Below are positions 1-64,000 of a DNA stretch of 64,000 bases, piece after piece. The translations under genes were made by a program, and so were the position numbers. The stretch is from Citrus sinensis. Lineage: Eukaryota > Streptophyta > Magnoliopsida > Sapindales > Rutaceae. The stretch is from positions 31,535,501-31,599,500 of the forward strand of contig NC_068557.1 in the NCBI RefSeq assembly GCF_022201045.2, read 5' to 3'. The notes beneath the pieces were generated by a model. The model ran no database searches. It had not been told where the DNA came from and was given only the letters and a program-made list of their open reading frames with translations. Every line of letters starts with the position of its first letter. Within the stretch, counting starts at the first letter, position 1.

Positions 1-328
1 ATGCCTTTAGTTAGTTATGAATAGAATTTCTTAATCGGATTTCTTAATCGGGTTTTTTGGCATATTATTCAAATTCAATTTCTTTATGCATGCAATGGCC
101 GATTTTGCCCAATATTAATTGAAAATTATGTATTTGATTAATGATTTGCTGAAGGAAAAAAAAAATACACTTCCGAATTTGCTCCAAAAAAGGAATATGG
201 CTAATAAAAATTAAGCTTTTATGGGTAATAGCATTAGGAAATAAAAAATAATATCTAATCATTTCAAATATTAATTTTAGTTTGTATATGAAGTGTTGTG
301 TCTCATATCAATAATTGTCATGCATAAG
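1..328. other. AT-rich intergenic
   Basis: No convincing reading frame or RNA gene is seen. The last 8 bases (321-328, TGCATAAG) are the left target-site duplication of the adjoining hAT remnant. Confidence 0.6.
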
Positions 329-875
329 CAGGGACGGATGCAGCACATGACCAGTGGGGGCTCAAGCCCCCACTGGCCAAAAAAAAAATTAAAAAATAAA
401 AGAGAAAAATATTTTAATTTTCTAACTAATCCCCATTAAATTTATTAAAATAGTCACTATAAAATATAAACCCCCGTAAAATTTAAATTTTGACTTTTAA
501 AAAATATAAAAATTTATATTTTAATTAAAAATAATGATAGCATACCACCCAAAATATTTTATATTCTAAAAAATATGGTTAATTCTTCAAGTTTATATAA
601 TAATAGTAGAACGAACGTTTTCAGTAATAAAACTCATGAAGAATCATCTTTGAAATCGGATGGAATAAGTGATAGTTTGGTTGTTTATATAGGAAATAAT
701 AAATTTAATAATATTGATAATGAGTCTATTGCATAACATTTTTAAAATATAAAAATCCATAGAGACTAATTATAAATGTATTAGCAAATATTTTAGATAT
801 TCAAAATTTTAGTTTTTATATTTTACTATTATCTAATTTAGTCCCCGGTAAATTATTTTTTTAGATCCGCCACTG
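329..875. mobile_element. hAT-superfamily DNA transposon remnant
   Basis: The element is flanked by a perfect 8-bp direct repeat, TGCATAAG, at 321-328 and 876-883, the target duplication length of hAT elements. Its ends are imperfect inverted repeats (CAGGGACGGATGCA on the left, CAGTGGCGGATCTA on the right strand, 10 of 14 matching) with the usual CA...TG termini. Positions 353-375 hold a near-perfect GC-rich palindrome. Around 600-760 the plus strand reads like a decayed hAT C-terminal region (fragments SSLKSDGISDSLVVYIG and FNNIDNESIA), the part that in TTF-type hAT proteins follows the dimerisation domain. A stop follows at once, so it makes no protein. It is most likely an internally deleted, non-autonomous copy. 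Confidence 0.8.
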
Positions 876-883
876 TGCATAAG

Positions 884-1424
884 TATATTAATTAACTTTA
901 TTATACTTCACTAACGGGTTAATATTGTAACACCCGTGAATTGATGACATTACTACACTTCATCATATAGAGAGAAGCTATGTTTTCCCAGCTTTGTCCT
1001 GTTAGCCTAACTTATACTACTACTACTACTACATCGCCCAAAATTCGTAAAAAAGAACTAACTCAAAATCTACAACAAGATATGACTTGGTCAAATGCAT
1101 AATCTGATAAAGGACGACTTGTCATCTATATAATATCTATTGAAAGACGATGAATCATTGTTGTACAGATTAATGAGCTATGTTGTCGTCTTGCATCTGT
1201 AGTGATTTCTGTTATCCAAAGAAATGTGAAGGACAGGTGAAGCGGGCATTAGTTACTTTGCACTGAATCCATAAAATACCCGGAAACTTCGTTCTTGGAA
1301 GATCGTGTTAGGCGCCTACGTACCCAACACTCTCTCTTGATCTCTCTCTCTCTCTCGATTACTTCACAAACAGATTTTATTACATTTTCATAGTTTTTGT
1401 GGAAGTTATACATATATTATACCA
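884..1424. other. intergenic / presumptive upstream region
   Basis: No gene is seen. There is a short (TAC)n run near 1015-1032 and a CT-rich stretch at 1331-1358 typical of a plant 5' leader, which would fit transcription of the ORF that starts at 1425. Confidence 0.4.
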
Positions 1425-1805
1425 ATGGGTACGAAAGATCGCGATGATATATTTCATGAGATCACCTCCAGAGTTTCAGAAGTGAATCGGTGCATTGAAG
1501 GACTGGAAAGAAAGATTACTGAAATGGGTCTCAAGAAGAAAGATCTGGAAGACATGAGGAGAGGTCTTGATGAGATTTCGATCCGATTCTATCACGTTGA
1601 TCATGATTCCGATTCCCCATGCCCAAAGAAAGAAGAGGATGTTCTAAACAAGAGGCTGAATGAGTTGATATCTGAGTTTGATAGTCTCAAAGATGGTATC
1701 GATCTTGGTCTTGAAGAGGTCAATGATGAGAAGAAGCAGAAAAAGTTGGATGATTCTGCACAAGAGGAAGTTCATGAGAGTAAGAAGATAAAGCTAGGGA
1801 TTTGA
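1425..1805 (+). CDS. hypothetical coiled-coil protein (126 aa)
   Basis: I do not recognise this protein. It is a single uninterrupted ORF with an ATG start and a TGA stop. The product is highly charged and helix-prone. It has a heptad-like N-terminal segment (about residues 8-50, with EVNRCIEGLERKITEM and KKKDLEDMRRGLDEI) and a second helical stretch (about 70-105) around NKRLNELISEFDSLKDGI. The last 25 residues are lysine/glutamate rich and end in a basic KKIK patch that could act in nuclear import. There is no signal peptide, membrane segment or catalytic motif. A CT-rich leader precedes the ATG. Codon use looks like a real plant gene (varied, no low-complexity bias), but there is no intron to support the model. 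It could be a genuine short plant-specific protein or the remnant of a longer coiled-coil gene. Confidence 0.55.
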   Translation: MGTKDRDDIFHEITSRVSEVNRCIEGLERKITEMGLKKKDLEDMRRGLDEISIRFYHVDHDSDSPCPKKEEDVLNKRLNELISEFDSLKDGIDLGLEEVNDEKKQKKLDDSAQEEVHESKKIKLGI

Positions 1806-3412
1806 CTGAGGATAGGATGCATTGTGGAACGGAAGATGAAAGCCCCGAATAATAATTTAATATAATGTTTAACATTTGATTCCTTCCACGTCTATTGCTT
1901 TGTTGCTTTCCTTTGATTTTTCTTTTTCTTTTCTTTAATTCTTCCTTCTTAGATTCGGATATGTTTATGGCTTCTGGGAAAATCACATGATCAGGCCTCA
2001 TATTTCTGTTTTCGTGGTTCAACGAATCATTGTCTACTCTTTTGTTGCAGCTTTCACTCCTGTCCTACTAATAATATTTTGAATTTCTTTCTGAACTGGA
2101 TTGCTTTTTCTATATAATTTTGCTTTCATTTTTCCTAACTTGCATTGCATGATGATCTGAAATTACTCAATTTCGTAACCACCAGTAAAATTCACACCAA
2201 AGTTGGACAAATAGTAGAATTAGGCCACTGTAAGATGCTGCTATTTTACCTCATAATTTAATTGGTAATTGAAGTTTATTTTGTTGTAAATTTTGAAATT
2301 TTAGATAATTGAAGAATATATAGCTTATTATTCAGCAGAAATGATTAATAACACCAGAGACTAATCTCGATTTGTAGCACATGAGCTGCAGTCACGCACA
2401 AGAGCTCTTGATTAACCACCAATGAAATTTGATGTTAGTGTTTAAACCCTTTAAGTCACAAAAGGAAACAATAACATTCACTGTCATCCACTTAATTTGA
2501 TGTTTGCTTTCGTTTCATTTTCTTGCTTAAAATATTGGAGTCTGTTTTCTGATTCTTGGAAAATAAATATATCACATGAGATTTGATTTTTCTGTTACCA
2601 TGTTTTGTGTCTGTATTTTGTTGCTTTCAATTCTAGAACTCTTAATAAGAAATAGTTCAGTTTCTTTCCTGGATTGTCATCTGTTCGATTCTGCTGAGTT
2701 TGCTACACCCTGGCCTGGAATCATTCTATACCTCAAATGCTACTTAATTTCCACACACTCATGCATCTTTACGCGGAGAAGGGTAATATGTGTGTGTACA
2801 CACACACACACACACACATGTATAGTGTGAAATGCTGACCCACAAGCATCAATAAAGTTGAGCCTCTCCTATCCGAATAGCATGTGATCTAACGATCAAC
2901 AATGTGCTAGAGCTGAACGAATAATGGCAGTATTTCTAGGACTTTCAACAACTAAGCAAATTTCAACTACAGAGAAAGGGATAATGTGGGTTCATGATCA
3001 TAATTCATATTAATGGGGACATCATGAATTTGTACCTAATTGAAAAACTTGATGACATAGTATATACTATTCTGTATGAAATAATTAGAATATGTTAGAT
3101 ATAAAGAGCTATCCTCTTCGTAAGAAATTGTGCCGAAGGATTACACAAAGATACATTAATTGTTCCAGAATGACTTTACTAATTAGCCCATGTGAGCTTG
3201 ATTAAAAAAAAATAAATGGCACGTTAAGAAATAAAATAAAATTACCGTTTTCTTCATCAATTATTATTATTATTTGTTTTGATTTCATTTGTGTAAGTTG
3301 GCTCAGTTACATGAAAATCAGGAATTACCTAACTCCTTACCAACAAGGAAATGAAATTAGCATGAATGTAAAGGCCTCAAGGCCACCACCTTCACACATT
3401 TCCCAGACTACA
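1806..3412. other. intergenic spacer
   Basis: This stretch holds the 3' flank of the coiled-coil ORF and then AT-rich DNA with no supported gene. Short ORFs here have no family resemblance. The only clear structure is a TG/CA dinucleotide repeat at 2789-2819. Confidence 0.5.
2789..2819. repeat. (TG)n(CA)n microsatellite
   Basis: A run of TG followed directly by a run of CA dinucleotides, forming a self-complementary simple repeat. Confidence 0.85.
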
Positions 3413-3419
3413 TATAAAT
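3413..3419 (+). promoter_or_regulatory. TATA box of the X8 gene
   Basis: TATAAAT lies 61-67 bases upstream of the ATG at 3480. Transcription would be expected to begin near 3445, giving a leader of about 35 bases. Confidence 0.55.
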
Positions 3420-3479
3420 CCAAACGCATTTCTCCATTCACTATTCATTTTTCTATCACCAGTTTTTCACACTTCCAAA

Positions 3480-4769
3480 ATGCTCAAACTACCTCTTTCC
3501 CTCCGCACTACCATGTGCCTTTTGTTTTTGTTTATCTCATTCAATTCTGGTAAATTCAATCCTGCCATGCGTGAATTTTGCGACTGATATGTAGGTTCAA
3601 TTTTCTTTCTTTCTTTTTTAATTTTTTTAATACTTTATTCCTGATGTTTTGCAGGGGGAAAGTTGAAGATGGCTTCAGCCCAAGTAAATATTTTAACAAC
3701 TCTCCCACACAACACAATTTTAGTACTCGAAGATTCCTGCATTGGATTTTTCTTAACATGTAACTATTTTACGGTGTAATCTGCAGAGAACTTGGTGCAT
3801 TGCGAATCCATTAACCAACATCTCTGCTCTACTTGGAAACCTAGACTTTGCTTGCAGTCATGTAGACTGTCAATTAATTCAGCAGGGCGGTTCCTGCTTC
3901 TACCCTAACACTCCCATTCACCATGCCTCTTTTGCCATGAATTTGTACTTTCAAGTCATGGGCAGACACTCTTCACACTGTGATTTCAGAGGCTCCGGCC
4001 TTATTTCTTTGACAGATCCCAGTAAGCCACTTAAACTTTTACTCAACAATTAAAATGCCTAAAATAATAAATCTTTCCCAAATATTACTGAAAAACTTAA
4101 CAAATCAAATTTTATATTCTGTGGCATTCTACAGGTTATGAAAGCTGCAGCTTTCATAGTGGTGAGTGCGCCAATCTTCAGTTTCTTTCTGCTTAACATA
4201 TTTTAAGAATGGTTCATGATTGAAAAATAAATAAATTAATTAACTTTTTTGCAGAAGGAGATCTGGCAGAAGCGCCACCATCGGTAATGCCAAAGCAACA
4301 GCTTAATTTTTGCATGCATGGTCACCATATTTAATGAATTTGCGGAAGTGTTTGATACATAAGCAGTTTAACTCTTGATGTCGGCCGCAGGCAACATGGT
4401 GCGTGGCAAAACCCGGATCAGGGGAGTACATACTGCAGCAAAACATCAATTATGCTTGTAATTACGTGGATTGTAGCCCTACACATGATGGTGGTTCATG
4501 TTTCAATCCAACAACACTTATAAACCATGCCTCCTTTGCCATGAATCTTTACTACCAGACTTCGGCAAAAAATACAGCAAGTTGTGACTTCAGAAATTCT
4601 GGCCTGGTTGTTGTTAATGACCCAAGTAAGAGTTAACCCAAGTTTTCATTGTTTCTGTTTTTCATTTGCAAGTTGACTCTAATACTGATATAATCTGCTT
4701 TTGTTTTATCATTTTGCAGGTTCTGGTGATTGTACCTACGCGTCCATTCGCTATGTACGATATCTCTGA
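3480..4769 (+). CDS. secreted protein with two tandem X8 (CBM43) domains
   Basis: Seven exons: 3480-3549, 3655-3683, 3787-4021, 4135-4161, 4255-4283, 4391-4625, 4720-4769 (675 nt, 224 aa). The N-terminus is a signal peptide (about residues 1-22, core MCLLFLFISF) followed by a GGKLKMASAQ linker like that of Ole e 10-type proteins. Two X8 domains follow, each with six cysteines and the hallmarks TWC, (Y/F)AC..VDC, GGSCF.P, NHASFAMN(L)Y and CDFR.SG. X8 modules bind beta-1,3-glucan (callose) in cell walls and at plasmodesmata. The two domain exons are both exactly 235 nt with identical phases (0 in, 1 out), and each is followed by a short exon supplying the sixth cysteine, so the second domain arose by duplicating an exon block. 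The C-terminus (RYVRYL) has no hydrophobic GPI-anchor tail, unlike PDCB proteins, so a soluble apoplastic product is likely. Most small X8 proteins have one domain. Confidence 0.85.
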
Positions 4770-5429
4770 GTCTTAAGAAGCCGTATCAAATGACTTCAAT
4801 AATATATTTATTTCATTTAATGCCCATAGAGTGTGGAATTAAGGATTGCTTATTTATTTTCATGAATTTGAAAGCAAAGGAAAATGATTACGGACGTACC
4901 ACTTTTTCTTTTTTACTAATGAAAGGATCAAATCACCGTTCGTTGATGGCTTATATTTTGATATTTAACCACTAAAAAAAGTGTCGTAACTTTCAAGATA
5001 GCACTTTCGTTAATTTTGTGAAATCTTTGTGTGGGTGTAAATTTTATCCCAACTTATTAGGTGGTGATTCCAACTAAAAATGACCCCTTTAAGATAAGCT
5101 TCCTTTTTGTTGGATTCCATGATAATGAAAATTTTCTTTGGACTGATTTTAATGGGCCTTTAAATTTTTTTCTAAGAGTCTACTTCCTTAGGGGATGAAG
5201 ATGTCTTTGTCGACGATACTTTACAAATATAAGAAAATGATTAGAGGGCCAATTTTACCGGTGTAAACCCTTTGACGGTCAAATCAATCATTATATTTTT
5301 TTGAAATATAAAATCTAAAGAGAGAAAGTCAGTATTTTCCCTATTGAGTCAATGTTTTCTTACCTTTAATTTCAAGGGCATATTTATGGGTGAAATTGAT
5401 TTAACTTGAGTCTTAATTGCTTTAATGAC

Positions 5430-5464
5430 AAGTGTCGTTATTCTTTTGACATCTGACGACACTT
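5430..5464. repeat. short inverted repeat AAGTGTCGT ... ACGACACTT
   Basis: Nine-base arms (5430-5438 and 5456-5464) separated by 17 bases. The same AAGTGTCGT word occurs at 4979-4987, so the left copy and the right arm could also be ends of a longer element. Confidence 0.5.
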
Positions 5465-5554
5465 ATGTTCTTGTTCCCATGCTGATTGACATATAAATAT
5501 GCAAGCTTGTTTACTGAGCAAAAGAAGATGTGTTTCAATCTTAGATTGTTTCTC

Positions 5555-5840
5555 GTAAAATCCTAGGATCGTAGGAACTTTGGAACTTATGAGATTTATC
5601 CTAGGATCTTGAGATTCTAAGAACCTTAAAATCTTTAGAAATTTTCCTATGATTTTAAGATCTTAAGAGTCTTGTAACCTTGGAACCTAGAGGGATTGTC
5701 CTAAAATCTCGGATTTTAAGAGTTTTGGTACCTAAGAAGTTTATGTTAGGTGGTTTGTAAAGTTTATTTTTATGTAGTTTGTCTTTAAGATAGGATTTTA
5801 AGAAACTTTTTAAGTCTTGAGCATTGCCACCTAGGAGGTT
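5555..5840. repeat. degenerate short-period repeats around CCTAGGATC / TTTTAAGA
   Basis: The words CCTAGGATC, GATCTTAAGA, GATTCTAAGA, GGATTTTAAGA, TTGGAACCTA and their variants recur several times at irregular spacings over about 280 bases. The array has diverged too far for a clean unit length to be read by eye. Confidence 0.45.
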
Positions 5841-6331
5841 CGTTTATTTCTTTATGGACTTTATAAGAATCATATTTTTTTAGGTCATAATTAGGTTTGG
5901 GACTTTATAAGAATCATGTTTTGTTACTTTGAATTTTAGTGGTCTTTGATATTGCATTATTAAGAAAGACATATTTTCCTGTGATTCACTAGTATGGCTG
6001 AAAGTAAATAAACTATACCAAATATTATGGGTCAATTACTTTGTTAAATTGATTTTGATCATTATGATTAATTGAACATCTTATCTCTATTTTTTTGGAG
6101 AGAAGTTTCCAAAAGAATTTCTTTCTTCAAATCCGATTATTCCAATGACAACAGAATTTTTTAGATAAAAACAAAAATTATTTTAATAACAATGTTATCT
6201 AAAAACATAAAAATAAATCTGCCATAGACATAGATATGTGATATGATAAAGGACATGGATTCTTGTACAACCAATGTAACAATAAAAATAATTATGTTAC
6301 TTTTTACACAAGCGGATGGTAAGGTTACACT

Positions 6332-6351
6332 GGGGGGGGGGGGGGGGGGGG
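6332..6351. repeat. homopolymer of 20 G
   Basis: An uninterrupted run of 20 guanines on the plus strand, followed by a GA-rich tract. Length errors are common at such tracts in assemblies. Confidence 0.9.
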
Positions 6352-7490
6352 AGGAAGAGAGAGAGAAGGAAAGGTTGATTCAAATAGATTATATTTTATC
6401 CTTCCTAAGACAGGAAAAAAAATTATCCTTATAATTCATTTCGTTAGTGAGCTTAAGTGGTTACTTTCTTTTCTTTTTTTTTTTTTAAAGAAAAATATTT
6501 TACTTCTTTTAATTTGATTTAGTTTTCATTTTCCGGGTCGGATCATTGAAGGTATAAGCTCGGGGCTCATCTTCGTAATTCAACAACGATAATGGGAAAA
6601 ATGAAAAATAGATAAAACAAAACAGATCCCCTCTTTCCAATTATACATGTGATGATCACATATTAAGACACGTTTAACACAAATTATCATTAGTTAATGG
6701 TTTGATTCGACTGATACCAATCACGGAGCTAAAAAGTCAATTGCAACGAGTCGATTCCACGATGCAAATCGTCAAACCTCGTGAGGCCCCCTGTCCACCT
6801 TCACGCGTGCTTCATCCAACGGTCCACAATCCCCGCATTTGACGACTCCTTGTCTGCAAGTAGCACGCATCCCAAGCCCCAACTTTTAAAATAATTAAAA
6901 ATGAGGTCTTTCGTGTGGATTCCTAGAAAACTATATATTCCAAAATAACTACATAGTTAGTTCATTATATCAAATAGGTCCCAATCTAGTCAAAATTACT
7001 GTTTTCTCCTTTTTGTTAAGTTCTTTTTTTTTTACCATTAGTCTATTAATCTTTACTAATAAAAATTTATTGCAATAAACTTAAATTATTTTTACTATGA
7101 AATAATATAAAATTTTATTTCTATTAATATTATCTATTCTTGTTTAAGTATAAAAATGATATATAAATTTTTATAATTATAAAATTTAAATTTACTCCCT
7201 CAATGTTTAAAGAGAAATTAAGATCACCAAACTAATTCTCAAGCGGCCCGCTCATGTCAAAATTTGATACGATAAAAATATAAAACTCTTGTTTACGATA
7301 GTATAGCTCAAAACTTATATTAGAAACTTTAGCAGTAATCTTAATATTTTTCATTAGGAACGACAGGGATGAGGGACCAATTCGATAGAAATGGAGAAAC
7401 TATTTTCTTTAAAAGAAAATATAGAAATTGGGGACCTTGATGATCATACTCAAAATAAAAATCAATTTTTTTTTTTATTACAGAACACAA

Positions 7491-8863
7491 GGGCGCAACT
7501 TATAAGCAACACTTCCAAAGCCAAAGCGTACACTCGACGCTTCTCTCTCTCTTTAGATCTCTTCAGCGCAAATCTAGGAACTTATCTGCCAGCTTACATA
7601 AGCTTGGATATTAAGTTTTGTTCGGTAATCGGAATCTTCTTAGAGGGAAAAAAAAAAAAAAAATATCTGTTCGTTTTGCAAGGTGTTTTTAAATGTATTT
7701 TTTATAAGTACTTTTAATTCTTTCGTTTGTCTTAGATTCATGTGAATTCCGGTCTGATTTTTATTTTTGCTCTGTGGGAATTGATAATTGGCCAGTCTGA
7801 TACGTACTGCCATAAAAGGTTTCATTTTTTTAAACTCATTTACATTTATTTATTCTAAGATCTAGAAAATTTTTGCTTGGTTGTTACCTGTTAGCAAAGT
7901 TCAATCTTTTTTCAAATTGTGATGAACTTAGTCGGTTCAGCTGTAGTTGAGTACTGCATCTTCATATCTTGAATATTTCTGGTACTCAAAGTTTTGCTGT
8001 AGTTTTTTTTTTCTAATTATAATATTGATTTCTTGACTGTTTTCGGTACCTAATTTTGTTTTTTTTTTTGCTTCATATCTGCTTGTTATAGCATAGTTTT
8101 GACTCTGTTTATTATATTTTTTTGTATAATTAAATGTCATTATTTATTAATAGCTACTGAATCATTTGCTGGTTATGCTGGTTTATTTTTCTACTGCAGT
8201 ACTGGTGTTTAGGTTCTTCCTTTAATGTCATTTGGAATTGAATGAAAAAGGTCAACATGCCTTGGACATCTTCATTTGTGAACTACAGCAGGAACTTGGT
8301 GGTGTTCTTTCGTGTGATACTGTAATTTTGATTTGTTCAGGTTAGATTTTTCTTTCTTTGGCTGGTGGAACTTGCATATGATTTGCTACTATTTTGATTA
8401 AATAATGAATTTAGTTGTTGGTACTTGGTAAAAAGGAAAAGAAATTTATTGGTATGAAAAGAAAAATAGAACTGGAATGTGTAATGAAGTACTAAATATA
8501 TTTTGTCTTTGTCTAATTATCTTTTTGTATGCTGCAAAATAAATTGAAATTTTCAATCATGAGTTTGGAAGATATATCGAAAAAGTCATTTTCCCTGATT
8601 GTTGCCTGGGCACTGCATTATTCATGCTATGATTAAGGAAGAAGAAAAGATCATCTAAGTAATGGTATTATTATTTTTTGGTTTAGTTGATGCATGCTTG
8701 GAATTTTTTACTCGAAATTAGTGAAGATGCATGATTTCAAATTTTCGTGATTTCTAACTTTTTTCTACCAATCCATAATCAAGTTCCCAGGTTATGTGCT
8801 TTTTTCTTGTTGCATTCTCCTTTACTTGATGATATTATGATGGTTCTTGTTCACTGCTGCAGG
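7491..8863 (+). other. presumptive promoter, first non-coding exon and leader intron of the bHLH gene
   Basis: No coding region is supported. A CT-rich stretch near 7540-7565 resembles a plant transcription start. The T-rich DNA that follows ends in a good acceptor (CTGCTGCAG, to 8863) just before the exon that carries the upstream ORF. The first donor site cannot be fixed by eye. Confidence 0.45.
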
Positions 8864-8938
8864 TGAAATTCTGTTGACTCATAAAAGATACTACTATCAA
8901 GCGGGTTTATAATTGGAAAGTAGTTGGAGTGGTTGAGA

Positions 8939-9356
8939 ATGTACATTGCAATAACCTTAAAGAGATATCGAGCAGTGAAGGAAGTTGGGAAGATTAAAAT
9001 GAGCGTCGGTGTCATTGCATATTACCAACTAGTACAAGTTTGTCAGGTAATTAACCTCTGTTTGTTTTCATTTTCAATGTTCTTATAACAATAATACTTC
9101 ACTTTTGGAATTTGTATTTCAACTGATGTAGCATATGACATGGCTTCTTATCTTATCATTCTATTTCCACATAAGTTGGAATACAAAACCCAGTGTACCA
9201 TTATTCTTTCATAAATGATTCTTATTACCTTCCAGTAATAAGATGTCTGGTTTTGCCACATTGGACTGGATGAAATGCTTGTTGGTAACTATTGTGCCTG
9301 TCCACTTGCTGTTGCAGGCTGAATATTTCCGTCAGTTGCTTAAACCTGTCACGTAG
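8939..9356 (+). CDS. spliced conserved-type upstream ORF of the SAC51-like bHLH gene (48 aa)
   Basis: Two exons, 8939-9046 and 9318-9356, joined in phase 0 by a GT-AG intron. The peptide starts MYIAITLKRYRAVKEVGKIK, continues with VIAYYQLVQVCQ and, after the junction, ends AEYFRQLLKPVT before TAG. An in-frame stop at 8921 and the lack of any earlier ATG in this exon fix the start. SAC51-family mRNAs are known to carry a conserved-peptide uORF of about 50 codons that represses the main ORF until thermospermine relieves it. Length, position and basic/aromatic make-up fit that role, which I infer from the family. If the intron is retained, the frame reads 13 other codons and stops at 9086, replacing the C-terminus, so splicing could tune repression. 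The uORF stop lies 287 bases before the main ATG. Confidence 0.78.
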
Positions 9357-9643
9357 TCTGCTGATACTAAAATCTGGGGCATTGGGATTTGGAAGATCTA
9401 CCCTCTGGTTGTTTTTGTGCATAAGAAGGCAATGACAGAAAGGAACCATTAGATTGTGTTAACCATTGACTGGGGATAGACAGCTTGCTTATTTTCAGTG
9501 ATGGCCAAAATACCTTGAATTTACTATTAGACCTGTAGTTGCTGTAGGAACCTGAACCAATTGATAGTTGAATAATTGCCAGCTTTTAAGGTGAAAATCC
9601 TCCTTTCCTTTGAATTTTTGTTTTTCCAATTAAGTAGGTCTTG

Positions 9644-10369
9644 ATGCAGAGTGACCAACACTTTCACCCAAAAAGGATAATGCGCCCCTTATTATCTCAA
9701 GTGAGTGGTGATTATGTGCACATTCCAGTTGCATCTCCTTTTGGTGCAGATTTACCTCCAGCTGCAAACCCACCAACACCTTTCCAGGGTGTTGAATTTC
9801 ATCCCTCTGAGGTTTGCCCAAAGAATTTCATTATTTTTGATCAGACTGATCATAGAAGTCAAATCATGTTCCATCCTGCTATTGCACACAAATTTATGGG
9901 TCCTAGCTTTAATTTCCATGCAACTTACATCCAAGACAATTTTGAGAGGCATGATGCTACTAATGTGGGAAGAGAGATGGCCTCTTCTTTTAAAGAGGAT
10001 TCAGATGATATTGATGCGTTGCTGAGCTTGGAAGAGGGAGACGAAGAAGAAGAATACGATGAGGAAGAAGTCAGCACTGCACGAACCTGTGGAATTTATG
10101 GAAGTGACTCTCCTGATTCTACCTCCACTTATGATTCAGAACCCCAACATAATAAGTTTTCTTCCATGCTGAAGTCCTCTGGCAGTAGCAGCAAATGTCA
10201 CAATGGGAAAAAACGTCAGAAATTGAAGAAGATGGTAAATGTCTTGAGGGGTTTTGTGCCTGGCGGCAATGAGTTGAACACTGTTGGTGTTCTGGATGAA
10301 GCTGTGAGGCACCTCAAGTCTCTCAAGGTTGAAGTGCAGAATCTTGGAGTTGGGAATATGAAGAACTAA
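9644..10369 (+). CDS. SAC51/bHLH143-145-like transcription factor (241 aa)
   Basis: Single coding exon. I use the ATG at 9644; the codon before it is TTG, which is not a plant start. Residues 58-78 hold the family signature CPKNFIIFDQTDxRSQIMFHP. Residues about 117-143 are acidic (EEGDEEEEYDEEE). The helix-loop-helix lies near 187-232 (KKMVNVLRGFVPGGNELNT, then VGVLDEAVRHLKSLKVEV). There is no proper basic DNA-binding region before helix 1, as known for SAC51 relatives, which probably act by pairing with other bHLH proteins. SAC51 and its paralogues in Arabidopsis act downstream of thermospermine to restrain xylem differentiation and promote stem growth. The product should be nuclear. Translation is probably controlled by the spliced uORF in the same leader. 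Confidence 0.88.
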   Translation: MQSDQHFHPKRIMRPLLSQVSGDYVHIPVASPFGADLPPAANPPTPFQGVEFHPSEVCPKNFIIFDQTDHRSQIMFHPAIAHKFMGPSFNFHATYIQDNFERHDATNVGREMASSFKEDSDDIDALLSLEEGDEEEEYDEEEVSTARTCGIYGSDSPDSTSTYDSEPQHNKFSSMLKSSGSSSKCHNGKKRQKLKKMVNVLRGFVPGGNELNTVGVLDEAVRHLKSLKVEVQNLGVGNMKN

Positions 10370-11731
10370 GCTTAGTGCCATGCAATGGTAACATTGATGA
10401 GACTCTTTATTATAATTATGAGTTTATAAGTTATTAGTTAGTTTCTTGCCTCGCTCTCGGCAGGTCAACATTAGGTCGATAATAATTTTGAGGGCGTATC
10501 TAGAACTTATGGTTGTGGCAGAGATATGCAATTGTGTTTCTGTATTGAATTTGTTTCGATGTTTTTGGTTGCTGATCTTTCTTTGAAACTCGATGGGTGG
10601 GAACACATGCAATGGCCTTAAGGTATGATATGTTATATGCCTACTCTTGATCTAGTTGCCACTAGATTATGCCATATTGAACCTCTTAAATGTTATAAGT
10701 TATGCACTCTTATTATTATGTAATGTTATTTTTTAAGTGATGCTCCCTGCTGTTGTTTTGCTTGTTCCTTGTGTCTCTTCGTCATCTTTGGTCCTCATTT
10801 AGTGATGAATATTTAATTTTTTAAATGCCCAAATAGTATTAATTACTTGACATGAGCATGTACTCGTTCTGGATCTACCTTTTTACTATTATGCCACTTC
10901 GATTCCTTTCATTTGTTGGAAAAATTGTTGACATTGAAGTCAAGGTTCTACATACAGACTCCAGTGGATCCAAACTATATTTATTAGATAATGGCATAAT
11001 GCCCCCTAGGTCCATATCACTTTATATGAGCTGGACTCGCTCATATGCTATCGATTATGTTGTCGAATTCTAGGGACATTGAGATTATTGTTATGCATGC
11101 GTGGTGATTTCCTTTTCCTACACTCCTGTTGCTGCAGACCCTAGTGCTGTTTGTGGCGCAGGATTGGAGCTTTTTGCTGCCGCCCATCCCTTGCCAAGTT
11201 TTGTGCCTTTCAATTGGTCCCACCCGCAAATCAAACTTTAAAAAAAAAAAATTTGATATACACCGGCAAATCAAGCTCGTTGTTCAGAAATCTTTCATTC
11301 TCAGTAGTCCCACGGTTTCCGCATCTTATGGATTTTTTTTCCTCTTCTAGAATTATATCCTTTGCGAGCACTTCATAACATTAAAGTGAGTTTGCTCTTC
11401 ATGTACGTTATTCGATAAAGTTAAATTTCGAGACAGAAATCTTCCCGGTCTCCTCCACGATGAATATGCTCAATTGCCTTGTAGAAACTTTATAACCACC
11501 CTCAAAGGAAGTGGAAAGTAGACCTAAGACCCATTTACTAGGAACTTTACGCGTGTCCAATATTGTTTTCAAATAACTTTTTGTTTTCTAAATTCGTGCG
11601 GTAGATGACTATGGAAGCTTTTGGGAAAATGTAAATTTTATTCTTCGCTTTAAACAAGAAAAATAAATTATGAAGCTCCCAATGAACAACTTTTCTCCCT
11701 CATATCTCAGTTTTTAAAATTCATCTCTTAA

Positions 11732-11763
<32 letters not shown>

Positions 11764-12066
11764 AATCCTCCCTCAAAATAATTTTTCCTCTTCTTGTTAC
11801 ATACATTATAATGTTCGATATTTTTATATATTAATGAAATCGAACTAAATTTGAAAATAAGATTTTCATTCGCATTTTAAATTCATGAAAATACCAGTAG
11901 ACAAATAATATCGAATGCAATTAAAGAAGAATGAAAAAACAGAAACGACTTTCCTATTATTATTCCTGTGGTTACATCCACTTCGTAATTTCAGCACCCT
12001 AGAAAGCATCTTGAAATATGAAAGACATTCCGTTATTACTTTACCGATAAACCTAAACTAGAATCT
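10370..12066. other. 3' region of the bHLH gene and intergenic spacer
   Basis: The first few hundred bases are probably the 3' UTR of the bHLH gene. No gene is supported beyond it. Short ORFs near 10.85-11.4 kb show no recognisable domain and look like chance. An (AAT)n run lies at 11730-11761. Confidence 0.5.
11730..11761. repeat. (AAT)n microsatellite
   Basis: About ten consecutive AAT trinucleotides. Confidence 0.85.
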
Positions 12067-12138
12067 AAAAGGCCTAAATTGCATCATCATCCTAATCAAA
12101 GTAAAAGGCCTAAATTGCATCATCATCCTAATCAAAGT
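12067..12138. repeat. 36-bp perfect tandem duplication spanning a stop codon
   Basis: Two copies of a 36-base unit (12067-12102 and 12103-12138). The right copy contains the last codons and the TAG (12128-12130) of the first GH3 gene. The left copy repeats them in the 3' UTR. Confidence 0.9.
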
Positions 12139-15002
12139 AAACATGAATTGGAAATGAAACTCCTGAATCGCCAACTAGAATGGTGTGGCCACCGGATGGC
12201 AAAACAATTTGTGCAGAGGAGTCCACAATCTGCAAACTCTCGCAAACATTATACTTGAATTTAACCTTCTGACTTTCTCCTGCTGGTACAGAGACCCTTT
12301 GGAAGCCAATCACTTGCTTGATGGGGCTTGCAGCAAGTTCGTTTGGTGGTTGTGAGTACACTATGATCACTTCGCTGCCATCCCTCTTGCCTACATTCAG
12401 AACTTCAACTTCAAAGTCAAACTGATAGTCATGACATTTGAGGTCATCAACTATCATTGCAGGGCAGGGGGCCTGGTAGGCGCCGCTTGTGTAGTTGAGG
12501 TTGTGGCAATGATTAAACTTGCTCAATTTAATGTGGATTGCTCGCTTTGAGGTTTTCAAATTTGTGTAGTTGAACTTGGTGTAGCTGAGGCCATGTCCAA
12601 ACGGGTACACAGTGGAGCCATTGAAGAATTTGTATGTACGACCTGGATAGCCCAAGCTGTCAATCGGTCTCAATTGCAAGGATGTCATTGGCAACTTTTG
12701 AGCATATTCTTCTTCATACCACGTAATTGGCAACCTTCCTCCTGCAGACAACCAGATAATTAAACAATCAATATTTGTTAGACATTTAATTATGGACATT
12801 GAGCTATGCAAAGATAATGCTAACCAGGATTGTGCTTTCCAAAGACAATATCTGCAATGGCACGTCCACCTTCTTCCCCAGGATAGCCAGCCCACAAGAT
12901 GGCTTTGATTTTTGTATTATCCTTTGCAAAAGAGATGTCAACACCACCTGCAGACATTATTACAAGAATCACAGGACCTTCGGCTGCCTCAGTTACTTGG
13001 TTGATAAGCTGAGTTTGGTAACCAGGGAGTGTTAGGTTCTCTCTATCCAAGCTCTCAGCCTCAATTGTCATATCTAAGCCAGCGACAATTATGGTAGCAT
13101 CAGCCTTCTTGGCAGCTCTCACGGCTGGGAATATCAAGCTCTCATTCTTGCACATAGCTTCACCGCAACCCATTGCATAGCTCACTTTCCCATATGCGGC
13201 AAAGCCATCAATAGGAGCCCTGTACCGACATGGAGCACCTGCATAATTTCCAAGCATGGCCGAGGTGGCATTGGCATGTGGCCCAACAACTGCTAAGTTC
13301 CTGAACTTGGAAGTGCTCAAAGGCAAAGTATCATTATCATTCTTCAAAAGAACTATGCCCTGTCTTGCTGCATCTGCGGCCAACTCAATGTGTTCATCAG
13401 CGCACACATCAGCCTTTCCAAGAGACTTATATTGTGGGTGTCCATCGAACCAACCTAATCTCATTAGCACAGTATAAAGATATTTTAATGACTTGTCAAC
13501 ATCTGCCTCCCTGACCTTCCCTTGTCGGAATGCAGATCCAGTGAAGTCGGGGTAATAATCACCGCAGTCCAAATCCAGACCTGCTTTTAGTGTTCTGGCA
13601 ACGGCATCCTCTCTTGTGTCACCAAGAAATTTATGGTCATCTACCATCACTTCTATTGAGTCACAATCAGAGACTATATATCTGAAAGAAAACGGAAGTA
13701 CAATATTTAATCAAGGTTTGAGTAACGTTTTAATTTCTGTATACACTCAATATGATTAGTTAGGTTCTAAAATATGAAAATATCATTATAATATCATTAT
13801 ACCCATGAAGATCCCATTCTCCTCTAACTGTTTGATTCAAAAGTTTTGGATCAGCACAAGTTGGAATGCCGTTGACACGGTTATAAGAGCACATAATGCT
13901 ACTAGCATCGCCTTCCTTGACACACATTTCAAATGGTCGAAGGAATGTCTCCACCATATCTTGCTCAGTCACCTTCAAAAAAAATAATAATTAAAAAAAA
14001 GGAAAATATAAAAAGAAAACTATAATATATTGTATTGACAAATGGAAATTTTTATTTATTTTTTCTTATTGTACCCTGGCATCAAAATGGAAACGATCAA
14101 CTCCTGACCAATTGTCAACATCATAGGCAGCATAATGCTTGCAACAAGAAGAAACTTTGAGAGGTCTAGAGTTGGGATCCGTATAGTTATCATGTCCCTC
14201 AACATCCTGTAAGCCTCTAACATAATTAGCAGCATACTTGCCAACAATAAATGGATCTTCACCGGGTGTCTCAGTGGCTCTTCCCCATCGAGGATCTCTC
14301 AGTACATTAATTGTTGGACTCCAAAATGTCAATCCAGCACGCCCTAGATTGTACATGGCTCTTGCTTCTGTCGAAACAGCCTGCAATAATTTGACCCAAA
14401 AAGAGAAAAAAAGAAAAAAGAATAATTACCAATGCATGTGCTGTCGCTATGCGTATTAATTAATATTCCTAGTAAAAAGCTTTTAAGAAAAACGGGAAAA
14501 AAAAAAAAAAACACTGAACATGAACTACTTGGCCAATGGTTTTCCACAATGACTCATTGAAAGACGCTGTTGTAAGAATGACTGTTGGAAAACTTGTTGC
14601 ACCGGGGACGAGATCATCGAAATATGTTCCTGGACCCACATTGGAGACGCCATGAAGTGCTTCGGACCACCACTCATACTTAGGCAAACCCAATCTCTGC
14701 ACTCCTTTACCATGGTTTCCTAATTGCAACACTTTTTCGTCTATGGTCATTCTGTCCACCAAATCCTTAACCCTAACAGGATAAGGAAGCGATGAATCGC
14801 AGAATGCAAATGATGATATTTCCAATCCCAGATCATCAAGCCTTTTTGGGTCGCATACATAAGTGAAGTTACTGCCTTTTGGAGTAGCATCGTCCTCACT
14901 TAATGTTGATGCATTGTTAACAACTGCTCTCCCATTAGCGCAAACATTAAGAAGAAGAATGGAGAGACTGATGCCGAGAAGAAAATTCAGAACTTTAGCC
15001 AT
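12128..15002 (-). CDS. GH3 beta-xylosidase / alpha-L-arabinofuranosidase, copy A (806 aa)
   Basis: Five exons, in transcription order 15002-14529, 14380-14075, 13972-13803, 13681-12825, 12741-12128 (2421 nt). The signal peptide is about residues 1-26 ([18 protein letters not shown]). The GH3 N-terminal barrel shows [49 protein letters not shown] and MCSYNRVNG. The nucleophile motif VSDCDSI gives Asp322. The second GH3 domain has [19 protein letters not shown] and LDR.NLTLPG, and a fibronectin-like C-terminal domain follows ([19 protein letters not shown]). Plant BXL enzymes trim xylose and arabinose from wall polysaccharides in the apoplast. This copy lacks introns 4 and 5 of the ancestral six. 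The TATA box at 15060-15066 sits only 25 bp before an upstream in-frame ATG (15035), so 15002 is the likelier start. It is the most downstream gene of the tandem array. Confidence 0.92.
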
Positions 15003-15059
15003 TGTTTGAGTTACGATGGAGCTAGTGAATTGCATTGAAGTTCGAATGAGGTGTGTGCC

Positions 15060-15066
15060 TTTTATA
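15060..15066 (-). promoter_or_regulatory. TATA box of GH3 copy A
   Basis: TATAAAA on the minus strand, 58 bases before the preferred ATG (15002) and only 25 before the alternative ATG at 15035. Transcription would start at about 15030-15035, which argues against the longer form. Confidence 0.6.
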
Positions 15067-15709
15067 GTTAATTATTTCCACTCATTTAATAAAAATAATA
15101 TCCTTTTTTTCATATCTTTCTGTTGATCATTTAATGCTCATCATTATCCGCATAAGATTTTACTCTATCTCATTTATGATTATATGATTATATCCTCAAT
15201 AGATTGTTTCAACCAAATCTTATTCATACAGTTAGCATAAAGATCCCTTCGTTTTCTCATTTAGCTAGCTTCTCATAATCAACACATTTTCATTGTTCAT
15301 AATTCTTAATGATAATCAAATCCTCACACGTCAACATAAACTCCTCCTTTTTCTCATTTAGAATTTTATTAATGATTGATTATCAAAATATCAAATAACG
15401 TTAATGTTCATACAATCACTTTTTTCTTAATTAATCAGTCTCCCATTTCTATTCAATTTCGTCATATACAGTCTTAAATTTTGTTCATTGAAGAGATGTC
15501 CAAGTTCGGTAACACTGTCAAGTGATATTCCCAAGTCGCGGACCATTGGATGAATTAGACTTAAATAAGAATTGTATAAGTTGAGATAAAAGATTAGATA
15601 AGGACTATGACAATTTAGTGTGACGAGTTTGATTAATAATCGGATAACAATAATAATCTAAATAAGAGAAAATGATATATCATTAAAAAAGATTGATTTA
15701 TTCGGAATA

Positions 15710-15772
<63 letters not shown>

Positions 15773-16217
15773 GATGAAGATGATGATGATGATGATGATG
15801 TTACCTTGATAAAAATGACTATAATCAGAGAATTGATCTCGACCATGACGGATAACTAATAATAAACATGTGCCAATTTAGAGTCATTAAAGATCAGGTA
15901 ATTCAGTTGGACTTGAGATTGAGAAAATGTTTGAAATATAATTTGGATCATTAAGCATATGAAATAAGAAATAACTTTTTTCTTGGCCACCCTGTCATTG
16001 TACAGGCCAGCGACCCAACTGATGATTATGTAAAGTAATTAATGAGAGCACTTAATTTATTTGTTAATTTTGCCAGCCAAACGAAGAATCGGTTGATTGC
16101 TCTTCTTATTTCGTAAGCGCAGTTGTACATTGCACATTAAAAATCACATAGTTAATTATCGTATCATTTATTACTATTATTTGTGTGAGAGAGATCTTGG
16201 TGCATGCAGTCTTGTAA
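15067..16217. other. intergenic spacer between GH3 copies A and B
   Basis: AT-rich DNA without a supported gene. It includes a long (ATT)n/(GAT)n compound microsatellite at 15710-15800. Confidence 0.5.
15710..15800. repeat. compound microsatellite (ATT)n(GAT)n
   Basis: About 20 ATT units (15710-15770) pass directly into about 10 GAT units (to 15800). Confidence 0.9.
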
Positions 16218-17369
16218 ATTAATTAATTAATTAGTTAAAAAAGACCTGAATAGGAAATGAAATTCCCTTATCACCGACAACAATGTTGTGCAAAACCAGA
16301 CGGCTGATGCTGTTAGTGGCTTAATCAACGATTATTAAGCTCTTGCAAAAATTAAACGTGAATTTAATCTTCTCGTATTCTCCAGCGGCCACAAACACCC
16401 TTTGGAAGCCAATGACTTGATTGATATGAGTAGTAGCAATTCTTTCCGGTGGCTTTGAATAAACTATCACTGCTTCACTGCCGTCTACCTTGCCTGCGTT
16501 TTGAACTGCCATTTTAAATTCGAAAGCGTCATTGCACTTTAAATCGTCTGTCAAAACTGCTGAGCACTTGGAGCTGGAGGCGCCAATAGTGTACTTGATG
16601 TCACGGCAATGCTGACGTTTGTCTAATTTTATGTCGACTGGAAATGCGTAAAATGTTAGACTGTACTTGAACTGGGTGTAGCTTAAGCCATATCCAAACG
16701 GATGCACAGTTGAGCCCGTCAAAGAATTTGTATGTTCGACCAGGATACCCTTTGCTGTCTGCAGGCCTTAATGGCATCGATGACATAGGTAGCTTATTGA
16801 CATAATCAGCCTTGTACCATGTTACAGGCAATCTTTCTCCTGAAATTGAAAGATTCATGTTTCATTAGTTATTTACACACGCACACAAATAGATTACTTG
16901 ACAAACAAACTATTGATATATTAAAAAAGTAGAATAATGCTATTAATAATTAATGCTTAATTACCGGGATTTTATTTTCCAGAAACAACATCTGCAATGG
17001 CATGACCACCTTGCTCTCCACGACAGCCAGCCCACAAAATGGATTTGATTTTTGAATTGCTCTTAGCAAAGGAGATATCAACACCACCTGCAGACATGAT
17101 CACAATAGTTACTGGACCTTTGGCAGCGTCGGCTACTTTGGTTGATAAGCTGAGTTTGGTAACCAGGAAGTGTTGGATTCTCTCTGTCCAAGCTCTCTGC
17201 CTCAATGGTCAAATCTAAGCCAGCAAAAATTATAGTAGCCTCGGCATTCTTTGCAACTTCTATGGCTTGATGCATGAAGCTGTTATTGTTGCAAGGAAAG
17301 CTGTAATTCAGGTTTCCCTATCAAGAGAAGCCTTCGAGAGGAGGGATGAATCCGCACAAAAAACCTATA

Positions 17370-18350
17370 GGGTGCATTTGGCACACTGTATTGTATTATG
17401 TTGTATTGTATTATTTTAATGTTGGTTTATTATATTATGTTGTATTGCTTTAGCACTGTATTATAATAATATTGTACAATGTTTGATGCTACACTGTACT
17501 ATATTAATTTTTTTGTGATTAACTTAAATTATATATTTAGAGAATAATATTTATTAGTACCTAGAAAAATACAAAATATAGAAGTCTTAAATTTTACAAA
17601 TTTAACATTTTTTTAGTATAAATATTAAAAAAATAAATTTTCCATAAAGATTGAAACTTATAGCCTTATAATTGACAACATAACATTTATTTTTCAGTAT
17701 TTTCTAAATATCTAACATGCGAAATAAAGATCGAAGTAAATAATTCAATCAAATAATCTCTAAATAATATCATAACGTAATGATATTTATATTATTATTT
17801 TTATTAGTATTAATTTTAAATTAATATTATTTAAATTAATTCATATATAATATTTTTATTAGTTATATTAAATTTTTATATATTAATTACTACAATATTA
17901 TTAAATAATGTAATATCAAGTTATATTCTTATTTTTGTATATTATTTAAGTACTTATTAATCAATTTTACATATTAATTATTATATAATTAAATAATATA
18001 TTATTTAGTAATAGTTTTAATATAATAAAAATTAAAATATGAATAATAAATTATTAATTTATATTAATAATTATGATGTAAAAATAAAATAAAATAAAAA
18101 TTAATATTATATTATATTAAAAAGTTATATTAATTATTATTATTAAAAAAACAAAAAAAAAGAAGCAAAAGCAAAAAGTTAATGCAGCAACTGGCGCGTT
18201 AGCTTTTCCCGACTCACAGTCGGGTTTAGCTAATGCGGCAATTAGCATACCCCCTTAATCTCTCGTAAAATTTTTCCAAACATGGTATTGGTACTAAGTT
18301 AATGTGAACAGTATTTTAATACCCCATAATTTCGTGTACCAAACACACCC
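17370..18350. mobile_element. non-autonomous TIR DNA transposon, Harbinger-like (981 bp)
   Basis: Ends GGGTGCATTTGGCACAC (left) and GGGTGTGTTTGGTACAC (right, minus strand) are inverted repeats matching at 14 of 17 bases. A 3-bp direct repeat ATA flanks it (17367-17369 and 18351-18353). TIRs beginning GGG..TGTTTGG with a 3-bp target duplication are typical of Tourist/PIF-Harbinger elements, though the usual target is TAA/TTA. The interior is extremely AT-rich and has no transposase ORF. It lies in intron 5 of the GH3 pseudogene, close to the start of exon 5. Confidence 0.65.
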
Positions 18351-19497
18351 ATAATGCATAAGTAAGAGCAAATTCAAAGCCCATAATACATTTAATGTTC
18401 ATCAAATTAAAGATTAATATTGGCTGTAAATAATATACCTGCATAATTACCAATCATGGCTGCTGTGGCATTGGCAGGAGGCCCAACCAATGCAAGTGTT
18501 TTGATCTTACCATTGTTCAAAGGCCGAGTGTTGTTATCATTTTTTCAAAGGAACCATTCCCTCTCTTGCTGCTTCTGCCGCTAATTCAATGTTTTTAGCA
18601 GAGCATACATCTTTCTTGCCGAGATAATTATGTTGAGGGCTACCATCAAACCAATCTAGCCTCATTAACAAAATATAAAGGTACTTCAATGATCAATGAC
18701 AGTGAAATTGGTGTAGTAGTCGCCACAATCCAAATCCAGACCTAAAACATCAGCTTACATTAACGAATTTCATGATCAAGTTATGAATCCAATATATAGT
18801 CGATAAGGCACACATATAATAATAAGAGACAAATTAATTAATCTGCTTTTGGTGTTTGTGCTGCAGCATCCTCTTTTGTGTCATTGGGAAATTTCTGGTT
18901 ATCAAATATAACTTCAATTGAATCAGAATCTGATACTATATATCTGGAAATTAAATGAATTCAATTGTTAATTAAAGAAAAGCAAAAAAAAAAAATTAAA
19001 TCAGTGGTTATTGTATTAAATTAGCGGCTTGTCCCATTCCATTCATCTCTGGTGGTTTGTTTCAAGAGTCTAGGATCTGAACAAGTTGGAACGCCGTTGA
19101 CTTGTTATAGGAGCACATAACACTGCAAAAATAGCCTTCTTTATCACATGTTTCGAATGGTACTTGGAGCGTCTCTGCCATATCTTGCTCTGGCACCTCT
19201 AAAAAATTGTGGAAAAAGGAAAAATAATTAATGGCATGCAAATCTACTAAATTTTTGTTCTTAAAGTTACTAACCCTTGCATCAAAACTCAAACGATCAA
19301 CGCTCTGCCAATTCTCAACATCGTAGGCAGTGTAATGTTTGCAACAAGCAGAAACTTTAAGAGGTCTAGTACGTTCAAAATTCCGTAGCATTTTCTTGTC
19401 CGTCAACATCTTGTAGACCTCTAACAAAGTTAACAGCATATCCGCCCACAGTGAAAGGATCCTCGCCAGCTGTCTCCTGTCTCCAGTGTTCTTCCCT

Positions 19498-19615
19498 ATC
19501 TAGGATCAGTTAATTATAATGTTAATGTTTGGACTCCAAAATGTTAATCCAGCGTGTCCTATCTAGGATCAGTTAATTATAATGTTAATGTTTGGACTCC
19601 AAAATGTTAATCCAG
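19498..19615. repeat. 63-bp tandem duplication inside pseudogene exon 2
   Basis: A unit running from ATCTAGGATCAGTTAATT to AATGTTAATCCAGC occurs at about 19498-19553 and 19561-19615. A second repeated word, CCAGCTGTCTCCTGTCTCCA, lies on both sides (from about 19466 and 19611), so the event was more complex than one slippage. Confidence 0.8.
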
Positions 19616-19732
19616 CTGTCTCCTGTCTCCAGTTAATTTTGCATTGCTCTTGCTTCTGTTGAGACAGCCTAAGCCAATAATTAATATGAAATTTAATTTT
19701 GTTATAGTAATGCAAAAGGAAAAATTACAATA

Positions 19733-19763
<31 letters not shown>
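19733..19763. repeat. (TA)n(CA)n microsatellite
   Basis: Simple repeat in what was intron 1 of the GH3 pseudogene. Confidence 0.85.
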
Positions 19764-19764
<1 letters not shown>

Positions 19765-20256
19765 CGGTTGCTCATTTAACTACCCGGCCAATCCTTTTCC
19801 ACAATGACTCATTGAATGAAGCTGTTGTGACGATGACCATCGGAAAACTTGTTGCACCAGGAACTAATTGGTAGAAACATGAGCCAAGAGGAGTGTTTTT
19901 CTTGCGACCAATATTGGACACGCCGCGAAGTGCCTCAGAACACCACCATAAACATGCAGCCCCAGCCGCGGTACCACATAAGCAAGATCTCCTAGCTGCC
20001 GCAATTTTTCATCTAGTGTCATTCTGTATATCAAATCCTTCGCCCTAATAGGAAAAGCAAGTGATACATCACAGAAGACAAAGTCCGAAATTTTCAACTG
20101 AATAGCTGCAAATCTTTTGGGATCACGCACATAGGCGGTGAAGCTATTTTTGCTACTTGTTGCGGGTTTAGTGCTAGCTGCTGCATTGAAACAAGTAACG
20201 AGAATAACAATGGATATAGTACTGATACATAAAAGGAAACCTGTAAGGTTTATCAT

Positions 20257-21102
20257 GGCTTTGTAGAAGAAGCTCTTGACAACAATTTAATTGCCATGAG
20301 TGTTTTTAAATAAAAGTAACAATTAATGGTGAGCCACAGTGTATTTTCAGCTGCATAATAACTTAATTTATATAGAAAATGCAAGATATAAAAGGAAGAA
20401 ACGAGTCACACACACTTTGATCTTATCTACTATTAACAAAGAAATAACTCTTCCATTAATTATATGACCTCGTAATCGGACTTTTTCTGAATGTGTTGCA
20501 AATACAGCATTGAAAATTATCATATAATATCACCTAATTGTTACACTAGATAAGTTGATTAAAGGAATATGTACGTAATTACATAAGTTAATTGTGTTGG
20601 TTGGCTATGTGCCATCGGCGTGTAGATGTGCAGCGACAAGGAGCGATATTAAAATTGTGTTTTTGAAACTTTTGTCAAAATTTTGTGTGTGGTGTATATA
20701 TGTATGTATGTAGGCACGCACGCACGCACACACACACGCACATATTTAATTTGAACTCATGCATCCATTCAAGTTTGAACATAAACTTGAGTTTTAGGAA
20801 TGCTGCACTTATCGTTGAAGCATGATCTTGACTTTTAACAAAAGAATATTTATAAACACAAAATTTTAATTTTAAAGTTAAAATTTTAACCTTAATTGAT
20901 TGAATTAACAATTTTGTGTTTAAGAATAATCTTATTTCATTGTTGTTTGTTTCTTTTTTACATGAAGCACACTAAAAATAAATAAATAATAACTTGTAGG
21001 TAGAGATGATTGAGATGATTTTTATTTTCAAAATTTGAATGAGTCTGAACTTTCTAAATATATATATTTAAACGGATTTGAATATAAATATTTGAATGTC
21101 AA
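20257..21102. other. intergenic spacer upstream of GH3 pseudogene
   Basis: Contains the former promoter side of the pseudogene and an alternating (GTAT)n/(GCAC)n/(CA)n run at about 20691-20744. No gene is seen. Confidence 0.5.
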
Positions 21103-21689
21103 TGTTGTGGAAGCGTGTGGTTGAGCAATTACTAATTTTATGGCGACTGTGACTTTTGGAGAAATATAACTGTGACAAATACATGCAAAGAAAATATGAC
21201 ACAATAATTTACGTGGTTCGGCGTAAAGTTTACGTCCACGGACAATGACTGGAAGATAATTTTATTAACAAATAAAAATTTACAAAATTGGAAAAACTCT
21301 CAACAGACAAAACCCTAATACACCCAAATAGAACCTCACTAAAACACTCAAATGTAAGCTCTGTCAAATTTCTCAAATTGCTTCACTTGTAATTACTCTC
21401 AATTCTCTCAATGCCTTACTCTTTTGAGATGAAGCTCAATTTATAGTGTATGTGTAACCTTGAGTTTCAACAAGACAAGTCGCTATCCTTGAAATTTGCC
21501 ATCAGATGGAACTTGCATTGCATGCATTAAAGTCATGCATACTTTGTCAGCAATTGCATGTGCAATTTGCCGCCACTTTCAACTTTCAACAACGCTAAAA
21601 TTGTCAAACAATTTCACTATCATCTTCACGCTCAAATAGTTGGCAATTTGTCTTTAATAAATTTCCATATTTAAGTCAAAATTTCAACA
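21103..21689. mobile_element. possible solo LTR or TRIM-like fossil
   Basis: A block of about 587 bp begins TGTTG and ends CAACA, the short inverted terminal motif of LTRs. Inside is TTTACGTGGTTCGGC...TACGTCCACGG, a phrase I associate with LTRs of plant Copia-like and TRIM elements. No internal coding region or second LTR is present, so if real it is a solo LTR. The direct repeats expected at its borders are not apparent, which suggests an old insertion or a wrong border. Family not assigned. Confidence 0.4.
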
Positions 21690-22387
21690 AGCATGTTTGT
21701 TTTTCTTTTTTAATAACCGATTATAAATGACATCTTATTTATTTTTATAAATAAAAAATATCTTAAATATGTTTATTTGGAATTATTTATAGTCTTACAA
21801 ATCAAAACAGAAAAAAGAGATTACACTTTATAGTTTAGGGAAAAATATATATTTTATAAAGACATTTTTGGATTATAATATTTACTTCTCATTCACACAT
21901 TTTTTCATTCAAATAAATATAAAATAAATTTATTTTTTCTATTTAGATAAAAATATCTGAAAATTAGATATAAGTTACAAAAAAAAAGTAAATTTAAAAA
22001 AAAAAAAAATTCAGACTTGAGACACTTAACAAACAAGCCTGTAGTCTCGTTGCCATTCAATAATTTTCTTTTTAATCTTCAAAAAATAATCATTTAACAT
22101 AAGAGTTGATTGTAGTTTTGGTTAAAAAATGTGGACATCTGATAATTTTCAGTTGAACATTATCTCTCGTTGTGGTAAATAAATAAAACTTTATAAACCT
22201 TAACTATAGCTGAGCTATCTAGACTAATCCAACATCATAGGAGATGAAGACTATAAAATCAAATTTGAACAGAGATGGAATTAGAATAGAGGAAAATAGT
22301 GGGAAATCGTCCACTCAATTTATTTACTTAAATAATTAAATAATAAAGGAATTGACAAATCCTTTTGAACAATGGAATTAATATTTT
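21690..22387. other. AT-rich spacer 3' of GH3 copy C
   Basis: No gene or clear repeat is seen. It contains the 3' flank of the minus-strand GH3 copy C. Confidence 0.5.
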
Positions 22388-25199
22388 TTAATAAATTAAG
22401 TTGACTTGAAGGGGAAATGAAACTGCACCATCGCCAAGTAAAATGGTATGCGCACCCGCTGCTAGAATACTATTTGCAGCAAAGTCGATGATTCTTAAGC
22501 TGTCGCAAACATTCAAGGTGAAATTAACCTTGGCACTTTGCCCTGCCGCTACATAAACTCTTTGGAAACCAATCAGTTGCTTGATAGGTGTACCCGCAAT
22601 TCCTGGAAGTTTTGAGTAAACCATCACTACTTCACTGCCATCCACTTTACCAACATTTTGAACTTCGATTTCAAATGTGAAATAATTATCGTTGCACTTT
22701 AAGTCGGCCGTTTGAACTGCAGGGCATTGGGGCTTGGTGGCGCCATTTGTGTAGTTTAGGTCACGGCAGACTTGAAATTTATCCAACTTCACGTCAATTG
22801 ATTTGTTGGAAAAGGCTAGATTGTACTTGAACAGGGTGTAGCTTAGGCCATATCCAAATGGGTACACGACTGGACCATCGAAGAATTTATACGTTCGTCC
22901 TGGTAATTTGTCAACAGACCTCAGTGGCATGGATGTGAATGGAATCTTGTCGACATAATTACCCTCGTACCATGTAAGAGGCAATTTTCCTCCTGAAAAA
23001 GTGGAGAAAAACAAAGTTAACTATTATTCGTCGCATATATGAAACTTGTGTCCATTTTCCTTATAGGAGGAAAGAGACAAAAAGCTTACCGGGGTTATAT
23101 TTTCCGAAGACAATATCAGCAATGGCACGACCGCCTTCCTCTCCAGGATAGCCAGCCCACAAAATGGACTTGATTTTTGGATTGTTTTTAGCAAAGGAGA
23201 TATCAACACCACCCGCACACATCAATACAAGAATAACAGGACCTTTGGCAGCGTCGGCGACCTGGTTAATAAGTTGAGTTTGGAAACCTGGAAGATAGAG
23301 ATCATTTCTATCAAGTGCCTCGGCCTCAATAGACAAGTCCAAGCCTGTGACGATTATTGTAGCATCAGCATTCTTTGCGGCATCCGTGGCTTGGGATATC
23401 ATGCTGTCGTTCTTGCAAGCAATGTCAGCACATCCGACTGCGTAATTCACATTTCCATATGTTGAAAGGCCAGTCATAGGAGAGATGTATCGACATGGAA
23501 TCCCCTCGTAGTTTCCGATCATGGCTTTCGTTGCATTGGCATGAGGCCCAACCACGGCTAAGGTTTTGATGGTGGCATTATGAAAAGGAAGTGTCCCGTT
23601 ATCATTCTTCAAAAGAACAATTCCTTGTGCTGCTGCTTCTGCCGCTAATTCAATGTGTTGAGGATTGCATATATCATTCTTTCCAAGAGATTTATATTGA
23701 GGGCTTCCATCAAAATACCCTAATCTCATTAGCACAACATAGAGAAACCTCAGTGACCTATCTATGTCCGTCTCTCTGACCTTCCCCTGCTGCACTGCAC
23801 CAACAGTGAAATTGGTGTAGTAGTCCCCGCAGTCCAAATCCAATCCTAAGTTAACATACACAAAACCATGAAATGTATTTTAATAATATTAAATCCAATG
23901 GAAGCAATCTACTTCACAATTATTATTATTAGGCAGTTAGGGCACATAAATGACTAACCTGCTTTTAGTACACGGGCAACAGCTTCTTCTTTGGTGTCGT
24001 TAAGGAATTTGTGGCTTTCAACTATAGTTTGGATTGAATCACAATCTGAGACAATATACCTGAAAGAAATTCCAATTAACATGTTGATTAATAGTGGTTA
24101 ATATTTTCAAAATAACCAAATGAGATTATGATTCCAAGTGTATAATAAATTAATTGTACCCATGAAGATTCCAATCTCCTCTGATAGTCTGATTCAAAAG
24201 TTTAGAATCAGCACAAGTAGGTATGCCGTTAACGCGGTTATAAGAGCACATAACACTGCTGGCATCGCCTTCTCTAACACACCTTTCGAACGGTAGATTG
24301 AATGTCTCGATCATGTCTTGCTCAGTCACCTTCATACATATTGTAGTAATTAGAATATTAAAGAAACATATATAATAAACTTGAGCTTAATAATGAACGA
24401 GTATTTGTTATATATAAAATTACCCTCGACGAAGTTATTAATTTACCTTAGAATCAAAATGGAAACGATCAACTCCTTTCCAATTGTCAAGGTCGTAGGC
24501 AGCATAGTGCTTGCAACAGGCAGAAACTTTAAGAGGTCTGGTGGACAAATCGGCAGTGTTCTCCTGTCCCTCAACATCCTGTAGGCCTCTAACATAGTTT
24601 ACAGAGTACCTTCCAACAACAAAAGGATCTTCACCGGGTGTCTCCATTACTCTACCCCATCTTGGATCCCTCACTACGTTGATGTTTGGACTCCAGAATG
24701 TCAATCCAGCATTCCCCAGATTGTGCATAGCTCTTGCTTCTGTCGACACTGTCTGGCCAATCTTCTTCCATAATGACTCGTTGAACGAGGCTGTTGTGAG
24801 AATAACAGTTGGAAAACTTGTAGCGCCAGGAACTTCACTGTCAAAATGTGTGCCTGGAGGAGTGTTTGTTCTGCGACCAATATAGGAGACGCCGTGAAGT
24901 GCCTCGGACCACCATTCGTACAGGGGAAGTCCCAATCTAGGCACGCCATAAGCAAGATCTCCGAGCTGCTGCACTTTTTCAGCCAGAGTCATTCTGTCCA
25001 CCAAATCCTTCGCCCTAACTGGGTAAGGAAGCTTTGCATCGCAAAATGCAAAGTCCGACAATTTCAATTTAAGTTCGGCAAACCTTTCAGGGTCACACAC
25101 GTAAGTGAAAGTTTTGTTATCGGGTCCTGCGTTAGTAGAAATTACAAGAAATGAAACGCATATGCTAAAACATAATATGAAATTTGAAATTCTTGCCAT
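22388..25199 (-). CDS. GH3 beta-xylosidase / alpha-L-arabinofuranosidase, copy C (794 aa)
   Basis: Five exons, in transcription order 25199-24447, 24329-24160, 24059-23959, 23845-23090, 22992-22388 (2385 nt). The signal peptide is residues 1 to about 24 ([18 protein letters not shown]). All BXL landmarks are present: [50 protein letters not shown], nucleophile motif VSDCDSI (Asp313), [34 protein letters not shown] and a complete C-terminal domain with [10 protein letters not shown]. Relative to the pseudogene it lacks introns 1 and 5; exons 1 and 2 are fused cleanly at [12 protein letters not shown]. Possible TATA boxes lie at 25290-25296 (TATAAAA) and 25231-25237, the latter only 32 bp from the ATG, so the former is likelier. 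The product is expected in the cell wall, releasing xylose or arabinose; substrate preference cannot be read from sequence. Confidence 0.92.
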
Positions 25200-26126
25200 G
25201 ACCTTGTACGTGAAAGAAATTAAGAAGCCAGTATATAATCAACTTGATTTTTGTAAGTGATGATGACAATTTATTCGTCCAGTGTGCCATTTTATAAGTA
25301 ATTTCTACGTGCCTGATTTATCGTCTTATGTTCATAACTTGTAGTTGTAAACCGCAAATTTTTTGAAATTAGTTGTTTTTACAGCAACACATATCCTAGA
25401 TTACCAGTCTTACCAGATTGATGTTATGACAACCATCACTTGGTTTTGGTCATTGAGTAAGGTACAGCTGTTAATTTCGATCAATAATATCTATATTATT
25501 ATCCAATCCAACTGAAATCATACCTAAATACACACAATAGCTGTTACTCAATTGACTATTTTAAAAAAAAGTACAAAGTTACAACTTGGACTTAATAGGA
25601 TTGGTTTTAGAAAATGAAATTGTAATAATAACAAATTAATATTATTTTTTATTAAGTATGACCAAGTTATTGACGCTCGAAATAATAACGACGGTTTGAA
25701 TCCCCCCCCTCTTTTCTTTTTTGGATGATGGTTGAAGAATTCCAATTTTTCGGAGCTGAAATCCAGTTCATAAGATTCAGGCCTCAGGACAGTGCTATTT
25801 TTATTTTACTTTGAAAAAGATAAATTGGTTATAATTAGAACTATAATTAATTTTTTTTCAAATATTTAATCAACTAATTGTAATTTAATCTAATTAGCCA
25901 ACAAACCGTGGTTGGCTAAGTCGGGACTTCTTCTTGTGGATATTAATTATCATATTTTCTGCGTTAAGCTTATAGTGGGCATCATATTTTGGATTTTGGG
26001 GTCTTATTTCTGCTGGGCTTGCACACTTTCATTATATATATATATATGTCAAAAAAGTTGTAATTTAATTAAATAAAAATTTATAAAGAACTTATGTAAT
26101 GTAGAGAAGTTTTAGAATATTAGAGA

Positions 26127-26194
26127 TAACATGTAAGTCATATAATAAATAAATGATGTTATAACATGTCAGTCATATAATAAATAAATGATGT
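26127..26194. repeat. 34-bp tandem duplication
   Basis: Two nearly identical copies (ATAACATGTAAGTCATATAA... and ATAACATGTCAGTCATATAA...) with period 34. Confidence 0.85.
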
Positions 26195-26265
26195 TATACG
26201 TATATATTAATTTTTAATTATCATTATATAATTATTATATTAAATTTAATTATACGTGTCGTACA

Positions 26266-26367
26266 TACTTTAATTAGTTCCATTACCTTCAATATATTTT
26301 AGAATTTTTGTAATTGTACTTTAATTAGTTCCATTACCTTCAATATATTTTAGAATTTTTGTAATTG
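26266..26367. repeat. 51-bp tandem duplication
   Basis: Two copies of a 51-base unit beginning TACTTTAATTAGTTCCATTA, adjacent and essentially identical, so the duplication is recent. Confidence 0.88.
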
Positions 26368-26633
26368 TCGATGAGCTTGAAGCATAACATAAAAGAAAAG
26401 ATTGAACTTAAAAACTTGTGTTATCAAAGCTAAATAAAAATCTGGGATTTCTGAACGCGAGAGGGTTACAACAATAATTAACCCGACCCCAAACATAAAC
26501 GAACACTGAGTTCTTTATTTATTATTAGCTCTACAAAGATTATTTTGATGAGAAATAGAAGAAGCAAGAGATGGCATCAACATCCATTTATTATTAACTC
26601 CAGCAATAAGAAGCAAAATCCTTCAGCAGCCTT

Positions 26634-29615
26634 CTAATGATTCAAGTTGAGTTGAAGGGGAAATGAAACTCCACCCACGCCCTCGCCGACTAAAATGGTA
26701 TGAGCCCCAGATGCTAGAAGACTATTTGCAGCATTGTCAACGATTTTTAAGCTCTTGCAAGCATTCATCGTGAAACCAACCTTGGCGCTTTGCCCAGCCG
26801 CAATAAAAACTCTTTCGTAACCTATTACTTGCTTGATATGAGTACCCGCAATTCCTGGAGGCTTTGAGTAAACCATTACTACTTCACTGCCATCCATTTT
26901 ACCAATATTTTCAACTTCTATTTGAAAAGTAAACTTATAATCCTTACACTTTACGTCGTCTATTAGAATTGCTGCGCATGGGGGCTTGTTGGTGCCAACT
27001 GTGTAGTTTATGTCACGGCATTGTTGATCTTTATCCAATTTGATGTCCACTGACTTGGGCGAAGACGCCACCTTGTATTTGAACTGAGTGTAGCTTAAGC
27101 CATAGCCAAACGGATACACTACTGGACCATCGAAGAATTTATATGTTCTTCCTGGGAAGTTGTTAACAGGCCTCAATGGCATGGATGTGTATGGAATCTT
27201 GACATAATTAGCCTCGTACCATGTAATAGGCAACCTCCCTCCTGAAAGTTAAATTTGGGAAACATATTAATTAATTGTTGTAGAAATTTAAATTGGAGAT
27301 ATATCTCAATATTCCTCCATCAATTAATACATATAATACGATCCATTTGCTTACCTGGATTGTATTTTCCAAATATAACATCTGCAATAGCACGGCCACC
27401 TTCCTCTCCAGGATAGCCAACCCACAAAATTGATTTGATTTTTGGATTATTTTTAGCAAAGTTGATGTCGACAGCACCTGCACTCATGATTACAAGAGTA
27501 ACGGGACCTTTGGCAGCGTCAGCGACCTTATTGATAAGTTCAGTTTGAAAACCGGGAAGGAGGAGATCAACTCTATCCTTTCCCTCTGCTTCAACAGACA
27601 AATCCAAGCCAGCTACTATGACAGTGGCATCTGCATTCTTTGCTGCATCTATAGCTGCGGGTATCATACTGTTGTTTTGGCAAACAATGTCTGCACATCC
27701 TGGTGCGTAATTAATCACTTTGCTATATGCGTAAAAGCCATCCATCGGAGAAGTGTACCGGCATGGAGTACCTGCTCGCGCGCATGCAGTAATTTATCAA
27801 TTTAATTATTTATAGAGAGGGGAGGGAGTGTTCAAGTTATAGAATATAGCTAAGCATACATACCCTCATAGTTTCCAATCATGGCCTTGGTTGCATTGGC
27901 ATGCGGCCCAACTAGTGCTAGTGTCTTGATGTTACCAGTGTTCAAAGGAAGAGCCCCATTATCATTCTTCAAAAGAACAATTCCTTGTCTCGCCGCTTCC
28001 GCTGCCAGCTCAATGTGTTGAGGATTGCATATATTATTCTTACCGAGGTTTTTATACTGAGGGCTTCCATCAAAATAACCTAATCTCATTAGCACAATAT
28101 AGAGAAACCTCAATGACGTGTCTATATCTGCCTCTGCGATCTTCCCTTGCTGCACTGCACCCATGGTGAAATTGGTGTAGTAATCCCCGCAGTCCAAATC
28201 CAAACCTAAATTCACCATATTCCAAAGAAGCAATTACTATGTATATATTAACTATATGTCAATGGGGAAGCGTGCGCAAGGCGCATAAAAGAAAAAGACT
28301 AACCTGCTTTTAATACGCGGGCAACAGCATCTTCTTTGGTGTCGTTAAGAAATTTGTGGCTTTCAACTATAGTTTGGATTGAATCACAATCTGAGACAAT
28401 GTATCTGAAAAAAATACGTATATATATTTACATAGTAAATTAGTCAAAGATACAAAATTAATAAACATGTAATTAATTAATTAATTTTTTTGTTAAAGTA
28501 TAACGGAGAATGGATACCCATGAAAATTCCAATCTCCTCGGATGGTCTGATTCAAAAGTTTGGGGTCAGCACAAGTGGGTATGCCATTAACACGGTTATA
28601 AGAGCACATGACACTACTGACATCGCCTTCATTAACACACATTTCGAAGGGAAGAATAAAAGTTTCTTGCATATCTTGCTCAGTGACCCTTGAATCAAAA
28701 TGGAAGCGGTCATTTCCCTCCCAGTTGTCAAGATCGTAGGCAGCATAGTGCTTGCAGCATGCAGATATTTTGAGAGGTCTACTGTCCGAATCTCTATGGT
28801 ATTCAACACCCTCAACATCTTGTAGGCCTCTAACATAATTTATAGCATATCTGCCGACAACATAAGGATCTTCACCCGGCGTCTCCAGCACTCTTCCCCA
28901 TCTAGGATCCCTCACTACGTTTATGTTTGGACTCCAAAATGTCAATCCAGCATTCCCCAAATTGTACATGGCTCTGGCTTCTGTTGAAACAGTCTGTATT
29001 TATATAATACGACAATTAATTAGCTAGTGCATGTTCCGCAAGTATACATGCAACTATACATACATACTTAAAGCCACTTGGTGCTTAACTGCTCATTAAT
29101 TAATTGCATGCCGGGCCACATAGATAATTAATTAATTGATTACGTACCTGACCAATCTTTTTCCACAATGACTCATTGAACGAAGCTGTAGTGAGAATAA
29201 CAGTTGGAAAACTTGTAGCGCCAGGAACTTCACTGTCAAAATGTGTGCCTGGAGGAGAGTTTGTTCTACGACCAATAAAGGAGACGCCGTGAAGTGCCTC
29301 AGACCACCACTCATACAGGGGCAGTCCCAATCTAGGGACGCCGTAAGCAAGATCTCCCATTTGTTGCACTTTTTCAGGTAATGTCATCCTCTCCACCAAA
29401 TCCTTGGCTCTTTCAGGATACGGAAGCTTTGCATCACAGTAGGGAAAGTCCGACAGCTTCACTTTAATTGATTCGAACCTCGCTGGGTCACATATATAGG
29501 TGAAGGGAGTTTTTTTTATTCCAGTAATTGGCTGAGGTTGAGCATCGCTACCAATTTCAATGCAAGTGATGCATATTATTATCATAAAACTGACTGTTAC
29601 AACTTTGGACGACAT
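26634..29615 (-). CDS. GH3 beta-xylosidase / alpha-L-arabinofuranosidase, copy D (803 aa)
   Basis: Six exons, in transcription order 29615-29148, 28993-28518, 28404-28304, 28205-27864, 27771-27355, 27241-26634 (2412 nt). An N-terminal signal peptide ([15 protein letters not shown]) precedes the mature domain. Landmarks: [57 protein letters not shown] (Asp320 as nucleophile), [34 protein letters not shown] and [12 protein letters not shown] with the fibronectin-like tail. It keeps introns 1, 3, 4, 5 and 6 but has lost intron 2, where the two flanking exons are fused at [10 protein letters not shown]. It is the first gene of the array in transcription order and closest to copy C in sequence (shared GVS(Y/F)IGRRTN and [16 protein letters not shown]). 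Expected to act in the apoplast on arabinoxylan or related polymers. Confidence 0.92.
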
Positions 29616-31537
29616 GGCTTTAATCTGTATGAGAAAGATCTAGCTAGAGTAGGCAACTAGTTACTTTCCTAATCAAGTAGCGTGGATATATTGTGTTGTA
29701 TGCTGTGTGTCTTTTCTTTTCATGACTGACTTACTTTGCATGCATCCTTTAAATAAGCGTTTCATGTTCGCCGATTGTTCGCCACCTGCAGTTAATTTAA
29801 ACCATTCAATTCTCTTACCACGAAACATTTTGTTCATAATGAATCTGATCACAAGAGTAGAACTAGGACAACCGTGATTTTGCGTCCGATCATTTGGGAT
29901 GAATGGGTAAAACCATGAGAAATGGTTGTGTTTCAAATTCAAACTTCCTAATATATTGCAGTTTTATAAATAATTACGACGTATTCTCACCTCTGATGAG
30001 TTGATTGTTGGAAATCATTTGATAATTATTTGTAATCATGCCTCTAAAATCAATATCAATGATTTGATTATTCACTCTATTCGTTGATCATTTGTGAACC
30101 TAATTCACAAATCAAGCAACCCTACTTGTCGCAAAACTGAGTAATTCACTTTGGTATGTAAATAATTATATAGAACCATAAACACTTGTTTATAGACTAA
30201 TTAGTGTGGTAAGTATTTATGATTCGTTGATCAAAATATAAAAATAAAAATAAAAGTATGTGGTTCTTTTCATATTTTTAATTAATTTATCAAATGATAA
30301 TATATCTACAACAATATTATTTGTACAAAATATTTATGGTTATGTCTTTAGTAGTTGTACATTTATAGAGAAGCCATTAGTTGGAGAGATGTATCAACCT
30401 AGAACTCCTATAATAGCATACAACTACAAAATAAATCTTGTAGATAGGAGAACATTTTAATGATTTACATTCCATTTTCGGAGTAAAGTCACATTATTAT
30501 AGATGTAACATTATTTTAAAAGAAAATTTCTAGTACTGATATGAGAAAAAATATTATACTTATGATTTTATTAATTTAAATTCAAATTTGGACATTAGCT
30601 ATTTTTGTTTTTAGCTAATACTTTAAATATTAAATATATCTAGTCGATAAAGTTTTTAAAAATATACGTCTGATTGATAAAAAAAAATACCAATTTTTAA
30701 TTTTTTTCAATAAATTATAATTAATTAAATTTATATTTAACTAGATAAAAATTATTTTAATAAATAAATAATTCAAGAAATTCAAATCATGATAAAATAA
30801 TCATTAATTTAATGTTGTACATAAAGTAATTTGAGATACCTTTTATAGATAAGCTAAAGTACTTAATATTATGTAAATATCTAATCATGCAAAATAATCA
30901 AATTCAAATGGATATTGTTCAAAAATTTAAGCACCTATTCGTATGACATGTCATATATAATATTAACTTATAAACGACATGTCATATAAAACTTTACCTC
31001 TGGAGGAAAGCTTTACAACATGTCATTTATATGACCGTCCAAATAAACGACATGGCATTTTTCATATATAAAATCTTTATTTATCAACTCACTTTTATAA
31101 ATAAAATAATATAATTTTAAATATATAATTATCAATAAGTTATTTGTATATTTAATTTTCTTTTAATTACGTGATTCATAAAATAAAAAATAATATAAAA
31201 TATAATTTAATGCAATATACTCTTATTTCATCCAATGCAATTCCATCCAATATGGCTCATCAAATCTGTTAATGTCAAGTTTCGTCATCCATATTGGATT
31301 AGTAAATCATAATTTTTTTTGGCTATCTTTACACATTTTGAAAACAAATTTTTATAAAACATTTGTCACTGTATATTGAAAATTAAAGTATTCAGAAAGT
31401 GTGTATAAGAAAAAAAAAATTATAATTTAGTTCCCAGCCGAGCATACAGTAAGCTCAGATCTTACTCACTGACTGTCTAAGAAAAGGCGGCAAGACTGTG
31501 ATTTTAACAAATAACGACGAGAGAGCGCGAGACGAAG
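29616..31537. other. AT-rich intergenic spacer between divergent genes
   Basis: Lies between the starts of GH3 copy D (minus) and the protease gene (plus), so it holds both promoters. No gene is seen. Four variants of a 10-base palindrome-like word GACATGTCAT cluster at 30942-31060. Confidence 0.5.
30942..31060. repeat. cluster of GACATGTCAT words
   Basis: ATGACATGTCAT (a perfect 12-base palindrome) near 30943, then ACGACATGTCAT, ACAACATGTCAT and ACGACATGGCAT follow within about 110 bases. A CCTCTGGAGG-centred inverted repeat lies between the second and third copies. Confidence 0.5.
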
Positions 31538-32971
31538 ATGGGAGTAAGAAATCAACTAAGTTTGTTCGTCACTTTCGCCAAAGAAGGATTCGAAAAATCC
31601 CTTTTAGTAGGAAAATTCTTCTGCTGTCTCCACGTCGTCAACACTTACGTTTGCACTCCAGCTCTCGTAAGCAAATTCGCAAACACTTGGTAAACACTCT
31701 TCACTCCTTAATGATTTCCATTTTCTTTGTTTTAAATAAAGAAATGATTCTGTCTCAGGCTTACGGTCCTAGCATGCTCCCGACTATCAATCTGACCGGC
31801 GACTTGGTATTGGCTGAGCGGATCTCGACCCGCTTCAACAAAGTGTGTCCCGGAGATGTTGTTCTTGTACGCTCTCCTGTGGTTCCAAGGAGGATTGTGA
31901 CCAAGCGCGTGATTGGAATGGAGGGTGATCGTGTTAGCTACGTTGCTGACCCCAAAAGCAGTGACAAATTTGAGACTGTTGTGGTATTTTTCTCTTCTTT
32001 TCTTTTTGTAGTTGAAAATTTTTTACTTTTTTTTTTAAAGTTTATTGAGCGTTATGGGTTGTGTTTTGCCTTATGGGAATTTAAGGTTGTGACTTTAAGT
32101 GAGAACAATTCTTCTTGGGGTTGTAGATTGCCCTATTTATTTACTGCTGATTATATTTGTCTTCAGGTTCCTCAAGGGCATGTGTGGATTGAGGGAGATA
32201 ACATTTATGAATCCAATGATTCAAGGAAGTTTGGGGCTGTTCCTTATGGTCTTATTGAAGGCAGAGTATTTTTGAGGGTGAGCTTATTAATTAATTACTG
32301 TTTTTTTTTAAAAAAATTTTAAAATCTGATGGTTTGGTTTGCTATTCCTGTGGGAAATTTGTGGGTTTAAGCTAACTAGCTAAGAGAGATTTAAACTCAT
32401 TCGTGGAAAGGATCTCTGCCAAACAGTTCTATCTGATATTGAAGTGCTAAATCATTGGGGAATCATCTTTGCTCAGGAATTAAAGCATTTAAGGCTAGTC
32501 TTTTTGAACAGTCTGTGGAGGCCCAGACAAAAATAAATAAATAATAATAATAATGATTTCATTTGGTTAACAACCTGTGTGAAACAACCATTAGCTGAAA
32601 GCTTTTGGGCCAAAATCCTGAACATGGCATAGAGGATGTTCTTTGACATCCCAGCCAGTCGCATAAGGCCTTTGCTGTTCTTTTCCCTCTCTGTTCTACT
32701 CTCTTTTTCTTCCATGCTGGTGTTGAAATGTATTGTTTGTTATTTGTGACATGTATGCAGTAACTTAACCTTTCATTCTGAGCTATTGATTCTATATTCT
32801 TTCTAAGTCATTTTATTACCTTCTTAACTGATGATTTTGAGAAACAGAAAAAGTTTTTTGTATTTATTATTAATGTATCATTTCTCATTTTTTTGGGGCA
32901 TCTATTTCCTGTTCTCTTAATAGATATGGCCACCTAAAGATTTTGGATCATTGGGAAGAAGAGCAGAATAA
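31538..32971 (+). CDS. mitochondrial inner membrane protease subunit 1-like (170 aa)
   Basis: Four exons: 31538-31666, 31759-31983, 32167-32277, 32924-32971 (513 nt). This is a type I signal-peptidase (S26) fold protein of the IMP1 branch. The catalytic serine lies in GPSM (Ser48) and the catalytic lysine in RRIVTKRVIG (Lys92), about the spacing of yeast Imp1. The later box reads GDNIYESNDSRKFG (about residues 128-141), the conserved GDN..S.DSR motif. The N-terminal helix (about 17-40) would anchor it in the inner membrane, with the active site facing the intermembrane space, where the enzyme removes sorting signals from imported proteins. I chose the ATG at 31538 because it opens a frame that splices cleanly in phase 0. 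Length matches plant homologues of about 170 aa. It is expected to pair with an IMP2 subunit encoded elsewhere. Confidence 0.9.
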
Positions 32972-35640
32972 GGGACTCATTCTTACAAGGTACACTATTT
33001 AGCAACATTCGGCAGCCTTTTTAGGAATATAGAAAATGACCAGCTGAACCTGAACTTTGGAGTTTTGAAATTGACTTTGTATTCCCATTGCCCATTATTT
33101 GTATTTGTTGACTTCAAATTTGTTTTCAAAGCTTTTATCATTTTAATTGGTAAAAGCATTCTCTCATAAATTTGAAAACTACTTACTACAAAATCACCTT
33201 AGAATTATATTTCTGATTACCATCTATGGCAAGTATCTATTCTGGTAAGTTTGCCTCATTTTGAAACCTTGATGTGACCCTTTTGAAGTGTACCAGATAA
33301 AAGATTTGCCTTAGCAAACTTATTATCTATGTAGAGAAATATTGAAGTAACATTACAATAGCACAGTAAGTTGAAAGCAGGAGAACCCAAGGTTGACCAT
33401 CACCGAGATAAAAGTAATGGGACTACATTTCATTAATGTAGACTGTATTTTGTACCCTTACCAGATAGAATAGTGACAACAGTCATTGAGGGCTATAAAT
33501 CGGATGACAAATCATGATTATGGCTAGACTATAGCCATTGGCACTTAAGGATCTCTTGTCAAGATAAGGGTTGGATTGAGCCAGAATAGCACAATTGCAT
33601 GCGGTGGTGGCGGCAGTGGCACCACACTGGATACATATATGAAATGAGAAAACTAGGGAAAGTGAACAGGAAAAGAAAATACGAGAAAGAGAGAGGGTGT
33701 TTGAAAGGAAGGCAAGCCACTCTGCAGGCTTGAGCTATTCCCTGCTTGAGGCTGCAAGAAAAGAAACACACAGAACTGAGGGAAAGGATTACTAGAAGGG
33801 AATCAATGAGTTTAGTTCAGTCGATCGAAGTCGTCTCGGTTAGAACCATGCTCTATATGTTGAAGTCAACTTTGAGTAAAGTGGCTTCAAAATCGTATCC
33901 TTCTATCGTACGGATATGCCATTTAGGAAAGTCTCAGTATTCTCACAATTATGTGCTCAAGGACCTGTTTGATTGAGGTACTGAGATTTTAGAATAGTTG
34001 TAGTTATAAAATAAAAATTGATAACATATTGTAAGTACGATTTTTAAATGAAAAATTTGACAAAATAATAAAAATATTAGAAAATTTTCATCATACAAAT
34101 ATGAAGTTAATTTAACTTAGTTTTTAAATCATAGCAAATGTTAACACAACACTTTAAAACTACAAAATCAAACAAGTTTCATTCCTTCTTATTTTTTCAT
34201 AAAGAATGACACTAATTTATTTATTTTTTATTTTTTATTTTTTCAGTTAATACAGGGGATTTTTTTTTTTTTGTTTGAGGAAAAGGTAACCTAATTTACT
34301 CCTTTAAGAAGCAATAGGTAGGGATGACAAAATCCTCTATGGATTTAGGGCCGCATGACGCCCCACCCTAAATGAGAAAAACTTTGGATAATTTTTAGAA
34401 AATGTGGTGAGAAATGAAAGAAAAATAATCTCTAAATTCTTAATAAATTGAGATTTAGTTTTATACTCCTCACCTTCTACTCTCACTCTAATTATGATTA
34501 TATATAAATATTTTTTATTTATCAATTACAATATTAGTTAATAATTTTTCTTGTTATTTTTTCCTAATATAAATAGACTATAACTAAAAAAAAATCATGT
34601 GATATAATTCTTATTAATTCAACCTTAAAATATTGTTATATTTTCTTTTTTCTCTTAAGATGTTGCTCTCTTCAAATATTTTTCAATTTTGATATAATTT
34701 TAAGATATTGTTTTAAACTTTCAGAGATTTTTTTTATAAATAATTTAAATACTTTATAATATAGTGATAATTTTATTAAAGTCTCTAATTTTTAATTTAT
34801 TGAAAATATGTATCTATGTTTACTATAAAATAAATAAACGTGGAATGAGATGAGGATAGGAAAATCATTCTCCACATAAAAATTCTCCACATAAAAATTC
34901 TCCATCTCTATTCCACTAAATTTATTGAGAAATGAAGTAGGGAATGGAGGTGAAAATTTTAAAAGGATGGAGAATGAGGTAAGCTTCCCCACCTCCATTG
35001 CCATCCCGGCTTTTGATGGTATAACAATTTTAAGTGCGTTCCTAAAGCACAAATAGATTTTTCTGAAAATACCTCACTGTACAAGTACAACCCACAACAG
35101 AAAACAACTATTTCTAAATCGATCATAATATTGTCTCTTGAATATAAAACCAAATAATTGGCAAATCAGCAGGATCATACCCTCTAGAGGAGCCAAAACA
35201 TAAGGCCATTTAGCCATATGGGCTGTGACATATTCTAGAACTAGACCAACTGATACATACATGTGGGATAAGCATCTCAGAAGTCGAAGTAAAGGACACA
35301 ACTCATTTTGCATTTTGTTGGTATTTACAATCCCAAAGGGTGGCAAAAAATGGCAACCGGCAAACCTTACGGCTGAACTCCGAGTGCCCTATCAAGTGTC
35401 CAGCTTGTCAGCTTCTTTGATTGTGTATCCAATTTCCATATCTTCTCTTACAAGTCATTCAGAAGTTCAGCACACACTATGTGGCAGGAACAGCATAAAT
35501 ATTGTTGTAATGAAATGCAACTTATATGGGACTGACACTCGATATCTGCTTTCAGAAAAATTGTAGTCACTATGGGTTCTTTGTAACTTAAATAACAAAA
35601 CCAAAAAGATCAGTAGTTGGATTTTTCATATCTACCAAAT
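32972..35640. other. intergenic between convergent genes
   Basis: 3' flanks of the protease gene (plus) and the TOM1-like gene (minus). Only chance ORFs are seen. AT-rich, with a few A/T homopolymers. Confidence 0.5.
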
Positions 35641-38600
35641 TTAATAGAAAAAGGGAATCCGAACCTGATTCTGTGCACTTGTTGCAGTTGTCCAGCGCTG
35701 ATGGTGATTTACTGCCGCTGAACTCTCACGAATGAAAGTTATTGTTCTTGATTCATCTTGTCTGTTAGCTACTACAAAAGGTGGTAAGTCTCTCATTTCC
35801 CACAATACAAATGCCGAGGGTACTGAAGAACCTACAAAAATACGACGGCCTCACAGTTAGCTTTCACAGGAAACTTCTTGACTTTGTCCAACGCTGATGC
35901 AAGAATATGAAAGCATCACTGATGTTTTAATCATTTTAACAAAGGAACTTTATTGCAACCTTAGTGAACAAGCCATTATTCTAGGCCTAGCATTTGATGC
36001 CTTGCAACTAGCTATAGCAAGCAACAACTTCCGTATAATCGGAACTGTTTCGTGGATTCTTATGTTACTTCAAACAAGCAGTAGAGAGTCAATGCTAGTT
36101 GCTAATGCCTACTATGGATAGCCACTATACATCCTTTGTTCAAATCAAATTCTGAGTATTACAATAGATTATTTGTGTCTTAGTAAATCACTTAGCATAT
36201 GGAAAATGTTATTGTACTTACCTACAAAATAATACAAAATCAATAAAAGTGAGGTAGAAACACCATTTATTTCCAGTCGATGCCAGTGATAAAGGACCTG
36301 CAATCAAGATCTTATGGTTGTTTCAGAAATTCAATGGTGAAAATGCAAATATTGAATATATGATAGATAAATACATACCGGGATTTCAGTCAAAAGACCT
36401 ATAAACGCACTTGGTGTAAAACATAAAACAGAGACAACAGCTAACCCTGCAATCTGCATGTAACAAGTCAGTTTAAAATCACAAGTAATAAAAAGAATTT
36501 AGGGATCTTTGAAACTGCTGAATTGATAAATACATCAAGACAAATGCCACCGGTGCCAATATATATGCCAAAGAACAACAGGCTAAGAAACTCAATACAA
36601 AAATAGGGCAAAGAAAGCTACGTCTATACCTTCCACATCTCAGATGTAGCGCTCTCAGATCTAACTGTCCTCATCTTCAAGCATAAAATTAGTCCTGCGA
36701 AACACAGCAAAACATATGCTTTAAATAAAAGTGGAGCAGCATATATATACTAGAACTCAGCAAACTATACAGATACCCTAGTCACATACGTGGTCAATAA
36801 AAATCTTATCCCACCATTTTCAGCAAGTAAGATAATATTTCCAATTAAATGAAAAGTCATAGAAACTTCTCCACTACCTTCCCCTTTCTGGGAAACTGGT
36901 CCAGACAGGCATATTGAATTGCAAATGAGGCTATTCCATTGCATCAAATTAAATTACAAAAAAATTATCCCTATCATTTGTGCACTTGCGGTTCATAGTT
37001 CAAATTTTCACATGCATGAAACCAGCAGTAACAGACTTGAGACAAATTCTATGAAGTCAAAAACAACCATGCACACATACATATTATCTAGCATCAGAGA
37101 AACACACACACAACACCCATTTGAGATGTGATGCTATATGCTGCAACCTATAATAAGCTACATGCTAGTTGTCTAGATCTAAAGAACTTCAAGTAAATAT
37201 CTTTTATTGACCTCTTCAACAATAAGATTCCTTTCGTATAACAAATTAATTAACGTGGTAAAAAAAACTTAGCACTGAGTCTAAAACCTATTCCAAGTCG
37301 CACAAAGCTATTACATCAGCAAGATAGGTGCGGATATTGAAAATTATACCCAAAAATTGAAGGTACAAAATGGTAGTTGCTCACCATAACATGCTAATGC
37401 TCCTCCAAGTAGCAGTATTGCTATGGAAAAAAGAGATACATACACCTGCATGAGAATATAGTAATAATGAGAACCAGATAATTAGAGATACAATGTAGAG
37501 GCGAGCGATGACAACATGACTGGGAAATTACAAAACTACAACATAAATGTCCATACCCGGGCCACCATTGATGAATCAATAGGATTTTCTCCCATCCCAA
37601 TCCAGATTACCACAGCAAATGTCATCATTAAAATGAATACTAGAACAGTAGCCTGGGATCAAGTGCAGAGTAAGAGAATTTCTGAAAATTAAGGTCTCAA
37701 ATGTGATTGTGGCTGTGACTTGATTCAATTAAGGGGTGTGGTTACCATCATGCTACTATTAATGATAATAAAATAAAGAACAAAAAAAAATGACAGCATG
37801 GTAACCAAGGGAAATACAGATAACTTTTCATCATTATCATACCAAAATCACAATTTTTTGACGGCTTCCCACGTGAATTGAATGAAAAGGAACACATATT
37901 CTACGAGTATCAGTGTTTGGTGAACCAGGTTTGCTTAATGACCTTTTCAACAAAGCTTCCAGAAAACCATGCTCCTCATCTTCTTCTTCTTCATCGTCTG
38001 GCTGATGGCAAAGGTCAACCCTATCAAAAGAATACCCCAAGAAAGACAGTGTATAGATTATGAGAAACAACAATTTAGTCTGAAATGGATATGTTGTATT
38101 GCAATGTTTCTTATATCAAATTATAATGTTTGCGGCATTTCTTTTTCTATTAACAAATATTATGATTCTTGCTATATTTTGCTTTCCAATTAAATGTATT
38201 GCTACAGGTAACTGGCAGCAGATCTGGTGTTAACTGAAAATTTAGTCCAACTGAAGTATCTATGTCAACATAGCTAATATTGTTTGATGGTGAACATTAA
38301 TGACATGCAATTGAAGACAAAGTCAATACTGAAACAAATAATATGCAATAAACTTTTGAGTCCAAATAATGTGTTAACAGGTAAATGATCAATAATGAAA
38401 ACAAAGAATAAGAAGAAGATGTACCAGAAAGATAAAAGCAGAAGAAATGCTGCAAACAACAGAAGTCTAGGAAAGGCTGCAAAGCAGAAATTCACACAAC
38501 TCAAACACTTTCATTAAGCTCTTAAAATGAAGATCTAAATATGTTGGAAACCAGAAGCATACCCATGGCAATAAAACCACAGGAGTAGGACCAGCATAAC

Positions 38601-41082
38601 CATCCATTGCAGGCAGCAACAAGAGTTAAAACAAAATAAAGTAAATAACCTGCCAGGTCAACAGTAAACTTAGCAATTTAGTTTGATTCAGAATTACAAT
38701 ATTACCCTTTAAAATAGCTGCCATTAAAGTTCAGAGGACCAAAATAGTTCACAAATACTCTGACCTTAGATCGTTGAACAATTGAACATGTTATTAGTGA
38801 AAAATAAGTAAGCTCGTAAAGTTGCATGGCGTTTAGACATTCACACGATAAGCTGTAGATGTTACCTAAGTACTATCTTCCGCCAAAAAATAAATATATA
38901 GAAAATAATCCATATGAATGTAAATTAATAATTTCAATCATATTTATTTGAAGCATGATTTTATTTTTATTTTCACTGTTGATATGGTCTTATGAAGTTG
39001 AAAGCCAATGAAGACATGTAAAGTGAATCCTATGGAGGTTGTTAACAGATAAATGTATAATAATATAGCATAACCATTTTATTTCCTGACTAATGCATTT
39101 CATGAAAATTTCTAGCATCCCTAAATCATCAAGAATTATGCATTGCACACAAGCAAAGAGTAATTTAATCGATTGAAAGTTTGTAATATAATCATTAAAA
39201 GAAAATAAGCAAAATGAAGACTAGATATGAATGACTAAAGACCCATTGTAAGCTTTTGAACTGGAAGCAACAATACAGTATTAAATGCTTAGCCATGGAA
39301 ACTAAAAGACAATCATGAATTAAGAAGAATCACTATTAAACTATAATATACGTGTAGCAGCCCAGGCAGTATCAAAATGCAGAATAGGAATTCTTACCTA
39401 CATTAGAGGAGCCAATTAATAGGTGAAATACCTGTAGACATACATTTCTATTAACAGCATGCCAATGCACTTACAGTAAAACCAAAAGTAGAGTATCTTT
39501 TCACAATAAAACAAGCATCTTTAGTGAGATTTTTTACGACCAAGAACACAAAAACAAAACCAGAAGCAAAATAGTTATGCTTTGTTGATTTTCTGGAATA
39601 GTTTTCAACTGTATTTTCTCCCTAAACGATTCTAATTGATTAATATTATATAATTTCCTGATAACTTCAATCCAGAAATCCACAGTCCCCTTAAATGAAA
39701 GCCAAGTAAGATGAGACACCTAAATTTCTTCTGGTTCAAAATCTTTCCAAAAAGTTTCTGCTTAAGTGTGAGACAAAACACCCAGATTGATCAAGGCACA
39801 ACTTTTCCATCAACCAATTGGTCTGAAAATAACAAATTTATCTAGCAGCCTGTCATGGCATTAGTTTCAAGATTTACAAAGTTGTTCATAGGAGATGTAG
39901 CACTTACTTTCTGACGAGTCCAGCCAAGTTGTGAGTTCCTTAAATGAATCCTTATTAGCTGATACACAAAGTAGCATCATAATTAATCAGTTTGCACAGT
40001 ATATAGGGGGGAGACAGAGAGAAAATATTGCAGGCACACCAGAAGATACACCCATCAAAACATACATAAATGTAAGGGTAGGTTAAACTGCAACAAAATG
40101 AAGAGTTATTGCAACAGATGCTGAGAATGCCATCTCATTGATCCAAGCATTGGCAGCACGAGGCCAAGACAGACAAATTGAGCAAAACTCTTGGCTCATG
40201 CTTGGTTTCAAACTGTGAAACCATTTCCACTCACAACTTAAAATATAGAGTACATAGGTATGCCAACTTAAATTTTTGGCATCGTTGCTCATTACATGAT
40301 CCTACATTATACAGAAATTGTTAAAATTTAAATGTAGTAACTCACTTTTTCCTGCATTTTTACTGTTCCTTGTTGATTCTCCTCATTCTCTTTCTTCTAA
40401 CAAGTATTTTGAGTTGCCCACTGCTTTTCCAACAAATTATTGGGTCATTCATATCTCATGTTTTCACAAATGCTAGTAACATGTTAAATTCACAAACTAA
40501 ACTTCTAAATTCAATAAACCTATTTCAAAATCAAGGATCCAGATGTTATATCACACACTCCAATGTTATTGTGACCAGGGTATTAACCAGTAGTCTCAAT
40601 ACCATCATTAATAGGACGGCATAATCCCCTTAAACCACCACCATTGCTCGAGTATCAATAATCTCACTTCCAAATAAAGTCTTAAATATTATACTTGACC
40701 TTCCATCTAATCTCAAACCCTGTCAAACCAAAACAAACCCAGTCCAAGAACTATACCAAGAAAACAAATTCCTCAGACAATCAATCACCAATAGACAACA
40801 AAAAAAGAAAACGTTCATATCCCAGGTACCCAAAAAGAAAAAATATTTTAAAAATTCCAACATTAAGAACATCACTGGAACCAAAATTCTCATCTTTTTA
40901 ATCAAAATAGGTGAGTATGTATGCACCAAAAAAAAAGTTAAATAAAAATTAATGATGATGATAAAGAGAAAACAAACCTGAGCAAAAGCAAGAGAAGCAA
41001 TAATGCCATCGACAAAAGCAAGACCCACATTAACACCCACTAACAATCCTGGAAAACAAGACCCCTCTCCCAGTTGTAACAT
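35641..41082 (-). CDS. TOM1/THH1-related seven-transmembrane protein (356 aa)
   Basis: Twelve exons, in transcription order 41082-40978, 39958-39908, 39431-39398, 38649-38563, 38476-38425, 38020-37843, 37652-37557, 37445-37385, 36694-36630, 36453-36379, 36297-36222, 35831-35641 (1071 nt). Seven hydrophobic segments lie at about 11-35, 60-80, 87-110, 164-188, 202-226, 244-266 and 282-306. Family marks of the THH1/TOM1/TOM3 domain are QLIRIHLR..QLGWTRQKVFH early and SSVPSAFVLW.MRDLPP near the end. An acidic loop DDEEEEDEEH follows helix 3 (about 118-127). TOM1 and TOM3 are tonoplast proteins needed for tobamovirus replication; the normal function of this side branch is not established. The last exon reads through a weak possible donor (CAG-GTTCGG) to TAA, so an alternative last exon is possible. 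Confidence 0.82.
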
Positions 41083-43815
41083 CTTCTCTCTCTCGTTTAA
41101 CCGATGATGTATCACATATGTATGCAGCATATAGACACTTATACGAGTGCCACTGTGTGTTTTATTAATATATCACTTTGCCCCTCCAAGTCCGTCCAGG
41201 AGAGAGAGAGCCAGATAATGTGAGCGAAAGAACAGCTTTTGGGTTAGAAACTATCAAGTGTACGATATCAAAAGAACCCTTTTGTTTTACTGGGCATCTT
41301 TCATGCAGTATCTCTCGCTGATTCTATTCATGTTCCTCAGCAAAGAGAGGGCTTTCATGAGATTTGTATTTTATCTTTTCTTTTCTTGAATTTGTTAATT
41401 TTTGTGGTGTTTCATTTGTCCTAATCAAGTGCCAAAAAAAAAAAAAGTGTTCTTTTAATGATGATTACGTGGAAAATAGTTGAGGACACGCGTCACCCCA
41501 CGGCTCCCCGGGCTGCAGAAATCTTGAAGGAGATTCCGTGATACCGTTTTGACCCAGTATTTTGACCTTAAATTTAACATTTTTATATCTAGTCATTTAA
41601 GAGAGGAAAAAAAAAGAAAAAAAAAATGAAAGTGTGCACATAGTCGGAACTATATTCGTAATCAATTTTATTCCAATTAATTAATTAACATTCATCGAAA
41701 GTTTACAATTATTCAATTTTATTGAAATTTTATTATTATTATTATTTGTATTAAAAGGCTGTCCTTTCACAGCCGCCTCACCCAACTTTGTCTGTAGAGT
41801 ATCCGAACAGATCCCATTGTCCTTTGAAGTTTCAAACTCCAGCACAATGGCCCAATTCGAAAGCAATCACATGATTGTTACTAAACGATGCAACTGCAAT
41901 TTGTCACTGACACCAAATTCCCAAAATATAAAAACTAGGAAAACCAAATTCCCAACTTTATTCGTTTTAAGTTACATATCTTTGCAAAACCAAAAACAAA
42001 ATATAATGAGCGATACGGTAATAGGGTCATTTTGACTTAAAAAAAAACAAAGTGAAAAAATTGTTAGACAGATTGTGCATGCACATGGAAAAAAGGTGGG
42101 GAAAAAAAATAATAATAACGTTTGCTATGTGTTTGCGGTTTCTGTTTCCTTAATAAACATTCTCCTGCTGATGGATTAAAAACTAGGAATATATCGTTGT
42201 TAACCCAACTAGCAGAAATTGCAGTAGCAACAGCAACAGAAAATTTTAAATTTTAATTTGAGAAGAAATCTATGCCACTGTGAACAGCAATGGAGCGGGT
42301 TTGTGGTGGAGATTATGATACCCAACCCTAAATTTGTAGTCATCCCAAATCTAGATTATTCCTGAATTGTGGTCATTGGGGTTGAATCCAGGATATCTCC
42401 GATAATTTCCAAATGGAGTGAGAAATAAAATAGGGGCTCGATCTTCCAATATTTAAAATTTTTATTTTTAAAAATGTAAAAAAAAGAAGGTAATTTTAGA
42501 CTTTTCTTTGAAATTGTCTCATGCTATGCATCAATCTGTCAAAGTTACATGCCCAAAAAAAAAATTAAAAAAAAAAAGACACTTCATTTCATGTAATTCA
42601 GATTATGAGTGCATACTCACGTTGAACACAAATGACAAAACAACCGCATCCTAGTTTTTTACTCTGTACTCGGAATCTCTCATCACTGGCAAAATAGGAC
42701 ATACTCCACATACACCAAATTGCCCGTATATATGATGGATTTAAATTCTGAACCTGGAATCAGCTTGGCAATTCCATTTTTGCAATTCTGAGTTAAGCAG
42801 TGAGTTTAATTGCTAATGTGTTCCAATAATGATGAGTTTTTAGTACACTGTTCGTGTGTGTAAAGACAAATGTCAGCACAATAGACAAACTGTTGACAGT
42901 TAGATTGTAGTTTCAGTTTTTGAAACACAGACTTGCAGGCACGAGGCATGCAACCATATAGTTTCATTGTCGATATAGACCGCACAAGGACTCCCAAGTT
43001 AGTAATTTAGTAACATGTACTGAAATGCAATACTCGTTTCTAAATTGCCATATGATAAACATTTGCGATAGCAAATTTATAAATTTACTCTAGAAGTTAA
43101 TCTTTAGTCATTCCTGTATATTACTGTTTAATTAGCTCATTTTTGCATGGACTTTTTATTACATCTTTGTCTGCAAAGGATAATGCTAATTCTGAAAGTT
43201 GTTTACATGAAGTACCTTCCAAGTTCCATATCAGTCAATTGTTCACTCTTCCACAAATGGTAGTCCTTAGAGGGGATACGACACACGTTGTGCAGTAAAT
43301 ATGAACCCCAATACCTCCTTGATCTAGATAGATAGCGGCCCAGACATTCTGATCAATGGACCAAAATTTATACCAATTTTATGATTGGAACAAGTTTCGG
43401 TATCTAACTAGCTAGATCAAAGACAAACTATTACTGATAATGTCATGAGGTGCATCTGATTTAGCAAGTGCGAAGAACAACATAATGAGAATATACTTAT
43501 AGTTTATATTTTGAACACTTAACTTTGAAATTAAGTACCAGCCAAAACTGGGGATAAACCGGCACTCGAACACTGGGTAAGAAGAAAGGGGGCTTTTTTC
43601 TCTGATAGGGCCAACATCTGATGGCTCAAAAGCTACAGTACCGATGCACATTAAATTGAGGAAAATATGTTAAGATAACAACTTAGAATAGAAAATTCAT
43701 GACCTTATACTAATTATTTCTCTCTGTCTTTCCTCTTAGAAATTCATCACAAAATGACCATATCAAAGCACAGAACCGTTGTGTTTGCTCATAGGAAAGA
43801 AATTAGGCAATTACA
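41083..43815. other. intergenic, promoter side of the TOM1-like gene
   Basis: A GA-rich stretch at 41201-41215 lies upstream of the TOM1-like ATG. The remainder is AT-rich with A-homopolymers and no supported gene. Confidence 0.5.
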
Positions 43816-44412
43816 ATCATTTTGGAAATTGCAGCCAAGAAAACCAATGGGAGACAAAAGATTGAGATGAAGAGGATTGAAAATGAGGATGACAGGTTGA
43901 TAACATTCTCCAAACGTAAATCCAGGACTTACAATAAGGCGAGTGAGCTTGTCACTCTCACTGGCGCTGAGATTGGTCACCCCTCAATTGAAGCTGTAGC
44001 AAACCGCTTCCTGGGGCAAACCAGACGCCAAATGACAACACTCCTGCTTGTTGAGGCTCAGCGCCAGGTAAGAATTGATGAACTGAATCAGCTCCATGGT
44101 GACCTGCTCGCCAACTGGATGGGGAGAAGGAGAGGGGAAACTTCCTGAAGCAGATGACCAAAGGGAAAGAGACTCAACGGTGGTGGGAAACACCAGTTGA
44201 GTAGCTGCTTCAAATGAATGCAGCCTTTGATGATATCTACGTAAACGTTTGCTCACCGAACTCAACGAAAATACTGTTGCTGCTGCTGCCCGTTCCTCCA
44301 TGGCTCCAATGAATCCTCCTCAAGCAGCAAATCCATTTGCTGCCAATCCTCAGGAACGTGATCCAGCAAGGGCCTACCGATTCTTGTATGGGTTTAAGCC
44401 TGGGCAGTTCTA
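43816..44412 (+). pseudogene. type I (M-alpha, AGL62-like) MADS-box pseudogene
   Basis: The plus strand reads an AGL62-type N-terminus, KKTNGRQKIEMKRIENEDDR then LITFSKRKSRTYNKASELVTL, but no ATG is in frame before it. After GAEI about 14 residues of the MADS core (the part that reads AIVVFSPGGKPFSF in the intact gene at 48.2-48.8 kb) are missing in frame, and the sequence resumes at GHPSIEAVANRFLG. A frameshift follows near LLANWMG, and the C-terminus (ANPFAANPQERDPARAYRFL, YGFKPGQF, stop at 44412) lies in another frame. Without the start codon and the end of the MADS beta-sheet it is unlikely to work. Confidence 0.82.
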
Positions 44413-45194
44413 ATCACTGTCTCTGTAACAGTTACTTCAGTTTTCTGTTTGAGGCCTTTCTTTCACTTTTGTCTTGAGTCCTTCTCAAGCAGATGTTCCA
44501 AATTTCTAAAATTCCGGATCGGCAAATTCTTTGCATAGAGATTTTCATAATCAAAGCAATTTTTTTTTTTTTGGGTTGAATGATAACTCCCTGTGCAAAG
44601 CATTCATTGCCTTTGACTGGAATGAATGTAAACAGTTAACCTCTACGTTTGAGAATATATATGTGCGTGTGTTTTCTCAAATGGGTATAGTGAACTTTTA
44701 GATTCAGTCCTAATTAAATCTGTTGTCTTCTATGGTTATTTCTTAATGAGCATTATAGTTGGATATTTATTTGTAGACTATATATAATCATGTAAGTGTT
44801 CTTTTACTGCTGCTGCTGCTGCTGCTATTATTATTATTATTATTTAAGAATAAAATCAAATAGGCATAATCTAATGGCCGCACTAACCAATATAACAAGA
44901 TTGTGCCATATAGCGTATAACCTAATCTTCTATTGAACAACCATCTGCAAGTTTTCTGAAGTAATTAAACTCTTATAGCAGAAGATTAAAAATAAAATCA
45001 TTTTAAAAATTGCAGATAGCCATTCCTTATAAAGTTTTTCTTGTGTTAATTATCTTTTGTCTTTCTCTTCATTTATCTTTCTAAGGCGGTTAGGCACATG
45101 TTAGCTATCTAGTCATTTTAATTGTCTCAACTCTTAAGTAACCGTACTTTTTTTTTTTAAAAGCAAAATACGGAAGATATTGTTCCACGAAAAA
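44413..45194. other. intergenic between MADS remnants
   Basis: No gene is seen. A (CTG)n(TTA)n compound microsatellite lies at about 44808-44844. Confidence 0.5.
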
Positions 45195-45330
45195 ATCAAA
45201 AGAATTGCCCAGGCTTGAAGCCGTAGGAAAAAGGACAGGCTTTTGATGGATCAAATTCCTGAGGATTGGCAGCAAATGGATCTGTTGCTTCAGCATGATC
45301 CTTGGAGGAGCCATTCAGGATGAGGACTCG
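45195..45330 (-). pseudogene. inverted C-terminal fragment of an AGL62-like MADS gene
   Basis: The minus strand encodes DPFAANPQEFDPSKACPFSY followed by GFKPGQF, clearly related to the C-terminus of the plus-strand MADS pseudogene about 0.8 kb away (ANPFAANPQERDPARAYRFL, YGFKPGQF). No MADS domain accompanies it. It is a fragment left by duplication and inversion. Confidence 0.75.
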
Positions 45331-46265
45331 AGAATTAACAAATACAATCTTTACTTTACAGTTTGGTGACCAATTAAATTGGGTATATATGCAAGAGACA
45401 AACAAGCCCTCCAATAACTGATTTAATTCTAGATGATGCAGTGCCTATGTGAATTTCAGTTGATGTGCAATCAAAGAACTAATTTAAAATCTAAGGCTAA
45501 GTTTGTTTGCTTAGGATTAGACTTGATTAATAATTAAGATTGGACCGGATTAGATTTGATTGGAATAGATTGGATTATATACTACTACCTTATATTGGAT
45601 TGGGTGTAATATTGGATTGGATTATGTTAAATTATATTTGAATGAAATTAAATAGTATATTGACGTTTAAATATAAATATGAATTATCCATCGATATTTA
45701 ATAATAAAATAATTATTAGTATTAAGTTAAAAGAGAATTACCAAAAGATTAAATATATGGAAAATTAGATATTAGGTAGTCATAATTATAATAAATAAAT
45801 ATAAATTAGATTAAATTAAATTAAAATATACTTGATTATTTTATTTAATTTTTATTACATATTTTAAATATATTTTATGTTACCAAAAAGTTAGCAAATA
45901 CTATATATAAAAGCAATCAATTATTGGTATTATTTCATGATTAATTTTACAATAATGTTACTCTTAATTAGTTGGGAATGTTATTGGCAAAAGAATGGCA
46001 TGATGTAGTAGGCACGTATGCCTTCCGAAAGTTGCAAGTCAACACATAATATTGTTGGAGCTGAGGTAGTGGCTAAATCACCACAGAATCGGTATCAATG
46101 TAATAGATCTACGCATTGATGCCAACAAAAGAGGCACGACGAAGGCGTACATGCCTCCCAATAGTGGAAGGCCAATATAATATCGCCGATGATAGGGTAA
46201 GAACCAGATGACGAAATTATTAATACCATCATTCTCAAATTTTCTACATTTACTATTAGTACCAG

Positions 46266-46287
46266 AAAAAAAAAAAAAAAAAAAAAA
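46266..46287. repeat. poly(A) tract of 22
   Basis: Uninterrupted A run. It could be a simple homopolymer or the tail of an old retroposed copy; no source gene is recognisable upstream. Confidence 0.6.
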
Positions 46288-47056
46288 GGCACAATACAAT
46301 ACATTGGTGATGGGATAGATTAGATGACGAGACGGTCATTACAATCAAATTCAAATTAAATTTTTAGATCTATACATTGGTGAGATCATTATTGGCAAAA
46401 GAGATACAATTTAGTCACAAATGCCTTGTAAATTGGCCGGCAACATAGAGTGTCGCCGTCAAACTATGGGCTGTTACACTACAAAACGAAATAGGAAAAA
46501 TAAAAATCAAACACAAATAAAAGAACTACCCAACGTTTGTTGCCCAAAGGAATGAGAACAAAGGGAAACTTGGCACGGTTGACCCTTCCTAGCAAATGTT
46601 TTGCTTCGTAATAATAATTGTCATATTAAGTCCTTTGCAATTGACAAAAAAACATGAATCCAATACCCTCTTTTGAAGAGAAACAAAAGAGATTCTTTTT
46701 TCTTTTATTTTTTCAACTAGTGAAGTAATAATGTTTAAACTTGAATTATCAACTTAAAAAAATTGTATAAGGCAGTTTTTTTTTTTTTAATTATCTGAAT
46801 GGATCTGAAATTAGCTGAAGCATGAGTATATTTGTAAATATATATCTAAATGAAATTTTTATTTTTATTTTTTTAATATCTAAATATAAGTATTAAGTTA
46901 TTTATTTTAAAAAATCATAAATATAATATTTTACATATACAATCTCATAAACATTAACACTACTTATATTTATTTAATTTGTTGAGCACATGTCAAGTTA
47001 TAATTAAATTATTTGATTAGTTAAAAAATTTGATAATGTACCTTAACAAAGCATGA

Positions 47057-47130
47057 ATATATATATACACACACACACACATGTATGTATGTATGTATGT
47101 ATGTATGTATGTATGTATGTATGTATGTAT
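47057..47130. repeat. (AT)n(AC)n(ATGT)n compound microsatellite
   Basis: Short AT and AC runs lead into about 12 ATGT units. Confidence 0.9.
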
Positions 47131-48218
47131 CTTTTGACATTAATATATGATACTTATAATGTTCTTTTTATTATATTATTTGATATTTTTTCTTGTTAAT
47201 TACATAAGCCAACCAAAAATTGTTTGACCAACCAAGAATTGTTTAATCATTTAAATTTAAATTAATCTATTAAATAATATTTAAAATCAATTAGAAAAAA
47301 TGTAATTATAAAAAAAATGAACCTATTGCAAAACACTCACCTAAAGTCTTATTATGTTTAAAATTCTCATTCTTAATAAAAAAATGATAGTTAAATATGC
47401 ACAAAACATAGAAAATGGATAAAAAATAAAATAATAAAAGGATAATTTATATAGTACTAAATAAAAGTATTTAATAGGGGTATTAATGAGAAAGAATATT
47501 AAAGTTCCGTTCAAATAAAAGTTGGAATATTTAACTTTTTTTTTCATTCAAACCTAAATATCATATAATCAAATATAAGTTATAGAAAACAAACAAACTA
47601 AAAAGTCTAAACTTTTGAAAATAATTAAAATTCATACTTTAGACAAAAAATAAATAGCCACTAAACTTTTATAAAAAAATAGTGAATAAAATACACGCAT
47701 GCACGTGTTGGTGTGCGTGTATGTGTACATATATAAATGTAGACAATATAATTTTCTTTAAAAGATTACAAATTGAAGTTCACAATATTACTAATTGAAG
47801 TGTGTAACAGACAATTAATTCAAAATTTATATAATTAATGAACACCAAGAGGATATCAACACGTGTGACAGCAACATGCTAAAAAATACAAAAAAGCTAA
47901 TTTTACCTAATCAAATAAATAAAGAAAAAATATTGTAATTTAGACTAACTTAAACGCGGAGCAAGAGCATGCAAATGCTTATATGCTTGAATATAAAATT
48001 AACAATATGAATGCTTGTATGTGATGACAATAATATGTAATCTACAAGAATTACTAATTAAAGCAGAAGAGGTTGAAGTCGCCATACAGATTTTATTTGA
48101 TCCAAAGTTAACAAAGATAATGATATTATCATGTACAAGCCATCTTTTTTATAATCGAAGCTCACAAAAAATGGAAGATGGTGTGTACAAGATCCATATA
48201 GTTTCTACTTTTGGCATT

Positions 48219-48761
48219 TTAACCATCATTTTCTTTAGTTGCCCCTTTCAAAAGCAACAAAGAAGATGATGCCTCCATATCATCAATATGGCTTTTTAGA
48301 TTCTCACGAAGCTTCTCCAAGGATGCCTTCATATGGAGAAGTTCATCAAGGCCAAGGTCATTAATGGATTTCTTACAATATTTCGATAACCCTTTTGCTT
48401 TGAGAGCCTTGTCAAGCATCTCACCGCGTTTCTTCTCAATTTCCAGCTGATTAACCAAGTCAATTAGTTGCTCGTTGAGCTGCTCGACTTTAGCCTCTTG
48501 CTCGGCATCAACATGGCTATTAGTCTCGTCTTTTGGGTCCATTTCCCAATTTAGAAGACGCTGAACCACAACATCAACGCTGGGGTGCCCAAATGAGAAA
48601 GGCTTTCCCCCAGGAGAAAAAACAACAATCGCAATGTGAGCAGCACATAGAGTAGCCAGTTCATTTGCCTTCTTGAAGAGCCCATTTCGGCGCTTCGAAA
48701 AGGTCACTTGCCTTGAGTTGCTATCTTTCACCATTTTCATCTCAATCTTTCGGCGACCCAT
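48219..48761 (-). CDS. type I MADS-box transcription factor, AGL62/AGL29-like (180 aa)
   Basis: Single exon of 543 nt, ATG at 48761. The MADS domain fills residues 1-60: MGRRKIEMKMVKDSNSRQVT, then FSKRRNGLFKKANELATLC, then a hydrophobic beta-strand IAIVVFSPGGKPFSFGHPSV typical of the M-alpha group. A helical region follows (about 85-120, EQEAKVEQLNEQLIDLVNQL), then a leucine-rich stretch (LGLDELLHMKASLEKLREN). There is no K-domain of the MIKC type and no introns, as expected for type I genes, which act mainly in the female gametophyte, central cell and endosperm. The frame is open upstream to 48920, but the MGRRKI start is standard. It probably dimerises with an M-gamma MADS partner. The neighbouring pseudogene is a broken relative. 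Confidence 0.88.
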   Translation of the reverse strand: MGRRKIEMKMVKDSNSRQVTFSKRRNGLFKKANELATLCAAHIAIVVFSPGGKPFSFGHPSVDVVVQRLLNWEMDPKDETNSHVDAEQEAKVEQLNEQLIDLVNQLEIEKKRGEMLDKALKAKGLSKYCKKSINDLGLDELLHMKASLEKLRENLKSHIDDMEASSSLLLLKGATKENDG

Positions 48762-49727
48762 AATTTGTTGATGAATGAGAATTTTAGAGAGGATGAGTGA
48801 GTCAACTCTCAATATTACCATGTTTATATATGATATATTTAGGAAAGTGAGAAGGAGGTGTTTAATGATGCCAGAATCAGAGAGTTTACATGTTTCTAAT
48901 AATGGATTTTGCTTCTTCATTACTTCTATATATGGATTATTATTTTGCCGATATTGGAGAACTTTTTAATTTGTTACCTTATTAGTCTCACCCTTGTAAT
49001 TATGAAACTTTAAGCTTTTAGTTGTCAACAATTAATCTTTCTTGAATTTGCTTCTAAAAGTATTAATTTCATGTTGTGCTAGTTTATTTAGCTTATAATC
49101 ACATTGAGAATGCTCTTTTAATCATGGTGCGTGCTATGTATTCTTAGTCAATTTAGACTTAGGTCTTGAATTCAAGCATTATAGTATGCATGTGTGTTTA
49201 ATTAGTAAAAATTTAAAAAAAAAAATTACAACCACTAAGTGGTAATATGATGTGTGTTGTTATCTTTTTGTAAAATAATTTTATTTAATTATTATATGAA
49301 TGACATAGTACCTCCAATGTATTTTGGGTATTAGAAAAATAAAGTATAATAAATCTGTTGAGTATTTAGTGTGAACGTATATATATGGCACCTAAAGCAA
49401 TGCGTTTTCTAAAAACAGATAAAAAAGAAAAATGCAATCTATATATATGGTGTATGAATTAATGACCAACTAAAGATATTAGTTGTGCTTACTAATTTTT
49501 TTTAATAATGGCTTGACATCCTAAAATTTTGAAGTGAGAGGTGAATAATACATTCAAAATTGTTGCAATTGTTACTTCCAATTCTATTTGTCTTGCCATT
49601 TTTGTTTACATGCAGTTCTTTGTCAGTTATTCTAGTTTTGACATATGTCTCGTTTCTGAAAGCGCGGTCTTATTTTTTATCTCTTTTTTGTGTCTTTTTT
49701 GAATCTCAATTAAAACAGCTAACTAGA
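48762..49727. other. promoter side of the MADS gene and spacer
   Basis: AT-rich. No gene or clear repeat is seen. Confidence 0.5.
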
Positions 49728-50407
49728 GGGGAATTTATAAAAATAGCTCCAACACTTTTAAGTTTTTTAAAATTGATTTCAATCATAACTAGTCAAATAC
49801 AATTTTTTTTAAACTAAATCAGCTCTAACATTTAAGATCATTAGCTTGTCGTAGGGCAACATATGTCTATCACGCATAATGAAATAGTTGTAATTACGTG
49901 TGGTAGGCATATGTCACCCTGCCTATCGCTAACAATAGGTGCCCGTCACACATATTTTGAATGTTATCTCCAATTTTGTTTTAACTTGGATTTTTATTAT
50001 TTTCAATATTTTTTTAATCTATTATCTCAAACTAAATATTTAAGAACCCTCATAATAAATAGAAAATAACAATATTTATAACAAAATCCAACATCAATAT
50101 CAAACCTAAATCCTAAACTTAAAACATTAAAAAAAATCACATTATGTAAAAGCATACACTAACCTTAACTTGTTGTTTTATGCATTACAACATTTATTTG
50201 ATGAATTTGGTAATTTATTAAGAGTCATGAGGTTTGGTGATTTCATGAGATGGTGAGGTTTGATGATTTTCTAAGAATGGTATCGATTTGGTAATTTGTT
50301 GAAAATGATGAGGGCTATTGGTACTAAAAACTTGTATTTATCTAGTTATAACAGAAAAAAGTTAACATAGTTAATTTCAAAAAAATCCAATAGTTTTGAG
50401 ACATTCC
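49728..50407. mobile_element. candidate MULE-type MITE (680 bp)
   Basis: Flanked by 9-bp direct repeats differing at one base (CTAACTAGA at 49719-49727, CTAATTAGA at 50408-50416), the duplication length of Mutator-like elements. The ends are weakly inverted: GGAATTTATAAAAATAG inside the left end against GGAATGTCTCAAAACTA on the other strand at the right. No transposase ORF is present. Confidence 0.45.
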
Positions 50408-50849
50408 CTAATTAGAAAGATGTGCTTTTATATATTTTTATTATTTAGATATCACAGAGTCTTGGCAGGGGTGAGCTTAGAGTTCAACTTTGCGGTAGCC
50501 AAATTAAAAAAATTCTAAACTAACTATATGATTTATTTTTTTCAATTGTACTACATGTAACATGTAAAATTTTTTATTTTCATAGTGTAAAAGTTATTTT
50601 CCTATTGAAAAAATATAATATAAATGTGAATAAACAAAGTCTATAAAACATCAACAAAAAAGTAGGCTCATTTATTTCCAACAAAAGGAAAGAGAATAGA
50701 ATTTGTTAAAAATAAATTAATAATTATAAAGACACAAGTTACTATCAAAATTGATTTTTATGAGATGATATAACTTGAATGATATTTTTCTCCAAAATTT
50801 AAACATTGTGAGAGAATGTGGTCCCATAAGGTAAGATTGGCAAAATATG

Positions 50850-52510
50850 GGTTTAGGCTAAGCTTTTTCAAAATCATCCTTATTTGCAACCCTGATAGCC
50901 CTCCAGTAGTCATCTCTAAGTTGTACATTAGGAAACGTTTGTGTTAAGTTGGAAAATACATAGCTTGCATAGTACCTATTAAGGAAAAGAACTGAAAGTG
51001 TTAATCTTGGGCCACCCTCTTGTGAAATGATAACACTTCAAATTGCCCCCTAAAGTTTTGACAACATCAGGTTACCTCCAAGAGACACTTTGATCATAAT
51101 TAAATATATTAGATTGATCAGATCATACCAAACTATAAATGTAAAAAAAAAAAGTAACAATATTTAAGTTTTTACGCACCTATTTTGTGATCCATAAAAC
51201 TCTTGGTTTAAGACATTCAGCACACCTTCTGTATATCTGTCATAAAAGTTAACTCCCTTGAATCAGCTAAATATTCTTTCAAATGCCCCAAAAACCAAGT
51301 CCAGCTGTTAGTGTTCTAAGATTCACACATACATACTGTTAATGGAAAGATTCATTGGCTTGCATCAAGTGTAACTGCTAATAACAATACACTCTCGAAT
51401 GGTTCCTTTAAATGATATCCTTCAAAAAAAATAAATGGTCTATATCCCTCCTTGAAACCATCTCTAAGTCCTGGAAAACACATAATGAACCTTTGGAACT
51501 TACACTTGTCTGCAGGGGTGCTTGATTTTATGATTTTAAGCATTGCTAGTGCACCCAACATATGTTGTTTAATGATGTAAGCATAGTGTCACATGACGAG
51601 AGGTTATATCTTAGGTGTCACGATTGCGGTCCATGACATTAGTCCCAAAAGTCTTTAAAGCTCTAAATATGGTCTCCGCTGCCTACTGACTCTAGAATAT
51701 TTCTTTTGGCTCTATAAGCCTTCTGTGGACTGACCTTAACCCCACACATCTGTTTGATATCAATAAACATATTCTCCACAGAAAAGGAAATATTAACATT
51801 GATTTTTTTCTGGTACTTCTTGACAATCCAAGCAGTTGTTGCCTCTAGATTTTTCATAATCCCTTGACATGTATAGATATTATGAAAACTTTTTATTTGG
51901 AAGCATTCACCATGTCTATACTACGAAGCATAGACTTTAAACGGATAGTTGAATGCATAACAATGACATAGTATCCTCATTCTCTTAAATTTCACTCTTC
52001 TACCTCGAAAACTTTCTTGATTACAAAAATCTTGAAGGACTCATGCAAAAGACTTCGTGTTTCTTAAAACCATTTCAACCTTAAAATCCATTAGATTTGT
52101 ACTATCCTCAAACATTTGACCACTACTATGTGAGATATTGCACTGAATGGATGCTCATTATCTAATGATTGGATTGGACCAAAATCAGCATTGTCACTTT
52201 CATAACCCTGTAACAACCTACCATCTCTATCACTACCATCACCATGATTAAATTTACTACTACCTTTATGTGTTGCTTCTTCATTATCGCTTTTATTATC
52301 TGAATCAAAATATAAATAAAACTCATCTTCAGCATGAGGAAGAGGCAAATCATCTATTATTGTCTGTGTTGAAAGACAAGCAACTGATGAATTTGTAGTT
52401 GCCCTTGTCTTGCTTGGCTTAGGCCTAGTCTGAACAAACTCATTGTCTATAGAATTTATTTTTCTTTTCTTTCCACTGCTCTTTGAAGGCTTAACAGGAA
52501 CAAGTTATCT
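50850..52510 (-). mobile_element. decayed MuDR-type (MULE) transposase
   Basis: Minus-strand fragments in the right order resemble a plant MuDR transposase. First comes an acidic N-terminal stretch (52350-52100, FDSDNKSDNEEATHKGSS). Then comes the WIVKKYQKKINVNI...MCGVKVSPQKAYRAKRNILE region (51860-51663), the MuDR N-terminal domain before the catalytic core. Next is RFIMCFPGLRDGFKEGYRPF with EGYHLKEPFESVLLLAVTLD (51530-51352), the core segment around the first catalytic aspartate, where the usual D is now E (IFFEGYHL instead of ..LDGCHL). Last is a C-terminal piece, FPNVQLRDDYWRAIRVANKD (about 50940-50870). Frames change between pieces and stops intervene, so no active enzyme is made. No terminal repeats were identified. 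Confidence 0.75.
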
Positions 52511-55094
52511 ATTTTAACTCTACTGTGCAATCCTATGAGAAGCTCTTATCTAGAGAGAAGTAGTTTTCTTTTTGTTGGCACAAATATGAGATGACTGCAC
52601 TTTACTACTTCTGTGCCTGCTTTGGCAAAATCAAATTGTTCTGGATACTGCATAGACCTAGCGGAGCAGTGTTAAACTGACAAGGAGATGCAATAGATTG
52701 CCAAAGCAAGCAACGGCAATTTGTTAACTCTTTATGCTTTATGTTAAAGCAAATGTATACACGCGCACACACACTCTTTACAAGAATTCTAATAATTTAA
52801 GTCTCAATTTAAGGCTCAGTTGATGTGTTATTTATCTAAAAAGATGGTACTATATTAATCTCATTAATTATGAAATTTAGTATACAATGAATATAACTTA
52901 ATAATTAGGATCGTAATTGTTGGAATCCTTATTGATACTATAAAGTTGATAAAAAAAAAAAAGGTCGCGTCCAGCCGGCTTCGGAATGGCATGGCATGGC
53001 ATCGAATATATTTTGTAACCTTTTTTCTTTTTCTTTTCTTCAAAAATTCATCATATATTTGTTTGGATAGCATGGAAAATGTTTTAGTCATTCAAATTCT
53101 CTGTCATCTCGTCATTCGGCTGCGTCTTCATCTAATTTAATATTTAAGGCTGCCAGCCAATCACCAATTCAACATATTATATAATTCTAGTTACCAATTC
53201 ATTTTTCTAAATGGTATAATACAACATCAAATTGCTTTTGTAAGAAGGGTATTATACAATCCAAGCCACAACTCTTCACACATGAAAACCACAGCTCGAT
53301 CTTAAGTTTTCTTTGGTGATACTCTAATTTTATATATGTATATTTATGCGGTCAATAATGAAAATTTTCATAAATTTAAAGTTTTTTAATGAAAGATGAT
53401 GAAGGATGTTGTCCCAAAGAACATTACACTATAGTCATTTCTTATAAGAAAATACAATTAATTTGTAGGATTGCAAGGCATAGCCGTTAACCTCAAAAGT
53501 GATTTGATATCAGTTGTTCAGACTACTTTATTCTGAAATTAGCTGGTTTTTGACACCGTGCACTCTTTGAGAAATAAATTTATAAGACTATATATATTGT
53601 AATGGGAAGCATCTTATCTAGCATATGAATAAAGAAGGAATAAGAGTTTTCGTAAAGTTCTGAAAGCAACCGAAAAGATTATTCTTAAATTATATATCAA
53701 TAAGTGAATATCGAAAGAAGCATATACTAAGCCAACTGGCCAATAATTGAAGGTCTTTAACAACAATTAAGATTTAATATTAACTATGTGAGCGCAAGGC
53801 TTTGAAACAAACCCAAATTACAAATGAATTGGACTGAAATCAACTTTGAAATAACATTAATTACTGACGAATTCCGGCATTAATTAAAAACAGGCTTAGT
53901 CAAGCTAATCAAGTTGCAACTAGTTATTGTCCCAAGGGCCTGGCTAAGTAGATTTAAAGCAGCTTCAATTAGCTGATCACTTGAGTTCAAATTCAAAAAA
54001 AAGGTATGGCTTAAAAAATTTATTAATTTGGTCCAAGATAAAAATAAAAATTTACAACTAATTATTCAAAAGACAATAAATTTTAATATTAAGATTTTGC
54101 TTCTAGCAATGAGTAATATTGATTAGCGCAATCATATTTTTGAGCAAGTCCAAATTGAATAAGACTAATGACTAAATCTCCTTGTAATTAAATAGCATAA
54201 GTGTTTCACGGATATGTGTTTATTTAAAGAAGTCTATAAATTGTTTACTATAATTTATTTTTGCTTATCTTGCTTTTCGTTAAACCGTTTATAGCATTGC
54301 TTCTAGAAAACCCTAAATGCTAAAAACACATTGAAAAGTAGCCTTAACGCTTCTCAAAGTTGAAAAGCGTTCACAAAGTTGAAAATTCCCTGTCGATACT
54401 ATTCGGGTAAATAAATGGGAGTTTCAATAAACGTAGCACATGCCCAAATCGAAAATCACACATTCAAATCATCCAAATTCGGAAGCCTTTGTATTTATTC
54501 CCCCGGAAACTGCCCGCTCTATTTCCTCAGTGCCACTGTCATTTTCTAGCATATTCCTCCTTAGCTTTTCCATCGTATTTATGTGTTCGTCTTGTCCCGA
54601 AAGAACTGAGGTGTCTCACTTTGATTTGAAATTAATAAGACGATAAATTCCGATGCTTTTTGTTGGTCCTTGGTCGAATCCACCGACCTGAGGCTTACAA
54701 TTGGCCACATCTTTTTTTTACAATTGTGAGAAAAGAGATCGGTTGGGTCTTAATAGTATTATAAATTTACAACATTTTAGTCTCGAATTTTGTATTTTTT
54801 GGAAATTCGGTCTATCAACTTAATTAAAAGTATAAGTTTCATTTTTTTAAGTTTAAGATTCTTTTTTCTAACTAAGCACATTAATTAAGTCTTGTATTAA
54901 CTAATTAGATATTATATAGTAGCAAAAAGGTATTTGATTCGTTTAAGGACGAGTTCTGTATTTCTTAGAGAGTTAAAAGTCTTCTATTAATTAAACTGCG
55001 TTAGATATATTATATGGCGGCGAACATGTGTGTATAAAAAATAATTATATGTCCTGAAAAAGTTTATTGATACTTTCCACTCCAATGTGTTTCT
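52511..55094. other. intergenic spacer
   Basis: No supported gene. AT-rich with scattered short runs, for example CA/CG alternation near 52758-52775. Confidence 0.5.
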
Positions 55095-55436
55095 AGATAC
55101 GCACGTATCCAACCACTCGGGCAGTAACCCGAGTGGCCAGGGCTGCTACCCTCCAACTTGGAGGGCAGCAGTTCGAACCCCCACAAAAGTATTGTGGGGG
55201 TATTTCATTTCTCAATTAATTTGAGTGAAGGTAGTCTTCTCCCTTACCCATGAGTGAGGAGTAGACATCCCTCGAATATTTGTGAGGGTTAAAATCTGGG
55301 CAGAGCTCCATTAGTATTGATGTCAGTTAGTCCCAGTAATAGTCTGATTTGTAAATATCAGTAATAATCTCATGTATATGAGTTATAATCTGAGCAATAG
55401 TCTCATGTAATAAAAAAAAAAGATACGCACGTATCC
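55095..55436 (+). mobile_element. tRNA-derived SINE with 16-bp target duplication
   Basis: The body is 55111-55420 (310 bp). It is flanked by the identical 16-base sequence AGATACGCACGTATCC at 55095-55110 and 55421-55436, and the right copy directly follows an A-rich tail, so this is an L1-type retroposition. The 5' part is tRNA-like: GTTCGAACCC at 55171-55180 is a standard B box, and an A-box-like GAGTGGCCAGGG lies about 40 bases earlier. The first 50 bases hold stem-forming pairs (CACTCGGG/CCCGAGTG and ACCCTCC/GGAGGGC). The exact duplication implies a young insertion. Family not assigned. Confidence 0.88.
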
Positions 55437-55685
55437 TACGCAACACAGCTCACGCGTTCACTTCTTCACGTTACCTAACCTACCCTTGGTTTATTTTTTA
55501 TTTATTTTTCTTCTTTTTGGGTGGGTTGAGTTTGACCCATCAAAACGCGGAACAGTTATTCTTGCACACCCGCCACACAAATTACCAAACCACCCTCGAC
55601 GAATAACCAAGTAGGAAAAAAATACCCTCACATCTTTATGAAATATGAACCGTGTCCCTGAAGAAATTCAACTTTCAGAGTCTTT

Positions 55686-55692
55686 TATATAA
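55686..55692 (+). promoter_or_regulatory. TATA box of the small membrane-protein gene
   Basis: TATATAA, 108-114 bases before the ATG at 55800. It predicts transcription from about 55718 and a leader of about 80 bases. Confidence 0.5.
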
Positions 55693-55799
55693 GCACCATA
55701 ATTTTGACGCTCTCATTATTCTAATGTGAACGAACAACAACCAGAGACCAGAAGGCAGAAGCAAAGGGCCGATAGTTCGGTGATTGTATCACATATCAT

Positions 55800-55805
55800 A
55801 TGGAA

Positions 55806-55840
<35 letters not shown>

Positions 55841-56054
55841 AGGCATAAAGAGGCTTAACAGGAGATGGGTTTTATTTAAGAGGCTGATAAAGAGGGAGTC
55901 TCTGAGATGGAAGTTTCTGGGAAAGTGGAAGAGACTCAATCTTCAGATCTCTTTCTTCGATGATGTTCTCTTCAAGATTGTTTCCGTTTTTGAAGCTGTT
56001 GTTTTGGTTGCCACCGCCTGTTTCTTCTTTCTTTGTTGCGGCTGTCACTTTTGA
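55800..56054 (+). CDS. small single-span membrane protein, unknown function (84 aa)
   Basis: I do not recognise a family. The ATG begins a run of five Ser-Thr pairs encoded by a GAGCAC hexanucleotide repeat (55806-55840). Then comes a strongly basic segment (about residues 17-48, KRLNRRWVLFKRLIKRESLR and KFLGKWKRLN). The C-terminal hydrophobic helix (about 58-80, FKIVSVFEAVVLVATACFFF) ends in LCCGCHF. This looks like a tail-anchored or single-span protein with a basic cytosolic face. The cysteines near the end could be lipidated or bind metal; that is inference. A TATA box at a sensible distance and a G/C content higher than the flanks support a real gene. The repeat length may vary between alleles. 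Confidence 0.6.
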
Positions 56055-57647
56055 CCCTTTTTCTTTCTCTTTACGTATCCATTTATTTTATGGCATACAA
56101 TTTTCATTTTGGATCTTTTAATGAGGTTATGTTGTTTAACTTTTAAGTTACGCCTTGGATTTGGAATTGGGTTTGTGGAAAGAAGAAGAGAGAGTTGGGG
56201 GAAGTTTCTGATTGGATCTGATTCGTGATCGCCTCCTTTGGTCCTTCGTACTTAATTCGTTTTCTAATTGCTGGGGCTATGGTGGTGGCCGTAATTTGGG
56301 CTCTGAAGCTTTGCGGGGGCCGTGGGCAGAAGCTAATTTGCATAAATACATCCAAGAAATTTTTATAAAAAAAATTAAGTGAGATGTAACTTCTTTCTAT
56401 GAACGGATCTTGGCAGAGAGTTATGTTACTTCTCCCTCCGTGTCTCTAGCCTTGATTAGCTAAAATATTCTCATAAATTAAGTGTTAATTTTTCTCCACG
56501 CCAATCGGCCAATGCCACTTTCCGTGGTGGTGTAAACCTTGCTAATTTGTCTTCTTACAGCTCTCCAATATGTTTAGAAACTTAGAATTGAATTCGTAGG
56601 GGTGCAAATTTAGTTTTTTTTTTTTTTAAAAATTCTTTCTAATTTTCTTTCTAATTTTTTTTTCTCAAAAAAAGAAAAGAAAAGAAAAGTAAAACTTCAT
56701 CATCTTTGGAGGAAGAAAATAACAAAATCTCCAATGTCAACCGTCTTGCTGTAACTAGGCCTGACAAAGCTATTCTATTAAGCTCGCTGGGCTCTTCATG
56801 GGGAGCCTTATTGTTTTACAGTGTCCAGTAATTTTTGCAAACTTAAGGTCAAATAGACGAAATATGTACCATATATATATTATAGTTTTTTTTTTCAGAA
56901 TTTTAAAATGTGGAAAAGTTTGAAAATTTTTTAAAACTGCATAATGTTAAAGTATTATTAAAATAACACTTTAAAATCATAAGATTTTAAAATTTTTCAG
57001 AATTTTCTTACATTTTAAAAATTTTTAAATCTTATATTAGAAAATTTCGAATACGTACATCACATTGTAGGTAAGCAAGAAGTAATGAGTCGAAACACTA
57101 TTGAAATAAGTGAAATTCTAACTAACCACACACTTGCACGATAAGACAGAGTAGTTTATTTCTAATTACAGTGTAGTACATTGTGCGCAATTTAAAGCCT
57201 AATAAATTCAAGATGCCACGAGAAAGGGGCCTAACTACGGTACCTAATTAAGTTTGACTTGGCAGCCAGAAATTCTTCCAATTTACTTAGTTTTCTGGGC
57301 TGTCAAATTGGAATCCTTCAATCCAGTTATTGGAGACAGAGATTTTTAAACCCGAAAACCCGCAAATATCATCCAAACGGAACGGATCCTACATTAAATC
57401 TAGTAAGCGGCAGCGTTTCAGACGACCAGAGAAATCAGCCACTAGAATCTCCTATTTCAATTTTGAAGATTATAGTTTTTAAAAAAGTCAAATGTTGCGG
57501 ACATAGTTGATTCTAAGGCAATTTCGTTTCACTTTCATCCGTCCCAATCTCAGTAAAATCAATGTTATACCACTCAAAACAAAACTTAATGCATCAGCTG
57601 ACGACATTGAACGAATTAATTGAAATTGAGCTAACTGGATCTATGAT
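56055..57647. other. intergenic spacer
   Basis: Probable 3' UTR of the small ORF, then AT-rich DNA. The open frame near 57.26-57.51 kb has no recognisable domain. The right edge is the 3' flank of the CHX gene. Confidence 0.5.
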
Positions 57648-60524
57648 CTAATCGTCCACAAATAATAACCCATGGTTGGAGCGTCGCATTGAGACAGCAC
57701 CCACTTCCCCATCATCGCCAGGATAGTGTTGGACAACCAGAACAGAGGCACGAATAAAATCTGAATAAACTAACAAATCCCCAATAGCTCCAATCTCCGG
57801 GCACTCACTCCAGCCCAATAAATCAGCCGTGGCCGCCGACGCCATAACTTCTCTTCCTACAATGTATAAACCAACCTTCTGAAGTTCCATCTCTCTTAAG
57901 GCACCTGTTGTCTCTTCTCGATTATTCACTACCTTTTCATAATAATTCACGTTGTGCTCGCCCGCAGTCTGTAGCCTGAACTCGTTTACAAACTCCGCAT
58001 CAACCTGGCTTTGCCTTCCATCAATACATTTCGAATATCGGATATCTTCTTCCTTCACATTGTTGTTGTATCTAGAGTGAAGCCGCAGAACGGTTAGTTG
58101 AACCGACGGGTTCGCTGACATTCTCCACGCAAGTGCTAACGCTTCGCGGTCGTCTGGGCCGCCGATGAAAACCATGACCACATGTTGCATCCTCCCGTTG
58201 TCGGATTTGCCTTGTCCTTTGTCCACGAAGATTCCCACAGAACATGGTGCATTGGCTAAGATATTCTTGTTCACTTCACGAAAGGGTGATGACCCTGTTG
58301 TATCGCCGTTGCTGTTACCGGCTTGATTATGAAAAGGAAGAATCATGAACGCTATGTGCTTGTCTTCTGCGAGATTGCATACGTCTTCGTGCATAGTGAT
58401 GAAAGGTGACATTGCAGTGAGGGGATGAACCGAGATGCCTGTGCTCCGGTTTTCAAAGGCTTCAAATATATTGACGATTCGGTCCGACGGGGAACTCCCA
58501 ACGCGCTTGTATGCGGAGTTCTTGCTCGAGGTGTGGACAATGAGCACGGCAGAAGCGCTGCCTCTGAGCTCAACAAGGTGGAGGGCGAAGATGCAGAGAG
58601 GGGATTCTTTGGTGGCATTGGAGAGCTCGAGGAGGTTGATTGTGCCTAGTACATTGCCAACACCGTGGACGCATGCAAGAATTCGGAGCTCAGCTCCTTG
58701 TTTTGCGCGCTGTATGCTCCTGCCCTTGTATTTGATAATACGCGTTGAGGACCTGTACATTGTAGAAATGATAGGCGCAACTCCGCCGGTCATTATCACG
58801 ATAGCTATCACCATGACAGCATACTCTTGGTCGTGCAAAACCTGACAGATCAGATTACTAATACTCTTCTTGATTGTTCTTTGGAATCAAAAGTATATAT
58901 AGTACTAACTTAAGAAGAGCCCAATATTTTTTGCCTTTTTTTTTAATTTATATGGTTCTTAAACTAAGAAAGAGATTTTATATATATATATATATATATA
59001 CACTGAATCCAATCCAGACAAAGTCTTGACAACCGAGAGAGAAAATTATTAACTAACCTTTTTGTCCCAGCCGAGGTTAAGCACGACCACGGCCAATATA
59101 CCTTTGGTGTTCATAAGTACGCCAAGAGCCAATCTATCTTGCAATGGCATGTGGTAGGAGTGAGAAACCAAGAGAGTACCCAGAATCTTACAAAAACAAG
59201 TCAAGATTATAACAAACCCAGCCAGGAACCAATTATGGACCTTATGAACATTAGTTCTTATCCCACACATTGCAAAGAACAGCGGCAGCATAATCCCAGA
59301 TACAAAGTCCGCAAACCTCTCAAAAAGCAAAGCGCCCAGATCCCTATCCGGCATTATAATTCCGAAAACAAATGCCCCCACAATTGAGAACGTGCCAGTA
59401 ACTTCCGTAACAAATGAGCAAATTACAACCCCAATAAGAAAAAAGCACAAATAGGAATCGCTGTAAGCATTGTTGTTTCCTTTTGAAGTGCGGCGAATAA
59501 GCCACTCCAGGCCTGGACGCACTGCATAGATGCATGTTAAACTGAAGGCAATAGTCGAAATGATAGCAGCAGGGGCATTTTCAGGACTAGAACGTATTGG
59601 TAACACAACTGCCACCAGAATCCAGGAGCAAACATCACTGATCATAGCAATAGACGTAGCTAAACGTCCAATATCTGTTTGAAGGAGCTTGAGTTCTCCC
59701 AGAATCCAAGTAACGGCAGGGAAGCCTGTGACAGTGAGCGTGAGGCCCCAGAACAGGCATCCGCTGGGATCAGTAGGGAGATGCAAGAGGCGGGCTGTGA
59801 GGAAAAACAAACCAGCTCCCACACCCATTGGAATCAAAGCTCCAGCAGCTGCTATGTTCAATTCTCTCTTGGCGGAACTCTTAATAGAATTTACGTCCAT
59901 CTCTAAACCAATCAAGAATATGTACAAATCCAAGGCCATGTATGCTACTGTCTCCAACGTCGTCACTGATCGCACAGGAAATAATTTGGAGAAGTATGCT
60001 TTCCTTCCAAAAAATGATGGACCTAACAACAAACCACCCTATATAAAATGAATATTTCACATTGTTAATTGGTTATTTCTGACAAACAGCAAAAGGAATT
60101 TAATTCCACAAACTATAGTTTTTTTTTTTTGGGTTTAAAAAGAAATTCAGAACCTGGAGCTCTATGTACAGAGAATTCCTAAAAGAAAAATTATGCATAA
60201 TCCATGCATTGGAATTGACAATTGTTTTTTCCATCTTTTAGCAATATTTGTACAAAGGGTAGAATTTTAATAAAAGTGAAAAAGATTTGAAGGAACAGTC
60301 TTACTTACAAGAATATCTGTGACCAGACGGGGTTGACGGAGAGGTCTGAGAATGAAGTAAAGAGAGCGAGTGATCGTAATGATGAAGGCAAGCTGCACAA
60401 TAAGGAGAGGGATGGGTTCAAAGAGAGGGTTTTTGCTTGGCCAGATGCCATTTGTGGTGGTTACATTAAGAATGATACATGTATTGGAAAAATTACTATG
60501 GTTTTCATATACATTTGTGACCAT
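57648..60524 (-). CDS. CHX-family cation/H+ antiporter (796 aa)
   Basis: Three exons, in transcription order 60524-60309, 60038-59058, 58841-57648 (2391 nt), all joined in phase 0. The N-terminus carries GIWPSKNPLFEPIPLLIVQL, typical of plant CHX proteins. A CPA2 membrane domain of 10-12 helices follows (about residues 35-435), with GGLLLGPSFFGR, FLIGLEMD, the ion-site region ATSIAMISDVCSWI (Asp207), FVFGIIMPDRDLG, LPLFFAMCGIRTN and LMNTKGILAVVVLNLG. The last roughly 360 residues form the cytosolic tail with two USP-like folds (ILACVHGVGNVLGTINLLEL; VVMVFIGGPDDREALALAWR). CHX proteins move K+ and protons across endomembranes or the plasma membrane, and many act in pollen. Length is normal for the family. 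I cannot assign it to one numbered CHX. Confidence 0.92.
58979..59001. repeat. (TA)n microsatellite in CHX intron 2
   Basis: About 11 TA units within the intron between the membrane-domain and tail exons. Confidence 0.85.
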
Positions 60525-61257
60525 TTTTTTCCCCTCAAGCTTGGCTTCTTGAGCAAATTCACCCCGTGCACACCACCGTTGGGTCCTCCTGATATGGCCA
60601 GGAACTGGGGGAGAAAGGAAAAAGAAAACAAAACCGGAGTTCGGTTAAAGAGTGCATATTCATAGGTAAATTATTTTGGTTGTCAGCTCTAATTAGGGTA
60701 TCGTTTTGTTCGTTGGGATTTTGTTTTCGACAACTTTTGAGTAGTTGGAACCAGAACCAGATTCTGATTTTGCGGTCACACGGTCATCTGTCTCACTTGA
60801 TGTCTTCATCCATCCCCACATTAGTTAGATTCTGACAAATATATCAATTATATTATATGATTGAAATGATTAGCGGTTGATGAGCATTAATTCTTTTCCA
60901 AATATTTAATACATTTGACCACACCTCATTTCTAATTGCTAAAATATAACTTAAAAATAAATAAATAAGCTTTGATCTCCACTTCGTAGCTACTTACGTT
61001 TCAACCCAAAATATGAGTTCACTCATGAACACAAACTACTGAACTAGAATAATAATAATCACCTTAATTGTCAAATCTGCATCCAGGATAACCTCAATGC
61101 AATTGCCAAGACCTAATTTACAAGGATAGTACAGACAGGAACAAAATTGAAAAGCAATTTGTGAATTCAATAGTGATCCCCATAAACTGATATACAACTA
61201 GTAACCCAGTTCCTTCTATTCCTCGTGAAACATTGTACTAATAATACAATAACAACC
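60525..61257. other. promoter side of the CHX gene and 3' flank of the HMG gene
   Basis: No additional gene is seen. Confidence 0.5.
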
Positions 61258-62738
61258 CTACTCATACTCATCAAACTCAGAGTCTTCTTCACTGTTCTCA
61301 ACTTTGCCATTTTCCTGAAATAATTACATATTTATTGAAGAAAATCAACTTAGCATTATGCAACTGAGCAGAATGAGAAAAAATGATAAAAGTTTTAACA
61401 GATGTGACAAACAATGCAAAGCTGTCACCTTTCTCTTGATGTAGTCAGCCATGGCTCTGTCAAACTCAGCTCGTTTCTCAGTGGCTATATCATAATATTT
61501 AACTTTTTCCTACAGGCAGGAAATACAGACGAAAGGTTAGTTCTTACAACCACAACCATCCTTTCAATCTTGGAAATTCATTGAAGGATACATACTAGTA
61601 TCTAACTTCGTCCTTTGCAATTGGATATGTTTCACGTAAACGTACAAATTAACTTAAACTTACAGACAAGATTACTGGCACATGCATAGTCTAAAAATAT
61701 CCACGTAAATGACGAAAGGCCCATAGAAAATCTAGAACTGACCCTACTTTAACACCAAGTCACTCATGATTATCTAAACAAACATGCCACCCACCTCATA
61801 TGTCATAGTTTTCCATTTCTCTCCACAAGCCTTGCCAATCTGAAGAACATATACATATAAATTAATACATTAATCATAGCACAGAGAAAGTGAGACTTTT
61901 GCAAGATATAAGAAGAAATCTAGTACATACAGCACGCATTGACTTGATGTCCGGATTCTGCTCTTGGAATCCCTTACGAAAATCCTCCCTTGAAAGTTAA
62001 AAGAGTAGAATTCAATTAATAGATCGAAATCCCAATAAGATCTGTAGTTTAGCATATGTCAGAGTAGTTCTCTTCTCTTCTAGGCCTTGCAAATATTATC
62101 CTCTAATCAGCAATTTTAAAAGCATCAAAAGGCACAAGTGTAAACCCTGACAATTATCTTCACATTTTATGATACTGAAACAACAAATGAATACTCCAAA
62201 TTGAGCAACAACAAGCTAATAGCCTATTATTCAATACAAAACAGAATCAAAACAAATGATTTGCGAATAAAACAAAGCGAACTAAAACACATACAGGAAG
62301 TAGAAGAAAGCAGTGGGGGGTTTCTTGGGCATCTTAGAATCAAGCTTCTCGTGTTTCTTCTTCAGCTTCGTTGTCACTCTCTTTGCTGAAATGGATTTCC
62401 CCTCTTTCTCAATACCAACAGCAGCAACTACACTGTGTCGTGTCGGCCTCTTTCTCAACACCATTTTCCTAGCCCAATTGCAAAGTAACACCCAATTCCG
62501 TCACCATCGTTTTGTTAAAATTTCGTTTTATTAAAGTGAAAACTACAGAACCCTTAGGCCAACTGTGTCTAATAGCTCCTTTCAACATAAAAAGTAAATA
62601 AATGAAGGATTATAAATATATCTGAAATTTTGAAAATTTATGCTTATCATACAAAGAGAATAAGATTAGAGAAGAGTACAGATTGGAAGCTGATGAAGAC
62701 TGCGATTCCTTCGATTCGTTTGCTGCTTTCTTCGCCAT
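61258..62738 (-). CDS. HMG-box chromatin protein, HMGB14-like (157 aa)
   Basis: Six exons, in transcription order 62738-62680, 62468-62295, 61988-61931, 61839-61795, 61509-61429, 61314-61258 (474 nt). The N-terminal region is basic (about 1-65: MAKKAANESKE, VLRKRPTRHSV, KLKKKHEKLDSK). One HMG box lies at about 66-134 (PKKPPTAFFYFLEDF, RKGFQEQNPDIKSMRAIGKA, CGEKWKTMTYEEKVKYYDIA). An acidic tail follows (ENSEEDSEFDEYE). HMGB proteins bend DNA and act as architectural factors in the nucleus. The first exon (19 residues) joins through a good donor and acceptor in phase 2; if it is skipped, an internal ATG at 62464 gives a 136-aa form lacking the MAKKAANESKE leader. Length suits plant HMGB14 relatives. 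Confidence 0.87.
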
Positions 62739-64000
62739 TTCTCCTCTCTCTCTTCTTCACTCTGAGAGCTCTGCGTTAACGAGGAGAAACTTTCTGAACC
62801 GCGGCGTATAGAGGAGAAACTAACTATCAATCCAAAACGCGGCGTTTTATCATTTTAGGATTTTTTTGACAGAAATGGCTTAAAAATTAGGTCTAGCTAC
62901 CCCCTATTTTGTCTTCTTGTGTTTTCACCGTTAGATTTAATGTGCGAGTAGATTCAACTATAGGATTCTGTAGTTTGGTAATTAACGCTACAAATTGTAT
63001 CCTGAAAATTTAAAAAAATCAAATGTTTCGAAATTCTGAATCATAAATCCAGATTGTATTAAATTTGTAAATAATTTAAACAATTAGAAAATGGGTAAGC
63101 CGTCTCAAGTTAAAAAAATTAGACATAAAAATAAATATCAATATCTAACTCTATTTTTTTAATTTAAAAAGTGAGATAAGTAATGATTTCACATTAAAAT
63201 TCAATTAATAAATTAGCTTATAAAATAAAACTAGCATGACATTACTAAAATAAAATATTAAATGAATAATTATAAAATCTTTGTATTTTATCTTCTTTTC
63301 TTACACTAGTCGCCGCTTTAAAATGTATGCAGACTAGACTTTAAATAAAAAATAACTACAATACAATTTAATTTCAAAGTTATTAGTTATTCAAAAATAA
63401 CAAAACTTAAGCTTTATCTATAGATTTAAACCAATATGACATCAATGACTTATAGCTGAAAAATTTGATTTGTTATTTTAATTTATTCAATTGCCATGTC
63501 CTCACAATTGTCATCCAGATATTCAAATCAAATTGCTGCAGTTTGTTTTGGTTGTGATGTGAAAAATAATTGAGATCATTAATTAGTCAATGATATTTTA
63601 ATTTGAAAGGAGTTGCTGACTAATGATTGATTAATTATCTAAGTAGAGAAAAAGAAACATAATATTTGAATATAGAGGAGAGGAAAGAAGAATGAAAAAA
63701 TAAAATTATCATAAATTTATAAATAAACTATAAATAAAAAAGAAAGTATGGAGTCCAGTGATAAAAGACAAAATTGGGCACCGTTCAAAAGTTGCACCAC
63801 ATTTTTGTCCAAAAAATTAAGGTCAAGTTATAAAAATTGTCCACTGAAAATATATTTTTTAAGGGCAACGGCAATTCGCCGAAATTAGATCTCTTACAAT
63901 TATATATAAGATAATATTATTCATTATTCAATTTTTTTTTTGAAGTCCATTATTCAATATATTAGTTGCACATAATATTAACATTCTAAGTTAAAATCGC
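62739..64000. other. promoter side of the HMG gene and AT-rich end of window
   Basis: A CT-rich leader-like stretch lies at about 62740-62760. Beyond 62.9 kb only AT-rich DNA without a supported gene is seen. Confidence 0.5.

Follow-up and report, generated by a model that had tools for sequence, protein, structure and literature searches.

An intron-interrupted, probable HG15 conserved-peptide uORF ahead of a Citrus sinensis SAC51-family gene, with a last exon kept at the codon level

The closest described systems are the leaders of the Arabidopsis genes SAC51, SACL1, SACL2 and SACL3. The HG15 group consists of two conserved upstream open reading frames (uORFs), one of 18–27 aa (15.1) and one of 43–54 aa (15.3) (PMC2075485, Hayden and Jorgensen 2007, Table 6). 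In the published set, 13 of the 14 C-terminal residues of 15.3 were completely conserved, and eight of nine residues at the C-terminus of 15.1 were hydrophobic (PMC2075485). SAC51 has four exons, with three introns in its leader, and uORFs of 20, 16, 48, 53, and 6 aa, the first and fourth of which are highly conserved (PMC4308196, Kakehi et al.). The conserved Arabidopsis uORF (uORF4/uORF6) represses the main ORF (mORF); the leader responds to thermospermine only if the uORF's own AUG or an in-frame second AUG (uORF6) is present, and the tested leaders that responded all contained such a nested uORF (PMC6504692). A response was reported for the leaders of rice SACL3A and SACL3C and of soybean SACL3, and a lack of response for those of SACL2 and SACL3 from Arabidopsis and of SACL3 from broccoli (PMC6504692). 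SAC51-family mRNAs are targets of nonsense-mediated decay (PMC3284524, PMC4308196), and the way in which thermospermine lifts the uORF block is described as unsettled (PMC6524035, PMC6504692). For the Arabidopsis SAC51 uORF, an intron cutting the uORF itself is not stated in words in the portions of the published texts examined.

The DNA analyzed here, called the window, is a stretch of 64,000 nucleotides of the Citrus sinensis genome (G000:C2:31535501–31599500, plus strand), and positions are numbered from its first base. All window features of the gene lie on the plus strand. As read from the sequence, the uORF runs from an ATG at 8939 to a TAG ending at 9356 and encodes 48 aa once an intron at 9047–9317 is removed. 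Exon A (8939–9046) holds codons 1–36, and exon B (9318–9356) holds 12 codons, AEYFRQLLKPVT, plus the TAG. The intron between them is a phase-0 GT-AG intron of 271 nt (41% T, 33% GC) with CAG/GTAATT at the donor and TTGCAG/GCT at the acceptor, so that the joined peptide is MYIAITLKRYRAVKEVGKIKMSVGVIAYYQLVQVCQ followed, across the intron position, by AEYFRQLLKPVT and the stop. An initial annotation had described an ATG-started 36-codon frame ending at a GT donor and, 271 bases on, an AG acceptor that joins it in phase 0 to 12 more codons and a stop; direct reading of the sequence confirmed both. A second, in-frame ATG within the uORF (8999–9046) would open a 28-aa nested uORF after splicing, and is comparable in kind to uORF6 of Arabidopsis SAC51.

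Pairs of GT and AG that join two reading frames by chance are common. The join in the window was judged real, beyond a chance pairing, because it is homologous with joins in two paralogs found by searching the whole genome (299.7 Mb in 11 contigs, only the best candidates being scored). The search with the window peptide returned the window itself and one place on contig C8 (L002, with a weak E value of 1.3), where the uORF is MVCQAASQTRFRALKYENGSAGKPTIIVRVIACFKPMEDCQ joined to AQYFRQLLKPVT and a stop, 53 aa with a 152-nt intron. The L002 peptide in turn led to a third gene on contig C5 (L017), whose uORF is MVCQAASQTRFRALKYEHGIAGRAAIVVRIIACFQPLKFCQ joined to AEYFRHLLKPVT and a stop, also 53 aa, with a 143-nt intron. 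In all three genes the intron is in phase 0 at the same codon boundary, between CQ and A. Splicing of the window uORF is thus probable on comparative grounds. Because these searches give lower bounds, the genome contains at least three family genes with the uORF. Twelve places in the genome matched the profile PF23173 (bHLH_SAC51), and the C-terminal motif of the uORF lay near three of them (the window, L003/L002, and L017); a motif scan did not find it in the 8–9 kb stretches around the other nine. No match to the uORF was obtained in the contigs searched from other genomes. A sole match in a viral contig (L004) was preceded by stop codons and was judged to be chance. Fragments of the uORF peptide likewise had no match in the published paper text that was searched.

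The main ORF of the window gene (9644–10369) encodes 241 aa and is a divergent SAC51-family bHLH protein. It falls below the cut-off of PF23173 (17.6 bits, E 0.0039, against a cut-off of 28.5 bits; 20.3 bits in the genome scan), whereas the mORFs of L002 (361 aa, 69.2 bits) and L017 (372 aa, 48.1 bits) are above it. The window and L002 proteins align with 24% identity over 142 residues (E 1e-9). We therefore placed the window gene in the SAC51 family on the basis of its two uORFs and this alignment, rather than the PF23173 model. Its short, divergent mORF suggests that it is SACL3-like. The mORF begins 287 nt downstream of the uORF in the window, 241 nt in L002, and 205 nt in L017, and the main proteins are far more diverged among the three genes than is exon B. 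Farther downstream, on the minus strand, lies a glycoside hydrolase family 3 gene (12128–13647), perhaps of the beta-xylosidase type, whose two open frames match Glyco_hydro_3_C (142 bits) and Fn3-like (55 bits). Two head-to-tail copies of a 36-base stretch begin at 12068 and 12104 (together 12068–12139).

Like the HG15 uORFs of SAC51, SACL1, SACL2, and SACL3, the window uORF falls in the published length range and has a conserved C-terminus and stop. The three Citrus uORFs are 48, 53, and 53 aa long, within the 43–54 aa of 15.3, and each precedes a SAC51-family bHLH mORF. In all three the 14 C-terminal residues and the position of the stop are conserved: the end reads CQA(E/Q)YFR(Q/H)LLKPVT-stop, with 12 of 14 residues invariant in this comparison among paralogs of one genome. 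Like its published relatives, the window uORF also has a nested in-frame AUG, a leader interrupted by introns, and a second conserved uORF in that leader. This second uORF, MPWTSSFVNYSRNLVVFFRVIL with its stop (MPW...RVIL-stop; 8257–8325), is 22 aa long and is the counterpart of 15.1; if translation began at the in-frame ATG found at 8242, it would be 27 aa long. Its counterparts are at 840–917 in L002 (25 aa) and 4860–4940 in L017 (26 aa), so that all three have lengths within the 18–27 aa range, and all three end in RVIL-stop. The last nine residues in the window, LVVFFRVIL, are hydrophobic at eight of nine positions; in L002 and L017 they are LNLYCRVIL, with 5–7 of nine, according to how Y and C are classed. 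The presence of the 15.1 uORF upstream in three genes argues for transcripts that start upstream of the 15.3 uORF, and as both conserved uORFs are present in the window gene, its transcripts probably begin upstream of 8242, which is indirect evidence against a start downstream of 9356. Two minor uORFs, MTERNH-stop (9432–9452) and MAKIP-stop (9501–9518), follow in the window.

We found no feature that would bar the window uORF from the HG15 group. It is very probably the 15.3 conserved-peptide uORF of a SAC51-family gene, cut by an ancestral intron that is routinely spliced out. The paralogs L002 and L017 bear out the proposal of the initial annotation that an intron-cut conserved-peptide uORF of this kind lies ahead of a SAC51-family gene. 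A different origin for such exons is known: some supposed conserved-peptide uORFs, e.g., HG17, prove to be fused with their mORF (PMC3426882, PMC9305500), so the uORF exons could be alternative N-termini of the main protein, joined to it in another splice form. The HG17 and aNT families likewise have a conserved uORF in a spliced leader, and there splicing can fuse the uORF and mORF (PMC3426882, PMC9305500); in the window a conserved TAG separates them. In the window, L002, and L017 the same TAG closes the frame ahead of each mORF, and it is conserved together with the C-terminus that precedes it. We consider alternative N-termini extremely improbable.

As an HG15 uORF, the window feature would work as follows. 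The phase-0 intron, inherited from an ancestor that the three family genes share, would be removed routinely, joining a variable N-terminal exon to the exon with the conserved C-terminus. Ribosomes starting at the AUG at 8939, or at the nested one at 8999, would then translate to the fixed end, AEYFRQLLKPVT and stop, and would be held or lost there, keeping translation of the bHLH protein low. This would also leave the mRNA exposed to nonsense-mediated decay, and thermospermine would relieve the block. For the window gene, repression, its relief by thermospermine, and decay are proposed by analogy with published work on relatives. Because of the published nested-uORF rule, a thermospermine response is predicted for the window gene (28-aa nested uORF) and for L002 (17-aa nested uORF), but not for L017, in whose uORF no nested in-frame AUG was present. 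A response of the window leader may be expected on this rule, but is made uncertain by its SACL3-like character, because published SACL3 leaders differ in their response.

The initial annotation had gone further and proposed that splicing switches repression on or off independently of thermospermine: if intron retention were regulated, the retained form of the uORF would be without its conserved C-terminus and would free the bHLH ORF. The change in the peptide is as was claimed, since the frame from 8939 reads 13 intron codons (VINLCLFSFSMFL) before a stop, so that upon retention 13 other residues stand in place of the 12 C-terminal ones. The donors of the three uORF introns, GTAATT, GTTAGT, and GTTTGT, all differ from the plant consensus GTAAGT. 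In addition, SAC51-family mRNAs appear to be stabilized when the acl5 suppressor gene JMJ22, which is homologous to the RNA-processing factor JMJD6, is lost (PMC12436307); this single lead would leave room for a splicing layer.

The comparison among paralogs did not support the switch. Position in the uORF is what the introns share, as is expected of an old, inherited, and routinely removed intron, and constitutive splicing is thus the probable state. The read-through tails that retention would produce are unrelated among the three paralogs (13 codons in the window, 7 in L002, and 16 in L017), and so are the introns themselves, for which pairwise blastn found no conserved element, only short matches with E values of 0.19 or worse. 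Furthermore, a retained window intron adds eight AUGs, of which two, at 9243 and 9270, share the frame of exon B. The first opens an ORF present only upon retention (9243–9356), of 37 aa with the same 12 final residues, and the second gives 28 aa; both peptides still end in AEYFRQLLKPVT and stop. Because they keep the conserved C-terminus, retention would not in any simple way abolish repression. None of the seven AUGs in the introns of L002 (five) and L017 (two) restores exon B in this way. The unrelated tails and introns, together with the AUGs at 9243 and 9270, argue that retention would be neither a conserved nor a clean route to removing the arrest peptide. In Arabidopsis, genomic and intron-free cDNA versions of the SAC51 leader both respond to thermospermine, so the intron is not needed for the response (PMC6504692). 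These points, and the similarly divided uORFs of another gene family described below, make a splicing switch unlikely.

That other family is AdoMetDC (HG3), which has a polyamine-responsive uORF. At least three AdoMetDC uORFs were found in the same genome (L029:1504–1821, L030:1504–1747, and L031:1504–1764), and their mORFs matched SAM_decarbox with 364–382 bits. Like the window uORF, each is cut by a phase-0 intron near its C-terminus, here directly before the last six residues, with Y(S/A)N on one side and C(V/A)R(K/M)PS-stop on the other; the introns are 162, 91, and 102 nt long. They differ from the window in having an unrelated peptide and main protein and in the greater variation of their codons. 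An intron near the end of the conserved uORF was thus present in six of six genes in the two families examined. Both of these polyamine-linked uORF families share this layout.

Exon B stands out as a conserved island against the letters that flank it. Its pairwise identity is 37/39 nt between the window and L002, 38/39 between the window and L017, and 37/39 for the third pair; for the 39 nt after the uORF stop the corresponding values are 13/39, 15/39, and 16/39. A blastn match around exon B of the window covers 48 nt at 92% (E 3e-14), and exon A of the window diverges from that of its paralogs. In the three genes (9318–9356; L002:1528–1566; L017:5584–5622) exon B reads GCT(G/C)AATATTTCCGTCA(G/A/T)TTGCTTAAACCTGTCACGTAG, its codons being kept although the paralogs are diverged.

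For the codon comparison we took residues that are identical in all three genes, leaving out those encoded by a single codon. Exon B had the same codon at 10/10 of these residues, whereas exon A had it at 5/11 and the mORF at 9/34 (exon B vs. mORF, one-sided Fisher test 3.7e-5; vs. exon A, 0.0085). In the three pairwise comparisons, the counts were 10/11, 11/11, and 10/10 for exon B and 19/56, 24/58, and 68/128 for the mORF (p 0.0006, 0.0002, and 0.0025); an alternative pairwise alignment of the mORF gave 23/61, 27/63, and 69/129. Over the 12 alignment columns in which the mORF is most conserved, three of seven shared residues keep their codon, and in the shared final RVIL of the 15.1 uORF none of four do. 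Codons kept in exon B include ones that are rare in the three mORFs, CGT (7%), GTC (14%), and ACG (14%). All of these p values are guides only, because the genes are related and the codons few.

These counts suggest a constraint on the RNA or the codons of exon B besides that on the peptide. Exon B may act partly as RNA, its letters or codons being read in addition to the peptide, through codon-dependent pausing of the ribosome or through pairing with another RNA, a reading that is compatible with the HG15 explanation. Other sources of codon identity were considered. An overlapping AUG-started frame was rejected in all three genes, because the +1 frame is closed by a stop ahead of exon B and no AUG reopens it before the exon. 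A shared RNA fold was unsupported by single-sequence and consensus folds: in the former the mean pairing probability was 0.42–0.53 in exon B and 0.57–0.64 around it, and the consensus fold of exon B with 81 nt downstream reached only −0.66 kcal/mol, with an unfavorable covariation term; pairing between exons B and A was covered by the single-sequence folds only. That neither an overlapping frame nor a supported fold explains the codon identity favors a role as RNA. Nishii et al. in 2023 reportedly described, to judge by the title, a synonymous change in the SAC51 uORF that suppresses acl5; such a change fits this role, and by that title the idea that the letters of the uORF matter would already be partly in print. 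Codon freezing across SAC51-family paralogs was not recognized in any report in the portions of the literature searched.

On the other side, the three genes are related and belong to one genome, so that the counts, from only 10 codons, are not independent. The pairwise contrast with exon A is weak: exon A keeps 6/13, 8/12, and 18/29 codons, and the p values are 0.027, 0.056, and 0.021. The letters of exon B could also be preserved by gene conversion or by a splicing enhancer located where the exon starts. Part of the effect may be general: the AdoMetDC uORFs as a whole keep the codon at 20/38 residues identical in all three (1/4 in the last exon; 37/46 in the closest pair) against 44/174 in their mORFs (p 0.0012), which argues that conserved uORFs may be somewhat codon-conserved in general. 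Exon B exceeds that level (10/10 vs. 20/38, Fisher 0.0046). We give a partial role of exon B as RNA close to an even chance, on the lower side.

More specifically, and tentatively, the last 39 nt could be a codon- or RNA-level element, in which the letters, and not only AEYFRQLLKPVT, would be needed for arrest or for relief by thermospermine; we hold this to be possible, but somewhat short of evenly balanced. Splicing would then join the element to the end of a first exon that has diverged. The uORF intron and peptide are of an ordinary, known kind, and what remains of most interest is the constraint on the letters of these last 39 nt. If a codon or RNA role is true, the RNA or its rate of decoding would be part of the thermospermine sensor; otherwise the peptide alone would be enough.
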